In this document: in pieces, positions 1 to 60,102 of the stretch
How the letters are laid out: every line of letters begins with the position of its first letter
How positions within the stretch are numbered: the first letter of the stretch is position 1
DNA from: Clostridia bacterium
Lineage (GTDB): Bacteria; Bacillota; Clostridia; UMGS1840; HGM11507
Assembly (NCBI GenBank): GCA_017554615.1
Contig: JAFZHY010000018.1
Span: 1-60,102, forward strand
Direction: 5' to 3'
DNA length: 60,102 bases
Made by a program: the position numbers and the translations under genes
The notes under the pieces: model-generated
The model's database searches: none
What the model was told of the DNA's origin: nothing
Seen by the model: only the letters and a program-made list of their open reading frames with translations

Positions 1-266
<266 letters not shown>

Positions 267-450
267 AAATTTATTAATCGTTCAAATTAATTCTGACTTA
301 GTTTTGCTAGCTTTTTCTTTGCTTGCATTTCCTTTATTACCTTGGTTCATTTTTAAACTCAGTTTAAAACTCATTTTTAAAAAATTTCAAGGACCATCAT
401 ATTGTTTAATTTTCAAAGACCGATGCCAGATTTGTTCCAGCAACTTTCTT

Positions 451-479
451 AATATACCATACTATTTTTTATATGTCAA
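451..479 (-). promoter_or_regulatory. rRNA operon promoter (sigma-A type)
   Basis: On the minus strand a perfect -35 TTGACA (474-479) is followed after 17 nt by -10 TATATT (451-456). The roughly 60 bp upstream (480-540) are almost pure A/T tracts, as expected of an UP element. The transcript would start near 444 and carry a leader of about 180 nt (267-444) before 16S. An 80-codon reading frame on the plus strand across this leader (304-546) has no RBS and is not a gene. Confidence 0.75.
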
Positions 480-515
480 GCAAATTTTTAAAATTTTTTT
501 ATATTTTTTTAAATC

Positions 516-543
516 ACAAGAAATACTTAAAAATCATAAATTA
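516..543 (+). promoter_or_regulatory. Candidate sigma-K promoter of dpaAB
   Basis: CATAAATTA (535-543) matches the B. subtilis sigma-K -10 pattern CATANNNTA, and an AC dinucleotide (516-517) sits 17 nt upstream, as the -35 pattern requires. In Bacillus the orthologous spoVF operon is transcribed in the mother cell by sigma-K. A sigma-A-like TATAAT (542-547) overlaps it but has no clear -35 element. The assignment rests on a motif match only. Confidence 0.5.
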
Positions 544-572
544 TAATAGATTATCTGCGGAGGTGCTTTATT

Positions 573-1457
573 ATGAACAGGAAGATTCTTATACTTGGAG
601 GAGACTTAAGACAACTTACTGTTGCAAAGGAATTTAAAAATGATGGATTTGATGTTTCCTTTTACGGATTTGATAACTCTACCGAGTCTATTCCTTATTA
701 TATATACAGTGATTTAGAAAAAGGAATTTTGGAAAATGATATACTCATAATGGGCATACCCTTATCCAGAGATAACCTGTATTTAAATGCACCTTTTTCC
801 AAGAAAAATATAAAATTATCTGAAATAACAGAATATTCTGATTCTAAAAAACTTCTTTTTGGGGGTATTTTAAATTCTTCATTCAAAAGCGAATTAAAAG
901 CGAAAAACATTTTAAGTTTTGATTACGGATTAAGGGAGGAACTTAGTGTATACAATGTTATTCCAACAGTTGAAGGGGCAATCTCCATTGCGATAAATGA
1001 AACTCCTTTTACTCTGCACGGGTCAAACATACTTATTTGCGGGTTTGGAAGAATAGGAAAAATACTTGCAAAAAGTTTATCTTCTCTTGGAGTTAACGTT
1101 ACGGTAAGCGCCAGAAAATTAGAAGATTTATCATGGATTGATTGCTATGGATATAAAAAAATTAAGACAAAGAATATTTATGATAATATAAACAAATTTG
1201 ATATTATATTTAACACCATACCATCTTTGGTAATTGATGAGGAATGTTTAAAGAGAGTTAAGAAAAATTCAGTTATAATAGATCTTGCATCGGGAAGCGG
1301 AGGCATAGATTTCAAATATGCAAAACTTCTTGACATAAAAGTTATACGCGCTCTTTCTTTACCTGGGAAAATTGCACCCCAGACCGCAGGAATAATAATC
1401 AAAAATACAATCAGTAATATCTTAACTGAGTTGGGGGTTAAAATATGGGGAATGTGA
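573..1457 (+). CDS. dpaA: Dipicolinate synthase subunit A
   Basis: Subunit A of dipicolinate synthase (SpoVFA) works with DpaB to oxidise dihydrodipicolinate from the lysine pathway to dipicolinic acid, which is loaded into the spore core as the calcium chelate. The 294-aa length is normal. A Rossmann NAD(P) fold is visible around residues 150-170 (CGFGRIGKILAKSL), preceded by the N-terminal dipicolinate synthase domain. The start is supported by GGAGGTG about 8 nt upstream of ATG 573. The gene is followed by dpaB with a 13-nt overlap, which indicates translational coupling. Expression is probably late mother-cell specific (see the candidate sigma-K promoter). Its presence implies a spore-forming organism that uses DpaAB rather than an EtfA-type substitute. 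Confidence 0.95.
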   Translation: MNRKILILGGDLRQLTVAKEFKNDGFDVSFYGFDNSTESIPYYIYSDLEKGILENDILIMGIPLSRDNLYLNAPFSKKNIKLSEITEYSDSKKLLFGGILNSSFKSELKAKNILSFDYGLREELSVYNVIPTVEGAISIAINETPFTLHGSNILICGFGRIGKILAKSLSSLGVNVTVSARKLEDLSWIDCYGYKKIKTKNIYDNINKFDIIFNTIPSLVIDEECLKRVKKNSVIIDLASGSGGIDFKYAKLLDIKVIRALSLPGKIAPQTAGIIIKNTISNILTELGVKIWGM

Positions 1458-2023
1458 ATGTGGGCTTTGCCCTCACCGGTTCCTATTGCACATTTAATAA
1501 AGTTATACCCCAAATTGAAAAAATCAAAAATATGGGGTATAATGTTATACCTATTGTATCAGATAATGTATTTAAGACAGATACAAGATTCACTGATGCA
1601 AAAACTCTTATTGAAAAATTAGAAGATATATGTAAAAACAAGGTTATTTCAACCATTAAAGATGCTGAGCCGATTGGTCCTAAAAATCTTATTGATGCGC
1701 TTATTATTGCACCTTGCACCGGCAATACATTGGCAAAGTTATCAAACGGTATTACCGATACATCTGTTACAATGGCAACTAAGGCAACATTAAGGAATTT
1801 AAAGCCTATTATAATAGCAGTATCGACAAATGACGGACTTGGAAATTCGCTTAAGAATATAGGATTTCTTTTAAATTATAAGGGAATATTCTTTGTTCCT
1901 TTCAATCAGGATGCGCCTTTTGATAAGCCACGCTCATTAGTTGCAAATATGGATGAAATAGATAAAACTCTTCTTTTTGCAATAGAGGGAAAACAGATTC
2001 AGCCTATTATATACGAAAAATGA
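1445..2023 (+). CDS. dpaB: Dipicolinate synthase subunit B (flavoprotein family)
   Basis: Subunit B (SpoVFB) of dipicolinate synthase, 192 aa, belongs to the flavoprotein/HFCD fold family. The N-terminal stretch VGFALTGSYCTF and the internal APCTGNTLAKLSNGITD are typical of that fold. It overlaps the end of dpaA by 13 nt; ATG 1445 is preceded by a GGGGGT run about 5 nt upstream, and two in-frame GTG codons follow shortly after and could also serve as starts. A strong hairpin at 2041-2068 ends the operon. Together with dpaA it forms the complete two-subunit enzyme. Confidence 0.95.
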   Translation: MGNVNVGFALTGSYCTFNKVIPQIEKIKNMGYNVIPIVSDNVFKTDTRFTDAKTLIEKLEDICKNKVISTIKDAEPIGPKNLIDALIIAPCTGNTLAKLSNGITDTSVTMATKATLRNLKPIIIAVSTNDGLGNSLKNIGFLLNYKGIFFVPFNQDAPFDKPRSLVANMDEIDKTLLFAIEGKQIQPIIYEK

Positions 2024-2040
2024 CCATTCAAAAATATTAA

Positions 2041-2068
2041 AAAAGTTCAGGAACTTTCCTGAACTTTT
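2041..2068. terminator. Bidirectional terminator between dpaB and the capsule operon
   Basis: An 11-bp perfect stem (AAAAGTTCAGG / CCTGAACTTTT) with a 6-nt loop carries T-runs on both strands. It serves dpaAB on the plus strand and the convergent capsule genes on the minus strand. Confidence 0.85.
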
Positions 2069-2074
2069 TATGTA

Positions 2075-3916
2075 TTAACAATTTGTTTCTTCTTTAAATG
2101 ATGGAACGAGGTTTTTTAATTTATCTCTTATGCTGGAAGAATCTTCTTCATTTGCATATTTCAAAAGCACATCAATATCTTCTTTTAATTTTTCAAAGTC
2201 GATATTATTAGGTTTTGCAACAAAGATTTTTTTATTCTTGGTTGAAGACAGACCTTCTTCATCCATAAGCAGTTCCTCATATAATTTTTCGCCCGGTCTT
2301 AGACCCGTAACAACGATATCTATATCTCTGCCCACAGTCAAACCGGATAGTTTTATCATTTTTTCTGCCAAATCATATATTTTTACCGGCTCACCCATAT
2401 CAAGCACAAATATTTCTCCGCCATTAGCAAAGACTCCTGCTTCCATAACAAGTTGAGCGGCTTCAGGAATAGTCATAAAATACCTTGTAATATCCTTATG
2501 TGTAATAGTAACCGGGCCACCGTTTGTTATTTGTTTTTTAAACAGAGGAACAACCGACCCGTTACTTCCCAACACATTACCAAATCTTACTGCAACAAAT
2601 TTGGTATTACTTATTTTATTTATTCCCTGAATAATCATTTCGCACACACGCTTGGTAGCACCCATAATATTAGTAGGGTTAACTGCTTTGTCTGTTGATA
2701 TTAAAATAAACTTTTTAACATTGTGTTTATCAGATACAAGACATGCATTAAGAGTTCCTACAATATTATTCTTTACTGCTTCGCAGGATGAATCTTCCAT
2801 AAGTGGAACGTGTTTATGCGCTGCTGCATGAAATACAACTTCGGGTTTTATTTTTTCAAATATCTTATCTAATCTGTTTTTATCTCTTACACTTGCAATT
2901 AAAACTTCAATATCAAGTTCAGGTGCAATGTCTTTTAATTCATTCTGAATATCGTACGCATTGTTTTCATAGATATCAACGATGACAAGTTTTTTCGGTT
3001 TGAACGCTGCAATTTGTCTGCAGAGTTCTGAGCCGATAGACCCACCTCCGCCTGTTACTAAAATTACCTTATCGCTTAAATCTTCGGATATATCATCAAT
3101 ATCAAGTTCGATAACATCACGAGGAAGTAAGTCTTCTATCTGAATATCTCTTGCATCTTTGTTAACTTTAACATCGCCTGAAATTCCCATTGTTTTAGGA
3201 AGAATTTTAATTTTACAAGAGGTGTTTGCGCAAATATTAAGAATTTCATATTTATCTTTTTCAGAGATGGACGGAATAGCAAGAAGAATTTCTTTAACAT
3301 TTTTTTCTTCACAAATGTCCAGGATATCATCTCTTGTACCAATTATCTTGATACCGTATACCAATGACCCGCTTTTTCTTAAATTGTCATCTACAAGCCC
3401 GACTATGTTATAGTTAGAATATTTATCTCTTCTTATACCTCTTATAGCCAATGCTGCAGAGTCCCCTGCTCCAATAATAAGTAAATTTGTTTTCACATTA
3501 TTGGTTTGTGCAAAATACTCTTCTAAGAAAGCATAAACAACCTTTATTCCTACTCGGTATCCAAGACACATAATAATAGACACTATTCCGGATGCAATAA
3601 CATATTTATAAGGCAAGAAATAGTTGCCAAAAAATCCTGTTGCAAGGCCAACTATTGCAACTGCTCCTATACTCGCTAAGAAACCTGAGAAATATTCCTT
3701 CGTTCCTGTATAAACCCAAAGCGAGGAGTAAAAATCTATTACATTAAGAGCAATTACAATTGCAACTCCTGTTACTATAACAGAATATGTTGCCTGAGGA
3801 GTTTTTAAAAAACTTATAAAATCATTTCTTATTAACATTACAACAAGAAAATATGCAATAGCAACCATGCAAAAGTCTATAAACATTAAAAATAATTTTC
3901 GTAAATTTCTTCTCAT
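2075..3916 (-). CDS. Membrane-bound NDP-sugar 4,6-dehydratase, CapD/PglF/FlaA1 family
   Basis: This 613-aa polysaccharide biosynthesis protein probably converts UDP-GlcNAc or a related UDP-HexNAc to the 4-keto-6-deoxy sugar used for a capsule or glycan. Four membrane segments fill about residues 8-125. A first Rossmann/CoA-binding-like domain follows (LLIIGAGDSAALAIRG near 145-160), then the dehydratase domain with TGGGGSIGSELCRQ near 288-301. The catalytic region STDKAVNPTNIMGATKR has Met where classical short-chain dehydrogenases have Tyr, which is normal for this membrane subfamily. It is the last gene of the CpsC-CpsD-CpsB-dehydratase operon, 11 nt after cpsB; its RBS is weak. The exact sugar substrate cannot be read from the sequence. 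Confidence 0.92.
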   Translation of the reverse strand: MRRNLRKLFLMFIDFCMVAIAYFLVVMLIRNDFISFLKTPQATYSVIVTGVAIVIALNVIDFYSSLWVYTGTKEYFSGFLASIGAVAIVGLATGFFGNYFLPYKYVIASGIVSIIMCLGYRVGIKVVYAFLEEYFAQTNNVKTNLLIIGAGDSAALAIRGIRRDKYSNYNIVGLVDDNLRKSGSLVYGIKIIGTRDDILDICEEKNVKEILLAIPSISEKDKYEILNICANTSCKIKILPKTMGISGDVKVNKDARDIQIEDLLPRDVIELDIDDISEDLSDKVILVTGGGGSIGSELCRQIAAFKPKKLVIVDIYENNAYDIQNELKDIAPELDIEVLIASVRDKNRLDKIFEKIKPEVVFHAAAHKHVPLMEDSSCEAVKNNIVGTLNACLVSDKHNVKKFILISTDKAVNPTNIMGATKRVCEMIIQGINKISNTKFVAVRFGNVLGSNGSVVPLFKKQITNGGPVTITHKDITRYFMTIPEAAQLVMEAGVFANGGEIFVLDMGEPVKIYDLAEKMIKLSGLTVGRDIDIVVTGLRPGEKLYEELLMDEEGLSSTKNKKIFVAKPNNIDFEKLKEDIDVLLKYANEEDSSSIRDKLKNLVPSFKEETNC

Positions 3917-3927
3917 GGGTAAAATAC

Positions 3928-4629
3928 CTACTTACTCAATATTTTTTCCGAATTTTCTTCTATTTTCTTAATCAACTGTTCTCCGTATTTTTTCTCTATG
4001 TATTTATATGCTTTATCCATATTTGGACTTCTCTTTTTTAAGTTATGACAATCTGTGCCTAAAAGATCAATTCTTTTTTCCTTAATCATTTTACGCATAG
4101 TCTTTTTCATTCTTCTGTCTATAAAACTTTCTGCATTAACCTGTATATACATATCAAGATCAAAGAAAGGCTCAATCATAGAAAAATCATCTCTGACTCC
4201 CACATATCTTTCAACATGAGCAAGAATTATATCTATTTTATATTCCATAGATATTCTGTAAAGTTCATTATATATCCAGCCATTTAAAAAGACAAACGGA
4301 AGTTCAATTAAAACTGCATCTGTATTTTCTATACACAGTTTTCTTATATCTAATGCAATAACCTCTTTGCAAAATGCTACTTCCGCACCTAAAACAATCT
4401 TCGGAACATCAAGACCGTTTTCTTCAACATATGCCATTAACTCTTTGAAACATTTGTCTCTTCTTTTAAGAAAACTTTCCAAGGATTCCATAGAGGCATT
4501 AAAATGTGGCGTCGCAACAATGGTATCTACACCTTGAGTTTTAGACAATAAAAGCATTTTTGCCGCAACTTCTACATCTTGTGCCCCGTCATCCATGTCG
4601 GGGAGGATGTGAGTGTGAAAATCAACCAT
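3928..4629 (-). CDS. CpsB/YwqE-type tyrosine-protein phosphatase (PHP fold)
   Basis: This 233-aa metal-dependent phosphatase of the PHP superfamily opens with DFHTHILPDMDDGAQD, whose histidines and aspartates bind the metal cluster. Further ligands are visible in ATPHF, LAHVERY and GTDCHN. Family members dephosphorylate the tyrosine cluster of the cognate CpsD kinase and so tune polysaccharide chain length and export. The RBS AAAGGTG precedes ATG. It lies between cpsD (21-nt gap) and the dehydratase (11-nt gap), the common order for Gram-positive capsule loci. Confidence 0.93.
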   Translation of the reverse strand: MVDFHTHILPDMDDGAQDVEVAAKMLLLSKTQGVDTIVATPHFNASMESLESFLKRRDKCFKELMAYVEENGLDVPKIVLGAEVAFCKEVIALDIRKLCIENTDAVLIELPFVFLNGWIYNELYRISMEYKIDIILAHVERYVGVRDDFSMIEPFFDLDMYIQVNAESFIDRRMKKTMRKMIKEKRIDLLGTDCHNLKKRSPNMDKAYKYIEKKYGEQLIKKIEENSEKILSK

Positions 4630-4650
4630 ATTAACACCTTTCTACTATTA

Positions 4651-5433
4651 TCAATAATAGTAACTGCTATACTGATAGTAGTTTTTGTATTTATAGTTTC
4701 CGTATCCTACTTTTGATGTAAATGAATATGACGATAAGTCAACATCATTTAAGATAAATCCTAAAACTTTAGCATTTGCAAATTCCATTGAACTTATTGC
4801 TTTATAAACCATATCCTGAGTAGTAAATTTATGACGAACAACAAACAGAATTCCGTCTACAAATTTTGCTATTGCAGAAGTATCTGCAACTACATTAACA
4901 GGAGGGGTATCAAGGAATATATAATCATATTTCTCGGACATTTCATCAAGAAGTTTTGACATATTTTCACTTGATAAAAGTTCAATCGGGTTAGGAGGAG
5001 TATGCCCTGCTGTTATAAAGTCGATATTTAAATCTTTATTTCTTTTAAGGCAGTCTTCCAAACTGTCAAACCCACCTAAAACATTTGATAAACCTTTTTT
5101 ATTATCTACACCAAGATATCTGTGAAGTTTTGGTTTTCTTAAGTCACAGTCGATTATAAGAACTTTTGTATTCGCCATAGCAAAAGTGATCGCTGTGTTT
5201 ACGGATGTTAAAGATTTACCTTCACCAGGAATTGAAGAGGTAACAATTATTCTTTTACATCCTTTGTTTGAATTCAGTGAAAAGATAACATTAGTTCTTG
5301 TTGTTTTATACGCTTCTTTAATATTAAATTTGGTATCGTCGTTAATGATATTTGCCATATCATCTTCATATGAAAGAGGTTTTTTCTTACTGAAGAATCC
5401 ACCTAATTTTACTTTCTTATTTGATGCACTCAT
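4651..5433 (-). CDS. CpsD/CapB-family bacterial tyrosine kinase (BY-kinase)
   Basis: A 260-aa cytoplasmic BY-kinase. Walker A (SSIPGEGKS, residues about 66-74), Walker A' (VLIIDCDLRKP, about 91-101) and Walker B (YIFLDTPPV) are all present. The last 20 residues contain ten tyrosines, the autophosphorylation cluster that the CpsB phosphatase acts on. As in other Gram-positive systems, the membrane activator is a separate protein (CpsC, directly upstream). Its RBS AGGAGGT lies inside the last codons of cpsC; stop and start are separated by one nucleotide (TAA-A-ATG), so the two are translationally coupled. Confidence 0.94.
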   Translation of the reverse strand: MSASNKKVKLGGFFSKKKPLSYEDDMANIINDDTKFNIKEAYKTTRTNVIFSLNSNKGCKRIIVTSSIPGEGKSLTSVNTAITFAMANTKVLIIDCDLRKPKLHRYLGVDNKKGLSNVLGGFDSLEDCLKRNKDLNIDFITAGHTPPNPIELLSSENMSKLLDEMSEKYDYIFLDTPPVNVVADTSAIAKFVDGILFVVRHKFTTQDMVYKAISSMEFANAKVLGFILNDVDLSSYSFTSKVGYGNYKYKNYYQYSSYYY

Positions 5434-5434
5434 T

Positions 5435-6145
5435 TTACTTACCTCCTTTTGTTAAAGATGATTCTAAATCAGGGATAACCCCAAGTATTGGTAAATCAAA
5501 TTTAGAAACTAAATCGTCTTCTGTTTTGATTCTTGTATCAAACAGTTCTATTATAAATATAATAAGAACGCCTAAAATCATACCAAGTAACACACCTATA
5601 ATTGTGTTAAGAGTTTTGTTAGGGCTTGAAGGAGTAACAGGAGTAGATGCTTCATCAATTATTGCAACAGAACCTCCGCTTCCTATATCATTAACTGCTC
5701 TTTGAGCATTTGTTAAAATAAGTTCACAGATAAGTCTTGCATCTGCCTTGTCGGTACACACAACTTCTACTTCCAGAACTTCAGTTTCGTTAAGTGATGA
5801 ATATTGCACCATACCTTTTAACTGGCTTTCTGTATATGTTGTTCCGCTTTCTAAGGCAACCTGTTTTAAAAAGGTATTGGTTTTAAAAATTTCTGTGTAT
5901 GTATTAAGTAGTCTTGCAGAAGCATTTAGTGTATTGATACTTTCTGCCGGTCTTTCTCCGTCCGGATTTGCAGATGGATTTGAACTGCTTACTAAAAGCT
6001 TACCTGTTGATGTATACATCTCTGGTATTAAAAACTCGGTAACTGCTAAAAATATACCGCCAAGTAAAATCGTAGTAACAACGAGAATCCACCAACGCTT
6101 CATCACCATTGATACAACGCTCATTAAATTAATCTGATCATTCAT
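5435..6145 (-). CDS. Wzz/CpsC-type chain-length determinant and kinase activator
   Basis: This 236-aa membrane protein has a Wzz domain. It has one transmembrane helix near residues 20-42, an extracytoplasmic domain, and a second helix near 180-200 followed by a short cytoplasmic tail that should contact CpsD. The start is placed at ATG 6145, because GGAGG lies 6 nt upstream; an in-frame ATG at 6175 would add ten residues but has no RBS. It is the first gene of the capsule regulatory operon. The operon lacks glycosyltransferases in this window, so the polymer genes must lie elsewhere, possibly in part at 10-14 kb. Confidence 0.92.
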   Translation of the reverse strand: MNDQINLMSVVSMVMKRWWILVVTTILLGGIFLAVTEFLIPEMYTSTGKLLVSSSNPSANPDGERPAESINTLNASARLLNTYTEIFKTNTFLKQVALESGTTYTESQLKGMVQYSSLNETEVLEVEVVCTDKADARLICELILTNAQRAVNDIGSGGSVAIIDEASTPVTPSSPNKTLNTIIGVLLGMILGVLIIFIIELFDTRIKTEDDLVSKFDLPILGVIPDLESSLTKGGK

Positions 6146-6175
6146 GTTTAATCCTCCGTAACATAAAATACGCAT

Positions 6176-6219
6176 TATACTGCATATAACAGTATATCAC
6201 ACATAAATAAATATTGCAA
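6176..6219 (-). promoter_or_regulatory. Capsule operon promoter with an overlapping palindrome
   Basis: On the minus strand, TTGCAA (6214-6219) and TATACT (6191-6196) are separated by 17 nt. The -10 is part of a perfect 7-bp inverted repeat TATACTG-N7-CAGTATA (6176-6196), which would make a good operator for a dimeric repressor. The regulator is unknown. Confidence 0.55.
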
Positions 6220-6253
6220 CCATAAAAGAAATATTTTTTATTTCAAAAAGTTC

Positions 6254-6282
6254 TTGACTTTTTTTTACACTTAATATATAAT
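6254..6282 (+). promoter_or_regulatory. Promoter of rpsF-ssb-rpsR
   Basis: TTGACT (6254-6259), a 17-nt spacer and TATAAT (6277-6282) form a near-consensus sigma-A promoter, as expected for ribosomal protein genes. The transcript would have a 5' leader of about 70 nt. Confidence 0.8.
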
Positions 6283-6310
6283 TTAATGGCTGTATTATGG
6301 AATACAGGTT

Positions 6311-6355
6311 CCTTGCCCTTTGGAGTTAAGAGGGCCAAATGTCCAGAAGGAGGTG
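6311..6355 (+). promoter_or_regulatory. Possible S6/S18 autoregulatory leader of rpsF
   Basis: The rpsF leader contains GCCCT (6315-6319) pairing with AGGGC (6331-6335), and the loop TTGG (6320-6323) can pair with CCAA (6335-6338), which would give a pseudoknot-like or alternative fold just before the RBS AGGAGGTG. Leaders that bind the S6:S18 complex are known upstream of rpsF in many bacteria. I could not match this one to a covariance model by eye, so it is only a candidate. Confidence 0.35.
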
Positions 6356-6361
6356 TAAGAA

Positions 6362-6658
6362 ATGGTTGAAATTAAAAACAAGTATGAAACTATATTCATT
6401 GTTAACCCTACAATTGAAGAAGAAAAAATCAATGAATTAGTTGAAAAATTCAAAAACTTAATTTCTGCTAATGGTGAACTTACAAATGTTGATATTTGGG
6501 GTAAAAAAAGATTAGCGTATGAAATTAACGATTTGACAGAAGGATACTATGTGTTTATGGAATTCACATCTGTTCCTTCATTCCCACAAGAACTTGAAAG
6601 AATTTACAAAATCACAGACGGTATCATTCGTGATATAGTTGTTAAGCAGGAAGACTAA
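6362..6658 (+). CDS. rpsF: 30S ribosomal protein S6
   Basis: A 98-aa S6 protein (YETIFIVNPTIEEEKI at the N-terminus, WGKKRLAYEINDLTEGYYVF in the middle), of normal length. It binds with S18 to the central domain of 16S rRNA. The strong RBS GAAGGAGGTG precedes ATG. It is the first gene of the usual Firmicutes trio rpsF-ssb-rpsR. Confidence 0.97.
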   Translation: MVEIKNKYETIFIVNPTIEEEKINELVEKFKNLISANGELTNVDIWGKKRLAYEINDLTEGYYVFMEFTSVPSFPQELERIYKITDGIIRDIVVKQED

Positions 6659-6687
6659 TATTTTAAAAAATTAGCGAGGTATTTATT

Positions 6688-7110
6688 ATGTTTAACAAAG
6701 TAATTTTAATGGGTCGCCTAACAAGAGATCCTGAGCAGTCAACTTCACCAAGCGGTGTTGTGGTTACTCGTTTCACTCTTGCTGTTGACAGAAGATTTCA
6801 AAGGCAGGGGGAAGAAAGACAGACAGACTTTTTAAACATTGTTACTTTTAACAGAACTGCTGAGTTTGTTAAAAAATATTTTGTTAAAGGTCAGTTGGCT
6901 CTTGTATCAGGCTCAATTCAAACAAGATCATGGGACGGTCAGGATGGGCAGAAGCGTTATGCTACTGACATTATTGCCGAAGAAGTTAATTTTGTAGGAA
7001 GTAAGAAAGACAATCCTCAGGGCGGAAGCGTAAATGACTTTAGTGAAGAAGCAAAACCTTCTAATAATGAATTTATGCCACTTGATGATGACGATTCTCT
7101 TCCGTTTTAA
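6688..7110 (+). CDS. ssb: Single-stranded DNA-binding protein
   Basis: The 140-aa SSB has one OB fold (about residues 1-105, starting FNKVILMGRLTRDPE), a short flexible linker, and the acidic C-terminal tip DDDDSLPF that recruits repair and replication partners. It coats single-stranded DNA during replication and recombination. It sits between the two ribosomal genes, 29 nt after rpsF and 34 nt before rpsR, in the conserved order. Confidence 0.97.
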   Translation: MFNKVILMGRLTRDPEQSTSPSGVVVTRFTLAVDRRFQRQGEERQTDFLNIVTFNRTAEFVKKYFVKGQLALVSGSIQTRSWDGQDGQKRYATDIIAEEVNFVGSKKDNPQGGSVNDFSEEAKPSNNEFMPLDDDDSLPF

Positions 7111-7144
7111 TCGAAAAAATATCAATAAATAGGAGGTGCGCCAG

Positions 7145-7387
7145 ATGGCTGAAATGGAAAAATCATTCAAACCAAGAAGAATGAAAAGAAAAGTTTGTAA
7201 TTTCTGTGTTGAAAAAGCAACTTCAATTGACTATAAAGATGTTCCAAAACTAAGAAAGTATCTTTCTGAAAGATCTAAAATTCTTCCAAGAAGAATTACA
7301 GGTACTTGTGCTAAACATCAAAGACAGTTGACAACTGCTATTAAAAAGGCAAGACATATTGCTCTTGTTCCTTTCACAACAGACTAA
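7145..7387 (+). CDS. rpsR: 30S ribosomal protein S18 (zinc-ligand form)
   Basis: The 80-aa S18 partners with S6. The start is ATG 7145 with AGGAGGTG 7-8 nt upstream; an in-frame GTG at 7136 lies inside that RBS and is rejected. A CxxC pair (CNFC) near residue 20 and TCAKHQR later in the protein give the four-ligand zinc-binding pattern of the C+ type of S18, so this organism probably uses zinc here unless a second C- copy exists elsewhere. Confidence 0.96.
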
Positions 7388-7396
7388 TAAATACAA

Positions 7397-7427
7397 AAAT
7401 AGCAGAGGATGTTATCCCCTGCTATTT
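7397..7427 (+). terminator. Hairpin after rpsR
   Basis: An inverted repeat (AAATAGCAGAGGAT / ATCCCCTGCTATTT, one A-C mismatch, 3-nt loop) ends the rpsF operon. The T-run is short (ATTTAAATTT), so termination may be partial and rnpB could receive read-through transcription. Confidence 0.65.
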
Positions 7428-7437
7428 AAATTTAAAT

Positions 7438-7776
7438 AAGAGAAAATTGGGTAGTTGCGCTCATATTTTTTTGAGTGAGGAAAGTCCGGGCTTCGCAGGG
7501 CAGGATGCCGGATAACGTCCGGTGGAGGCGACTCTAAGGAAAGTGCAACAGAAAATTACCGCCTGTATTTTACAGGTAAGGATGAAAAAGTGAGGTAAGA
7601 GCTCACTAAATATGCGGGAGACCGTGTATTTGTGTAAACCCCATCCGAAGCAACACTAACTGAAAAATTAAGTTTGCCCGACATTTTTCGAATTGTGGCT
7701 TGATGCCCGAAGCAATTCGGGTACCAGATAGATGACTACCTTAAATGACAGAACCCGGCTTACAGATTTTCTCTTT
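7438..7776 (+). ncRNA. rnpB: RNase P RNA
   Basis: This is the catalytic RNA of RNase P, which matures tRNA 5' ends. The conserved P4/CR-I segment GAGGAAAGTCCGGGCT appears near the 5' end, and the matching 3' segment GACAGAACCCGGCTTACAGA near the 3' end. The ends form helix P1 (AAGAGAAAAT with ATTTTCTCTT). The roughly 340-nt length and the internal GGATGCCGGATAACGTCCGG helix look like the ancestral A type rather than the Bacillus B type, but I did not fold it. A strong terminator follows. Confidence 0.95.
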
Positions 7777-7792
7777 TATTAAGTTAAAAAAT

Positions 7793-7830
7793 ACAGGCGA
7801 AATGATTAAAATCATTTCGCCTGTTTTTTA
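7793..7830. terminator. Bidirectional terminator between rnpB and rpoZ
   Basis: A perfect 14-bp stem (ACAGGCGAAATGAT / ATCATTTCGCCTGT) with a TAAA loop is followed by TTTTTTA on the plus strand and by T-rich sequence on the minus strand. It ends rnpB and the convergent yicC-rpoZ operon. Confidence 0.9.
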
Positions 7831-8031
7831 TACATCTTTTGTTTCTTTAGTAATACTTACTTTGCCTTCTGCAAACTCTTTAGTAGCCACTGAAACGGTT
7901 TTTTCATAATCAGACACAGTTAACGGATCACTTCCGTCTTTAATGTCTCTCGCTCTCTTGGTTACAGAAATAATAAGCCCGTATCTTGAACCTGCTTTGT
8001 TAACCAAATCCTGAAATTCTTTAAAAATCAT
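7828..8031 (-). CDS. rpoZ: DNA-directed RNA polymerase subunit omega
   Basis: A 67-aa omega subunit, which promotes assembly of the beta' subunit into RNA polymerase. The family signature SRYGLIISVTKRARDI is clear. Its ATG overlaps the gmk stop by 4 nt (ATGA), so it is translationally coupled. It is the last gene of yicC-remA-gmk-rpoZ, a conserved order in Firmicutes. Confidence 0.94.
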   Translation of the reverse strand: MIFKEFQDLVNKAGSRYGLIISVTKRARDIKDGSDPLTVSDYEKTVSVATKEFAEGKVSITKETKDV

Positions 8032-8618
8032 CTTAATACCTCCATTTGTTCAATGACTCTTTCTTTTTTGCATTTTTCTGCTTTTATTATAGATAATACA
8101 TCAGAAACTGCTTCTTCTATATTATCATTTACAACTATATAGTCATAATTTTTAGCAACCTTTACTTCTTCTTTTGCAGTTGCAATTCTTAAGTCTATTA
8201 CCTCTTTTGTTTCTGTGCCTCTTCCTTTAAGCCTTTTTTCAAGTTCGTCAAAGGATGGTGGTGCAATAAAAATCATAACACACTCGGGCATATTTTTCTT
8301 AACCTGCATAGCGCCCTGAATTTCAATCTCCAATATTACATCTATTCCATCATTAAGTTTATCTTTAACAGGCTTTACGGGAGTTCCGTACGAGTTTTCG
8401 CAAAATCTTGCCCATTCTAAAAACTCATTATTTTTTATCATATCTTCAAATTCATTATGAGTTTTAAAATAGTAATTTATTCCTTCCACTTCCCCTTCTC
8501 TTTTACTTCTTGTAGTAGCGGAAACCGATAAAAATAAATTATTGTTCTTCATAATCTTACTGACAACTGTACCTTTGCCGACTCCTGAAGGTCCTGAAAT
8601 AACATATAACTTACCTGT
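8028..8618 (-). CDS. gmk: Guanylate kinase
   Basis: This 196-aa enzyme phosphorylates GMP/dGMP to GDP/dGDP. The P-loop GPSGVGKG (about residues 10-17) and the GMP-binding [17 protein letters not shown] are present. The start is ATG 8618, which has AGGAGG about 8 nt upstream; an in-frame ATG at 8651 would add 11 residues but lacks an RBS. The 5' end overlaps remA by 8 nt and the 3' end overlaps rpoZ by 4 nt, so the whole set is one coupled operon. Confidence 0.96.
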
Positions 8619-8874
8619 CATTTTTAAAAACCTCCTCGGAATTTTCGTCAAGACGGTTGGCTATTGTTTCAGGCTGAATTGAGGATAGAATTATATGGTC
8701 GCTATCTGTTACAATAACTGACCTTGTTCTTCTTCCATAACTTGCGTCTACTAAATTCCCCTTTTCTCTCGCTTCCTGAATTATTCTTTTTATCGGCGCA
8801 GAATCAGGGCTTACCACTGCAACAATTTTATCAGCAAGAACAACATTACCATAACCTATATTAATTAATTTCAT
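8611..8874 (-). CDS. remA: RemA/DUF370 DNA-binding regulator
   Basis: An 87-aa protein of the RemA family ([20 protein letters not shown], then [19 protein letters not shown]). In B. subtilis RemA activates biofilm matrix and osmoprotection genes and forms an oligomeric, nucleosome-like DNA-binding ring. Position between yicC and gmk is the normal one. The RBS is weak (GGGG). Whether it regulates the capsule genes in this window is not visible from the sequence. Confidence 0.93.
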
Positions 8875-8883
8875 ACAAAACCC

Positions 8884-9756
8884 CTACTCTATGTTCTGAA
8901 TCTGTTCTCTTATATTTTCTATTTCACTCTTTAATTCAACAACAACCTTTGAAGTTTCAAAGTCATTACATTTTGAGCCGATTGTGTTAACTTCCCTGTT
9001 CATTTCCTGAACTATAAAGTCTAACTTTTTACCGACTGCTTCGCCCCTTTCAAGCAAAGAATTAAATTCTTTGATATGGCTTGAAAGTCTTACAGTTTCT
9101 TCAGCAGTAGTTATTTTATCAGCATATATGGCTGCTTCCTGAATAACTCTTTGCTCATCAAAACTGCCTAAAATTTCTTTAAGTTTTGCATATAGTTTTT
9201 CTCTGTATTCACTAACTATCTGCGGTGCTCTTTCTTCAACTATTTTGCCTAATTTTTCTACTTTTGTAAGTCTTATCTGAAGGTCATCTCTTATTCTCTG
9301 ACCTTCTCTTTCTCTCATTAAAATAAAATCATCAAGACATGCTCCTAAGACTTCCATTACGCTGTTTGCAACCTTTAATTCGTCCGCTTCCTTATATTCG
9401 AGTTCAAAGATGTCATTAAATCTTGACATAAGCCTTATGTCAATTTTATCATCTGTCCCAAGTTTGTTCTTTAAAGCAGTTAGTACTGATATGTAATTTT
9501 CGCACAAAGGCTCATTTAGTACTATCTCTTTTTCATCACTTCCCACAAGTTTTATGTATACAGATACTTCAATTTTACCCCTTGTGATTACTGATGAAAC
9601 CTTTTCTCTTATTTTTTCTTCCAAAAATGCATAGTATTTAGGAAGTTTGATATTAAGGTCAAGATATCTGTGGTTTACAGACTTAATATCAATGTTTATA
9701 TCATATTCATTGACAGACATTTTACATCTGCCAAATCCTGTCATACTTCTTACCAT
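8884..9756 (-). CDS. yloC: YicC/YloC-family endoribonuclease
   Basis: This 290-aa protein has the YicC N-terminal domain (VRSMTGFGR at the start, VNHRYLDLNIKLP near residue 30) and the C-terminal DUF1732 region (EMNREVNTIGSKCND). Members of this family are reported endoribonucleases. It starts the operon yicC-remA-gmk-rpoZ, with AAGGAG upstream of ATG. The length is typical. Confidence 0.93.
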   Translation of the reverse strand: MVRSMTGFGRCKMSVNEYDINIDIKSVNHRYLDLNIKLPKYYAFLEEKIREKVSSVITRGKIEVSVYIKLVGSDEKEIVLNEPLCENYISVLTALKNKLGTDDKIDIRLMSRFNDIFELEYKEADELKVANSVMEVLGACLDDFILMREREGQRIRDDLQIRLTKVEKLGKIVEERAPQIVSEYREKLYAKLKEILGSFDEQRVIQEAAIYADKITTAEETVRLSSHIKEFNSLLERGEAVGKKLDFIVQEMNREVNTIGSKCNDFETSKVVVELKSEIENIREQIQNIE

Positions 9757-9804
9757 AATCTTCTCCTTTTATTGTTATATTTTATCAGTTTTAAATTAGT
9801 TTTG

Positions 9805-10263
9805 TCAAGTAATATTGATAAGGCGTTTACCTGTTTTTTTAGCATATTCTACTGTATAATATGTGCCTCCGTAATTCCTTTTTAAATATGCTACCAAAAG
9901 GTCGCACCTCTCACATAGCGCTCTGTTTCTTTGATGCATACAAAAGTTATTATACTCTTCGGATATATACTCCAAACTATCACAGTTATCAATAATATAA
10001 CGGTAAATTTTTTTATTGTAGTTATTCCATTTTAAATCCTGATTTTTGCACGGAAGGATAAGGTTTAGTTTTATATCATATTCTTTTTTAAGTTCAATTA
10101 CTGTAATTGCACTTAAAAAATCAAAACCTATTGCTCCACCGTTATAAAACTCTAAATATCCATCTTCTATAAGTTCTATAATTAATTTTTTTAGTTTTTC
10201 TTTAACTTCATAAGTATTTTCTATTATTCTGTGCCCTGTAAAAGAGCATACTTTTTTATTCAT
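9805..10263 (-). CDS. SLOG-family protein, YpsA/DUF1273-like
   Basis: A 152-aa Rossmann-like protein of the SLOG superfamily. It has the N-terminal SFTGHR and the nucleotide-binding loop GGAIGFD (about residues 42-48), and a C-terminal YGGTYYTVEYAKK. SLOG proteins are thought to bind nucleotide-derived ligands; YpsA in B. subtilis is linked to cell division. It sits at the end of the polysaccharide cluster, 7 nt after the nucleotidyltransferase gene, so it is probably co-transcribed. The role here is unknown. Confidence 0.85.
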   Translation of the reverse strand: MNKKVCSFTGHRIIENTYEVKEKLKKLIIELIEDGYLEFYNGGAIGFDFLSAITVIELKKEYDIKLNLILPCKNQDLKWNNYNKKIYRYIIDNCDSLEYISEEYNNFCMHQRNRALCERCDLLVAYLKRNYGGTYYTVEYAKKTGKRLINIT

Positions 10264-10270
10264 TATACCT

Positions 10271-11479
10271 CTAAATCATATCTAATTCTTTGAAAAAATC
10301 AAGGCGTTCATTATTATTTTCGCCTGCCAAAATTTCCTTTTTCGGCTTAATTGAATCTATCATCCTGTGAACCCATGCAATAGGCATAAGAAGAATGTTT
10401 TTTTCAACATAAGGATAGTTTATACTCATAAACTTCCTGTTTGGAAATAATCTTGCAAGTTTTCTTTTATTGTAGTATTCAGAAATATCTTTATTCTTTA
10501 TACTTTTATATCTTTCGGCTAAATATAAATCATAAAAACCTTTCCTGTCTGAATCTTTACCGAATACTCCCCCGCACTCCATATCAAAAAGAATTTTTTC
10601 AAGGAGTTTTTCATCAATTAAAGAAGTATCTACTAAATCTTTCGGAAAATCAAAATATCTTTTTCCAATTTCTATTATATATGAAAACACAGTATCAAAC
10701 TTAAGGTTTTTAAGATGTGTGTTCACTCTGTCAAAGTCAATTTTTGAAAAATTATTTTCTATATATAAAAGTGTATCTGCAAGTTGCCTTACTCCTACAC
10801 CTTCTGAAATAAAGTGTTTTAGAAAATGCATAAGTAAAAACAGTGCATTATCGGTATATCCTAATGTTTTAAGTTCACATTTATCAAAACCTAAAAAAGT
10901 TACATGATCTTCATCATATTTAATTTCATTATTAAAGGTAACATCTTCTGTCTTTACTCCGTACATTCTGTTATGAATCTCAATAAGCCCTGAGGTGGGA
11001 TGTTCACATCTTATCTGGTGTGATTCATACAGTTGTTCTTCTATAATAAATCCTTCTTCTTTTAGTATTTCAAGACACCTGTCAGTTTCTTCTTTATCTA
11101 TTAAAATATCGGTATCAGATGAAATTCTTGCTAAAGGGGTGTTATAATATAAAGAAACACTTTCCCCTTTTAATATACAGCAGTTTATACCGTTATCCTC
11201 TAATTTTTTTATAATGTTATGCACAAAAACAAGTCTTTTGGAATTAAGTGTGCATTTTATTAAAAACTCATTATTAAGTTTATTAAAGATATCAGCCTCT
11301 ATAATAGTTTTATCTTTATCATATAATTTTTTTAAAGACAAAAAGACTGTATCCCATATCCCTTGTTTTTTGGATATGATATACACGTCTTTAATATTTA
11401 TATCAGATTTAATTTCAGGTTCTTTGCCTCTTATTGCACAATTATAAAGATAAATTGTATCAAGAAAATTTTTAGTCAT
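10271..11479 (-). CDS. Nucleotidyltransferase-fold protein (NTP_transf_5 family)
   Basis: The 402-aa protein belongs to the uncharacterised nucleotidyltransferase family that often accompanies surface-polysaccharide genes. The core is visible near residues 95-125: CCILKGESVSLYY followed by RISSDTDILID, where the S-D-x-D pattern provides the metal-binding acidic residues. The rest is helical and has no recognisable domain. It starts 1 nt after the stop of the pyruvyl transferase gene, so the two are coupled. The substrate is unknown. Confidence 0.85.
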   Translation of the reverse strand: MTKNFLDTIYLYNCAIRGKEPEIKSDINIKDVYIISKKQGIWDTVFLSLKKLYDKDKTIIEADIFNKLNNEFLIKCTLNSKRLVFVHNIIKKLEDNGINCCILKGESVSLYYNTPLARISSDTDILIDKEETDRCLEILKEEGFIIEEQLYESHQIRCEHPTSGLIEIHNRMYGVKTEDVTFNNEIKYDEDHVTFLGFDKCELKTLGYTDNALFLLMHFLKHFISEGVGVRQLADTLLYIENNFSKIDFDRVNTHLKNLKFDTVFSYIIEIGKRYFDFPKDLVDTSLIDEKLLEKILFDMECGGVFGKDSDRKGFYDLYLAERYKSIKNKDISEYYNKRKLARLFPNRKFMSINYPYVEKNILLMPIAWVHRMIDSIKPKKEILAGENNNERLDFFKELDMI

Positions 11480-11480
11480 T

Positions 11481-12560
11481 TTACTTTCCTAAACCCTTTA
11501 TAAGAAAATCTATTGATTCTCTTCTCTTTTCGTTAAGTAATTGTTCTATCTTTTCATAGTCTATTTTTTCATTTATACTAAGTTCTTTATTTTCTTTCAT
11601 TTCTCTTTCTGTAAGAGATAGAGAAGATGCTAAAGTTGTAAGCCTTGAATTATGATTATTCGGACTTACCGACAAATCATAAAAGAACTCTTTGTTTAAA
11701 ACAATAGATAGCGCCATTCCGTGGAATGATGATGTTAATACATATTTAGCGTTATTTAAAAGTGTAAGAAATTCTATACAGGATGGATTCTTTAAATTCA
11801 AAACTCCCTTTTTATTCATAAAATTCATATGAGCCCATATCACAGGATACCCTGTTTTTTCAGACAGTTCCAATGCTTTTTTATAAATATTAGGAGTATT
11901 TGCAACTGTATATACAAATATGTAATCACCGTTTTTATTATGATTAACAAATTTATAATAATCTTCTTTTTTAAGAAGAAGAGTCGGGTCAAGCACTAAT
12001 TCTGAGTTATGCCCTAATTCCTTAAGAGATTCCAAGCCCTCTTCTTCACGCACGGATATAGCATTAAATGTTGTTAAATTTTCTTTAAATATGTGAGTAT
12101 AATTTTTAGGAATAGTTTTATAACCTAAACTTGCTGCATATGATAATTTTATCTTATCTTCTTTTGCAAAATTTAATATGTAATTTTCGTCGGCACCGTT
12201 TAAATTAAAGTTCCAGACCTGATCACTGCCCGTTATAAATGCATCAAATTCTTTATTTGCATCAGTAATATTATCTTTATTATAAACTCTACTAATTTTA
12301 AGATTCTCTTTTGTAAATTTATCAAATTCTTTCTGAGATTTTTTTTGAGTATGTACCAAGAGACCCCATTTTATAAATTCTTTTATACTTCTTAACTCAT
12401 ATATTTTTTTAATTTTGTATGCTTTTTCTATATTCTCGCATTTATAGTCTATTATTTCGCATTTATAGCCTAAGTCAGAAACAACTTTATTTAAGGCATA
12501 TGACTGAAGCACTGCCCCGCAATTTCTTGTACTGTGATAAGTTATAATACCAACTCTCAT
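11481..12560 (-). CDS. Polysaccharide pyruvyl transferase family protein
   Basis: A 359-aa enzyme of the CsaB/WcaK pyruvyl transferase family, predicted to add a ketal-pyruvate group to a cell-surface sugar. It begins VGIITYHSTRNCGAVLQSYAL, has FITGSDQVWN near residue 110, and a C-terminal SSFHGMALSIVLNKEF, all typical of the GT-B-like fold of this family. It has RBS AAGGAG. Neighbours are an O-antigen-ligase-like protein upstream and a nucleotidyltransferase downstream, which supports a role in glycan decoration. Confidence 0.9.
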   Translation of the reverse strand: MRVGIITYHSTRNCGAVLQSYALNKVVSDLGYKCEIIDYKCENIEKAYKIKKIYELRSIKEFIKWGLLVHTQKKSQKEFDKFTKENLKISRVYNKDNITDANKEFDAFITGSDQVWNFNLNGADENYILNFAKEDKIKLSYAASLGYKTIPKNYTHIFKENLTTFNAISVREEEGLESLKELGHNSELVLDPTLLLKKEDYYKFVNHNKNGDYIFVYTVANTPNIYKKALELSEKTGYPVIWAHMNFMNKKGVLNLKNPSCIEFLTLLNNAKYVLTSSFHGMALSIVLNKEFFYDLSVSPNNHNSRLTTLASSLSLTEREMKENKELSINEKIDYEKIEQLLNEKRRESIDFLIKGLGK

Positions 12561-12571
12561 AAAAAGACTCC

Positions 12572-13789
12572 TTAGCCATTTTTATTTTGCATATATGATT
12601 TAATACAGGCAATAAAGAATGCATTTAAAAGCATAAAAGATATACCATATAGTGGATTACCGGCAAAATTATATGTTAAAAATACAACCTGCATATATAT
12701 ACATGTTAAGAATGTTGTTTTTTCCTTTATTGTAACAGCTTTTTCATTTTTCTCAGCATCTTGTATTTGTTTGAAAACTTTACAACTCTTTACAAGTGAT
12801 GAAATAAGAATAACAACATAAGTTATTAAACCAAATATTCCTGCTTCTGCAAGAATCTGAAGATATGAATTATGAGTTGATATTCCATAATATACAGGAA
12901 GAACTGCTAAGCCACAGCCAAAAATCGGATTTTCTTTCCATAATAATAAAGTTTCTCTCCATAATTCCATTCGTCCGTTGGTAATATCCCCTGATTCTAA
13001 AAGCTCATTCATCTTTTCTATAACATTAAGCATCGCAGAATTTGACCTGAAGATATAATAGGCTACCGTAACCACTATAATTGACAAAATAATATTCTTA
13101 GTTGTTTTTTTAGTTCCTTTATTATAAACAAAAAATACAAATATTGTGGCAATCAGATTGGAAAGAATATAACTTCTTTTAACAGTAAGAAGTATGGCAA
13201 ATATGCCCAACATAACAAAAAATAAATTTCTTCCTTTCTTCTCTCCCGTCATAAGACCGCAAATCGAGTACCCTAAGAAAATGGATATAAAATATGCCGC
13301 AAACCCTGTCTGCCCTGCAATGCCCGAATATGCACCAGCCTCGAAAAGGCCCATATATTTATCAACTGCATCCCCTGTATACAAGGTATTTACAATCGCT
13401 TTTATCTGGTCAGGAATAAACAAAGAAAGAATAACAGCCATAGTATGAATAAAAGCAAAGAAATAAAAAATCTTTGACATCTTCATATGCCAACCGTATA
13501 CACTTTCAAAAACAAGTTTTGCCGCAAATGTAACAAGTACAACCAGCATAAATTTATAACTTTCAGTCTGATATACCGAAACCAATGCTGATATCCACAT
13601 AAATATAACGAAAACAAGCCATGCTCTGTTATCCTTATCCATAGTCATAACCGAACTGAAAATATATAAACTTATAGGAACTATGGATACACCAAGTAAA
13701 ACATAACCATTACCTATTAAAAAATAGAAAAAGCCTGTTATTGCAAAAAGCAAAATGGAAAGATCTATTAAAAATATATTTTTTTTCAT
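12572..13789 (-). CDS. O-antigen ligase / Wzy-like polysaccharide polymerase
   Basis: A 405-aa integral membrane protein with about 11 predicted transmembrane segments. The conserved periplasmic-loop signature THNSYLQILAEAGIFGL (about residues 310-326) is that of the O-antigen ligase/Wzy_C family. In Gram-positives such proteins polymerise or ligate surface glycans. It is the first gene of a four-gene minus-strand cluster; a gap of 68 bp separates it from the GerMN gene. Which polymer it handles cannot be told. Confidence 0.88.
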   Translation of the reverse strand: MKKNIFLIDLSILLFAITGFFYFLIGNGYVLLGVSIVPISLYIFSSVMTMDKDNRAWLVFVIFMWISALVSVYQTESYKFMLVVLVTFAAKLVFESVYGWHMKMSKIFYFFAFIHTMAVILSLFIPDQIKAIVNTLYTGDAVDKYMGLFEAGAYSGIAGQTGFAAYFISIFLGYSICGLMTGEKKGRNLFFVMLGIFAILLTVKRSYILSNLIATIFVFFVYNKGTKKTTKNIILSIIVVTVAYYIFRSNSAMLNVIEKMNELLESGDITNGRMELWRETLLLWKENPIFGCGLAVLPVYYGISTHNSYLQILAEAGIFGLITYVVILISSLVKSCKVFKQIQDAEKNEKAVTIKEKTTFLTCIYMQVVFLTYNFAGNPLYGISFMLLNAFFIACIKSYMQNKNG

Positions 13790-13857
13790 TTTTATTCCTC
13801 AAATAATATTTAATAATCTATGTAACACGATTTTTAAATATTTATATCTTTCTTGTT

Positions 13858-14385
13858 TTATTTAGTATAGGATAAATCTTCTTCGTAAAGGCCTGACATA
13901 TCAAGTTCTCCGAAACTTTCTATCTTACTGCCGTTTACCATAAAAGAAACTTTATTTATCTCTTCAAACTGACAAAGCGTATTTACAACCGAATATACAC
14001 ATAAAAGTTCTCTTAACGAACCACCTGTGTTATATTCTGTAAAAGACTCAGAAAAATCAACTGTGCATATATCGTTATTAAGTGTAACACTGTTAATAAC
14101 CGTTCTTTTATCAATTGTCGAATGAAGATTTGTATAAGACGGTCCTTCGATAAGTTTTTCTAAAACCTTTTTGTATTTATTTTCAGATTCTTTTAATATA
14201 ATTTCGGTATCTGTTTTTTGAAGTTTTATCCCTGAAGAGTCAAGATAATAAACTAAAGCAGTTATCTTAGTTGTATTTTCATATGGCTTTTCATACGGTT
14301 TATTTGTAATTTCTGATATAATAAATATTCCTGCAATTAAAATTATAATAACTGCTAAGACTAATGCTATGACTTTTTTATTCAT
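13858..14385 (-). CDS. GerMN-domain protein, membrane anchored
   Basis: This 175-aa protein has one N-terminal transmembrane/signal segment (KVIALVLAVIIILIAGIFII) followed by a GerMN domain from about residue 45 to 160. The GerMN landmarks are KYKKVLEKLIEGP, DICTVDFSESF and VVNTLCQFEEINKVSFMVNG. GerM of B. subtilis acts in sporulation and germination. The start is ATG 14385 with AAAGGTGAT 4 nt before the ATG triplet's spacer; an upstream in-frame ATG at 14460 has no RBS and overlaps the promoter. It has no cysteine lipobox in the first 25 residues, so it is not clearly a lipoprotein. Confidence 0.85.
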   Translation of the reverse strand: MNKKVIALVLAVIIILIAGIFIISEITNKPYEKPYENTTKITALVYYLDSSGIKLQKTDTEIILKESENKYKKVLEKLIEGPSYTNLHSTIDKRTVINSVTLNNDICTVDFSESFTEYNTGGSLRELLCVYSVVNTLCQFEEINKVSFMVNGSKIESFGELDMSGLYEEDLSYTK

Positions 14386-14431
14386 ATAATCACCTTTTTT
14401 ATAAAACATATAATCACATTTTATCAATTTT

Positions 14432-14460
14432 ATTTTATAACATATCACAAATATTGTCAA
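14432..14460 (-). promoter_or_regulatory. Promoter of the GerMN gene
   Basis: TTGACA (14455-14460) and TAAAAT (14432-14437) are separated by 17 nt on the minus strand. This gives a leader of roughly 40 nt before ATG 14385 and argues against a start at 14460. Confidence 0.6.
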
Positions 14461-14513
14461 CTAAATTTACGCATATAGACTATCTTTTTACATATGCTAA
14501 CGAGGGTGATTTT

Positions 14514-14591
14514 ATGGAAAAAAACAAATTGTGGAAAGAATTTGAAAAAACAGGAAATATTAAAGATTATTTAAAGTATAAACAGGCTTAG
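14514..14591 (+). CDS. YqzL-like small protein
   Basis: A 25-codon frame, easily missed, starts at ATG 14514 with RBS GAGGGTGAT 4 nt upstream. The product contains LWKEFEKTGNIKDYLKYKQ, which matches the short YqzL family pattern (W-x-x-F-x-x-T-G-N-I-x-x-Y-L). YqzL proteins are tiny conserved Firmicutes proteins of unknown function. It stands alone, divergent from the GerMN gene, and a 16-bp terminator follows 22 nt after the stop. Confidence 0.75.
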   Translation: MEKNKLWKEFEKTGNIKDYLKYKQA

Positions 14592-14613
14592 TACAGAGTA
14601 GTAGTACTACACT

Positions 14614-14650
14614 AAATCAGGCATACTGTTTTTTACAGTATGCCTGATTT
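14614..14650. terminator. Bidirectional terminator between yqzL-like gene and prmA
   Basis: A perfect 16-bp stem (AAATCAGGCATACTGT / ACAGTATGCCTGATTT) with a T5 loop. It is placed to end the small plus-strand gene and the long minus-strand heat-shock operon. Confidence 0.85.
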
Positions 14651-14662
14651 AAATTTACTTTT

Positions 14663-15559
14663 TTAAGATAAAACCATTGCGCTCCATCCGCCCTGGGAAT
14701 TTATAAGGTCAATATTAAAACCGTTTTCTTTAGCAAAATTTAAAACTTCTTCTTCTCTTTCTTTTATTATTCCAGATATTATAAACTTACCCTTTTCGTT
14801 TAAATATTCTTTTATATGAGGGATAAGTTCTTTTATTATATCTGCAACGATATTTGCAATAATAAGGTCGTATTTACCTGATATATTTTTAAGCAAATCA
14901 CCCTCAAAAACATTAATAACATCACTTTTATCATTAATCATAACATTTTCTTTAGCGATTTTAACTGCAAGAGGGTCAATGTCTATGGCTGTTATATCAT
15001 CTGCACCGTAAAGAGAGGCTGCAATAGAAAGGATGCCTGACCCTGTTCCAATATCAAGAACTTTTTTTGTGTCTTTTGAAACTATATCTTTAATAAAGGT
15101 TACACACATCTTTGTTGTTTCATGAGTGCCAGTGCCAAATGCCATACCACTGTCTAAAATTATTACCTTTTCATCTTCTTTTTTCTCATAATCTTCCCAT
15201 GCGGGAACAATTACAAGGTCATCTGTTATATTAAATGTCTGATAATATTTTTTCCAGCCATTTTCCCAGTCTTCTGCTTTTAACTTCTTACTTGTTATAT
15301 CAAAGCCCTGTTCTTTCCCCTTAATTAAAATTTCTTCTGCTTCCAAATCATCTTCTACATAAACTTTAACAAAGGCTTTTTTCATATCCTTATTTAAAAT
15401 TTCTTCGTCGATATAGTCCCATCTTACTTCGCTCTGATGTTCTATTATATCATTAGGGTCTTCAATACTTTGAGATAAAATACCAAGGTTACAGAAGAAG
15501 ATATTTGCTTCTTCTATTTTTTCAGGCTCTGTTGTTATGCATATTTCGTTCCAGTACAT
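14663..15559 (-). CDS. prmA: Ribosomal protein L11 methyltransferase
   Basis: The 298-aa SAM-dependent enzyme trimethylates ribosomal protein L11. The family block LDSGMAFGTGTHETT is followed by SAM motif I LDIGTGSGILSIAA and the catalytic-region IIANIVADII. The ATG shares one nucleotide with the dnaJ stop codon (TGATG), so it is coupled to dnaJ. It closes the operon hrcA-grpE-dnaK-dnaJ-prmA, a common arrangement in Firmicutes. Confidence 0.96.
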   Translation of the reverse strand: MYWNEICITTEPEKIEEANIFFCNLGILSQSIEDPNDIIEHQSEVRWDYIDEEILNKDMKKAFVKVYVEDDLEAEEILIKGKEQGFDITSKKLKAEDWENGWKKYYQTFNITDDLVIVPAWEDYEKKEDEKVIILDSGMAFGTGTHETTKMCVTFIKDIVSKDTKKVLDIGTGSGILSIAASLYGADDITAIDIDPLAVKIAKENVMINDKSDVINVFEGDLLKNISGKYDLIIANIVADIIKELIPHIKEYLNEKGKFIISGIIKEREEEVLNFAKENGFNIDLINSQGGWSAMVLS

Positions 15560-16698
15560 CAGTTAAACAACTCCTTTATGCTGTCAAAGAATTTTTTTCT
15601 TTTTGAATGATTCTGAGGCTCAAAAGTTTCCTGAAAGTCTTTTAATATTTCCTTTTGCTTTTGGCTTAATTTTTTTGGAACTTCCACGCTTACAGTAACA
15701 TACTGGTTACCTTTACCGTTTCCTCTTAAGTTAGGAATACCTTTGCCTTTTAAAATAAAACGGTCATCATTCTGAGTTCCTTCAGGAATAGTCATTTCTA
15801 CTTTTCCGTGAATAGTAGGAACGATTATTTTACCACCTAACGCTGCTTCGGAAAATGTTATAGGAATCTCAACAAAAACATCATAGTCTTCCCTTACAAA
15901 AACAGGATGTTTCTTTATAGCAACTGTTATATATAAATCTCCTGACGGACCACCAAATTTTCCTGCTTCCCCTTCGCCTCTTAAAGATATTCTCTGACCG
16001 TGGTCAATACCAGCAGGAATATTAACTTTAATAGTTCTTGATTTTCTTACATTGCCTGAGCCTCTGCACTCGGAACAAGGGTTTTCTACTATTTTACCTC
16101 TTCCATTGCAACGCGAACATGTACGCATATTTACAAACTGACCCAGCACAGTTCTTTGGACAACTCTTTCCTGACCAGAACCGTTACATACAGGGCAGGT
16201 TTTAACATCATCTTTTGTTTTACCGCCTGTGCCATCGCATTTTTCACATTTTTCGTTTCTTGAAATTGTTACTTCTTTTTCTACGCCGAATGCTGCTTCA
16301 AGAAAATCAATTTCAATAACTTTTTCCACATGTCTTCCTCTTTGAGGGCCAGTTCTCTGAGTAGTTCCACCACCGAAACCACCAAAGCCTGAGAACATAT
16401 TTTCAAATATATCCGAAAAGCCTCCGAAGCCTGAAAAACCACCATCAAATCCCCCGAACCCTCCGTTAGGGTCAAAAGCACTATGACCGTATGTATCATA
16501 CTTGCTTCTTTTATCAGGGTCGGATAACACTTCGTATGCTTCGTTAACTTCAACAAACTTATCCTGAGCCTCTTTATTATCAGGGTTAACATCAGGATGA
16601 TATTTTTTTGCCATCTGACGATATGCTTTTTTTATTTCTTCAGGTGTTGCCCCTTTTGAAATGCCAAGCACCTCATAGTAATCTCTTTTTTCTGCCAT
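15559..16698 (-). CDS. dnaJ: Chaperone DnaJ (Hsp40)
   Basis: A full-length 379-aa class I Hsp40. The N-terminal J domain has the HPD tripeptide ([11 protein letters not shown]). A Gly/Phe-rich linker follows (about residues 73-115), then four zinc-binding repeats ([36 protein letters not shown]) and the substrate-binding C-terminal domains. It stimulates DnaK ATPase and delivers unfolded clients. It lies 50 nt after dnaK, with a strong hairpin in the gap that may set the DnaK:DnaJ ratio. Confidence 0.97.
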
Positions 16699-16715
16699 AT
16701 ATACACCACCACAAA

Positions 16716-16742
16716 TTGCAGGCTCTTAATTTGAGCCTGCAA
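16716..16742 (-). other. Intercistronic hairpin between dnaK and dnaJ
   Basis: A perfect 10-bp stem (TTGCAGGCTC / GAGCCTGCAA) with a 7-nt loop lies in the 50-nt gap after dnaK. On the minus strand it is followed by TTTGTGG, not a clean T-run, so it is more likely an attenuator, processing site or mRNA 3'-end stabiliser than a full terminator. Confidence 0.6.
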
Positions 16743-16748
16743 CTTAAA

Positions 16749-18590
<1,842 letters not shown>

Positions 18591-19085
18591 CTAATTAGCA
18601 ACTTTTACCATACTGTAACGTATTATTTTGTCATTTAATCTGTATCCTGTCTGGAATACTTCTACAATTTCTTTTTCTTTATAATTTTCATCATCAATAT
18701 GCATTACTGCATTATGACAGTTAGGGTCAAATGTCTGCCCCAGCGCCTCAATCTCAACAACATTTAAATCATTAAGAACCTTTTCAAACTGCTTTATAGT
18801 AAGTTCTACTCCTGTTTTTAACGCTTCGTCTTTCGTTTCGTGAGTTAACGCTAATTTAAGTGTATCAAACACGGGAAGCATTTTAGATATAAGTTCGCAA
18901 AGGGTATATTCATATAATTCCCCTTTTTCCTTCTGAGTTCTTTTTTTGTAATTATCAAACTCTGCAAGAATTCTTATATATTTATCCTTAAAATCTTCTT
19001 CCTCTTTTGATTCTTCATTTTCAACCGTAGTTTCTACTTCTTCTTTTACTTCTTCTTCGTTTTTAATTTTTTCCTTTTGTTCCAA
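18591..19085 (-). CDS. grpE: Nucleotide exchange factor GrpE
   Basis: GrpE releases ADP from DnaK. An acidic, glutamate-rich N-terminal tail (about 35 residues) is followed by the long coiled coil (KYIRILAEFDNYKKRTQKE) and the C-terminal beta domain (TFDPNCHNAVMHIDDENYKE, VFQTGYRLNDKIIRYSMVKV). Start choice: an ATG at 19094 lies only 1 nt after AAGGAG, too close to work well; TTG 19085, three codons on, is 9 nt from the same RBS and does not overlap hrcA. I favour TTG, giving 164 aa; the ATG would give 167 aa. Confidence 0.93.
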   Translation of the reverse strand: MEQKEKIKNEEEVKEEVETTVENEESKEEEDFKDKYIRILAEFDNYKKRTQKEKGELYEYTLCELISKMLPVFDTLKLALTHETKDEALKTGVELTIKQFEKVLNDLNVVEIEALGQTFDPNCHNAVMHIDDENYKEKEIVEVFQTGYRLNDKIIRYSMVKVAN

Positions 19086-19086
19086 T

Positions 19087-20133
19087 CTATTCATCTCCTT
19101 CCTCTTTATCAGGATTAAACCCCTCGTTAAGAGAATTTCTTATATATTCTAAAGACGAAATTGCTTTTCCATAGTCCATTCTTGTCGGACCGATAATTCC
19201 TATTGCCCCGTACACAGAGTCGGTAATCTTATATGTCGAAAGCACCATACTAAGACCTTTGGTTTCATCGATATTACTTTCATCACCGATAACAACATTT
19301 AAAATATCGTCTTTAATATTTGATACAAGAATATTTTTCATTTTTGATTTGTCATGTACAAGTTCAAGAAAATCTTTTGCCTTTTTAATATCCTTAAATT
19401 CAGGAAGGGCAAGCATATTTGTTTCTCCGCTTAAATAAATGTCATTTTCATTTATTTCGCTGATAGTTGAATATACAAATTCAAGTATTTCTACAACTGC
19501 TCTGTGGTCGCCCCTTAATTTTAAAGTAAGTTCTTCAAAACTTGTCTGGCTGATTTCTTCAATAGTATGCCCTGCTATATACTCATTGAGTTGCTCTTTA
19601 AGTCCGCTTATAAAATCAAGGTCTACTTCCATCTTAAGATGAATATGCTTACTTTTTACCACATTTGTATCTGTAACAAGAATAAGCATTATATTTGACT
19701 TATCAAGCATTATAAACTCAATATTTTTGATATAACCTTTAGTGTAGTCAGGAGTAAGGGCTACTGCTGTTAAATTAGTGTGGCTTGATGCTATATCAAG
19801 AACCTTTTTTATGTAAAAATCAAGGTCTCTCATCTTCTGTTGCATCTGAAGTTTTAAATTACCTATTTCCTGCATTTGCACAAGGTAAGTCTGGATAAGG
19901 TTATCAACATATGTTCTGTACCCTAAATCAGACGGAACTCTTCCTGAAGATGTATGAGTTTTAACAAGATAGCCTAAATCTTCAAGGTCAGCAAGTTCAT
20001 TCCTTATTGTTGCAGATGATAAAGATATATCGTGATTTTTTGCAATATGCCTTGAACCGATAGGCTCGGCAGAATTGATATAATCTTCTATTACTGCTTT
20101 TAAAATCTTTTTCTTTCTGTCTGTTAAACTCAC
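19087..20133 (-). CDS. hrcA: Heat-inducible transcription repressor HrcA
   Basis: A 348-aa repressor that binds CIRCE and shuts off the dnaK operon until chaperone demand rises. The winged-helix N-terminus is clear (SAEPIGSRHIAKNHDISLSSATIRNE in two parts around residues 17-42, then DLEDLGYL), followed by the HrcA core domain with SGRVPSDLGYRTYVD. Translation starts at GTG 20133 with GGGGGAGG upstream. It is the first gene of the operon, which makes the circuit autoregulatory through the CIRCE at 20163-20189. Confidence 0.96.
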   Translation of the reverse strand: MSLTDRKKKILKAVIEDYINSAEPIGSRHIAKNHDISLSSATIRNELADLEDLGYLVKTHTSSGRVPSDLGYRTYVDNLIQTYLVQMQEIGNLKLQMQQKMRDLDFYIKKVLDIASSHTNLTAVALTPDYTKGYIKNIEFIMLDKSNIMLILVTDTNVVKSKHIHLKMEVDLDFISGLKEQLNEYIAGHTIEEISQTSFEELTLKLRGDHRAVVEILEFVYSTISEINENDIYLSGETNMLALPEFKDIKKAKDFLELVHDKSKMKNILVSNIKDDILNVVIGDESNIDETKGLSMVLSTYKITDSVYGAIGIIGPTRMDYGKAISSLEYIRNSLNEGFNPDKEEGDE

Positions 20134-20162
20134 TTGCCTCCCCCTTTCTTACTTTTCCATTG

Positions 20163-20226
20163 TTAGCACTCCTCTTTAGTGAGTGCTAACAAATAATAAT
20201 CTACCATTATTTTATTCGTTTGTCAA
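20163..20226 (-). promoter_or_regulatory. CIRCE operator and promoter of the hrcA-dnaK operon
   Basis: TTAGCACTC (20163-20171), 9 nt, GAGTGCTAA (20181-20189) is a perfect CIRCE element, the HrcA binding site. Upstream on the minus strand lie TTGACA (20221-20226) and a -10-like TAGATT (20198-20203), 17 nt apart, so CIRCE covers the transcription start and 5' leader. Confidence 0.93.
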
Positions 20227-20243
20227 TAGATTTATTCCTTTTT

Positions 20244-20282
20244 TTAACAAAAAAACTTACAGTTATTATTCTGTAAGTTTTT
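20244..20282 (-). terminator. Terminator overlapping the end of the TetM-like/NYN gene
   Basis: A 12-bp stem (AAAAACTTACAG at 20251-20262 with CTGTAAGTTTTT at 20271-20282) is followed on the minus strand by a T-run. The gene's stop codon falls in the loop, so the terminator is partly coding. Confidence 0.8.
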
Positions 20283-22854
20283 CGTTAAATAAATTTATTT
20301 TGAAAAAGTCGCTTTTCTTTACATCAAGGTTATAATCGTCTATTAATTTTCTTACCCTTTCTTCTACTATTTCAATATCTTCCCTTAGAGTTCTTGCACT
20401 CATACGAAGTGCACCGCTTCCGAAAATTATCATCTGCTCCAAGGCATCTGATGTGGCAACGCTCACTTTATAGTTTTTTGAAAGTTCGTGGGCAGTTTTT
20501 TCAATATATGAGTCGGCAGTCTGAGCCTCTTTTGTATATACAATATTTATACCGTTTATTTTTTCTTTTTCTCCGGGGTTACCCTTAACCTTATACGCAT
20601 CAAAAACAACTATTATTTCAATATTTTTAAATGTTTTATAAGTTACCAGTCTGTCTGTAAGAAGAGTTCTTGCACTCTCTAAACTGTCTTTTGCAACTTT
20701 TTTTAAATCATCCCATGCAAATATAATATTATATCCGTCAATTAAAAGATATTCTTTTTCATATTTTTTCTCTTTAAGTTTAACATCTTTTACTGTTACA
20801 GCATCTTTTTTTGTATACATAGCGTCATGAGGTAACTTTACTTTAACTTTTCCGTATGTGTTTTCAAATATTTTTAAAAGTTCCTCATCGGTTGAAAAAA
20901 ACTTTTCTCTTTTTTCCTTTTTCTCTTCTTTTATCTCAGGTTTTAAGATACTTTCAAGATGCATATAATTTGTAACATCCGTCCATTTAACATTAAAACC
21001 TGCTCCGTGAGAACAAAAAATAGAATCGGCAGTATTTTCTATATCCGAATCAGCATCATACGCTATATCTTCTATAACTTTTTCCTGGTCTTTACACGGT
21101 TTATAGTTTGAAAATTTAGTGTTAAGTTTTCCCATTCCGCGGGTAAAGGAAATAAGTTCATATTTATAATCACTTATTTTCTTAGCAGGGCATTCCCCTG
21201 ATATTTTAGTTATATTCCCCTTTGAATAAGGAGCGTCAAATTCTGCGCCCATATAATTTAAGTCGGTCATAACTTTGCCGATATTTTCCGAAGGCACTTC
21301 GATAGTAAAAGTGCAATATGGCTCAAGCACCACACTCTTTGCACTTCTTAACCCATGACGGACTGCCCTGTATGTTGCCTGACGAAAATCTCCGCCCTCG
21401 GTATGTTTTAGATGGGCTTTTCCTGATTTTAATGTTATTTTTATATCTGTAACAGGAGAGCCTGTTAAAACTCCTAAATGTGTTTTTTCCATTAGGTGAT
21501 TAAGAATAAGGCGTTGCCAGTTTTTATTGAGGCTGTCTTCATCAGCATCCGTTTCAAACTGCATTCCACTTCCTACAGGCAATGGCTCTAAAAGAAGATG
21601 AACTTCTGCATAATGGCGAAGCGGCTCATAATGCCCTACTCCCTCAACCGTATTTAAAATAGTTTCTTTATATATAATGCCACCCTGCGAAAAAGTTACA
21701 TCAACACCATATCTTTTAAATATCAGTTCCTTTAACACTTCAAGCTGAACTTCTCCCATAACGCTTAAGCGAATTTCTTTAAGCCTTTCGTTCCATGAAA
21801 TATTAAGTTTTGTTTCTTCTTCCTCTAATTTTTTTAAATCTCTTAAAAATGATGTAACTTCAGTTTCTTTAGGATAGTTAACCTTATAACTGAATATCGG
21901 CTCGGCAGTAAGAGTTTCTGCATTTTCCAAAAAACCAAGACCCTGCCCTGCATATGTTGTTTTTGGGCCGACTAAAGCGCAAACCATTCCTTTGGACAAA
22001 GTATCGCATGTTTCATACTTATCCCCTGAATATATCCTTATTTCGTTTATTTTTTCTTTGTTTATTATAGATTTTACGCCCAAACTCCCGCCTGTTACCT
22101 TTATAAATGTAAGACGGTTTCCCTTTTCATCTTCGGATATTTTAAACACCCTTGCCCCAAATTCTTTATATAAAAAAGGCTCACAGGTTAAATCACAGAA
22201 TGAATGTAAAAATTCTTCCACTCCGATATGTTTAAGTGCTGCTCCCATATAGCAGGGAAATATTTTTCTTCTTTTTATAAGTTCTTTTATATTATCTTTT
22301 AAAATTTTTCCTGTTTTAAAATATTCGCTCATCGCCTTTTCATCACATAAGGCTATATTTTCGTAAAATTCGTCTGTACCATATAATGAAAAGTCAACAA
22401 AATTACCTTTAAATTCATCTTTTAAGTCGTTTAATGTATTCTCATAAGAAAAGCCATTAAGGTCAGACTTATTTACAAATATAAAAACAGGGATGTTTTT
22501 TTCACAAAGTAAGTTCCAGAGCGTTATAGTATGGCTTTGAACCGAGTCAGTTCCGCTTACCACCAAAACTGCATAATCAAATACGCTTACCGTTCTTTCA
22601 GTTTCTGCGAAAAAGTCCATATGCCCAGGAGTGTCAAGAAGGGTTATTTCAGTTTCGTCTATCTTTAATACTGCGTGTTTTGAAAATATGGTGATGCCTC
22701 TTTTTCTTTCCTGCTCATCAGTGTCAAGAAAACTGTCGCCATTATCAACTCTGCCCATTTTTCTTATTTTACCTGATGCGTATAAAAGCCCCTCGGACAG
22801 AGTGGTTTTTCCTGCATCAACATGGGCTAATATTCCCGCAGTTATTCTCTTCAT
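20266..22854 (-). CDS. TetM/EF-G-like translational GTPase fused to a Rae1/YacP-type NYN nuclease domain
   Basis: The 862-aa protein has two parts. Residues about 1-640 resemble ribosomal-protection proteins (TetM/TetO): GTPase motifs AHVDAGKT (G1), RGIT (G2), DTPGH (G3) and NKSD (G4), then EF-G-like domains II-V. After a charged linker, residues about 701-845 match YacP/Rae1: LIDGYNIIFAW, VVFDAY, YTKEAQTADSYIEK, ATSDALEQMIIFGSGALRMSAR. The four acidic residues expected for an NYN/PIN nuclease (about D706, D752, D781, D803) are present. Rae1 of B. subtilis is a ribosome-associated, A-site endonuclease, so the fusion joins an A-site-targeting GTPase to an A-site nuclease. Tetracycline resistance is not implied. 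It follows the FrhB-like gene by 14 nt. Confidence 0.92.
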   Translation of the reverse strand: MKRITAGILAHVDAGKTTLSEGLLYASGKIRKMGRVDNGDSFLDTDEQERKRGITIFSKHAVLKIDETEITLLDTPGHMDFFAETERTVSVFDYAVLVVSGTDSVQSHTITLWNLLCEKNIPVFIFVNKSDLNGFSYENTLNDLKDEFKGNFVDFSLYGTDEFYENIALCDEKAMSEYFKTGKILKDNIKELIKRRKIFPCYMGAALKHIGVEEFLHSFCDLTCEPFLYKEFGARVFKISEDEKGNRLTFIKVTGGSLGVKSIINKEKINEIRIYSGDKYETCDTLSKGMVCALVGPKTTYAGQGLGFLENAETLTAEPIFSYKVNYPKETEVTSFLRDLKKLEEEETKLNISWNERLKEIRLSVMGEVQLEVLKELIFKRYGVDVTFSQGGIIYKETILNTVEGVGHYEPLRHYAEVHLLLEPLPVGSGMQFETDADEDSLNKNWQRLILNHLMEKTHLGVLTGSPVTDIKITLKSGKAHLKHTEGGDFRQATYRAVRHGLRSAKSVVLEPYCTFTIEVPSENIGKVMTDLNYMGAEFDAPYSKGNITKISGECPAKKISDYKYELISFTRGMGKLNTKFSNYKPCKDQEKVIEDIAYDADSDIENTADSIFCSHGAGFNVKWTDVTNYMHLESILKPEIKEEKKEKREKFFSTDEELLKIFENTYGKVKVKLPHDAMYTKKDAVTVKDVKLKEKKYEKEYLLIDGYNIIFAWDDLKKVAKDSLESARTLLTDRLVTYKTFKNIEIIVVFDAYKVKGNPGEKEKINGINIVYTKEAQTADSYIEKTAHELSKNYKVSVATSDALEQMIIFGSGALRMSARTLREDIEIVEERVRKLIDDYNLDVKKSDFFKINLFNEKLTE

Positions 22855-22868
22855 TCTTTCCCTCCTTT

Positions 22869-23792
22869 TTATATTTTAAGTATTCTTGCTAACCTTAATA
22901 AAAAACTATTCCGTCTCTTTACTGCTTTTAAAAGACCGTGTTTTTCAAAGTCTTTTTTAAACTTATTCATTTGTTTAACCCTGTAAGAATCAGTAGAGTA
23001 TAGCGGAAGATTTGTTTCTTCGCTTACATCATCAAAAAGGTTAAGATAAGGGATACTCTTTAAAAAGTCTTCTCCTTTTTTTGTATAAACATACGCATAG
23101 GATGTGCCATAATAATTAAAACCGGGGTCTGTAATTTTTATTCCCCAATAGTTACTTATGGTCATATCCGATTTATGATTATCCCCTTTATATTTACAAT
23201 AGTAGCATTTTTCATCCTTTAAAAAGTCAAACGCTACTCCTAAATCTGTTTTTGCAAGTTCTTCTATGTATTCACTGTTATCCTCAAAAACTACCTTTAT
23301 ACACACAGGATACCAACTTGGGTTTTTATACGGTGTTATAATATTTTTAACTTTTTGGTTGTATTTTTCTTCCAGATGTTCTACATAACTTTTAAACCCG
23401 CAAGGCAACGTCGGGCCATTGCATTTTAAATCACAAGTTATAAGATTATCGGTTGGAAGTTTTAAATTATTTATCTTTTTTATAATATAATATACATCAC
23501 AAGGAAGACCGATAAAAATAACTTTTTTCCCACACTTAATATCCTCTGTTAAAGATGATACTATACTCTCATCCAATGCTGCTTTTACATATTTTGAAGT
23601 TATAAGTTTATTTAACTTATCTCTGTCAGTAACCCTTATATAACTCGCGCCTTTAAAATCATCAGTATAAGACGCACCGTAACACACCCCACCTTTATCT
23701 AAAACCTTAGTATACATAGCATAGGCAAAGCCTCCCGATGCTGTTTTTTTTAACATTTTTTCATCTTGTATCTGTCCATAATAACATTTCAT
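22869..23792 (-). CDS. FrhB/FdhB C-terminal-domain protein (coenzyme F420 hydrogenase beta-like), ferredoxin domain missing
   Basis: The 307-aa protein carries the FrhB_FdhB N and C domains: TASGGFAYAMYTKVLDKGG near residue 16, VIFIGLPCDVYYIIKK near 90, and a cysteine pair KCYYCKYKGDNHKSDMTISN near 200 that can bind an iron-sulfur cluster. Many relatives start with a 2x[4Fe-4S] ferredoxin domain; this one has none. Such stand-alone versions are frequent near polysaccharide or transport genes and are probably flavin-dependent oxidoreductases. A link to F420 is not implied. It lies between an EamA transporter (20-nt gap) and the GTPase/NYN gene (14-nt gap). Confidence 0.85.
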   Translation of the reverse strand: MKCYYGQIQDEKMLKKTASGGFAYAMYTKVLDKGGVCYGASYTDDFKGASYIRVTDRDKLNKLITSKYVKAALDESIVSSLTEDIKCGKKVIFIGLPCDVYYIIKKINNLKLPTDNLITCDLKCNGPTLPCGFKSYVEHLEEKYNQKVKNIITPYKNPSWYPVCIKVVFEDNSEYIEELAKTDLGVAFDFLKDEKCYYCKYKGDNHKSDMTISNYWGIKITDPGFNYYGTSYAYVYTKKGEDFLKSIPYLNLFDDVSEETNLPLYSTDSYRVKQMNKFKKDFEKHGLLKAVKRRNSFLLRLARILKI

Positions 23793-23812
23793 AATAAAAC
23801 TCCTAAAATATT

Positions 23813-24682
23813 TTATTTATGTCTGCTAAGTAAAAATGCTGCTAAAAGAATAAGGATAATACCCAAAAAAGAATAACCGTTAAGCGATTCTTTAAGAAAG
23901 ATAATGCTCATTAGCGTTGCAGCCATTGGCTCTATAACTCCAAGAGAAGAAACTAACCCTGCATCTGTTTCTTTTAAACCTAATGTATATAATATGTATG
24001 GGAAGACACAGGTTACAATCCCCATTCCTATACATAATAAACTTAACGAATAAGGCGATTTATTTATTATGGGAATAACGCCTAAGGGGTTTGAACTAAA
24101 AAGGCCGATTAAGGTTGCAAAAAGAAAGCAATAAAAAGTTGCAGTTAAAGGATGAAATTTATTCTTCATCTGAATTTTAGTTGTAATATTATAAGCACTA
24201 AAAGCAATTCCAGAAGATAAACCGATTAAAATACCTGAAAGGTTAAACTTAAGATTCCCTATTATCCCTGACACCAATACGCAACCTGTTATCATTAAAA
24301 AAAGAGAGATGCCTTTTATTTTTGTAAACTTTTCTGAAAGAAAAGTTACCGAATAAATCATTACAAATATCGGTGCAGTATACATTAGAACAACTGCTGT
24401 GGAAACTGATGTAAGTTGCATGGATAAAAAATAGCAACCTGCGGTAAGATAAAAAGAGACACCACTTAAAAAATATAAAAAGGCTTGTTTAAAATCAATT
24501 TTAAATAATTCTTTTTCTTTTATAAAAATGTAAATTCCCATACAAAGAAAAAACACAAAACTTCTTATAAAAGTCATCTGAAAAGATGAAATGCCAAAGG
24601 GGGATATGTAATGAACAAATACGCCAGATGTTCCCCAGAATATACATGCTAATATTATATAAATAAACGACTGTTTTTTCAT
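23813..24682 (-). CDS. EamA-family (DMT superfamily) transporter
   Basis: A 289-aa integral membrane protein with ten predicted helices arranged as two EamA repeats (about residues 6-135 and 148-285). The first repeat begins ILACIFWGTSGVFVHYI and the second GILIGLSSGIAFSAYNI. These proteins export small metabolites or amino acids; the substrate is not predictable. RBS AAGGAG precedes ATG. It is the first gene of a three-gene minus-strand unit with the FrhB-like and GTPase/NYN genes. Confidence 0.9.
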   Translation of the reverse strand: MKKQSFIYIILACIFWGTSGVFVHYISPFGISSFQMTFIRSFVFFLCMGIYIFIKEKELFKIDFKQAFLYFLSGVSFYLTAGCYFLSMQLTSVSTAVVLMYTAPIFVMIYSVTFLSEKFTKIKGISLFLMITGCVLVSGIIGNLKFNLSGILIGLSSGIAFSAYNITTKIQMKNKFHPLTATFYCFLFATLIGLFSSNPLGVIPIINKSPYSLSLLCIGMGIVTCVFPYILYTLGLKETDAGLVSSLGVIEPMAATLMSIIFLKESLNGYSFLGIILILLAAFLLSRHK

Positions 24683-24791
24683 CAGGATTCTCCTTAATTT
24701 AAAACTTATAAAATTATATATTATTTTCTTACTTTAGTCAAGAAATCAGTTTTTTAATATAAATTATGAGATAATTTCTTTTAAAAAAGTA

Positions 24792-24820
24792 TTGACAATT
24801 TATAATTTAAGTAATATAAT
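24792..24820 (+). promoter_or_regulatory. tRNA-Gln promoter
   Basis: A full consensus sigma-A promoter: TTGACA (24792-24797), 17 nt, TATAAT (24815-24820), about 20 nt upstream of the tRNA. Confidence 0.85.
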
Positions 24821-24840
24821 ACATAAGGTCAGAGAAATGT

Positions 24841-24914
24841 TGCGGGATGGTGTAAAGGTAGCACCGATGACTCTGACTCATCTTGTGAGGGTTCGAATCC
24901 TTCTCCCGCAGCCA
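24841..24914 (+). tRNA. tRNA-Gln (anticodon CTG)
   Basis: A 74-nt tRNA with CCA encoded. The acceptor stem is TGCGGGA/TCCCGCA with discriminator G. The D arm is GTGT/GCAC, the anticodon arm GATGA-CTCTGAC-TCATC gives anticodon CUG, and the T arm is GAGGG-TTCGAAT-CCTTC. It has its own promoter and terminator. A minus-strand frame across it (24829-25047) encodes the well-known GEGFEPS-type artefact seen opposite tRNAs and is not a gene. Confidence 0.95.
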
Positions 24915-24923
24915 TAAAAAAAG

Positions 24924-24949
24924 CACCGACTTTTGTCGGTGTTTTTTTT
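24924..24949 (+). terminator. Terminator after tRNA-Gln
   Basis: CACCGAC-TTTT-GTCGGTG followed by a run of seven to eight T. Confidence 0.88.
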
Positions 24950-24954
24950 ATTGT

Positions 24955-25130
24955 TATGTGAGGATTCGAACCCGAACTGAGGGAACCGAGTGCGACCGCT
25001 GCCTTAATGGCAGATGCAGGGAGCACGCAAGGGTTGTGCTGTAACACAGTGAAAACAAGCTCACTTTATGTGTGCGAAGTTTGAACTGATGTTACGAACG
25101 GCTCGAAGAGGAATCCTTCTCCCGCAGCCA
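24955..25130 (+). pseudogene. Second tRNA-Gln 3' end, split by a ~135-nt insertion
   Basis: Positions 25111-25130 repeat exactly the last 20 nt of tRNA-Gln (24895-24914). Positions 24957-24969 (GTGAGGATTCGAA) also resemble the tRNA T arm (GTGAGGGTTCGAA). Read together they look like a tRNA-Gln 3' half whose T loop is interrupted at about 24970-25110. The insert has several short inverted repeats (CTGCC/GGCAG, AGCAC/GTGCT, AGTGA/TCACT, GTAAC/GTTAC) and no convincing reading frame. It could be the scar of an element that integrates at tRNA 3' ends, or a tandem duplication. No integrase is present in the window. Confidence 0.55.
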
Positions 25131-25131
25131 G

Positions 25132-25163
25132 AAAAAGCGGCTTGTTTCGACAAGTCGCTTTTT
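25132..25163 (+). terminator. Terminator after the duplicated tRNA 3' end
   Basis: AAAAAGCGGCTTGT-TTCG-ACAAGTCGCTTTTT, 14 bp with one G-T wobble and a T-run. Its position right after a CCA end is that of a normal tRNA terminator, which supports the idea that the preceding 20 nt once belonged to a complete tRNA. Confidence 0.8.
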
Positions 25164-25166
25164 CAA

Positions 25167-25333
25167 TGAAATTTGCCTGCGGCAAGTGAAATAACTTCGC
25201 AATGAAATACACTCCGTGTATGAAATATGCCTTACGGCATATGAAAAGGGCAAATTTTATTTCACATTTTTCTGTAAGAAAAATATTTCATAATCCGCTA
25301 GGATTATTTCACATCAACGAAGTTGATATTTCA
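25167..25333. repeat. Hairpin-ladder array 1 (word TGAAAT / ATTTCA)
   Basis: The word TGAAAT occurs at 25167, 25187, 25203 and 25221 (variant TGAAAA at 25242), then its reverse complement ATTTCA at 25259, 25285, 25306 and 25328. Between consecutive words lie different short hairpins: TTGCC-tgc-GGCAA, a weak one at 25193-25202, ACAC-tcc-GTGT, ATGCC-ttac-GGCAT, then ATTTTTCT-gta-AGAAAAAT, TAATCC-gcta-GGATTA and ATCAAC-gaa-GTTGAT. A bridge at 25249-25257 (GGCAAATTT) re-pairs with 25169-25177 (AAATTTGCC). The whole can fold as individual hairpins or as one long palindrome with paired side arms. It is not CRISPR and matches no repeat class I know. No gene is attached to this copy. Confidence 0.8.
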
Positions 25334-25373
25334 TTAAAAACATCTGCATCTATTATGTATGTGAAAGCAACAA

Positions 25374-25402
25374 AAAAACACCTGCATCTTGCAAGTGTTT
25401 TT
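25374..25402 (+). terminator. Terminator-like hairpin downstream of array 1
   Basis: AAAAACAC-c-TGCA-tct-TGCA-a-GTGTTTTT, ending in a T-run (25374-25402). It may end any transcript coming through the array. From here to about 25490 the sequence is A/T-rich with nothing I can identify. Confidence 0.5.
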
Positions 25403-25491
25403 TCTATTATTAATTTAATTTTTGGGATTATATATATCTTAAACTTAAAAGTTATATTTATTTTTAAAACTCAAATTTATAACTTACACTA

Positions 25492-25565
25492 CTCTTTAAA
25501 TAAAGAGCAATAACTCAATCTACTTCATTGAGACTTTTATATCTTAATCTTCATCATTAAGATAT
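25492..25565. other. Three tandem hairpins
   Basis: CTCTTTA/TAAAGAG (25492-25507), CTCAAT-ctacttc-ATTGAG (25514-25532) and ATATCTTAAT-cttcatc-ATTAAGATAT (25539-25565) follow each other within 75 nt. The last two have similar 7-nt pyrimidine-rich loops. They lie directly downstream of the 24-codon minus-strand frame at 25578-25652; no clear T-runs follow, so they are not ordinary terminators. Confidence 0.5.
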
Positions 25566-25577
25566 TAAAACCAACTA

Positions 25578-25652
25578 TTAAATTTTAATTTTCCTTTCTA
25601 AAGATACATACATATCCCCTTTTAAAAATGGCTCTTTTTCTTCAGGGTACAT
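25578..25652 (-). CDS. Possible 24-residue peptide
   Basis: A short frame on the minus strand starts at ATG 25652 with a good RBS (GAGGTGAT, 6 nt upstream) and ends at TAA 25578. The product starts MYPEEKEPFLKGDMYVS and ends in basic residues (ERKIKI). I do not recognise it. The RBS quality and a codon choice like the neighbouring genes favour a real gene; the short length and absence of a clear promoter argue for caution. Confidence 0.35.
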   Translation of the reverse strand: MYPEEKEPFLKGDMYVSLERKIKI

Positions 25653-25789
25653 TGGTATCACCTCATTTAAAAATTAAAATCTTGTAAATTTATTTAATAG
25701 GGGGGTATCCCCTTTCACTTATACATTTCTACATTTTTTTAAAAAATCCTTTTTTTATTTTAAAAAATGTTTAAATTTTCTAAAAAAGA

Positions 25790-25818
25790 TTGATTTTTCA
25801 GGGAAAAAAAGGTATACT
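25790..25818 (+). promoter_or_regulatory. fba promoter
   Basis: TTGATT (25790-25795), 17 nt, TATACT (25813-25818); AGGAGG follows at 25838-25843 before ATG 25852. Confidence 0.7.
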
Positions 25819-25851
25819 TATAGTAGTAATTTATTTAGGAGGATTTAATTT

Positions 25852-26715
25852 ATGTTAGTCTCAGCAAAAGAAATGATGAAAAAAGCCAAAGAAGGACATT
25901 ATGCAGTTGGCCAGTTCAATATCAATAACCTTGAATGGACAAAAGCTATTCTTCTTACTGCAAAGGAACAGAAATCTCCTGTTATCCTTGGCGTTTCTGA
26001 AGGTGCAGGTAAATATATGGGCGGTTATAAAACTGTTGTCGGTATGGTAAAAGGTATGATGGAAGAACTTGATATCGATGTTCCTGTTGCTATCCACCTT
26101 GACCACGGATCATATGAAGGCGCTCTTAAAGCAATAGATGCAGGGTTTACTTCTGTTATGTTTGACGGTTCTCACTATGAAATAGATGAAAACATTGAAA
26201 AAACAAAAGAAATAATAAGCATTGCAAATTCAAAAGGTATTTCTGTTGAAGCTGAAGTTGGTTCTATCGGCGGAGAAGAAGACGGAGTTGTTGGTGCAGG
26301 TGAAGTTGCAGACCCTAACGAATGTAAATTAATCGCTGATTTAGGCGTAGATATTTTAGCTGCAGGTATCGGTAATATTCACGGTAAATACCCTGAAAAC
26401 TGGCAGGGCTTAAACTTTGATGTTCTTGCAGAAATCGAAGAAAAAACTAACCCAATGCCATTAGTATTACACGGTGGTACAGGTATTCCTGAAGATATGA
26501 TTAAAAAAGCAATATCTCTTGGCGTTTCAAAAATCAATGTTAACACAGAATGTCAGCTTTCTTTCGCTGCTGCTACAAGAAAATACATTGAAGAAGGCAA
26601 AGATTTAGCAGGAAAAGGCTTTGACCCAAGAAAATTATTAGCACCTGGTTTTGAAGCAATTAAAGTTACGGTTAAAGAAAAAATGGAACTTTTTGGTTCA
26701 ATCAACAAAGCATAA
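25852..26715 (+). CDS. fba: Class II fructose-1,6-bisphosphate aldolase
   Basis: This 287-aa zinc-dependent enzyme splits fructose-1,6-bisphosphate into DHAP and glyceraldehyde-3-phosphate in glycolysis. The N-terminal GHYAVGQFNINNLEWTKAI, the zinc ligands in HLDHGS (about residues 82-87), VEAEVGSIGGEED and the phosphate loop VLHGGTGIPED (about 204-214) are all present. It is a monocistronic gene with a strong promoter, RBS and terminator, as usual for a highly expressed glycolytic gene. It pairs functionally with the PPi-type phosphofructokinase at 45.1-46.3 kb. Confidence 0.97.
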   Translation: MLVSAKEMMKKAKEGHYAVGQFNINNLEWTKAILLTAKEQKSPVILGVSEGAGKYMGGYKTVVGMVKGMMEELDIDVPVAIHLDHGSYEGALKAIDAGFTSVMFDGSHYEIDENIEKTKEIISIANSKGISVEAEVGSIGGEEDGVVGAGEVADPNECKLIADLGVDILAAGIGNIHGKYPENWQGLNFDVLAEIEEKTNPMPLVLHGGTGIPEDMIKKAISLGVSKINVNTECQLSFAAATRKYIEEGKDLAGKGFDPRKLLAPGFEAIKVTVKEKMELFGSINKA

Positions 26716-26734
26716 TTTAAAAGAAAATATTATT

Positions 26735-26770
26735 AAAAAGACGGTGTTTAAAATTAAACACCGTCTTTTT
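26735..26770. terminator. fba terminator (bidirectional)
   Basis: AAAAAGACGGTGTTTA / TAAACACCGTCTTTTT, a 16-bp stem with a short A/T loop and T-runs on both strands. On the minus strand it would also end sigG transcripts. Confidence 0.88.
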
Positions 26771-26772
26771 TA

Positions 26773-26837
26773 AGGAAATAGATAAAAATGTCTGGAATTA
26801 TCAACTTTTTTCCTTCCAGGCATTTTTATCATTTCCT
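26773..26837. repeat. Long inverted repeat between fba and sigG
   Basis: Left arm 26773-26797 and right arm 26814-26837 pair over 24 bp with one bulged A and one G-T wobble, around a 16-nt loop. It directly abuts the 3' end of sigG and is followed on neither strand by a proper T-run. It may protect the sigG mRNA 3' end, or be a small mobile-repeat remnant. Confidence 0.65.
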
Positions 26838-26839
26838 CG

Positions 26840-27610
26840 CTATATATGTTTTCTTAAATGGTCTATTGCACTCTTTTCTATTCTTGACACCTGTGCCTGA
26901 GAAATGTCAATTTCTTCTGCAACCTCCATTTGAGTTTTGCCCTGAAAAAATCTTAAATCAAGCACCTTTTTTTCTCTTTCTGAAAGTTTTGTAAGTGCTT
27001 CATTGAGTGCAATTTCTTCTATCCAGTTTTTATCTGAATTTTTAACATCTTTAATCTGGTCCATAACAAATACAGCATCGCCACTGTCATTATATATCGG
27101 TTCAAAAAGACTTATTGGCTCAACTATTGATTCCAAGGCGAAAACAATTTCTTCTTTTTTCATTTCCATTTCCTTTGCTATTTCATCAACGGTTGGCTCT
27201 TTTTGATTTTTATTAGTAAGCATTTCTTTAATGCTTAAGGCTCTGTATGCAGTATCTTTAAGACTTCTGCTTACTCTTACTGCATTATTATCTCTTAAAT
27301 ATCTTCTTACCTCTCCTATTATCATTGGAACTGCATAGGTAGAAAACTGAACATTCTGGCTCAAATCAAAATTATCTATGGCTTTTATAAGACCTATACA
27401 ACCTACCTGAAACAAATCATCCATATACTCCCCTCGTTGAGAAAACCTTTGGATAACGCTTAAAACAAGTCTTAAATTACCATTTACAAACTCTTCTCTT
27501 GCTACTTCATCTCCTTCTTTGATTCTTAACATTAACTTCTGCTTTTCGTCTCTTTTTAAAACGGGCAGCTGCGAAGTGTTTACTCCGCAAATTTCAACCT
27601 TATGAAGCAT
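26840..27610 (-). CDS. sigG: RNA polymerase sporulation-specific sigma factor G
   Basis: SigG (256 aa) directs late forespore gene expression. The N-terminus contains the SigG-typical EICGVNTSQLPVLKRDE, followed by sigma-70 regions 2 (GCIGLIKAIDNFDLSQNVQFS in two parts near 90-115), 3 and 4 (LSEREKKVLDLRFFQGKTQ, AEEIDISQAQVSRIEK). RBS GGGAGG precedes ATG. The gene is alone here, not in the spoIIG cluster. It confirms the spore-forming lifestyle suggested by dpaAB. Confidence 0.96.
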   Translation of the reverse strand: MLHKVEICGVNTSQLPVLKRDEKQKLMLRIKEGDEVAREEFVNGNLRLVLSVIQRFSQRGEYMDDLFQVGCIGLIKAIDNFDLSQNVQFSTYAVPMIIGEVRRYLRDNNAVRVSRSLKDTAYRALSIKEMLTNKNQKEPTVDEIAKEMEMKKEEIVFALESIVEPISLFEPIYNDSGDAVFVMDQIKDVKNSDKNWIEEIALNEALTKLSEREKKVLDLRFFQGKTQMEVAEEIDISQAQVSRIEKSAIDHLRKHI

Positions 27611-27640
27611 ATATATCCTCCCTGGGTTATTGATAATTTA

Positions 27641-27669
27641 ATTATTACCAGAAGAGAATTTTTATATAC
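27641..27669 (-). promoter_or_regulatory. Sigma-F/sigma-G type promoter of sigG
   Basis: On the minus strand GTATA (27665-27669) is separated by 15 nt from GGTAATAAT (27641-27649), a good fit to the sigma-F/sigma-G consensus (GYATA and GGNNANNNT). In B. subtilis sigG is first transcribed by sigma-F and then by sigma-G itself; the motif fits the same control here. Confidence 0.6.
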
Positions 27670-27695
27670 TAAACTAAAATTGATTTAAAGAAAAT

Positions 27696-27722
27696 GCCCG
27701 GATAAAATTATCCGGGCTTTTT
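27696..27722. terminator. Terminator between sigG and the ABC ATPase gene
   Basis: GCCCGGATA-AAAT-TATCCGGGC followed by TTTTTG on the plus strand and by ATTTTCTTT on the minus strand, where it ends the ABC ATPase transcript. Confidence 0.8.
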
Positions 27723-27742
27723 GTAATTTAATATTATAAATA

Positions 27743-28852
27743 TTAGTTAATTATAACTTTTTCAGTTTCTTTGTCGAATAGGTGAATTTTGTTAAGGTCA
27801 AGAGCAACTTTGATAACCTGAGTAGGTTGAGCTGTACTTCTTGGGTTAACTCTTGCTGTAAATTTCTTGCCTTCAAAATCAAGATATAAGTATCTTTCAG
27901 AACCCATAAATTCAGCAACTTCAACTAACATATCAATACAACTTTCAGGAGATGCATTGATGAAAGCATCTTCGTCGTGAAGATTTTCAGGTCTGATACC
28001 TAATACAACTTCTTTATTAACATATTCGTCAATATTCTGAGGGATTTTACCTTCAGGAATTTTAATTGAATATGTACCGAATGTTACATAGTAACCGTCT
28101 GCTTTCTTTTCAAGTATAGAATCGATGAAGTTCATCTGAGGGCTTCCTATAAATCCTGCAACGAATAGATTGCAAGGTGTATCATATAGGTTCTGAGGTG
28201 TGTCAACCTGCTGAACAATACCGTCTTTCATAACAACGATTCTTGTACCCATTGTCATCGCTTCTGTCTGGTCATGAGTAACGTAGATAAATGTTGTATT
28301 AAGTTTCTGGTGAAGTTTAGAGATTTCAGTTCTCATCTGAACTCTAAGTTTAGCGTCAAGGTTTGATAGAGGTTCGTCCATAAGGAATACCTGAGGTTCA
28401 CGAACGATAGCACGACCTAACGCAACTCTCTGTCTCTGACCGCCTGATAAAGCCTTTGGTTTTCTCTGTAATAAATGTTCTATATCAAGAATTTTAGCAG
28501 CTTCATCAACTCTTGCTTTAATCTCAGCTTTAGGCATTTTCTTTAATTTTAAGCTGAATGCCATATTATCAAATACTGACATATGAGGATAAAGAGCATA
28601 ACTCTGGAAAACCATTGCTATATCTCTGTCTTTAGGAGCAACTGTGTTAACTAATCTGTCGCCGATATAAACTTCCCCGTCAGAAATTTCTTCAAGACCT
28701 GCAATCATTCTTAAAGTAGTAGATTTACCACAACCTGAAGGACCAACAAGAATTATAAATTCTTTATCTTCAATTTCAAGATTAAATTTTGAAACGGCTG
28801 TAACACCGTCTGTATACTTTTTAGTAACGTCTCTTAATGATAAACTTGCCAT
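27743..28852 (-). CDS. ugpC: MsmX/UgpC-type sugar ABC transporter ATP-binding protein
   Basis: This 369-aa ATPase of the carbohydrate-uptake-1 family energises several sugar importers. Walker A GPSGCGKST, Q-loop, signature LSGGQRQRVALGRA, Walker B VFLMDEPLSNLD and the switch His (YVTHDQTEA) are present, followed by the TOBE/MalK regulatory domain (about residues 240-369). No permease or binding-protein gene is near, as is usual for the shared ATPase MsmX in Firmicutes. The start is ATG 28852 with GGAGG upstream; an ATG five codons earlier lacks an RBS. A 7-bp palindrome ATTGTTA-N4-TAACAAT (28989-29006) lies upstream. Confidence 0.95.
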   Translation of the reverse strand: MASLSLRDVTKKYTDGVTAVSKFNLEIEDKEFIILVGPSGCGKSTTLRMIAGLEEISDGEVYIGDRLVNTVAPKDRDIAMVFQSYALYPHMSVFDNMAFSLKLKKMPKAEIKARVDEAAKILDIEHLLQRKPKALSGGQRQRVALGRAIVREPQVFLMDEPLSNLDAKLRVQMRTEISKLHQKLNTTFIYVTHDQTEAMTMGTRIVVMKDGIVQQVDTPQNLYDTPCNLFVAGFIGSPQMNFIDSILEKKADGYYVTFGTYSIKIPEGKIPQNIDEYVNKEVVLGIRPENLHDEDAFINASPESCIDMLVEVAEFMGSERYLYLDFEGKKFTARVNPRSTAQPTQVIKVALDLNKIHLFDKETEKVIIN

Positions 28853-29055
28853 TTTAAATTCCTCCAATTAAATATATTTTCAATATTATATTACCATATC
28901 AACCATCCGATTTCTATTGAATTATTCTACAAAGATTTTTCAGATAAATTATATATTTTGACTATAAAATAAGAACTTTTATTTTTTTATTGTTATTTGT
29001 AACAATCATACACTTATTTTTTTGTATATTTAGCACAAATATTGGTTTTTGAGCA

Positions 29056-29084
29056 TTGAAAAAAACAAAGGTCTATGTTATTAT
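29056..29084 (+). promoter_or_regulatory. rlmD promoter
   Basis: TTGAAA (29056-29061), 17 nt, TATTAT (29079-29084); it lies within the long open frame that starts at 29049 and supports the downstream start at 29112. Confidence 0.6.
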
Positions 29085-29111
29085 AAATATATAAACTTAC
29101 GGAGAATAAAT

Positions 29112-30464
29112 ATGAATAAAAACGATTTAATTACTTTAACCATTACTTCAATAACTTCTGAGGGGCACGGTGTCAGTAAAACTGACGGTTTTGTGTTCTT
29201 TGTTCCTTTTGCGCTTCTTAATGAAAAGGTTAAATGCAAAGTTTTAAAAGTTAAAAAAAATATTGTTTACTGTAAACTTATTGAAGTATTAGACCCATCC
29301 CCTTTTAGAAAAAAATCAGATTGCCCTCATTTTACAAAATGCGGAAGTTGTACTCTTGATAATGCAGATTATAAATTGCAACTTGAAATGAAACTTTTAA
29401 AGGTAAACGATGCGATTAAAAGAATCGGCAAGATTGATTATAATGTTACAAAGATTATTCCCTCTCCTGAAATTTATAATTACAGAAACAAGGCACTTAT
29501 CCCTGTTTCTTATGATAAAGAGGGCAATTTAGTTTGCGGGTTTTTCCGTTCAAGAACTCATGATGTTATAAATATGAGCGACTGCTTAATTCAGGACAAA
29601 GATGCATTTTTGGTGGCTAAAAAAGTTTATGAATGGATGATGGAATATAACATTCCTGCATATAACGAAGAAACCCATACAGGAATTGTCAGACATATAT
29701 ACTTTAGAAAAGGTATTCATACAAAAGAGATTATGGCAGGAATTGTAAGTTATAAAAAAGAAATTCCTTATCTTGACAAATTAAAGGAAAGTCTTCTTAC
29801 AATGGAGGGCATGGCAAGTATTATTATAAATATCAACCCTTTTAACACAAATGTTATTTTAGGAGATGAAGTAATATGCCTTTATAATGAGCCATATATT
29901 AAGGATAAAATTTTAGAACATACATTTAAAATAGGAAGCAAATCATTCTTCCAGGTAAACCCTTATAATGTGGGGAATTTATATAAAAAAGGCATCGAAC
30001 TGCTTGAAATAAATAAAGAAGATATAGTGTTTGACATTTATTGCGGAATTGGAACAATAGGGCTTTTATGTGCAGAAAACGCAAAAGAAGTAATCGGCGT
30101 TGAAGTAGTAAATGAAGCAATAGAATATGCAAAAGAAAATGCAAAGATAAATAATATAGATAATGCCACATTCTATACAGGAAAGGCAGAAGACAAAATA
30201 AAAGAACTTATTTTAAGCGAAAATAAGCCTACAAAAGTAATTCTTGACCCTCCAAGAGCAGGTTGCGATGAAAGTCTCATAAACGAAATAATTAACTTGT
30301 CTCCCCAAAAGATATGTTATATATCCTGCGATGTTGCAACCCTTGCAAGGGACTTAAAGATTTTTACAGACAGTAATAAATATAAGGTTGAAGAAATTAT
30401 TGCATGTGATATGTTTCCGGCAACAAGCCATGTTGAGTGCGTTGTGCTACTATGTCGCACATAG
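29112..30464 (+). CDS. rlmD: 23S rRNA (uracil-1939-C5)-methyltransferase RlmD/RumA
   Basis: The 450-aa enzyme has an N-terminal TRAM domain, an iron-sulfur cysteine cluster (about C71, C77 and C80 in CPHFTKCGSC, and a fourth near 160), and a SAM-methyltransferase domain with FDIYCGIGTIGLLCAE, LDPPRAGCD and the catalytic-Cys motif ISCDVATLARDL (Asp-Val replaces the more common Asn-Pro). The start is ATG 29112 with GGAG 8 nt upstream; the in-frame ATG at 29049 lies upstream of the promoter. The last codons (after HVECVVLL) fall inside an inverted repeat, 30435-30469, next to the hairpin array, so the native C-terminus may have been altered. Confidence 0.93.
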   Translation: MNKNDLITLTITSITSEGHGVSKTDGFVFFVPFALLNEKVKCKVLKVKKNIVYCKLIEVLDPSPFRKKSDCPHFTKCGSCTLDNADYKLQLEMKLLKVNDAIKRIGKIDYNVTKIIPSPEIYNYRNKALIPVSYDKEGNLVCGFFRSRTHDVINMSDCLIQDKDAFLVAKKVYEWMMEYNIPAYNEETHTGIVRHIYFRKGIHTKEIMAGIVSYKKEIPYLDKLKESLLTMEGMASIIININPFNTNVILGDEVICLYNEPYIKDKILEHTFKIGSKSFFQVNPYNVGNLYKKGIELLEINKEDIVFDIYCGIGTIGLLCAENAKEVIGVEVVNEAIEYAKENAKINNIDNATFYTGKAEDKIKELILSENKPTKVILDPPRAGCDESLINEIINLSPQKICYISCDVATLARDLKIFTDSNKYKVEEIIACDMFPATSHVECVVLLCRT

Positions 30465-30469
30465 CACTC
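30435..30469. repeat. Inverted repeat spanning the rlmD stop codon
   Basis: GAGTGC (30435-30440) pairs with GCACTC (30464-30469), and inside it CTATGT-cgc-ACATAG (30450-30464) includes the rlmD stop TAG. It marks the left edge of the accessory segment. The motif TGTCGCA here recurs on the right side of the cassette at 31595-31601 and 31627-31633. Confidence 0.6.
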
Positions 30470-30471
30470 CA

Positions 30472-30644
30472 TCGATATAAATCTCTTGCGAGATTTTCGA
30501 TATGTTCTATTAGAACTCGATATGCCTGACGGCTCGATATGTTGCCTTACGGCAACGAGATTTATATCATATCGAAAGCGAGCATAGCGAGTTTATATCG
30601 AATTTCACGAAGTGAAATATATCGAACACGCAAGTGTATATCGA
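30472..30644. repeat. Hairpin-ladder array 2 (word TCGATAT / ATATCGA)
   Basis: TCGATAT occurs at 30472, 30497, 30517 and 30534, then ATATCGA at 30569, 30595, 30619 and 30638. The intervening hairpins all differ: AAATCTC-ttgc-GAGATTT, GTTCT-att-AGAAC, GCC-tgac-GGC, GTTGCC-ttac-GGCAAC, a degenerate one at 30576-30594, ATTTCAC-gaa-GTGAAAT and ACAC-gcaa-GTGT. The bridge 30557-30568 (GAGATTTATATC) is the exact 12-nt complement of 30474-30485, that is, of the first word plus the left arm of the first hairpin. The design equals array 1 with a different word. The array ends 16 nt before the start codon of the four-helix-bundle gene, so it forms its 5' leader. Confidence 0.85.
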
Positions 30645-30660
30645 CAAAGGAGAATTGTTT

Positions 30661-31014
30661 ATGGAACAAAACAAAAAATTACTCAGAGAAGAAACTATCA
30701 ATTTTGTAATAGAAATTTCAGACATTTGCGACAATATTAAAGGGTGCTCAGTCTATGTAAATCAACTGTTAAGATGTTCTTCATCTATTGGTGCAAATCT
30801 TCACGAAGCAAAATATGCTCAAAGTAAAGCTGATTTTATAAATAAATTGGAAATTGCATTAAAGGAAAGCTTTGAAACTGAATATTGGTTAGAATTATTA
30901 CATCGTAAGAATAAGATTGATGAAATTACATATAAAAATCTAACAAATACATGTGGAACAATAAGAAGAAAACTCATTGCATCTGTAACTACTGCTAAAA
31001 GCAAAAAGGAATAG
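30661..31014 (+). CDS. Four-helix-bundle protein, S23/23S-rRNA-IVS family
   Basis: This 117-aa helical protein belongs to the S23 family first found in intervening sequences of 23S rRNA genes and related to the Avd accessory proteins of diversity-generating retroelements. The family signature is clear: RCSSSIGANLHEAKYAQSK followed by FINKLEIALKESFETEYWLE. Start ATG 30661 has AAAGGAGA 7 nt upstream, just outside the last ATATCGA word; an upstream frame extension to 30634 would read through the array and is rejected. The HNH gene follows after 4 nt. Function unknown; nucleic-acid binding is likely from the basic, pentameric relatives. Confidence 0.9.
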   Translation: MEQNKKLLREETINFVIEISDICDNIKGCSVYVNQLLRCSSSIGANLHEAKYAQSKADFINKLEIALKESFETEYWLELLHRKNKIDEITYKNLTNTCGTIRRKLIASVTTAKSKKE

Positions 31015-31018
31015 TATC

Positions 31019-31591
31019 ATGAAAAGAGAAAAAGGTATAATTATTTCAAACATAGTTGATATGCTTATAGACAATAATATTGGTTTGGCAAAATCAATAA
31101 TCACAAGTGAATATCCACATAAAATTTACGATATAGAAAAACGCACATACACATTAACTCAAAAAATGGAGCAGTTTATAAGAGATGGCTTCATTGACAG
31201 ATATACAGGTCAAAAACTTTTAAATCCAGGAATACTTAAGGTATTGTCAGTATATTTTCCTAATGAGTTCCCTTTTCACCCTCATTGGAAAATGACAGAA
31301 ACACATATAGCATATTGGGAATTAATCCCAACAATTGACCATGTATATCCTATTGCAAAAGGTGGACATGATGATAAAAGCAATTGGGTTACAACTTCTA
31401 TGAAAAACAACTCAATTAAAAGCAATTATACAATAGATGAAATTCATTGGACTTTATATCCACAAGGTAATATAAAAGAATGGGATGGATTATCAAAATC
31501 TTTTATAAAATTAGTTGATAACAACAAAGAGCTTTTAAAAGATAATTATATAAAGGCTTGGTACAATATTTCAAAAAAGCTATTACAATAA
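31019..31591 (+). CDS. HNH endonuclease
   Basis: A 190-aa protein with an HNH core near residues 104-132: TIDHVYPIAKGGHDD (catalytic His 108, metal-site residues), SNWVTT and MKNNSIKSN, which give the H-N-N pattern. The flanking zinc-binding CxxC pairs of many HNH proteins are absent. The N-terminal 90 residues have no recognisable domain. It begins 4 nt after the four-helix-bundle gene, with AAGGA inside the end of that gene, so the two are coupled. Partial array 3 follows. A homing-type or restriction-type role is possible; nothing in the sequence decides this. Confidence 0.85.
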   Translation: MKREKGIIISNIVDMLIDNNIGLAKSIITSEYPHKIYDIEKRTYTLTQKMEQFIRDGFIDRYTGQKLLNPGILKVLSVYFPNEFPFHPHWKMTETHIAYWELIPTIDHVYPIAKGGHDDKSNWVTTSMKNNSIKSNYTIDEIHWTLYPQGNIKEWDGLSKSFIKLVDNNKELLKDNYIKAWYNISKKLLQ

Positions 31592-31625
31592 TACTGTCGC
31601 AGACATCACACAACACATATAGAGA

Positions 31626-31722
31626 CTGTCGCACTGTTAGTGCGAACAGATTCAGTGATATAAATTCTTAAAAGAATTTGCGATATATCTTCGATGCGAT
31701 ATGTCCCTTCGGGACACGATTT
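31626..31722. repeat. Partial hairpin-ladder array 3 (word GCGATAT)
   Basis: A hairpin CTGT-CGCACT-gtt-AGTGCG-a-ACAG (31626-31648) is followed by GTGATAT (31655), AAATTCTT-aa-AAGAATTT, GCGATAT (31680), ATC-ttc-GAT, GCGATAT (31696), GTCCC-ttc-GGGAC and a variant ACGATTT (31716). The word shares CGATAT with array 2, and only the forward orientation is present. It flanks the four-helix-bundle/HNH pair on the right and ends 33 nt from the stop of the convergent metallo-beta-lactamase gene. Confidence 0.75.
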
Positions 31723-31754
31723 GGAATTTGTATTATACAACAAAAATATTTTAT

Positions 31755-33179
31755 CTACACATCCCATATTAAAGGTGCGCCATGGCCGCCTATAACTATC
31801 CATTTTCCTTTATCAAGAAGAGGTTTTATTTCTCTTCTTATCTTATATGCCATATCAGGAATAGAATCGACTGCTGTTAAAAGATTAGGAGCAATTTTAT
31901 TAAATTCTTCCTGCTCTTTTATGCAGTCTTTTATATTTATAAATATATCCCCTGTAAAAACAATTCTTTTATTTCGCTCAATAAAAACAGTTTCTCCCTT
32001 TACATGACCGCCCATACCTTCATAAACTTCAAAATCAAGGGTTTCTTTTTTAAGTCTTCCTATAAAAGATAATAATTTATCATCATTTTTTGTGCCTATT
32101 ATATTGAAATTTTTACATTCAGGGTATTTATAATGAGATAAGATTTTGCTTATTTTAACATACGGTTTATGTGAATTAAGTTGCTCTCTGTATCCCTTTT
32201 TCCCTTTAGACACATTTAAAAGATTTATGGCTGTGTTTTCGCTAAGATAAACTTTATCAAACCAGTCTAAAAAACCTATATGGTCAACATCAGAATGAGT
32301 TAAAATAATCTCTTTATTAAAAGAATTAAAATTACTGATTTTACTCCTTAAAACTTTTAAAAGTTCTTCCTTATAACAGTTAAAACCCGAATCGACAAAA
32401 AGAAGAGTATCTTTTAAAACAAACACGCACACATTGCTTCCACAGGGAGGCTCAACCACAATTAAAGAAATGTCGTTACAAAGATTAAAGTCTGACACTC
32501 TCGGCTTATAATTATCCCCTTTATTTCTTATTATATGTTCACCAAATTTTAATATATAGTCAAAGGTTTTATAAGGTGGCAGGTTTTTCTCATCAAGAAT
32601 CTGCATAATGTGATTAGAGTTTATCAAAAGTTCGTTTTTTTCTTCTTCTAAAAGCCCCATATCTTCTGCAATTTTATTTACAAAACTTATATAAAAAACG
32701 GTATTGTCAAGATTTATATTACTTTTTTCAAAGTCTATAATTTTTACTCGGCATAATTTTTGTGCATCTTCTAAAAAATTATTTAAGTTTTCTTCTTTTT
32801 CTATAAGAAGCCCCATTTTAAATATTAAAAAATCACTTTCATTTTCCTTGGAACTTATATAGGAAATATTGAATTTATATTTATCTATAAGACGAAGAAC
32901 CGGGAGCAATGCCCCCGGTTTGTTTAAAATATTAAATTCTAATAAAACTACTTTTCCCTTTTTAAAATCATTAAGAATATACCCTGCCTTAATAAGTTCG
33001 CTCTTCGCAATATTTAAGGCATCTTCTTCCCCATTAACTTCTATAAAAAGCATATGGGCATCTATTGCCTTATTATAACTTACTCTTAAAATATTGATTT
33101 TAAGACGGGCAAAAATTTCTGTTGCCCTCATAAAAGCGCCGATTTTATCAGGCATTGTTGTAGCAAAGGTTTTTTTCAT
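31755..33179 (-). CDS. ACT-ACT-metallo-beta-lactamase fold hydrolase
   Basis: A 474-aa protein with two N-terminal ACT-like domains (about residues 1-70 and 75-150, each opening like DKIGAFMRATEIFA and NKPGALLPVLRLID) and a C-terminal MBL-fold domain. The MBL metal motif is THSDVDHIG, i.e. HxDxDH, as in ComEC-type members, not the canonical HxHxDH; further ligands lie in GGHVKGE, VFTGDIF and IGGHGAP. ACT domains normally sense amino acids, so ligand-regulated hydrolysis is a reasonable guess. The substrate is unknown. The Na+-symporter gene lies 4 nt upstream. Confidence 0.85.
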   Translation of the reverse strand: MKKTFATTMPDKIGAFMRATEIFARLKINILRVSYNKAIDAHMLFIEVNGEEDALNIAKSELIKAGYILNDFKKGKVVLLEFNILNKPGALLPVLRLIDKYKFNISYISSKENESDFLIFKMGLLIEKEENLNNFLEDAQKLCRVKIIDFEKSNINLDNTVFYISFVNKIAEDMGLLEEEKNELLINSNHIMQILDEKNLPPYKTFDYILKFGEHIIRNKGDNYKPRVSDFNLCNDISLIVVEPPCGSNVCVFVLKDTLLFVDSGFNCYKEELLKVLRSKISNFNSFNKEIILTHSDVDHIGFLDWFDKVYLSENTAINLLNVSKGKKGYREQLNSHKPYVKISKILSHYKYPECKNFNIIGTKNDDKLLSFIGRLKKETLDFEVYEGMGGHVKGETVFIERNKRIVFTGDIFINIKDCIKEQEEFNKIAPNLLTAVDSIPDMAYKIRREIKPLLDKGKWIVIGGHGAPLIWDV

Positions 33180-33183
33180 AATA

Positions 33184-34557
33184 CTATCCTAAAAATTTAC
33201 TTACATACCCCTGAACAAACAGGAATAATACTACTATTGGTAAAATATATGTTACATATATTCTTAACCATTTAGGGAATTTTATACCTTTACCTGTATT
33301 AACCTCTTTTATAAAGTTATCCCATCCCCATCCGTATTTAGTTACACAGAAGAAGAGGTATACCAAAGAACCGATTGGTAATAAATTATTACTTACAATA
33401 AAATCTTCAAGGTCCATAATATTTGACCCTGCGCCTAAAGGTGTTATACCGCTTAAAACATTAAATCCTAACACGCACGGAATGGATAATATAATTACAA
33501 GGAAAATATTTATTATAACTGCTTTCTTTCTTGAGAAATTCCATAAATCCATCGCAAAGGAAATTATATTTTCAAACACTGCAATAACGGTAGATAACGC
33601 TGCAAATGACATAAACGCAAAGAATAATGTTCCCCATATTCTTCCCCCTGCCATATTATTAAATATATTAGGAAGTGTAATAAACACTAAACTTGGGCCA
33701 CTGTCTGCATTTACTCCAAAAGCAAAACATGCAGGGAAAATAATAAGGCCTGATAAAAGTGCAACACTTGTATCAAGTGCTAAAATATTTAAAGATTCGC
33801 CCATAAGTGCACGGTCTTTATCTATATAACTTCCGAATATTGCCATTGAGCCTATACCTATACTTAAGGTAAAAAATGCTTGTCCCATTGCGGCAGAGAT
33901 AACTTCAAAAGCACCTGCTTCAAACATTTTTTTAAAATCAGGCATTAAATAGAATTTTAAGCCATCTTTCGCACCAGGAAGTGTTACTGCTCTTACAACC
34001 AATATAAGAAGTATTACAAAAAGGCTTGACATCATAACTTTTGTAATTTTTTCAACACCTTTTTGAAGACCTAAGGCACAAATTCCAAAACCTAATAATA
34101 CTGAAATAACCATCCAGATTGTTAAAGTTACAGGGTCTGAAACCATACCTGAAAATGCATCTGCAACCTGTGTAGGACTAAGACCTACAAAATCGCCTTT
34201 TAACATTTTTACAAAGTAGTAAAACATCCAGCCACACACAGTTGTATAAAACATCATAAGAAGATAGTTTCCAACCATTGCAAAATATCCGAATATATGC
34301 CATTTTGTACCTTTTGGCTCTAACTTTTTAAAGGATGTTGCAACACTTGCACCACTTGCACGACCAACAGAAAATTCCATTGCCATAATAGGAAGACCGA
34401 AAATTACAAGGAAGAACAGATAAAGTATAACAAATGCTGCTCCTCCATACTGCCCTGTTATAAACGGAAATCTCCATACATTTCCAAGACCTATGGCACA
34501 TCCTGCAGAAATTAAGATGAACCCTAATCTTGATGATAATTTTTCTCTCTGATTCAT
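33184..34557 (-). CDS. Sodium-dependent transporter (NSS/SNF family)
   Basis: The 457-aa membrane protein has about 11 helices and the NSS hallmark GCAIGLGNVWRFPFITGQYG in TM1, which forms the Na+ and substrate sites. Bacterial relatives (LeuT, MhsT, TnaT) import amino acids such as leucine, tryptophan or tyrosine. It is cotranscribed with the ACT-MBL gene (4-nt gap), an interesting pairing since ACT domains bind amino acids. RBS AAGGGG precedes ATG. Confidence 0.93.
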   Translation of the reverse strand: MNQREKLSSRLGFILISAGCAIGLGNVWRFPFITGQYGGAAFVILYLFFLVIFGLPIMAMEFSVGRASGASVATSFKKLEPKGTKWHIFGYFAMVGNYLLMMFYTTVCGWMFYYFVKMLKGDFVGLSPTQVADAFSGMVSDPVTLTIWMVISVLLGFGICALGLQKGVEKITKVMMSSLFVILLILVVRAVTLPGAKDGLKFYLMPDFKKMFEAGAFEVISAAMGQAFFTLSIGIGSMAIFGSYIDKDRALMGESLNILALDTSVALLSGLIIFPACFAFGVNADSGPSLVFITLPNIFNNMAGGRIWGTLFFAFMSFAALSTVIAVFENIISFAMDLWNFSRKKAVIINIFLVIILSIPCVLGFNVLSGITPLGAGSNIMDLEDFIVSNNLLPIGSLVYLFFCVTKYGWGWDNFIKEVNTGKGIKFPKWLRIYVTYILPIVVLFLFVQGYVSKFLG

Positions 34558-34573
34558 TTTTTAAAACCCCTTT

Positions 34574-35689
34574 TTATATATCTAAACATTTTTCAAACAT
34601 TTTAAGTTCTATATTATAGTCAACATCAAACGGACAAACCTGAGCATTTTTTGCCATTATTGTTGTTTTAGTCCATTCTTTTACTTCGTCTATATTAAAC
34701 TTTTCGTATGAAGGAAGAATTGATTTTATATATAAATTAAATTCCTCTACTAAGTTAAAGCCTAATGCGTTTAAAACATTTTTTATTTTACAAGGTAAAA
34801 CCTCGTTTGTTTTTATCATATACTCAGGAAGAATTATTCCGTTTGCTCTTCCGTGAGGTATATTCTTAAAATAGGTTAAAGGATAACCCATTGAGTGAAT
34901 TACAGTTGTTCCCGTATGGGCAATAAGTGCCCCTGCAACTGTTGAGGCGTATAATAACTCTGTTGCACTTTCTATATTAAAATCGCCTTTTATAAATCTA
35001 TTTTTATGTTTACCCATTATTTTTAGTCCGTAAAGGGCGACCTCGTCAGTATTCTTAGTTGCTCTTTTATTGGTATACCCTTCTATAAGGTGGCAAAGAG
35101 CATCCACATAAGTATTTCTTGCAATCTGAAGAGGAAGATTTAATGTATATTTTCCGTCTATAAAAGCCTTTTTATAAAAAACTCTGTCCGATGCAAAACT
35201 TTTTTTATTCTTTATACTGTTTAGCGTTAAAATAGAATACTGAGTTACTTCCGAGCCTGTCCCTGCTGTTGTTGGAATTGCTACCATAGGAAGAGGATCA
35301 TTTTCAAATTTATCTAAAAATATATCGTTAATGGTAAAGGAAGAATTCTCTTTTGGCTCATTTTTAGCATAAACTGCAATGGCTTTTGCAGCATCTAAAG
35401 GAGAGCCACCACCGATAGCAATAATAAAATCTACGCCCTCAACTTTTGCAATATTGCCGCCATATACTGTTTCTTCAATAGTAGGGTTATTTGTTACCTT
35501 ATTGTATGTAATATAAGGAATGTTTTTTTCTTCCAATATTTTTATAACATCTTTTAAGGCACCTGATTTTTCGCCAGATGTTTTCCCTGTTACAATCATT
35601 GCTTTTTTGCCTAAAATTATTTCGCATTTATTATTCTCTAAGATATTTTCGCCTATAAAAATCTTTGTGGGAACTAAATTTTTTATCAT
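34574..35689 (-). CDS. Iron-containing alcohol dehydrogenase
   Basis: A 371-aa group III NAD(P)H-dependent dehydrogenase. The N-terminal nucleotide domain has AIGGGSPLDAAKAIA, followed by IPTTAGTGSEVTQYS; the metal site is formed by residues in DALCHLIEGY, THSMGYPL-like VIHSMGYPL and PHGRANGIILP. The family reduces aldehydes to alcohols in fermentation, with broad substrates. It lies 16 nt upstream of the transporter gene, probably in the same transcript, with RBS AAGGGAG. Confidence 0.93.
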   Translation of the reverse strand: MIKNLVPTKIFIGENILENNKCEIILGKKAMIVTGKTSGEKSGALKDVIKILEEKNIPYITYNKVTNNPTIEETVYGGNIAKVEGVDFIIAIGGGSPLDAAKAIAVYAKNEPKENSSFTINDIFLDKFENDPLPMVAIPTTAGTGSEVTQYSILTLNSIKNKKSFASDRVFYKKAFIDGKYTLNLPLQIARNTYVDALCHLIEGYTNKRATKNTDEVALYGLKIMGKHKNRFIKGDFNIESATELLYASTVAGALIAHTGTTVIHSMGYPLTYFKNIPHGRANGIILPEYMIKTNEVLPCKIKNVLNALGFNLVEEFNLYIKSILPSYEKFNIDEVKEWTKTTIMAKNAQVCPFDVDYNIELKMFEKCLDI

Positions 35690-35750
35690 TGTTATTTCTC
35701 CCTTATTGTTTTTTATTTTAATGTATGTTAAAATAATATACGGTGATATT

Positions 35751-36188
35751 ATGATAAGACAAATTACAAAACAGGATAAAGACGAAGTTATTAAACTTAT
35801 GAAAAAGTTTTATAATTCTGATGCAGTTTTGCACCCTGTTTGTGAACTTAATTTTTCAAACACTGTTGATGAAGCAATAAATGAAAGCCCGTATGTTAAA
35901 ATATTTGTTAAAGAAATTGATAACGAAATTACAGGTTATTGCCAGGTTTCTTTATCATATTCCAACGAAGTGGGCGGAATATGTGTTTATATTGAAGAAC
36001 TTATGGTAAAAGATAAGTTCCAAAACCTCGGGATTGGAAAAGAGTTTTTAAAATTTGTTTTCTCACATTTTACTGATGCCAAAAGATTTCGCTTAGAGGT
36101 TACAAAAAACAACAAAAGGGCTATTTCACTATATGAAAAAACAGGTTTTAAAAACCTTGACTATATCCAGATGATAATTGATAAATAA
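35751..36188 (+). CDS. GNAT-family N-acetyltransferase
   Basis: A 145-aa acetyltransferase. The acetyl-CoA-binding motif is ELMVKDKFQNLGIGKEFLK (Q-x-x-G-I-G core near residue 90), and the C-terminal RLEVTKNNKRAISLYEKTGF is the usual beta-bulge end. The start is ATG 35751, just after a weak GGTGAT; a longer open frame to 35520 runs antisense to the dehydrogenase gene and is rejected. The acceptor substrate is unknown. The DUF2953 gene follows. Confidence 0.9.
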   Translation: MIRQITKQDKDEVIKLMKKFYNSDAVLHPVCELNFSNTVDEAINESPYVKIFVKEIDNEITGYCQVSLSYSNEVGGICVYIEELMVKDKFQNLGIGKEFLKFVFSHFTDAKRFRLEVTKNNKRAISLYEKTGFKNLDYIQMIIDK

Positions 36189-36198
36189 GGAGTATACC

Positions 36199-36792
36199 GT
36201 GAATATTTTATTAACTTTGCTTTTTATTATTTTAAGCATCATTTGTTTTTTAATTATTCTTTTATCTTTTCCTGCAACCATTTATTTAGAACTTAAAAAA
36301 AATTCAAACTTTAAATACAGGGTAAAATATCTTTTTATAGATACAGATAAATTTATAAATAAAAAGAAGAACAAGAAACAAAAAGAAAAAGACTTTAAAG
36401 ATAAAAGCGCAAAAAAAGATGACACACCCCTTAAAGATAAAATCTCATTTTACTGTAACATTATAAAAAAAGGGTTATATGAAATAAAATTTATTTTATC
36501 TTTTTTAAAGATAAAAAACTTAAACTTAAAAATAATCTGCTCATCTTCCGATGCGGCTTTTACTGCCATAACTTTCGGCGCTGTTTGCTCGGCTGTATAT
36601 CCTTTACTTGGTTTTATTGAAAGTTTAACCAAAGTTAAAAAAGGTGCTTTTAACCTTGATATAAGAAGTGATTATAACAGTAAAGAATCTGACTACTCTT
36701 TTAATTCTACATTCAGTCTGCCTCTTATATTTGCCATAATCGGCGGTTTAAGATTTTTTATATTCTATAAAAAGCAAACTTCAAAAAAATAA
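36199..36792 (+). CDS. DUF2953-family membrane protein
   Basis: A protein of about 197 aa with an N-terminal membrane helix, a lysine-rich cytoplasmic stretch (about residues 50-85), the conserved-looking core IKNLNLKIICSSSDAAFTAI TFG region near 115-140 and a hydrophobic C-terminal segment. The pattern fits DUF2953 (B. subtilis YtfI, sporulation-associated). The start is GTG 36199 with AAGGAG 7 nt upstream; a TTG at 36178 overlapping the GNAT gene is less likely. No catalytic motif is seen. Confidence 0.7.
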   Translation: MNILLTLLFIILSIICFLIILLSFPATIYLELKKNSNFKYRVKYLFIDTDKFINKKKNKKQKEKDFKDKSAKKDDTPLKDKISFYCNIIKKGLYEIKFILSFLKIKNLNLKIICSSSDAAFTAITFGAVCSAVYPLLGFIESLTKVKKGAFNLDIRSDYNSKESDYSFNSTFSLPLIFAIIGGLRFFIFYKKQTSKK

Positions 36793-36803
36793 TCTATAAT
36801 CTT

Positions 36804-36828
36804 AGTCGGTGTAATACACCGACTTTCT
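36804..36828. terminator. Terminator between DUF2953 and TPR genes
   Basis: AGTCGGTGT-aat-ACACCGACT followed by TTCTTATT. It separates two convergent transcripts. Confidence 0.75.
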
Positions 36829-36868
36829 TATTATTGACTTTTTGCGTTCCAGACTTTTTTAAGATCTC

Positions 36869-37675
36869 CTACTCTAAGTACTCTTTTTCTCTTAGGTATT
36901 TTTCATCACCTGTCAGTTCATATAAAACATCCAGACAGTACATAGCACTTTTATTATTAAGATTTTTACTAAGTTCATAGGATAAATCATAAATCATTGA
37001 AAGCACTTCATTATCAAGAGAAAAGTAAAAACCGTCTTTTTTAAGAGTTTCTATAATTTCTTCGGTTACAGGGGTATTTAAAATTTCTGCCTTATTAAGA
37101 ATATTCTGTATTCCGTCTTTTGCAATTTTTGTTTCTAAAATACTTTCACTTACATAAAAAAGAGCAAGTGAAGTTTTATAATCTTCTTTTAAAAGATAAT
37201 ATTCGCCTAAATATGCATAATACTTACTGTAAGATATTTTATCAAGGATATAACTTCTTACTGCTTTTAATACAATGCCAAGTTTATTTTCATCCTTTGT
37301 TTGTACAAAAAGACGGGCAAGTTCATAAAATATGTTAGGGTCAACAGGGTTCCAGTAAAGAGCATTTTTAAGTGCTTCTTCGCACTCTTCAAATCTTTCA
37401 TAGGCTAAATCTATATGCCCTTTGGTTAAATACAGAGTTCTAAAATCTACTCCGCTTCTTTTTATATATTTTTGAGAAGATAATTTCATATCATATAAAT
37501 AAAACTGGATAGGAGAATCAAAGCAAAAAAATCTTTCCGCTTCATTTTCCACAAACATTCCTTTTGTTTTAATAAGTACTTCTTCTATTATCTCATATGC
37601 GGCGTCATAATCGTCTTCTTTTATATACTCGCCTATTTCTTCTATCTCATCGTTTATCATTTCAAGGTCTATCAT
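36869..37675 (-). CDS. TPR-like helical protein of unknown function
   Basis: A 268-aa acidic, all-helical protein. Helix pairs with tetratricopeptide character can be seen near residues 85-115 (DLAYERFEECEEALKNALYWNP) and 155-185 (YLGEYYLLKEDYKTSLALFYV). No signal peptide or catalytic motif. It is the last gene of the long minus-strand run and overlaps the RDD gene by 4 nt. Probably a protein-interaction scaffold; nothing more can be said. Confidence 0.7.
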   Translation of the reverse strand: MIDLEMINDEIEEIGEYIKEDDYDAAYEIIEEVLIKTKGMFVENEAERFFCFDSPIQFYLYDMKLSSQKYIKRSGVDFRTLYLTKGHIDLAYERFEECEEALKNALYWNPVDPNIFYELARLFVQTKDENKLGIVLKAVRSYILDKISYSKYYAYLGEYYLLKEDYKTSLALFYVSESILETKIAKDGIQNILNKAEILNTPVTEEIIETLKKDGFYFSLDNEVLSMIYDLSYELSKNLNNKSAMYCLDVLYELTGDEKYLREKEYLE

Positions 37676-38103
37676 TTTAAACTCCTTTTTGAAACATCTA
37701 CTTTAACTTCTTCTATTTCGGTTTTTAAAAAAAAGTCATAAAACATTTTATTATCAGGTAAAAATAAACAAAGTGCTACAAGTGGGAATGCAAAATACAA
37801 AATAAGAACTTTTATAATCGGTCTTAATATTTTTGCTATAACTTTTTTCCCGTTATATTTTACTTTAATACCAAGCATTTTTTTACCTATTGATTGCCCT
37901 AAAACTTCGCACACTGCATAATAAAGGAATAAAAACACCAAAGTTATTGCAGTAAGATTCATATTTACTTCAAGGTATGAAATTTTAAAGGTTACATCCT
38001 TCATAGACTCTAATATAAAAGTATGATATATAGCATAAACAGGTAGTCCTATAAAGAACATATCTATTATCCCTGCATACATTCTTCTTATAACTTTTTT
38101 CAT
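37672..38103 (-). CDS. RDD-family membrane protein
   Basis: A 143-aa membrane protein with three predicted helices and the RDD pattern: an Arg/Asp-containing first helix (RRMYAGIIDMFFIG) and the loop GQSIGKKMLGIKV typical of the family. RDD proteins may act as transporters or ion-homeostasis proteins; the role here is unknown. It overlaps the TPR gene by 4 nt and follows mutS2 by 12 nt. Confidence 0.85.
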   Translation of the reverse strand: MKKVIRRMYAGIIDMFFIGLPVYAIYHTFILESMKDVTFKISYLEVNMNLTAITLVFLFLYYAVCEVLGQSIGKKMLGIKVKYNGKKVIAKILRPIIKVLILYFAFPLVALCLFLPDNKMFYDFFLKTEIEEVKVDVSKRSLK

Positions 38104-38115
38104 CTTTCCACCTCT

Positions 38116-40473
38116 TTATTTAAGTTCAACAATGGTTACTCCGTCTTCCCCTTCGCCAAAAAGACCTAAACGGAACGATTTTATATTAGGATGCTTTTTA
38201 AGCATTGCGTGAATTGCAGAACGAAGAACACCTGTTCCCTTTCCGTGAATGATTGATACTTTTTCAAGTTTTAACATAACTGCATCGTCGATATATTTTT
38301 CTGCATCCATAACTCCGTCAGCAACGGTTGCACCTCTTATATCAATTTCGCTTGTTATGGTTTTATTTTTAAGTTCTGCCTTTTTAAAGGTTGTATAGGT
38401 TGTTTCCTTCTTTACTTGAGACTCGTCTATACAAAGATTTGACACATTTGTTCTTATTTTTAAAATACCTGCCATAACAACAAGATTTCCGTCCTTATCA
38501 GGAAGTTCTACAACTGTTGCGCTCTGGTCAAGGTCGATTAGTTTAACGCTTGTACCTTTAAGAAGAGTTTTAGGGTTAACTGCTTTTACCTGTTTATTTT
38601 TTGAAGTTATAATTTTCGAATTTGCCTCTTTAATCTTTTTGGAAATTCTTTCGTTTGCTTTTGTGGTTTTCTTGTCAAACTCTCTCTGGCTTTCTTCTTT
38701 TCTTAAATTTCTTAATTCTTTTATTAAAGATGCCGCTTCTTCTTTTGCTTCTTCTAATATTTCTTTTGCCTCTCTGTTGGCATCATCTATAATTTTAATA
38801 TATTTTTCTTCGCTTTTTTGTTTTTCATCTGTTAGTTTGCGCTTTAATTCTTCCGATTCAAGTTTGAATTTATTGGCAAGTTCCCTTTCTTTTTTAAGGG
38901 CAATTCTTGTTTTTTCAATTTCTGATAAAACATCTTCAAACTTAATATTTTCTTCATTAAGCTGCTCTTTTGCTTTATCTAAAATTTCATCAGGAAGACC
39001 TAATCTTTTAGAGATACTAAAGGCGTTACTTTTTCCAGGAGTTCCTATTATCAGTTTATAGGTAGGGCGAAGTGTTTCCACATCAAATTCGCAACTTGCG
39101 TTTATAACACCTTTAGTGGACAATGCATAAAGTTTAAGTTCGCTGTAATGGGTGGTAGCCATTATTTTAGCGCCTTTTTGTCTTAAACTTTCAATTATTC
39201 CTATTGCTAAAGATGCACCCTCTACCGGGTCTGTCCCTGCGCCTAACTCGTCAAATAATACAAGTGAGTTATATTCTATATTGTTTATAATATCAACTAT
39301 ATTTACCATATGGGAGGAAAAGGTTGATAAAGACTGCGCAATACTCTGCTCGTCTCCTATATCTGCAAATATATGAGAGAATAAGGAAATCTCACTTTTA
39401 TCACCTGCAGGAATCATAAGACCTGATGCGCCCATTAAACATAAAAGCCCCACGGTTTTTAAAGATACAGTTTTACCGCCTGTGTTAGGCCCTGTAACTA
39501 TTAAGGAATCATACTGACCGCCTAAGATTACATCAATGGGAACTACCTTTGTTTTATCAATTAAAGGATGACGCGCTTTTTTTAGGTTTATATAACCTCT
39601 TTCGTTTATAACGGGTTTTGTTCCTTTCATTGATACTGAAAGTTTTGCCTTAGAAAATATAAAGTCAAGGTCGCATACTATATTGTAGTTATTTAAAATC
39701 TGCTCTCTGTTTAACCCGCAATGGCTTGTTATATCAAACAAAATTCTCTCTATTTCTTTTTCTTCTTCCAAAAACATTTCCTTTAAGGAATTATTTATTT
39801 CAACAACCTGCATAGGCTCAACAAAAACAGTAGAGCCTGATGAAGAAGTATCGTGAACTATCCCCGCAATTTCCCCTTTATGCTCGATTTTAACAGGCAG
39901 AACAAATCTGTCCCCCCTCATAGTAACAACGGGGTCCTGAAGATATTTCTGATAGGTTGTGGAAGTTATATATTTATTTAAAACTTCTTTTATTTTATTA
40001 TGAGTTACATTGATTTTCTTTCTTATAGCATAAAGTTTAATACTTGCATTATCTGCGATTTCATCTTCGGATATAATCTTAGTTGATATTTCTTCTTCCA
40101 AACCTCTTAAAACAACAAGACTGTCAAAATAGGAAGATAGTTCTCTGTCTTCTGACGCATAGTCTTTTAAAAGGCGTGTTGTTTTTAAGAGTTTTCCTAT
40201 ATCCAAAAGTTCTCTTGTATTAAACACTGCGCTTATATCAAGTCGTTTAATATGTGCCAAAACATCCTGTACTGAATAAAAAGGAGGGTTACCCCTCTTT
40301 AATATAAGAGAACACGCATCATTAACTTCATTTAAAGAAAAATTAAGTTCTTCTGCATCAGAAAAAGGCTCAATTAAAAGTGCCTTCTTTTTATTGGGCT
40401 CAATAACACATAATAAAGAGAGCATTTCTCTTATTTTATCAAATTCCAACTTAATATAACTTTTTTTACTCAT
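38116..40473 (-). CDS. mutS2: MutS2 (Smr-domain recombination/ribosome-rescue ATPase)
   Basis: A full-length 785-aa MutS2. The ATPase core has Walker A GPNTGGKTVSLKTVG (near 330), LFDELGAGTDPVEG (Walker B) and TTHYSELK; a long coiled coil follows (about 510-640), and the C-terminal Smr nuclease domain has IDIRGATVADGV and HGKGTGVLR. MutS2 suppresses homologous recombination and, in B. subtilis, splits collided ribosomes. It is in the middle of the long minus-strand run. Confidence 0.96.
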   Translation of the reverse strand: MSKKSYIKLEFDKIREMLSLLCVIEPNKKKALLIEPFSDAEELNFSLNEVNDACSLILKRGNPPFYSVQDVLAHIKRLDISAVFNTRELLDIGKLLKTTRLLKDYASEDRELSSYFDSLVVLRGLEEEISTKIISEDEIADNASIKLYAIRKKINVTHNKIKEVLNKYITSTTYQKYLQDPVVTMRGDRFVLPVKIEHKGEIAGIVHDTSSSGSTVFVEPMQVVEINNSLKEMFLEEEKEIERILFDITSHCGLNREQILNNYNIVCDLDFIFSKAKLSVSMKGTKPVINERGYINLKKARHPLIDKTKVVPIDVILGGQYDSLIVTGPNTGGKTVSLKTVGLLCLMGASGLMIPAGDKSEISLFSHIFADIGDEQSIAQSLSTFSSHMVNIVDIINNIEYNSLVLFDELGAGTDPVEGASLAIGIIESLRQKGAKIMATTHYSELKLYALSTKGVINASCEFDVETLRPTYKLIIGTPGKSNAFSISKRLGLPDEILDKAKEQLNEENIKFEDVLSEIEKTRIALKKERELANKFKLESEELKRKLTDEKQKSEEKYIKIIDDANREAKEILEEAKEEAASLIKELRNLRKEESQREFDKKTTKANERISKKIKEANSKIITSKNKQVKAVNPKTLLKGTSVKLIDLDQSATVVELPDKDGNLVVMAGILKIRTNVSNLCIDESQVKKETTYTTFKKAELKNKTITSEIDIRGATVADGVMDAEKYIDDAVMLKLEKVSIIHGKGTGVLRSAIHAMLKKHPNIKSFRLGLFGEGEDGVTIVELK

Positions 40474-40482
40474 ATTTCTTCC

Positions 40483-41841
40483 TTAATTTTTTAAAGATTG
40501 AAGCGGTGCAGGAATTCTTCCGCCTCTTTTTATAAATTCTTCTGATGAATATGGGTTTACTCTCATAACAGGCCCATATCCCAAAAGACCACCAAAATTA
40601 ACGCTATCCCCTACTTTTTTACCTATTGCAGGAATAACTCTTACTGCAGTTGTTTTAGAGTTTACCATACCTATTGCCGCTTCGTCTGCAATAATTGCCG
40701 ATATAGTTTCTGCTGATGTATCGCCAGGAATAATTATCATATCAAGACCAACCGAACATACACAGGTCATGGCTTCTAATTTTTCTATTGATAAAGCACC
40801 TTTTGCAACTGCATCTATCATACCTGCATCTTCACTTACAGGGATAAATGCTCCCGATAAGCCTCCCACATGAGAACTTGCAAAAACTCCGCCTTTTTTA
40901 ACAGCGTCGTTAAGCAGTGCAAGGGCTGCAGTTGTTCCGTGTGTTCCGCATTTTTCAAGGCCCATTTCTTCTAAAATATATGCAACACTATCTCCTACTG
41001 CCGGAGTTGGTGCTAAAGATAAGTCTACTATTCCAAAAGGCACATTAAGACGCTCGGATGCTTCTCTTGCAACCATCTGCCCCATTCTTGTTATTTTAAA
41101 TGCAGTCTTTTTAATAGTATCGGCAACTGTTGCAAAATCTGCTCCTTTTACTTTTTCAAGAGCCGATTTAACAACCCCGGGGCCGCTAACGCCCACATTT
41201 ATTACACATTCAGGCTCGCCTGCACCTAAAAAAGCACCTGCCATAAAAGGATTATCCTCAGGAGCATTACAGAACACAACAAGTTTTGATGCACCGATAG
41301 AATCGTTATCTTTAGTCCTTTCGGCAAGGTCTTTTATTACTACACCCATTTCTCTTACTGCATCCATATTTATTCCTGCTTTAGTTGTTCCTACATTTAC
41401 TGAAGAACATACTTTTTTTGTTTCGGAAATGGCTTCGCCTATTGAGTTTATTAAAATTCTGTCTCCTTTGGTATAGCCTTTATGCACAAGGGCAGAAAAT
41501 CCGCCTATAAAATCAACCCCTGTATCCTGTGCAACTTTATCAAGCATTTTAGCATAAGGAACATAAGTTGATGCATCAGACGAACCTGCAATAAGTGAGA
41601 TAGGAGTTACGGATATACGCTTATTTATAATGGGAATTCCCATTTCTTTTGATATATTTTCCCCTGTTTTAACCAAATCTTTTGCAAGATACATTATTTT
41701 ATCATATATTTTTGTTATGGACTTTTTATGGTCTTCACAGGCACAGTCAAGTAAGGAAATACCCATTGTTATTGTTCGTATATCAAGGTTTTCCTTTTCT
41801 ATCATATTTAAAGTTTCGATTATCTCTTTATTTGAAATCAT
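40483..41841 (-). CDS. PFL-family (DUF711) protein
   Basis: A 452-aa protein of UPF0210/DUF711, structurally related to pyruvate formate-lyase-like barrels but without the glycyl-radical motif. Conserved stretches include [18 protein letters not shown] and [19 protein letters not shown]-type [17 protein letters not shown]. It is nearly always encoded after a small ACT-domain gene, as here (11-nt gap). The function is unknown. Confidence 0.9.
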
Positions 41842-41852
41842 TTTTTATACCC

Positions 41853-42125
41853 CTAAATTCTATGCATTTCATTAAATATATCTTCTAAGCAGATAGTAAT
41901 TTTTACTCCAAGTTCATTACCTAACTTTTCTAAATTTGATGACAGAGTATCAAAGTCGCATAAAGATTTTTCAATATCACTCATCATAACCATTGTGAAA
42001 ATATCCCCCATAATTGTCTGAGAAATATCAAGGATATTGATATTATTATCCTTTAATACTCCACTTACGCTGTGGATAATTCCAACCTTATCTTTTCCTA
42101 TAACTGTTATTACTGCTTTTTTCAT
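41853..42125 (-). CDS. ACT-domain protein (UPF0237)
   Basis: A 90-aa single ACT domain: VITVIGKDKVGIIHSVSG at the N-terminus and NILDISQTIMGDIFTMVM. Small ACT proteins of this type bind amino acids; its partner is the PFL/DUF711 protein encoded 11 nt downstream. The pair is conserved across Firmicutes and archaea and may form a ligand-regulated complex. Confidence 0.92.
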   Translation of the reverse strand: MKKAVITVIGKDKVGIIHSVSGVLKDNNINILDISQTIMGDIFTMVMMSDIEKSLCDFDTLSSNLEKLGNELGVKITICLEDIFNEMHRI

Positions 42126-42138
42126 ATTTCTATCCTCT

Positions 42139-43269
42139 CTATAACCTGTCTGCTTTTGAAAAATACTGGTATAAATCGCATTTTAGCATACCGTTATATA
42201 ACTTTCTTTTCTTGGTTGCTTTTTTGCCGATTAAAGTTTCAAACTTTTCATTAGGTGTTATAACAAACATATTCCATCCTAATAAGTTTTTATAAACTCT
42301 TCCTAAATCTTTTATTATTTTTTCGCTTTCTTTTAAAGTAAGAAGTCTTTCCCCGTAAGGAGGGTTGCAGACTATTGTGCCGCCTGTTTCTTCGCTTTTA
42401 AAGTCGGCAACAGGCAGTCTTTTAACAAATATTACATCGTTTACTCTTGCAAGTTTTGCATTGTTTATGGTTAAATCAACACAGTCATAATCTATGTCTG
42501 ATGCTATAACTTTAAGATTTGTTTTTCTTATTTCGGACAGTGCTTCTTCTCTTGCATCCTTTAAATAATTTTTTGACATTTGTTTAAAGCCTTCAAATGC
42601 AAAATGACGGTTAAGACCCGGAGCAATGTTTTTTGCAATCATTGCTGCTTCAATAGGAATTGTGCCTGAACCGCAAAACGGATCGCAAAATACACCATTA
42701 TAACTAAATCGGCTCATAGTAACAATGGCTGCGGCAATAGTTTCCTTTAAAGGCGCCATATTTGACCTTCTTCTGTAACCTCTTTTATGAAGACTGTCTC
42801 CCGAGGTATCTATCATTAAGGCTACCTTATCTTTTATAATAGAAAATTCTATTTTATATAAAGAGCCTGTTTCAGGAAACCAGTTTATTTTATAACTTTT
42901 AGTAAGCGACTCAACAATTCCCTTTTTAATAATCGCCTGACAGTCTCTTACGCTAAACAACTGTGATTTAACACAAAAACCGTTAACAGGGAACTCACTG
43001 TCTTTTAAAAGCCATTTTGACCAGTCTAAACTTTTGGTTTTTTCAAAGAGTTCATCAAAGGTTACGGCATCAAATTCTCCCACCTTGATAAATACTCTTT
43101 CTCCGCATCTTAGCCACAGATTTACCCTTGCAACTGCTTCAAAGTCTCCTAAAAAGGTAACTCTTCCGTCAATTACTTCTGTGGTTTCATATCCTAAATT
43201 TCGTATTTCTTTTGCAACCAATGCTTCTAAGCCGAACATTGTTGTTACAACTATTTCAAATCTCATCAT
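42139..43269 (-). CDS. THUMP-domain class I RNA methyltransferase (YpsC/RlmL-N type)
   Basis: The 376-aa enzyme has an N-terminal THUMP RNA-binding domain (about 1-160) and a SAM-methyltransferase domain with FCDPFCGSGTIPIEAAMIA (motif I region) and the N-methylation motif VCNPPYGERL. Relatives make m2G in 23S rRNA. It overlaps the 3' end of the LTA-synthase gene by 14 nt; ATG 43266, the second of two tandem ATGs, could be the true start. The exact target base is not shown. Confidence 0.92.
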   Translation of the reverse strand: MMRFEIVVTTMFGLEALVAKEIRNLGYETTEVIDGRVTFLGDFEAVARVNLWLRCGERVFIKVGEFDAVTFDELFEKTKSLDWSKWLLKDSEFPVNGFCVKSQLFSVRDCQAIIKKGIVESLTKSYKINWFPETGSLYKIEFSIIKDKVALMIDTSGDSLHKRGYRRRSNMAPLKETIAAAIVTMSRFSYNGVFCDPFCGSGTIPIEAAMIAKNIAPGLNRHFAFEGFKQMSKNYLKDAREEALSEIRKTNLKVIASDIDYDCVDLTINNAKLARVNDVIFVKRLPVADFKSEETGGTIVCNPPYGERLLTLKESEKIIKDLGRVYKNLLGWNMFVITPNEKFETLIGKKATKKRKLYNGMLKCDLYQYFSKADRL

Positions 43270-45127
43270 CTTGTTTTTTATACTCCATAAGATTATAATA
43301 CTGCATATTTTTTAATAGTTCGATATTTGTAAGAACTTCATTTGAGAGTTCTTCTGTAAAGCCCTCTTTTGTTAAATAGTAATAAGGAGAAAATACCTGG
43401 ACATCCTTTTTTAATTCATTTAAAAATGCAAAATACGGAGTCATCTCCATATTACCGTATGCTAAAAGTTCGGTGGCTAAATAGTTTGAGGAAATTGCTC
43501 CTCTGTAACCAGTAAGAACTTTTCTTCCTGATTTTTTCTCTCTTTCTTTAAATTTTGTATTGGAGAATATAAGATACTGTGTTTTATGCTTATTATAATA
43601 TGCTTCTTTATTTTCGCTTGTGATATCGTAGCCTATTAAATCATAATAGGAAAGTTCAGCATCTAAAAACGGCAGATGGTCGCCAAAGAATAACACAATA
43701 ACAGGCCTGTCAAGTGTTTCTATATAGTCTTTTATTATTTTTAAGAAATTATCTGCATCTTTTAAGCCCTGAACATAATTATCAACCGTATAGTAGGCTG
43801 TATCGTCCATTCCTTCTACACGCTTTATGATATCTTCCTTTTCGGTGTCTTCGTTTATGTAAGGTCCGTGATTTTGTAAAGTTACCAAGAAATTAAAATA
43901 GCCTTTTTCGCCATTTTTTTCTATATGCTCCCTGTAATCATCAATAAGCATTTTTGCCGCTTCGGTATCGTTTGCATAAAAGTTTGTTTCTTCCATTTTA
44001 TAATCAAGGTCTTCGCTGAATTTAGTACGGTTAAAGCCCATACATTTATAGGCAAACACCCTGTTATAAAACCAACTGTGCCCCGGGTGCATTCCCACTG
44101 TGTCAAAGCCGTATGAATTAAAATATTCGGCTAACGAATATACAGGCTTATCCACAAAGGTTTTATAAGGCACAAGAGAGTTTTTGTCAATTAAATAAAT
44201 ACTTGCACCGCTTAGTGCTTCAAACTCAGAATTAGATGTTTCCCCTGCAAACCCAGGGACAATAACATCTCCGTACATCCCCTCTTTTTTTAGTTGTGAA
44301 TAAGTCTTAAGAGGGTCAATATTAAATTCTAAATTTTCGGCTTGTCTTATATCGAAAAATGCTTCGCTCATAATCATAAGCACATCGGGCGGAGAATTAT
44401 CCTCCGCCCCTTTTGGTTTAAGAATTGTTTCAACACTCATTAAATCATAGTTTTCGGGCTTTTCATATTTCTTTCCTTTAGCCTTATTTACAAATGAATA
44501 GATAAAGCCATGACCGTTTACATTATCCACTTCGTTATAAAAGTTGGTAAATGTGGTCATTTTATCATATAAATAAGTGTCGGAATAAAAATACTCATAT
44601 CCTAACATTGATAAGAAAATTGTAAGAAAAATTCCTGCAAACCTTGTTGTAAATTTTATCTTTTCATTCTTTATAAATTTAAAAATAAAAAATGAAAATA
44701 CCATTATAAATAAAGTTGCAACTATTACCTTTAAGTCTGCCTTTATAGTATAATTTCCGATTATTCCTGTGGCCTCCTTGCCTAAAACAAGGTCAACTGC
44801 TTTAAGAGGAACTTGTAAGAAATATATTTTATAATGGTTAATTATAAGCAAAACTTGTGTTATAAGGGATACTAATATACAGCTTATATTAAGTTTCCCC
44901 GTCAGGAAGAACAAAAACGCCATAATAAGAAAATATAAAGACATATTAACTGATAAAATTATAGGCGAAAAAGCATCAAAAAAAGATGAGAAACTGCTGT
45001 ATCCTACATGCATAAAGGCTTGTACACAACTTAAAACCAAGGATACTAGAAGTATTACTTCAAAACTTCTTTTTGACGAGAAAACCATTATTTCCTGTTT
45101 TTTAAAAAGTTCCCTTAAATATTTCAT
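43256..45127 (-). CDS. LTA synthase-family sulfatase (membrane phosphoglycerol transferase-like)
   Basis: A 623-aa membrane enzyme with five N-terminal helices (about residues 20-180) and an extracellular alkaline-phosphatase-fold domain. The metal and catalytic site is visible in VLMIMSEAFFD and AGETSNSEFEALSG (the Thr is the nucleophile in LtaS), FFGDHLPFLD and MHPGHSWFYNR. It probably transfers glycerol phosphate to a lipid or glycan on the outer surface. Its start overlaps pfp by 4 nt. Whether it makes true lipoteichoic acid or decorates another polymer is open. Confidence 0.92.
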   Translation of the reverse strand: MKYLRELFKKQEIMVFSSKRSFEVILLVSLVLSCVQAFMHVGYSSFSSFFDAFSPIILSVNMSLYFLIMAFLFFLTGKLNISCILVSLITQVLLIINHYKIYFLQVPLKAVDLVLGKEATGIIGNYTIKADLKVIVATLFIMVFSFFIFKFIKNEKIKFTTRFAGIFLTIFLSMLGYEYFYSDTYLYDKMTTFTNFYNEVDNVNGHGFIYSFVNKAKGKKYEKPENYDLMSVETILKPKGAEDNSPPDVLMIMSEAFFDIRQAENLEFNIDPLKTYSQLKKEGMYGDVIVPGFAGETSNSEFEALSGASIYLIDKNSLVPYKTFVDKPVYSLAEYFNSYGFDTVGMHPGHSWFYNRVFAYKCMGFNRTKFSEDLDYKMEETNFYANDTEAAKMLIDDYREHIEKNGEKGYFNFLVTLQNHGPYINEDTEKEDIIKRVEGMDDTAYYTVDNYVQGLKDADNFLKIIKDYIETLDRPVIVLFFGDHLPFLDAELSYYDLIGYDITSENKEAYYNKHKTQYLIFSNTKFKEREKKSGRKVLTGYRGAISSNYLATELLAYGNMEMTPYFAFLNELKKDVQVFSPYYYLTKEGFTEELSNEVLTNIELLKNMQYYNLMEYKKQDDEI

Positions 45128-46341
45128 AGTGTTGAAATTACTCCGTCTTTATAGACAATGTCGCATTCGCCTTCTATTAAAGGTTTTGCGTATTTTATAT
45201 ATTCATCAGTAACGAAGAATCCGTCTTCTGTAATCATTGAAGCAGGCATAACTTTTTCAAAGTTTGCAACATCTTCTGTGTTAAATGCCTGATATTCTAT
45301 TTCGTATTTATCACTGTCTTTTCTTACATAGCCTACCATAACGCCTGTTTTTCCGTCTAATGCAAATTTTACACCCTGGCTACCTGCGTTAAATGATTCT
45401 TCAATATCAGTTTTAGATGTTAAAATAGAGAAACTTCTCTGAATTGTACTAAATTCAATAGGTCTTATTTTCCATGAAGTTTTTTCTTTTAACAATGCTT
45501 CAATTGTTTTACATACTCCGCCAAGTTGAGCGTGATTAAACCCGTCTTCCTTACCGTCTGTTACGCTTACAGATTCGCAAACTAATTTTCCGTCTTTATC
45601 TTTAACACCTTCAGAAACTGCGATAACAACTTTATTCTTTTTATTCATTATTTCTTCAAGTTTTACGATAAGTTTATCTATATCAAATGCAACTTCAGGT
45701 AAACAAACAACGTCAACATAAGTTTCGCCGTCCATATTTGCAAGTGCTGCTGCAGCAGTTAACCATCCTGCATGTCTTCCCATTACTTCGATTACTGTAA
45801 TTGCAGGGATATCATATGCAGTGTTATCTTTTGCAACCTGTTTTGTAGTGTTTGCAACGAATTTTGCAGCAGAACCGTAACCAGGTGTATGGTCGGTTAG
45901 TGCAAGGTCATTATCAATAGTTTTTGGAACACCGATAATTTTTACATCATAGTCAACTGTTTTAAAATATTTAGAAAGTTTGTTAACTGTATCCATTGAG
46001 TCATTTCCGCCGATATAGAAGAAATAACCTATATCATATTTTTTAAACATTTCGTATATTTTTTCGTATGTTTCCATATTGTTTTCCATATCAGGAAGTT
46101 TTTTTCTGCAAGAACCAAGGTATGCAGATGGTGTTTGTTTTAAAATTTTAATCTTTTCATCATCGCTAAAGAATGATAAATCGATAATATTGTCTTTTAA
46201 AACGCCTTCGATACCATGTTTTGCTCCGTAAACCTTTCCAATTTTTTCAGATTTTAAGCCCTCGCTGATAACCCCTGCTAATGATGAGTTAATTGCAGCA
46301 GTAGGCCCCCCTGACTGTCCAACTAATAAATTTTTTCCCAT
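45124..46341 (-). CDS. pfp: PPi-type 6-phosphofructokinase
   Basis: A 405-aa phosphofructokinase of the PPi-dependent clade. The N-terminal LLVGQSGGPTAAINSSLAG, the GGNDSMDT loop (Asp where ATP-dependent enzymes have Gly) and PKTIDNDLALTDHTPG indicate pyrophosphate use. It phosphorylates fructose-6-phosphate reversibly, saving ATP in fermentation. It follows the amidohydrolase gene with a TAA-A-ATG junction, RBS GGAGG inside that gene. Confidence 0.93.
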   Translation of the reverse strand: MGKNLLVGQSGGPTAAINSSLAGVISEGLKSEKIGKVYGAKHGIEGVLKDNIIDLSFFSDDEKIKILKQTPSAYLGSCRKKLPDMENNMETYEKIYEMFKKYDIGYFFYIGGNDSMDTVNKLSKYFKTVDYDVKIIGVPKTIDNDLALTDHTPGYGSAAKFVANTTKQVAKDNTAYDIPAITVIEVMGRHAGWLTAAAALANMDGETYVDVVCLPEVAFDIDKLIVKLEEIMNKKNKVVIAVSEGVKDKDGKLVCESVSVTDGKEDGFNHAQLGGVCKTIEALLKEKTSWKIRPIEFSTIQRSFSILTSKTDIEESFNAGSQGVKFALDGKTGVMVGYVRKDSDKYEIEYQAFNTEDVANFEKVMPASMITEDGFFVTDEYIKYAKPLIEGECDIVYKDGVISTL

Positions 46342-46342
46342 T

Positions 46343-47509
46343 TTATATATCCTCCTTTATAATAAGACCATTTATAATCACCATTTTAGGTGAACTTAAT
46401 ATATCTAAAGGGTCAGACGAAAAGACAACAATGTCTGCATCGCATCCAACCTTTATTGACCCAACTTTATCGTCAATGCCAAGTGCTTTTGCCGGATTTA
46501 TTGTTATAGCCTTTAAACTTTCCATATACGGAAGCCCTGCTTTGTAAGAAAGGGCGGCGCATATTGTTAAATGCTCTAAAGGAATAACATCATGGTCGGT
46601 TATAATTGAAACCGACACGCCTTTTTCATATAGTTCTTTTGGTGTAGAATATGTTTTGTTCTTAAGTTCAGGCTTTGACCTGCCTATAAGAGACGGACCT
46701 ACAAGGCAAGGATAGTTATACTCGCCAAGTGCATCCTTTATTAAATGCCCCTCTGTGCAATGGTCAATAGTAAGAGATAGATTAAACTCTCTTGCAATTC
46801 TTATTGCACTGAATATATCGTCTGCTCTGTGAGCATGAGCCTTCATAGGCATTTCCCCTTTTAGAAGAGGAATAAGGCTTTCGCATTTTATATCAAAATC
46901 AGGTTTTTCATTTTCTTCAGGATCATTTTCATAATCTTCTAATTTACTAAGATATTCCTTAGCCTTTAAAAGTTGTTCCCTGATAAGAGCAACTGCTCCC
47001 ATTCTTGTCATTGGTGTCTGCCCTTTCTGGTTGTATATCCCTTTTGGATTTTCGCCAAAGGCAAACTTCATTGCTGCGTTTTCTTTTACTATCATATCGT
47101 CAACGCAGTTACCGTAAGTTTTTAAAATAGCAAATGTGCCGCCAATAACATTAGCGCTCCCAGGGCCTGTTGCAACAGTTGTTACCCCTGCCATAAGCGC
47201 TTCCCTAAAGCACACATCCATTGGGTTTATAGCATCAATTCCTCGTATCTGAGGGGTAACAGGGTCGGTAGATTCGTTAACATCATCTCCCTCAAAGGTA
47301 AGACCGTCTTCTAAAATTCCCACATGGCAGTGCGCATCTATAAATCCGGGAAATACCATTTTGCCCTTAAGGTCTTTTACATCTTTATCAAGAGGACAAT
47401 TTTTCATATCTCCCACATCTTTAATTTTTCCGTTTTCTATCACTATGTATCCTGAATCTATTACCTGGTCATTATCCATAGTATATATTTTTGCATTTGC
47501 AAGAATCAT
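46343..47509 (-). CDS. Metal-dependent amidohydrolase (imidazolonepropionase-like)
   Basis: A 388-aa amidohydrolase-superfamily TIM barrel. The metal ligands are visible as DAHCHVGI (HxH), KAHAHRADD, IDHCTEG and TDHDVIP (the catalytic Asp). The C-terminal ITINPAKALGIDDKVGSIKVG is the family's closing strand. Relatives act on cyclic amides, but the substrate is not predictable. RBS GGAGG precedes ATG; pfp follows after 1 nt. Confidence 0.9.
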   Translation of the reverse strand: MILANAKIYTMDNDQVIDSGYIVIENGKIKDVGDMKNCPLDKDVKDLKGKMVFPGFIDAHCHVGILEDGLTFEGDDVNESTDPVTPQIRGIDAINPMDVCFREALMAGVTTVATGPGSANVIGGTFAILKTYGNCVDDMIVKENAAMKFAFGENPKGIYNQKGQTPMTRMGAVALIREQLLKAKEYLSKLEDYENDPEENEKPDFDIKCESLIPLLKGEMPMKAHAHRADDIFSAIRIAREFNLSLTIDHCTEGHLIKDALGEYNYPCLVGPSLIGRSKPELKNKTYSTPKELYEKGVSVSIITDHDVIPLEHLTICAALSYKAGLPYMESLKAITINPAKALGIDDKVGSIKVGCDADIVVFSSDPLDILSSPKMVIINGLIIKEDI

Positions 47510-47557
47510 AATTCCTCCAAAGTTTTCTGCTTTTTATTATGTTAAAAAATTTAAAAA

Positions 47558-48013
47558 TTACTCGTCAGTAGTTTTATCGTTTTCTGACTCAGTTGTATCA
47601 TCGGTGTTTTCTTCATTATTTTCTTCTGTTTTTTCATCTTTAGAAGGCTTTGATGCTTCCTTTAATTCCTGCTCTAATTTTGAAACTTTAGAAGAAAGTT
47701 CCTGATTTTTAGAAGATAAACTTTCGTTTTCTGCTTTAAGAGTTTTATTCTGCTCAAGCATTCCGTTATACATTTCTTTATATCTTCCTTCTTTATCAGC
47801 CTCGCTTACATTATTCTGCTCAGCCTGAAGTTTCTCAGAATCACTCATTATCTGCTGATATTTCTCATAGTCCTCGGCAAACACAAGTTTGTTGGCATTT
47901 ATTATTATAAGTGCTGACCCTACGAAAGATAAGAAAAATAAAGTGAGAGTTGTAAGCACATATATTGTCCAGAATTTTCTTTTTTTAGGATTAACCTGCG
48001 GTCTTCTTACCAT
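47558..48013 (-). CDS. Single-pass membrane coiled-coil protein
   Basis: A 151-aa protein of no recognised family. The first 14 residues are basic, a transmembrane helix spans about 16-38, a coiled coil lies at about 60-118 (NKTLKAENESLSSKNQELSS) and the last 30 residues are very acidic and Thr/Asn/Glu-rich. The layout resembles divisome helper proteins such as FtsB/FtsL-like or SpoIIIAH-like ones, but I see no specific signature. It is 17 nt after addA. Confidence 0.65.
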   Translation of the reverse strand: MVRRPQVNPKKRKFWTIYVLTTLTLFFLSFVGSALIIINANKLVFAEDYEKYQQIMSDSEKLQAEQNNVSEADKEGRYKEMYNGMLEQNKTLKAENESLSSKNQELSSKVSKLEQELKEASKPSKDEKTEENNEENTDDTTESENDKTTDE

Positions 48014-48030
48014 AATATTTTCTTCCTTTC

Positions 48031-51000
48031 CTACATTTTTATTTCTCTCATATTATTAACATCCCATACATAAGATTTTATTTGGCTTATATCTATTCCT
48101 AAAGATTTTGATAATGCAAGTTTATACATTTTAAGTTGAAATGCGTATTCTTCTTTTATCTTTTCAATGCCCCCTAAGGTATATTTATAGTCTATTAAAT
48201 ATATATCCCCTTTAGTATCTTCAAAATAGCAGTCTATTATTCCCTGAATAATCATCTTTCTGCCTTTAAAATCATTATTTTGGTCTTTATAAATTTCTTT
48301 TATATCTTCTCTTAATAAAAATTCCTTTTCTCTATGCACTTCTTTTGCACGAAGCATTTTTATTCCTATATACGAGTCAAAAAAGCCCTGAATTTTTTTA
48401 AGGTCAGAATGGGTAAGTTTATCTTTTATATATTCATTATCCTCTATAAAATCTAAAATTACTTTCATTTTATTATCGCTGTTTTTAAGAAGATTTAAAT
48501 TTATATTTTCAAATATGTAATGAATGAGTATTCCTCTTTCTTTAGCAGTAATTTTATTTTCGCCACGAAAATCAGGAACATAAATCTCATCTGTCATCCC
48601 TGCCTCAAAAACATCCTCTTCTTTAGCCATAATTTTTCTTGCTTCGGTTACGGATATTTTTTCAGGGATATTAAGAAACTCGTTTAAATATTTATACTCA
48701 TATTTATCTGTAAACTCTTCTTTTTGCTCATTTGATAACTCTTCTTTTATAAGTTTTATTTCTCCCTTATCTACGCCTTTTATATCAGGAATGTCATCAT
48801 AGACATAAATTTTAATTTTGCCTGAGGCTATATTAAAGAGTTCATCGTCGCAAATATCACTGTCAACCTCATTATTTTTATGTTTTAAAAGAGGCGGTAA
48901 TATCATATCAAGATAACTTCCTAAACCCTTAAAGTCGATATAGGATATACTGTCTTTATTTACAAGCCCTGTATTTAAATAACTTGTATACCATTCTTCT
49001 TTTGAACTTTTCTTAACGCAACCTGTTAAAATAAGTTTATATTTTGCACGGGTAAGTGCAACATATAAAATTCTTGATTCTTCTAATAGCAGTTCGCTTT
49101 TTTCTTCTTCGGTTATAATATTTTTATATATAGACGGATATTTATAGCCTATTTCATTATTAACCGAACTGTAACCTACCCCTAAGGATGAACTTAGTAT
49201 AATATCTAAATTAAAGTCCATACGGTTAAACTTTTTATCAATTCCCTGTAGAATTACAACATTAAACTCCAGCCCTTTGGAACTGTGAATAGACATTACC
49301 TTTACTGTGTCCTGATTATCGCTTATTTTAGGGTTTAAAATTTTAGTGTTCTGCGATATTATCCTGTCAATATATGTAACAAACGAATAGATACCCTTAT
49401 ATTCATCATCTTCATAATCCCTCGCTATGTCAATAAGCCTTTCAAGATTTTCTTTACGCTTACTTCCATTTGGATATCTTGTCTGCATTTCCACATAAAA
49501 TGTATCATCATATATCTTTTTTATCAAACTCTTTAAATCATATCTTTTTGAATAATCTCTTAAACTTTCGATATATGAGTGGGTATTTTTATCCTTTTCG
49601 TTTTCTGATGCTTTTAATAATTCGTAGAACGAAGCCTTTTTATCTATCACACGAAGTTTTAAAAGTTCATCATCTGTATATAAAAAGATGTTTCTTAATG
49701 CGCCGATATATGAAATATCGTCATACGGATTATCAATTATCTTAAGAAGTGATACAAAACTTTTTATTTCAACCGTATTAAAGAACTGGGTTTTATCCTC
49801 GTATGACACAGGTATACCATAAGCCGACAGTTCTTTTAAAAGGGCCAAAGTTTTTTCGTTAAAACTTCTTGTAAGAATTGTTATATCTTTATAGGATACT
49901 CTTTTGTTGTCTATTAAAAAGTCTTTATCAGAAACCATCTTTTTAATAGTTGATGCAATAACTGCCGCTTCCCTCTTAAATCCTTCTTCCTCGCCCAGAC
50001 GCTCACTTATAGCAAGTTTTATCTCGGTTGAAAAATGATGTGAAGAATTTTTTGAAAAATCGCCGCCGCAGATAAGTTTTTCTTCCTTGTCATAGTCAAT
50101 GCCTGAAATATCCTTACTCATTAAAAATGAGAAAATCATATTAACAGTATCGACAACATTAGGATGGCATCGATAATTTAAGTTAAGGTTTACAACTTCA
50201 CCTGAATTGTTATCTCTGTATTCCTTTATTCTTGTTAAAAACAGATTTGGGTTAGCATTTCTGAACCTGTAAATGCTTTGTTTAATATCCCCTACCATAA
50301 AAAGATTATTATCTTTTTTAAGCAGAGTAAAAATTTTTTCCTGAACATCATTGGTATCCTGATATTCGTCAACTAAAATCTCATTAAAACTATCCCTTAA
50401 AGGAATAAACTCGTCTCTTAAACATCCATTGTCGCAAAGAAGTTCTATTGTTAAATGCTCCAAGTCATTAAAATCAAGATAGCCTGACTGGTACTTTTCC
50501 TGTTTGAATTTTTCGTCAAACAAAAGAACAACTTTAAACAACTTACTTATTATATCATAATCTTTTGTATTTTTCAAATTTATTTCTATAATTTTTTGAG
50601 AATATGTTTCATTTATTTTAATAATATGCTTTTTAACCTTATCTCTTACCTGTTTTATAAGTTCTAAGTAGATAGAATTTTTAACTGTCGGAAGCCTTTT
50701 AAACTCTATATTATTTACAAGTTCTAAGGTTTCTTTTAAATCATCACATTCAAGGACCCTTTTAAAATATAGGCTCTCTTCCTTAAAAAAGTCATAATAA
50801 ACCTGCATATCGGGGTTATCTTTTACAAGCGATATAATAAAAGAATATTTTTCTATACAGGATAAAAAAGTATTATTTATAAATTTATTTAAACTTTTTG
50901 CATATATAGAATTATAAAAATCATCGTCCCCTGAAATTTTATAAAGGCTTTTTTTAACCCATTCTTTGTAATCAGGGATGCTTATTAAAAAGTTATATAC

Positions 51001-51534
51001 TATTACTATTAAATCGATAAGTTTAGAGTCATTATTTATTGCACCGTAGGTTTCTGAAAGCATAATAAACTCTTCGTCAGAATTTTCATAATATTCTGAA
51101 ATCATTTCGGATAAAATCTGATTTATCATTAACTGTTTTTCAGTTTCGTTTATAAGAGAAAACTTACTTGGTACATCTTCGGATAAAAGATGGGAATATT
51201 TTTTTATTAAATCAAGGCAGAACGAATGAACGGTTGATATATTTGCTCTATCAACCAACAGTAACTGTCTTTTTAAGTTGGAATTGTCCTTGTCTTTTTT
51301 TAGGCAATCACGAATTGCACTTTTAATCTTCTGCCTCATTCCTGATGCTGCAGCATTAGTAAAGGTTACAATTAAAAGTTTATCAATATCGACATTCTCT
51401 TTTACGATTTTTCTTATAATTCTTTCAACCAATACTTTTGTTTTGCCAGACCCTGCTGCTGCAGAAACCATTAAAGAAGAATCTTTGTGTTCTATTGCCT
51501 TCATCTGATTTTCGTTAAACTTAATTTCGCCCAT
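48031..51534 (-). CDS. addA: ATP-dependent helicase/nuclease subunit A
   Basis: The 1167-aa AddA has UvrD-type helicase motifs (motif I AAAGSGKTKVLVERI near residue 24, VDEYQDTNDVQE, LNLNYRC, MSIHSSKGLEF, VALTRAKYKL) and a C-terminal RecB-type nuclease domain (GIIDCYFED then YLIDYKYT). With AddB it resects double-strand breaks to load RecA. It starts 9 nt after addB. Full length, no breaks seen. Confidence 0.97.
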   Translation of the reverse strand: MGEIKFNENQMKAIEHKDSSLMVSAAAGSGKTKVLVERIIRKIVKENVDIDKLLIVTFTNAAASGMRQKIKSAIRDCLKKDKDNSNLKRQLLLVDRANISTVHSFCLDLIKKYSHLLSEDVPSKFSLINETEKQLMINQILSEMISEYYENSDEEFIMLSETYGAINNDSKLIDLIVIVYNFLISIPDYKEWVKKSLYKISGDDDFYNSIYAKSLNKFINNTFLSCIEKYSFIISLVKDNPDMQVYYDFFKEESLYFKRVLECDDLKETLELVNNIEFKRLPTVKNSIYLELIKQVRDKVKKHIIKINETYSQKIIEINLKNTKDYDIISKLFKVVLLFDEKFKQEKYQSGYLDFNDLEHLTIELLCDNGCLRDEFIPLRDSFNEILVDEYQDTNDVQEKIFTLLKKDNNLFMVGDIKQSIYRFRNANPNLFLTRIKEYRDNNSGEVVNLNLNYRCHPNVVDTVNMIFSFLMSKDISGIDYDKEEKLICGGDFSKNSSHHFSTEIKLAISERLGEEEGFKREAAVIASTIKKMVSDKDFLIDNKRVSYKDITILTRSFNEKTLALLKELSAYGIPVSYEDKTQFFNTVEIKSFVSLLKIIDNPYDDISYIGALRNIFLYTDDELLKLRVIDKKASFYELLKASENEKDKNTHSYIESLRDYSKRYDLKSLIKKIYDDTFYVEMQTRYPNGSKRKENLERLIDIARDYEDDEYKGIYSFVTYIDRIISQNTKILNPKISDNQDTVKVMSIHSSKGLEFNVVILQGIDKKFNRMDFNLDIILSSSLGVGYSSVNNEIGYKYPSIYKNIITEEEKSELLLEESRILYVALTRAKYKLILTGCVKKSSKEEWYTSYLNTGLVNKDSISYIDFKGLGSYLDMILPPLLKHKNNEVDSDICDDELFNIASGKIKIYVYDDIPDIKGVDKGEIKLIKEELSNEQKEEFTDKYEYKYLNEFLNIPEKISVTEARKIMAKEEDVFEAGMTDEIYVPDFRGENKITAKERGILIHYIFENINLNLLKNSDNKMKVILDFIEDNEYIKDKLTHSDLKKIQGFFDSYIGIKMLRAKEVHREKEFLLREDIKEIYKDQNNDFKGRKMIIQGIIDCYFEDTKGDIYLIDYKYTLGGIEKIKEEYAFQLKMYKLALSKSLGIDISQIKSYVWDVNNMREIKM

Positions 51535-51543
51535 CAGTTCTCC

Positions 51544-54500
51544 TTATTTAGGGAAGATTTCATCCCTTGACATTTTTTTAATATTAACAACATTGTTATT
51601 TTCACTGTCAAACATACACACACCGTTATACGGACAATAATCGCAGGATGTGTGATTATCATGATGTATAGGACGGATAGGGAATTTCCCTTCAAATATC
51701 CTTTTTCCACCGTCTTCAATGTTATCTCTTACTTTACTCATAAGAATTTCAAATTCTTTTATGGAAAGTGAGTTTTTATCTTTTGGAATTCCTAAGTTGT
51801 CTACTTCAAGGTCTACTATATCCGACTTATTGTTTTCTAAAAATTCACTGTCCATAGCAAGAGCGTTATCAGTTGTGTTAAGATAAAAACCTTTCATGGT
51901 AAGTTTCTTTCTTATTCTTGCTTCAATATCTTCTGCTTCTTCGGGAGAAGAAATTGATATCATAGGCGATTTTAAAGAAAGATATAACATTCCTCCAGGT
52001 TTTATACGCTCAATTTTTTCTTTGCCGATTACGGTCATAAGATAAATTGCAAGTTGCATTTTTATTCCGTATATAACCTCATAAAAACTAAGGGTATGCT
52101 CAGAAGATTTATAGTCTACAATTCTTATATATTCATCTGAGTCCTTTTCAAATTTATCTACACGGTCGATAACTCCGTTTAAAACTATTTTTCTACCTTC
52201 CCCTGCATCAAAGGTTATACCAGAAAGTTCACTGTCTTCCCTGCCGAAATCTACTTCAGAGCCAACGGTTTTAAAACTGCCTCTTATAAAATGTTCTCTT
52301 AAAAGATTTATTGTTTTATAAGCAGTTGCCCATAATTTTCTTTTAAACACTTCTCCTTTTACATCAAGGTTAAAAACTCCGTTATTTGCCTGTGATACCG
52401 CTTTTTCTAAAATTTCAGGCAAAGTTTTCTTTATATATAAATCGTCAACATCAGAAAACTGCTTATTATCTTTTACAAGTTTTTTAGAAAACTTTTCCAA
52501 AACAAGATGGATAACTGAGCCAAGATTTAAACTGTTTATTAAAAATTCTTCCTTTTCTTTTGCCTTTAAAATATATCTTAAAAAGTAAGAGTATGCACAC
52601 GCATTGTACTTTTCCATATTAGTTGTACTTACTCTTAAAGTATCCCCTACAAGTTTTGATATATTTTTCTTATCCACTTTAACATTTCCAAAATCAGGGT
52701 TGTTAAGAGAATTAATAGTGTCTTCAATAAACTTAAGGTATTTTTCATCCTCACAAAGATAGGATACTGCCATATTATCCATATCCTTATCCACACTAAA
52801 GGAAGACAAAGTATCTTTTAAAAGATTTCTCTTTGTGTCATACACTATATTTTCATTCTTTATCTTAATATCAAACATTTCCAAAAGTTCGCATACCAGT
52901 TCGCTCTCTATTTCATCTGTTGCACTTTTGGAATAAGCAGAGTAAAAAATAGCAAGGCTTATTTCAGGCGATGTTATAATATCATAAACTTTAAGTTTAT
53001 TTTCGGTTATTTTAAGTTCATAACTCATAGAAAGTTCAATACCGAAATCAGAAAGTAAAAGTCGCTCTTCTTCGCTGATTAGACCTTCGCCGAAATTAAG
53101 GGAAGGAATTTTTCCGTCATTTGCTCCTAAAATATATATGTACTTATATCCGTTATTAAAAAAGCCCATAGGTTCGGTTACAAAAACTGAGTCAAAAATA
53201 ACAGGCACAGACCCGATATTTTTATTCTTTAAAGATGAAATAATTATATTTTTGTAATCGTTAAAAGGAACCTTAAGTTCAGAAAGAATAAGAGTTGTTC
53301 TTTCCATACTTTCTAAAATATAATTATAAACCTGAATAAGTTGTTTACCCTTTATAATATCCCCTTGCTCTTTATAATCGTTAGCATAAGATGTTAAGGT
53401 TTTATCTAAATCTATCTTTATAAAGAATTCATACAAAAGATATGAATACTCTTTTGAATTTTTTGCACCCTTTATTTTTTCCTTTAAATCTATAACCGGT
53501 TTTATTGCTTTTTCATATACTTCTTTTAATTCTTCTTCATTGTCAATTATAAAGTTATATGCCTTTTTTTCTTCTATTATTGCATCAAAAGGTTTAGACA
53601 TAAGATGATATGCCCTTATACCTGTTCTTTTTATAAACTCTTCAAAGGCAAATATTTTAGTCTCTTCCCCTTTGAAAAAATAGCCCGATTTAAGATACCC
53701 CAATATAACATCCATACGGTTGCCTGAGAGTATTATATTAAAGATATTACCAAGAAGCGCTGCAACAGGCATATCATAAACCGATTTCTTCTCATTTGCA
53801 TAATACGGAATACTAAATTTTTGCAAAGATTCGTGTACTAAACTTAAGTATTCCTTAATATCAGGCACAATAACTGCCATTTCATTAAGTTTAGCATCTT
53901 TTTGTTTTATATCCGATACAATTTTAGATGCTAAATTTTCGCACTCATATTTTGGATTTTTACATTTATAAATATTTACGCTTTCATTTTTATCTTTAAA
54001 TTTAAGGGGCCTGTCCAAAAGGTCGTAATTATCTTTTATAAAGTTAATTTCTTTATTTTTTATCCCGTTAAATTCAAGAATTATTTTTTTAAGTTCAACT
54101 TTTTCTTCCTGAGCAATTTTTTCAAGTTTTCCTTCGGTAAGAATTAAGGTGTGGTTAATATCAGCGTTCGTTCCCTTTCTTTTCTTAAGATACGGTAAGG
54201 TTACAAAGATATTATTGCCTGTTTTTAAAAGCGATTTTATAACATAAATCTCTTCGCCTGTAAAACCTGTGAAAGAGTCTATATAAATATTATAATTACA
54301 GTAAAGATTTTCTTCATTGTTTTTATTTGCCGAAGACACAAGTAAATCATCAAGGTCTAAATACACATCCTTGATTTTTTCACTGTATTTACTGTATATG
54401 TAACTTATATCTTTTAACTTATCTTTTAAGTTTTTATTTATATCTTCCCTTTTTGAAATTTCTTCTAATATGTCGCATTCAACAAGGTATTTTTTAAATT

Positions 54501-54867
54501 CAGAAATCTGTGCACTTAGTTTCTCGGCAAATTCAGGGCTGCTTAAAGAATTTTTAAAGGATGAAAGATTATCCTTATCTTGTAATAAAATTTTTTCTAT
54601 TATAAGATTTTTCGTATCATTATCAAGAAGTTTTATACGGTTAAAGTTCTTATCGTCGCTTAAAATTTTTCTCGCAAGTTTTTTAAAACTTAAAATTTTA
54701 ACATTAAAAAAAGATTCTTCCCCCAACTCATTTAATATAAGTTTCTCATAAAGAAAAAGAGTTTGTTCGGGAACAATTATTATACTGTTCTTATTTTTTT
54801 TGATTTCTTCTAATATAAAAGAAGTTTTTCCGGACTTTTTTTCGCCCAAGATAAGTGTTAAAGACAT
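51544..54867 (-). CDS. addB: ATP-dependent helicase/nuclease subunit B
   Basis: The 1107-aa AddB has an N-terminal Walker A (LGEKKSGKTSF), a helicase-like core lacking several motifs and a C-terminal nuclease domain (GVIDRVDKF, IVDYKSS). The cysteines for the structural 4Fe-4S cluster are present: one in NACAYSYFLRY and three in TSCDYCPYNGVC. It forms AddAB with the next gene and holds the Chi-scanning role in the complex. Confidence 0.96.
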   Translation of the reverse strand: MSLTLILGEKKSGKTSFILEEIKKNKNSIIIVPEQTLFLYEKLILNELGEESFFNVKILSFKKLARKILSDDKNFNRIKLLDNDTKNLIIEKILLQDKDNLSSFKNSLSSPEFAEKLSAQISEFKKYLVECDILEEISKREDINKNLKDKLKDISYIYSKYSEKIKDVYLDLDDLLVSSANKNNEENLYCNYNIYIDSFTGFTGEEIYVIKSLLKTGNNIFVTLPYLKKRKGTNADINHTLILTEGKLEKIAQEEKVELKKIILEFNGIKNKEINFIKDNYDLLDRPLKFKDKNESVNIYKCKNPKYECENLASKIVSDIKQKDAKLNEMAVIVPDIKEYLSLVHESLQKFSIPYYANEKKSVYDMPVAALLGNIFNIILSGNRMDVILGYLKSGYFFKGEETKIFAFEEFIKRTGIRAYHLMSKPFDAIIEEKKAYNFIIDNEEELKEVYEKAIKPVIDLKEKIKGAKNSKEYSYLLYEFFIKIDLDKTLTSYANDYKEQGDIIKGKQLIQVYNYILESMERTTLILSELKVPFNDYKNIIISSLKNKNIGSVPVIFDSVFVTEPMGFFNNGYKYIYILGANDGKIPSLNFGEGLISEEERLLLSDFGIELSMSYELKITENKLKVYDIITSPEISLAIFYSAYSKSATDEIESELVCELLEMFDIKIKNENIVYDTKRNLLKDTLSSFSVDKDMDNMAVSYLCEDEKYLKFIEDTINSLNNPDFGNVKVDKKNISKLVGDTLRVSTTNMEKYNACAYSYFLRYILKAKEKEEFLINSLNLGSVIHLVLEKFSKKLVKDNKQFSDVDDLYIKKTLPEILEKAVSQANNGVFNLDVKGEVFKRKLWATAYKTINLLREHFIRGSFKTVGSEVDFGREDSELSGITFDAGEGRKIVLNGVIDRVDKFEKDSDEYIRIVDYKSSEHTLSFYEVIYGIKMQLAIYLMTVIGKEKIERIKPGGMLYLSLKSPMISISSPEEAEDIEARIRKKLTMKGFYLNTTDNALAMDSEFLENNKSDIVDLEVDNLGIPKDKNSLSIKEFEILMSKVRDNIEDGGKRIFEGKFPIRPIHHDNHTSCDYCPYNGVCMFDSENNNVVNIKKMSRDEIFPK

Positions 54868-54872
54868 AAATT

Positions 54873-55394
54873 TTACCTTCTTAATTTATTTCTTACTGTG
54901 TTCATATAAAAAGAAAAAAACATACTGAGTGCATAATCATATACAAATAGTGCTATAACCAATATAACATAAACCACGCCAAAAGAAAATTTTTCATTTA
55001 AAGTAAGCATCATAAATGATTTTAGAATAGTTACCGATGCCACACTGATAAAAATAAAAAACAAAGTTTTAACAGTAAGTTCTTTTGACATTTTATTTAT
55101 TCTTTCAATATAACTTTTTATAATCGGATAGTAGCCGAAAAAGGCTGTGTAATAAACAGCATTTATTTTACCAACAGGAAGCACGAAGGACAAAATCGCT
55201 ACTGAAAAAAATGTAAGCAGGGAATATTTTGTTCCCCCTTCTATCTGCATTACTAATACAAAACATGAAGCAAGTGCTATAAAAAACAAAGTGTTAATAC
55301 TTATAACACTGCCAAGCCATAAAGAAATTACCGATAATGCTGTACATATCCCTCCAAAAACTAACAACAACTTATCAAGTCCCCTCCCATACAT
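54873..55394 (-). CDS. Multi-pass membrane protein of unknown function
   Basis: A 173-aa hydrophobic protein with five to six predicted helices and a basic C-terminal tail. I do not recognise a family. Its start codon lies 34 nt inside the 3' end of the J-protein gene, so translation is coupled to it. It sits 5 nt upstream of addB in the long minus-strand run. Confidence 0.7.
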   Translation of the reverse strand: MYGRGLDKLLLVFGGICTALSVISLWLGSVISINTLFFIALASCFVLVMQIEGGTKYSLLTFFSVAILSFVLPVGKINAVYYTAFFGYYPIIKSYIERINKMSKELTVKTLFFIFISVASVTILKSFMMLTLNEKFSFGVVYVILVIALFVYDYALSMFFSFYMNTVRNKLRR

Positions 55395-55954
55395 TCACAA
55401 CAAGAATCAAGACACCATAAGTTAAGGCAACAGTCAAGCGTATCGTGCGAGTTATATCCGCCTTTGTTGCTATAAGTTCTGTATGCATTCGCTCGTGCAA
55501 CAAACTGATTGTAATAAGACCTATACTCCTGATTTGTAGGGTCCATTGACACTGCAGTTTGAATATAAGTGTATGCCCTGTCCTGCCACCCTCTTTTAAG
55601 TGCGCAAAGACCTTTTAGGAAAAACCATTCTGCATTTTTTAAAGAAGCACCGTCTAAAATTGCTTCGGCTTCTGCAATTTTCCCTTGGTTTATAAGTGCT
55701 CTTACATTTAAAAAACTACTGTTTGAACTGTTATTATAGGTTGAATTGCCACTGGATTTTGTGCCTGATTGGTGGTTTTTCTTTATTATTTCATATGCTT
55801 CGTTTATTTCTTTTAATTTTTCTTCGGCTAAATCTTTAAGAGGATTATCAATATATCTGTCCGGATGATATTTTTTGCAAAGATTTTTATGAGCCTGGTC
55901 AATAGTTTCTTTGCTGTCATCAGGCGATACTCCAAGCACTTTATACGGATCCAT
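55361..55954 (-). CDS. J-domain protein with cysteine-rich tail
   Basis: The 197-aa protein starts with a J domain (DPYKVLGVSPDDSKETIDQ, HPD in KKYHPDRY) over about residues 1-65, followed by a Ser/Asn-rich linker, a helical repeat region (RALINQGKIAEAEAILDGA) and a C-terminal tail with seven or more cysteines (DCCLNLWCLDSCCECMGG). It probably recruits DnaK to a special client. The tail may bind metal or be acylated at a membrane. It lies 1 nt after the DUF5685 gene and overlaps the membrane-protein gene by 34 nt. Confidence 0.85.
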   Translation of the reverse strand: MDPYKVLGVSPDDSKETIDQAHKNLCKKYHPDRYIDNPLKDLAEEKLKEINEAYEIIKKNHQSGTKSSGNSTYNNSSNSSFLNVRALINQGKIAEAEAILDGASLKNAEWFFLKGLCALKRGWQDRAYTYIQTAVSMDPTNQEYRSYYNQFVARANAYRTYSNKGGYNSHDTLDCCLNLWCLDSCCECMGGDLISCC

Positions 55955-55955
55955 T

Positions 55956-56819
55956 TTATTTTTCTCCTTTCAGTACACGGTCTTTCGTTTTTCTAAGCCC
56001 TAAATATACTATGTTTTCTACCGTGTCTCTATTCTTTTTAAAATCTAATAATTCAAATGCTGATGCTATACTTTCCAAAGTTAATGTAACAATTAAATCA
56101 TACTCTTTACTTACCTTTTCTTTAAAGGTTCTGCCATCCTCTCCATTATATGAATACCTTATAAGAAATGGGTTATAGTTTTTATTTTTTATATCCTTTT
56201 CTATATCATCAAGCGCATCTATAATATAAATATAACGCCCTAAATGATAGGAAAATTGCTCTAATGCTCTTTTTACAGAGTCTGAATACTCTAAAGAATA
56301 ATGCATAAAAAGAGTTTTTAAAAGTTCGCCAAAATTATGGGCAACTTCGTCTATATCCCCTGACTTTTCCTTTTCTAACTTGCAAAGCGCGTCAAGATAA
56401 AACTTTATTTTTTCATATTCGTAAGGGTATTTTTTCTTAGCCTTTTTTATATGACCGTAAAAAATTAAAAAAGACAGAAGACTTTTTAAATTCTTATTAT
56501 CATTAACATCGTCTTTTAATTTAAAATATGTAGTTATAACACTCATATACGCGCTGTATAAAAGATACTTATCATTCTTTAAAACAAAAGTTTTATTAAA
56601 AGGATGAATAATGCATCTTTCTCTTTGAACTTCCATTTTTCCGTCTTTGAGAGAAGAAAGGATAAGCGCTAAAAAAGCAAAGTCATAGTTAAGGGTAAGC
56701 CTTGTTTTTAATGAAAACTCTCTGCCTAATGTTTTACATAAACCACAGTAGAAAGAGCAATATTTATTATAATCTTTTACCTTAAGTTCGTCTTTATAAA
56801 TATTAACATATCCGAACAC
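55956..56819 (-). CDS. DUF5685-family protein
   Basis: A 287-aa mostly helical protein. The N-terminal motif YCSFYCGLCKTLGREFSLKT gives a cysteine cluster (C-x3-C-x2-C), and a second pattern ALDDIEKDIKNKNYNPFL resembles the Asp-rich helix of all-alpha prenyl-synthase-like folds. The family is uncharacterised. It is the first gene of the long minus-strand run and is followed by the J-protein gene after 1 nt; the two travel together in many Clostridia as far as I recall. Confidence 0.8.
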   Translation of the reverse strand: MFGYVNIYKDELKVKDYNKYCSFYCGLCKTLGREFSLKTRLTLNYDFAFLALILSSLKDGKMEVQRERCIIHPFNKTFVLKNDKYLLYSAYMSVITTYFKLKDDVNDNKNLKSLLSFLIFYGHIKKAKKKYPYEYEKIKFYLDALCKLEKEKSGDIDEVAHNFGELLKTLFMHYSLEYSDSVKRALEQFSYHLGRYIYIIDALDDIEKDIKNKNYNPFLIRYSYNGEDGRTFKEKVSKEYDLIVTLTLESIASAFELLDFKKNRDTVENIVYLGLRKTKDRVLKGEK

Positions 56820-56908
56820 ATACTCACCCTCATCATAAGTTTTCTTTATTATACTACATTCAGAATAAAAATAAAAGAAATTTTGTGTAAATTTTTTATA
56901 AATTATAA

Positions 56909-56937
56909 TTGACTTTTAAGAGAAATAAGTATAAAAT
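56909..56937 (+). promoter_or_regulatory. nagB promoter
   Basis: TTGACT (56909-56914), 17 nt, TAAAAT (56932-56937), with GAGGAGAG before ATG 56986. Confidence 0.6.
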
Positions 56938-56985
56938 TTTTAATATATATAATGATAACTTTAAAAAAGAGGAGAGAATTTAAAA

Positions 56986-57708
56986 ATGAAATTTATTGTT
57001 TGTAAAAATTATGACGAAGTATCAAAAGAAGCAGCAAAAATTATGATTGATGTTGTTAAAAACAACCCTAAAGCAACATTAGGTCTTGCAACAGGTTCTT
57101 CACCAATCGGTATGTATAACTGTATGGCAGAAGCATACAGAAACGGAGAAGTAAGTTTTAAAGATTGTAAAAGTTTTAACCTTGACGAATATTATAAAAT
57201 CTCAAAAGATAACGACCAGAGTTATTTCTACTTTATGAATGAAAATCTGTTCTCTAAAATCGACATTGATTTAAAGAACACAGATATTCCAAACGGCGAA
57301 GCAGATGATTACGAAAAAGAATGTGAAAGATACGATAAAAAAATCGAAGAAAACGGTGGAATTGATGTTCAGGTTTTAGGAATAGGCAATAACGGTCATA
57401 TCGGTTTTAACGAACCTGAAGAATGGTTATATTCAAAAACTCATAAAACAGGTTTAACTCAGTCTACAATCGAAGCAAATAAGAGATTTTTTGCATCTAT
57501 TGACGATGTTCCTACAAGCGCTCTTACAATGGGTATGGCAACTATCTTAAAAGCAAGAAAAATTGTTATGGTTATTTCAGGCAAAGCAAAAGCAGAAGTT
57601 ACCAAAATATTAAAAGAAGGCAGAATTTCAACTTCCTGCCCTGCAAGTATTCTTCACTGCCACAATGATGTTACAGTTATTTGTGATGAAGACGCGTATA
57701 ACGGTTAA
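56986..57708 (+). CDS. nagB: Glucosamine-6-phosphate deaminase
   Basis: The 240-aa enzyme converts glucosamine-6-phosphate to fructose-6-phosphate and ammonia, feeding amino sugars into glycolysis. Signatures: TLGLATGSSPIGMY, FNLDEYYKI and LGIGNNGHIGFNEP with the catalytic His. It stands alone between its own promoter and a strong terminator; no nagA is beside it. Confidence 0.96.
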   Translation: MKFIVCKNYDEVSKEAAKIMIDVVKNNPKATLGLATGSSPIGMYNCMAEAYRNGEVSFKDCKSFNLDEYYKISKDNDQSYFYFMNENLFSKIDIDLKNTDIPNGEADDYEKECERYDKKIEENGGIDVQVLGIGNNGHIGFNEPEEWLYSKTHKTGLTQSTIEANKRFFASIDDVPTSALTMGMATILKARKIVMVISGKAKAEVTKILKEGRISTSCPASILHCHNDVTVICDEDAYNG

Positions 57709-57720
57709 TAGTTAATTTTA

Positions 57721-57758
57721 AAAACCCTTCAAAGATTTATAAATCTTTGGAGGGTTTT
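57721..57758. terminator. Bidirectional terminator after nagB
   Basis: AAAACCCTTCAAAGATTTA pairs with TAAATCTTTGGAGGGTTTT over 19 bp (one T-G wobble; the few central bases form the loop), followed by TTTAATTT. It separates nagB from the convergent nuclease gene. Confidence 0.88.
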
Positions 57759-57762
57759 TAAT

Positions 57763-58749
57763 TTAGAAACAATTTTTGCACTTATTATATCCTGAATTTA
57801 AAAGCTCCTGTAAAGAACCTTCATAATATTTTTTATTACTTTCTTTTATATCTTTTGCACTACTGCAGGTAGAATTATGAATCCGTTTTGTGTTGGTATT
57901 AAGAATAAAAGATGTTTCATTTACAACTTGAGAAGTTTTATCTTCCTTTATGGTCTGAGGTTGGCTTTTTCCTGTTGCATAATTTATTTCAACTCCCGGT
58001 TGAACATTATAGCAATATACATTAAAGGATATGCCCTCGCCATTATCTTCTACCGATAACGCTTCCATTAAAATTCCGTCTGCTATAAGGTTAGTGCCTG
58101 TATAGATAGGTGTAACACGGTATAACACATGGTTATTTGTTTCTTTTATATAGTCGGCAACCATATTTTCAAAAGGAAGCATACCTTCAACATTTAAGTA
58201 TCTGGTTCCTGTGATAAGATTTCTCTCGTTGGCGTTTTCCCCTGTAAGCTGAAAGCCTATAAGATGACAACGGTTATAAAGGTATTTTCCGTCTACAAAA
58301 TCATATTTTACAGTATGCCATCCTGCAGGTTTTACCTGACCTATACTTTCCCTGTCCTTGGTCGGCATAAGGTCTTTGCCTATTACTGCGTAGGCAAATG
58401 AGCATCGTCCCAAAGAATCAAGAGCGCTGTAATATTCAAAAGATTTTTCACTATGTTCCTCTTGGGTAAAAAACGGAACATTACCGTTAACTACTGCATA
58501 TGCCTTGCCCGAATACTTTGGAATATCTTTTAAGGATAACTTAGTTTCTTTAGCCTCTTTTATCTGTGTAACAGGTTTTTCTAATGTATCAGTATTAACA
58601 ACTTTGTCATTATTTTTGTTCTGAACTGACACTGTATTATCATAAGGAACATTAAGGTTAATTTCATCCCTTTTAGAATCATTTATGAAACTTCCTGATA
58701 TAGTTATAATTACAAAGATAATAAAGGCGTATTTAATCCACTTTTTCAT
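57763..58749 (-). CDS. Secreted or membrane-anchored DNA/RNA non-specific endonuclease
   Basis: The 328-aa protein has an N-terminal signal/anchor helix (YAFIIFVIITISGSF), a beta-beta-alpha-metal nuclease domain (about residues 90-250) and a small C-terminal cysteine domain (FILNTNTKRIH, CSSAKDIKESNKKYYEG, GYNKCKNCF) like the Ada/KTR zinc domain. The active site is YNRCHLIGFQL, in which NRCH replaces the more common DRGH; the catalytic His and the downstream Asn (NERNLITGT) are kept. It resembles the EndA/Spd-type nucleases used for DNA uptake or nucleic-acid scavenging. Overlaps the upstream gene by 17 nt. Confidence 0.88.
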   Translation of the reverse strand: MKKWIKYAFIIFVIITISGSFINDSKRDEINLNVPYDNTVSVQNKNNDKVVNTDTLEKPVTQIKEAKETKLSLKDIPKYSGKAYAVVNGNVPFFTQEEHSEKSFEYYSALDSLGRCSFAYAVIGKDLMPTKDRESIGQVKPAGWHTVKYDFVDGKYLYNRCHLIGFQLTGENANERNLITGTRYLNVEGMLPFENMVADYIKETNNHVLYRVTPIYTGTNLIADGILMEALSVEDNGEGISFNVYCYNVQPGVEINYATGKSQPQTIKEDKTSQVVNETSFILNTNTKRIHNSTCSSAKDIKESNKKYYEGSLQELLNSGYNKCKNCF

Positions 58750-59131
58750 AATGAACCTCTCTTATTATGTCATGACTAAAGCCCGGAAATTCTTTAGAAT
58801 ATACTTCCTTATAACATTTTGGTATATCTAATATAAGGTCGCAAGGGTAAACTCTGTTCCAGAAAAAAAGGATAATTTTTTCCACCTTGTTAAAGTCGAT
58901 ATTATTTGTATCCTCAATAAATAAAAAATCTCCCTTATCTGCTTTTTCTAAAAACATATTGTCAACACACACATTGCAATCTTCAAATAAACTTTTGGAA
59001 TATTCGCTTATTAACAGTTTTTCCCCTTTTGTAATTTCACAGATTCTTTTTGTAACTTCTCTGTCCTTGCTTTGTCTTCTTAAATTAAACATAAGCCCGA
59101 AATTATCGTCTACACAGGCAATAATAATCAT
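58733..59131 (-). CDS. Conserved Clostridia protein of unknown function
   Basis: A 132-aa soluble protein beginning MIIIACVDDNFGLMFNLRRQS. Similar short proteins are common in Clostridia and are sometimes labelled ribonuclease Z, but no metallo-beta-lactamase motif is present, so that name is not supported. It ends 17 nt inside the nuclease gene and starts 16 nt after the HAD phosphatase gene. Confidence 0.75.
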   Translation of the reverse strand: MIIIACVDDNFGLMFNLRRQSKDREVTKRICEITKGEKLLISEYSKSLFEDCNVCVDNMFLEKADKGDFLFIEDTNNIDFNKVEKIILFFWNRVYPCDLILDIPKCYKEVYSKEFPGFSHDIIREVHYEKVD

Positions 59132-59146
59132 AAGATTTCTCCTTAT

Positions 59147-59785
59147 TTAAAGTTTACATTCGCCCAGATGATTTACATATAAATCACAGTTATTTTTAAT
59201 TTCGTCCTGATATTCTTCATAAAAATTATCATATACACCTACAACGAAAAAACCTGCTCCTTTAGCAGTGCTAACAGCATACGGTGCATCTTCAAAAACA
59301 ACAGTGTCTTCCTTTTTTTCACCAAGTTTTTCAAGTGCTTTTTCGTAAATATCTGCACTGTTTCTCTTTTCGCTGCCAACTTCACTGCTTGTTATAATAA
59401 AGTCAAACATATTAAATATGTTATGACGCATCAGCGCATTCTCTATAAGAGGTCTTGGAGATGCAGATGCTATACACATCTTAACTCCCCTTTTTTTAAG
59501 TTTATATAAAAAAAGATGAACATATGATTTTAGTGGAATAGAAAATCTATAATAACTCTCTATTGTTTTTATAATTCCCTCTTCTATTGTCTGTGGTTCA
59601 AAAGGTAAATCAAAGCGTTTTTTAATATATTCTCCTGCTTTAACTACTGTAAGAGAATCTATAATTTCTTTATCTTCTTTACTTACTTCTATCCCCTGTC
59701 TTGATAAATATTTATCGGTAACATTACCCCAATACCCCATAGAATCAAGTAGTGTACCGTCTAAATCAAAAATTGCTGCTTTCAT
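59147..59785 (-). CDS. HAD-superfamily phosphatase, beta-phosphoglucomutase-like
   Basis: A 212-aa subfamily IA HAD hydrolase: motif I FDLDGTLLDSMGYW (nucleophile Asp near residue 7), motif II ASASPRPLIE, motif III Lys, motif IV VVFEDAPYAVSTAKGAGF. A helical cap occupies about residues 18-85. Such enzymes dephosphorylate sugar phosphates or interconvert them; the exact substrate is unknown. It heads a three-gene minus-strand operon with the unknown protein and the nuclease. Confidence 0.92.
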   Translation of the reverse strand: MKAAIFDLDGTLLDSMGYWGNVTDKYLSRQGIEVSKEDKEIIDSLTVVKAGEYIKKRFDLPFEPQTIEEGIIKTIESYYRFSIPLKSYVHLFLYKLKKRGVKMCIASASPRPLIENALMRHNIFNMFDFIITSSEVGSEKRNSADIYEKALEKLGEKKEDTVVFEDAPYAVSTAKGAGFFVVGVYDNFYEEYQDEIKNNCDLYVNHLGECKL

Positions 59786-59874
59786 TATGTACTCCTTAAA
59801 AATGTTGTTTTCTATTTAAAAGAGTACCATATTTATAAATTAAAGTCAATTCAATAAAAATTATAAAAAACATC

Positions 59875-59903
59875 TTTACAACTTAAAAAATATATGTTAT
59901 AAT
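59875..59903 (+). promoter_or_regulatory. Promoter of the tRNA-Trp locus
   Basis: TTTACA (59875-59880), 17 nt, TATAAT (59898-59903), 12 nt before the truncated tRNA. Confidence 0.75.
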
Positions 59904-59915
59904 ATTTTGGTATTT

Positions 59916-59962
59916 AGGGGTATAGCTCAGTTGGTAGAGCAGCGGTCTCCAAAGCCGTGTCC
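59916..59962 (+). pseudogene. Truncated tRNA-Trp (5' part only)
   Basis: AGGGGTATAGCTCAGTTGGT begins a tRNA with a normal acceptor 5' strand, D arm and anticodon arm (loop CTCCAAA, anticodon CCA). After the anticodon stem the sequence breaks off: the T arm, the 3' acceptor strand and CCA are missing, replaced by unrelated A/T-rich sequence (59963-60008). An intact tRNA-Trp follows 47 nt later. Confidence 0.7.
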
Positions 59963-60008
59963 CTATGTTGCAAATATTGCATAATAAAAACTTAATATGG
60001 CGCTCTTT

Positions 60009-60082
60009 AGGGGTATGATGTAATGGTAACATGCCGGTCTCCAAAACCGTTCTTGAGGGTTCGAGTCCTTCTACCCCTGCCA
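60009..60082 (+). tRNA. tRNA-Trp (anticodon CCA)
   Basis: A 74-nt tRNA. The acceptor stem is AGGGGTA/TACCCCT with discriminator G and encoded CCA; the anticodon loop is CTCCAAA and the T arm GAGGG-TTCGAGT-CCTTC. The D arm (ATGT-AATGGTA-ACAT) differs from that of the truncated copy just upstream, so the two are not recent exact duplicates. A minus-strand frame across the locus (59883-60101) is the usual LEPS-type artefact. Confidence 0.93.
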
Positions 60083-60102
60083 ATATATTTGGCTCAAACA
60101 CT

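Follow-up and report, generated by a model that had tools for sequence, protein, structure and literature searches.

The S23 gene behind rlmD in the window, by which we mean the whole analysed stretch of 60,102 nucleotides from a Clostridia bacterium, lies next to arrays of seven-base words and hairpins, and together they probably constitute a small mobile element with structured single-stranded DNA ends, whose words the S23 protein is predicted to bind. The unit would consist of a gene-end hairpin (h0), an inverted pair of word-hairpin arrays, the S23 gene and zero to two cargo genes (Table 1). The first-pass annotation of this stretch had proposed a mobile or structure-recognising system in which an S23-type protein binds the ladder and an HNH endonuclease acts on it, an interpretation that overall is partly supported by the results reported here.

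Table 1. Features of the unit at rlmD and of a solo array pair in the window
Feature	Position	Strand	Basis or remark
Solo facing array pair, ATGAAAT/ATTTCAT	25166..25334	.	no gene; behind intrinsic terminator
rlmD (23S rRNA uracil-C5 methyltransferase), host gene	29049..30464	+	TIGR00479 E 1e-125
h0, hairpin of rlmD 3' end and its inverted copy	30435..30469	+	directly before word 1
Left array, words W1-W4 TCGATAT (30472, 30497, 30517, 30534) and hairpins h1-h4	30472..30556	.	sequence
Bridge GAGATTTATATC	30557..30568	.	reverse complement of W1 and 5' arm of h1
Right array, words w1-w4 ATATCGA (30569, 30595, 30619, 30638) and hairpins	30569..30644	.	sequence
S23 / four-helix-bundle protein, 117 aa	30661..31014	+	PF05635, TIGR02436; 16 nt after array
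HNH endonuclease-like gene, variable cargo	31019..31591	+	PF13395 E 4e-5
Second rlmD 3' end copy (HIETVALLVRTDSVI*), own hairpin h0' 31626-31649	31616..31663	+	same arrangement in congener
Remnant left array of second unit, GTGATAT 31655, GCGATAT 31680 and 31696; Gut-1-like	31655..31722	.

Ladder words, hairpins and the S23 gene

The four TCGATAT words, the four ATATCGA words, the hairpins and the complementary 12-nt bridge that the first-pass annotation described are all seen in the sequence, neighbouring words each being parted by a different hairpin, and the array does end 16 nt before the S23 gene (array end 30644, gene start 30661). By inspection, the bridge GAGATTTATATC is complementary to GATATAAATCTC of word 1 and hairpin 1, and a further hairpin, missing from the earlier list, lies just upstream of the ladder at 30435-30469. 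TCGATAT occurs 20 times in the window compared to 6.7 expected, a count reached by none of 100 shuffles, and the fold check that had been suggested places the array far beyond shuffles with both RNA (z -3.8) and DNA (z -6.2) parameters. The partial array noted downstream is present as well; its word GCGATAT is not enriched in the window (4 copies vs 4.0 expected), so that what distinguishes this array is its spacing and its hairpins. Among 40 loci, the bridge is complementary over at least 7 nt to the first hairpin of its own locus in 65%, compared to 5% for unrelated first hairpins, indicating that the pairing is kept while the sequence varies. Array stems are 98% Watson-Crick.

Using a word-blind, de novo detector on about 97% of the source genome, we found 34 ladders in the 1.24 Mb scanned compared to 1 in shuffled sequence, the recurring words being TCGATAT, GCGATAT, GTGATAT, GTGAAAT/ATGAAAT and GCTAAAT. 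All three intact S23 genes of this genome are flanked by ladder arrays, with three different words, and some solo words (GTGAAAT, GCGATAT) are without a matching S23 there now.

The S23-type four-helix-bundle identity of the protein holds, since it exceeds the curated cut-offs of both family profiles (PF05635, E 9e-21, 74.5 bits, cut-off 33.8; TIGR02436, E 1e-23, 83.5 bits, cut-off 24) and its AlphaFold model (pLDDT 95) has the four-helix-bundle fold of S23 crystal structures. The best PDB matches of the model are the solved S23 proteins 2rld (TM 0.86) and 2gsc (TM 0.83) and, more distantly, Avd of diversity-generating retroelements (DGRs; 4dwl). Structures of this family have been available since 2006-2007, and to our knowledge no role for it is known.

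We assembled 80 S23 loci from named Clostridia/Oscillospiraceae MAGs together with loci from other searches. An array lies within 450 nt upstream of 110 of the 130 clostridial S23 genes that had enough upstream sequence, compared to 1 of 650 shuffles; the commonest layout before S23 genes is exactly 4+4 words, and the same loci have 0.58 ladders per kb near S23, compared to 0.031 per kb in their other parts. Over 391 genomes, 22 of the 27 that bear TCGATAT arrays encode a matching S23, compared to 81 of the 364 others (Fisher p 7e-10). The first-pass annotation had named common arrays with no link to S23 as the case against its reading; solo arrays are indeed common, yet the link is there.

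Placed on the S23 tree, the word makes 12 changes for 12 states (minimum 11), compared to 39-48 for shuffled words, and at rlmD sites alone it makes 2 (minimum 2), compared to 7-12; the site itself (rlmD or not) makes 13 changes. On these sequence comparisons the heptamer word tracks the lineage of the S23 protein, not the place of insertion, so that the word at a given site varies with the lineage and stays the same within a lineage from site to site. The simplest reason for such strict co-variation would be recognition of the word by the S23 protein, and the linkage is partly the joint inheritance of adjacent parts.

The rlmD attachment site and evidence of movement

The 3' end of rlmD is the attachment site of the unit, and rlmD is a hotspot: S23 loci lie right behind it in 29 of 82 cases in one locus set and 35 of 133 in another. 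The last rlmD codons of the window (HVECVVLLCRT*) fall inside the unit's first hairpin. Perfect h0 arms of at least 8 bp are present in 35 of 82 S23 loci and 4 of 820 random sites, h0 being imperfect as a palindrome in more than half of the loci by this strict test, and neither the h0 hairpin nor arrays were found at element-free rlmD ends in the same order. A reading of h0 as a simple terminator target was rejected for rlmD, whose displaced and element-free ends are without the hairpin; for solos that follow real terminators it may still apply.

At L147, L223, L225, L155 and L156, the sequence beyond S23 and cargo contains a second rlmD end, of the ordinary kind and with a stop codon. At rlmD, the unit has pushed the native gene end downstream and put a new one in its place. 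The second rlmD-end copy bears another array in the window, in the congener G001 and at L165 and L183, and copy and array represent there a second unit in tandem; the downstream partial array of the window is what is left of a second unit at this rlmD site and does not complete the first. At L165, two array-S23 units, both complete, follow each other at rlmD. At L152, the ladder behind the S23 gene bears an rlmD-type hairpin though it is not at rlmD.

Presence and absence at an orthologous place was found in G001, where an insert of about 650 bp with the order array, S23, array (L079 5520-6178) parts stretches that are contiguous in the source genome (G000:C27); the genes flanking it are presumably nrdR and a PHP-type phosphoesterase. 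Given a divergence of about 25% between the congeners, no clean target-site duplication could be read at this single empty site. The empty site and the displaced gene ends bear out the mobile, structure-dependent character proposed in the first-pass annotation, the part that did not stand being HNH as a core component. In L079, outward arrays flank S23, and at rlmD loci both arrays are joined ahead of it; these layouts are circular permutations, which is what a circular intermediate would give.

Comparison of the sequences shows that arrays and S23 form one unit and that the arrays also spread as solos. TCGATAT arrays give 131 pattern matches in G001, or roughly 65 arrays, of which some are nested with GCTAAAT arrays, the composites being duplicated. 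One such GCTAAAT+TCGATAT composite is copied to several places in G001 (L560, L561, L545) and has promoter-like tails (TTGGCATCTAAATTATACAGTCTTTATAT), and at L554, L556 and others high-copy TCGATAT arrays are one-sided, their tail (GAGAAAAGGACGGATGCCGAATGGCATATCCGTCC) being fixed. The window gap at 20251-20298 corresponds to a 1.7-kb insert in G001 (L556 671-2384), in which inverted word-hairpin arrays surround a ribbon-helix-helix-like gene and another cargo gene. The solo pair of the window, which exceeds the Rfam Gut-1 threshold on both strands, is a non-coding relative of the S23 unit. Phages were considered as a source, and scans of viral contigs yielded mostly chance matches.

Strand asymmetry of the hairpin loops

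Loops of the form G(N)NA are found on the bottom strand in 58 of 104 hairpins of left arrays and on the top strand in 0 of 104, and in right arrays on the top strand in 53 of 108 and on the bottom strand in 0 of 108. Pooled over both sides, this is 111 of 212 on the favoured strand compared to 0 of 212 on the other, with only about half of the array loops being G(N)NA and with the hairpins related by descent, so that the counts are not independent. Solo arrays behave likewise, with G..A loops at 21/40 vs 0/40 and 40/86 vs 1/86 by strand, and terminators of the source genome, used as a control, are without strand bias (13 vs 12 of 183). When closed by G-C pairs, GNA and GNNA loops give DNA mini-hairpins of extraordinary stability (PMC4686876), of which G(N)NA loops on one strand are a signature; the arrays look for this reason like single-stranded DNA ends, and we infer that they are such ends, with the 3' end outward.

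The same arrays have a counterpart in Rfam, where the model of Gut-1 (RF01706) is half an array with the word GTGAAAT. The source genome has 35 Gut-1 matches, 12 of them above the cut-off (50-72, top 71.9 bits) and often as facing pairs; the array at 31653-31727 scores 37.6 bits, below the gathering score of 50. Gut-1 is an Rfam sRNA listed as a likely noncoding RNA (PMC2864571), and it is here reread as the DNA end of S23 units. If this listing is followed, with related source-genome arrays passing the threshold, and if the short distance between array and S23 start codon, similar in most loci, is taken into account, the arrays could be RNA, both as a structured, autoregulatory 5' leader in the S23 mRNA and as free small RNAs. 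We consider this unlikely, since the favoured strand is opposite in the two arrays: a single RNA leader would not account for both, and no single transcript has both sets of favoured loops. In addition, the G..A loops are mostly triloops or GNYA and not the GNRA of RNA, in one unit the gene is flanked by arrays on either side, and many of the dispersed solos precede no S23 gene. The arrays are nearly mismatch-free (4 GT, 2 AC) and without an excess of G-U pairs, a test for RNA that has little power and does not decide, as terminators show only a slight GT excess (107 vs 81 AC). The pairing of the four-helix-bundle protein with the ladder that the first-pass annotation had suggested is supported, probably with the ladder as folded single-stranded DNA, by the association, by the co-variation of word and protein and by the strand-specific DNA-type loops.

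Proposed mechanism, cargo and related systems

In the mechanism that we propose, the strand with ATATCGA and the G(N)NA loops would be exposed as single-stranded DNA during replication, repair or uptake and would fold into a row of mini-hairpins with the words between them. S23 relatives with solved structures form a pentameric ring, and such a ring would bind the words on the single-stranded DNA. The facing arrays would represent the two ends of the unit brought together, and joining and insertion would occur next to gene-end hairpins. The cutting and joining enzyme would lie outside the unit, presumably among host functions (recombination, replication restart) or as a trans-acting recombinase; the minimal unit, L079, encodes S23 alone, and no strand-transfer enzyme was found in it.

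The HNH gene had been put forward as the core partner of S23, forming a two-component system in which S23 binds the ladder and HNH cuts. The two genes are 4 nt apart in the window, the HNH match is genuine, though weak (PF13395 E 4e-5), and a different S23-HNH pair exists at L145. At the same rlmD site of G001, however, behind an S23 that is 91% identical, HNH is swapped for an unrelated membrane protein, only 2-3 of the 39 cargo genes tested are HNH, and a unit with no other gene at all exists in L079. Such a system is very improbable and, by the cargo survey, largely refuted; HNH swapped in the congener and the variable genes next to S23 indicate that HNH is cargo. Elsewhere, S23 is followed by Mrr-type restriction enzymes, P-loop kinases, a methyltransferase and small unknown proteins; some cargo types recur behind S23 proteins with different words, and in some loci the next gene is merely the native neighbour, as with an S23 gene between what we take to be carB and pyrK. 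The lack of any enzyme in the unit would also fit movement by an unrelated trans recombinase or by homologous recombination at gene ends, S23 then being a passenger that binds or regulates the ends and is dispensable for movement. Homologous exchange could make use of the direct repeats of the rlmD end, or these could act as an integrase site, and larger elements are known to integrate at rlmD/rumA ends. We regard this as possible, though more doubtful than probable, because S23 is the one protein kept as cargo varies, word and S23 lineage shift together, and S23 accompanies heptamers in other phyla without hairpins. That the arrays are functionless products of neutral slippage or fold-back could draw on the ascription of bacterial heptamer repeats to polymerase slippage (a view quoted in PMC4679880 and PMC4692102), but is scarcely credible given the 4+4 count, the bridge complementarity, the loop asymmetry and the protein-specific words.

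The working style of the mobile S23 unit is nearest to REP/RAYT and attC systems, and by the tests made it is probably a member of neither. As in REP/REPIN-RAYT and IS200/IS605, a short foot word stands by a single-strand hairpin, the strands are asymmetric (G(N)NA loops confined to one of them), solos are dispersed and related copies flank a protein gene; the protein here is a helical bundle and not an HUH enzyme, and a search of the source genome with PF01797 gave no Y1 transposase. The heptamer words and the 4+4 arrays with a complementary bridge differ from REP/RAYT. Like integron cassettes, the unit has small, exchangeable cargo genes that follow a site folded from a single strand; it differs in having no integrase ORF within it, arrays in place of one attC hairpin, and a constant S23 gene. 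DGRs share the Avd fold (4dwl, 8ub7), and no reverse transcriptase was found with PF00078 in the source genome, which is 98.7% complete; the absence of reverse transcriptase and Y1 there rules out DGR or IS200-type machinery. The 23S rRNA intervening sequences (IVSs) with S23p, as in Coxiella and Leptospira, have long been suspected to be mobile. They share the protein family, and in the Coxiella IVS the heptamer GACAGAT is repeated immediately ahead of S23p (PMC4990558); units like that of the window lie behind rlmD or other protein genes, with hairpins between words, and the window unit is not inside a 23S rRNA gene but between rlmD and a metallo-beta-lactamase/ACT gene.

Intergenic arrays of seven-base words are also a feature of the heptamer repeats of cyanobacteria (STRR), Xanthomonas (GGGAATC) and Beggiatoaceae (TAACTGA), which have no hairpins between the words, and such tandem heptamer arrays flank S23 genes on plasmids. 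Among 16 plasmid S23 loci, mostly from Cyanobacteria but also from Treponema, Bernardetia, Chloroflexota and one Clostridia, 11 have period-7 tandem repeats within 300 nt (background 4/74), clearly inverted on the two sides in at least 4 of the 11, and each other period from 4 to 10 gave 0 of 16. On the plasmids of L562-L578, several S23 genes lie in gaps of defence operons (helicase/N6-methylase, hsdS/hsdR, cas2/cas1, DUF1156/Swt1-HEPN). One S23 gene of G001 lies between (GCAGAAT)n and its inverse, a heptamer dispersed in that genome, and over the 391 genomes GCAGAAT tandem arrays go with S23 in 7 of 9 compared to 96 of 382 (p 0.002). A strict detector found no heptamer tandem arrays in the source genome, with a degenerate stretch alone beside an S23 fragment on C13. 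The papers on bacterial heptamer repeats (PMC4679880, PMC4692102) do not mention S23, and we found no described S23-repeat link in the open-access literature, subscription papers being mostly beyond the search.

These observations suggest that the partner so far missing for the heptamer repeats of bacteria is the S23 family. Somewhat short of an even chance, in our estimation, is the broader reading that the S23/four-helix-bundle family is a dedicated heptamer-word partner across bacteria and a new mobile class, in which a non-enzymatic ring protein would read a lineage-specific seven-base word on single-stranded DNA, within hairpin ladders in Clostridia (including the 'Gut-1 RNA') and within plain tandem heptamers elsewhere (cyanobacterial STRR, Xanthomonas, Beggiatoaceae), with the 23S rRNA IVS and DGR Avd as offshoots. 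Its least tested part is the generalisation across phyla, which draws on few loci. If true, the S23 family would gain a function and a specificity code, the orphan Gut-1 'RNA' family would be explained as DNA ends, and the heptamer-repeat puzzle would become directly testable, the word being predictable from the S23 sequence. The array unit is found across gut Clostridia with S23 as its sole constant protein, and a mobile element without its own transposase would represent a new way of moving DNA.
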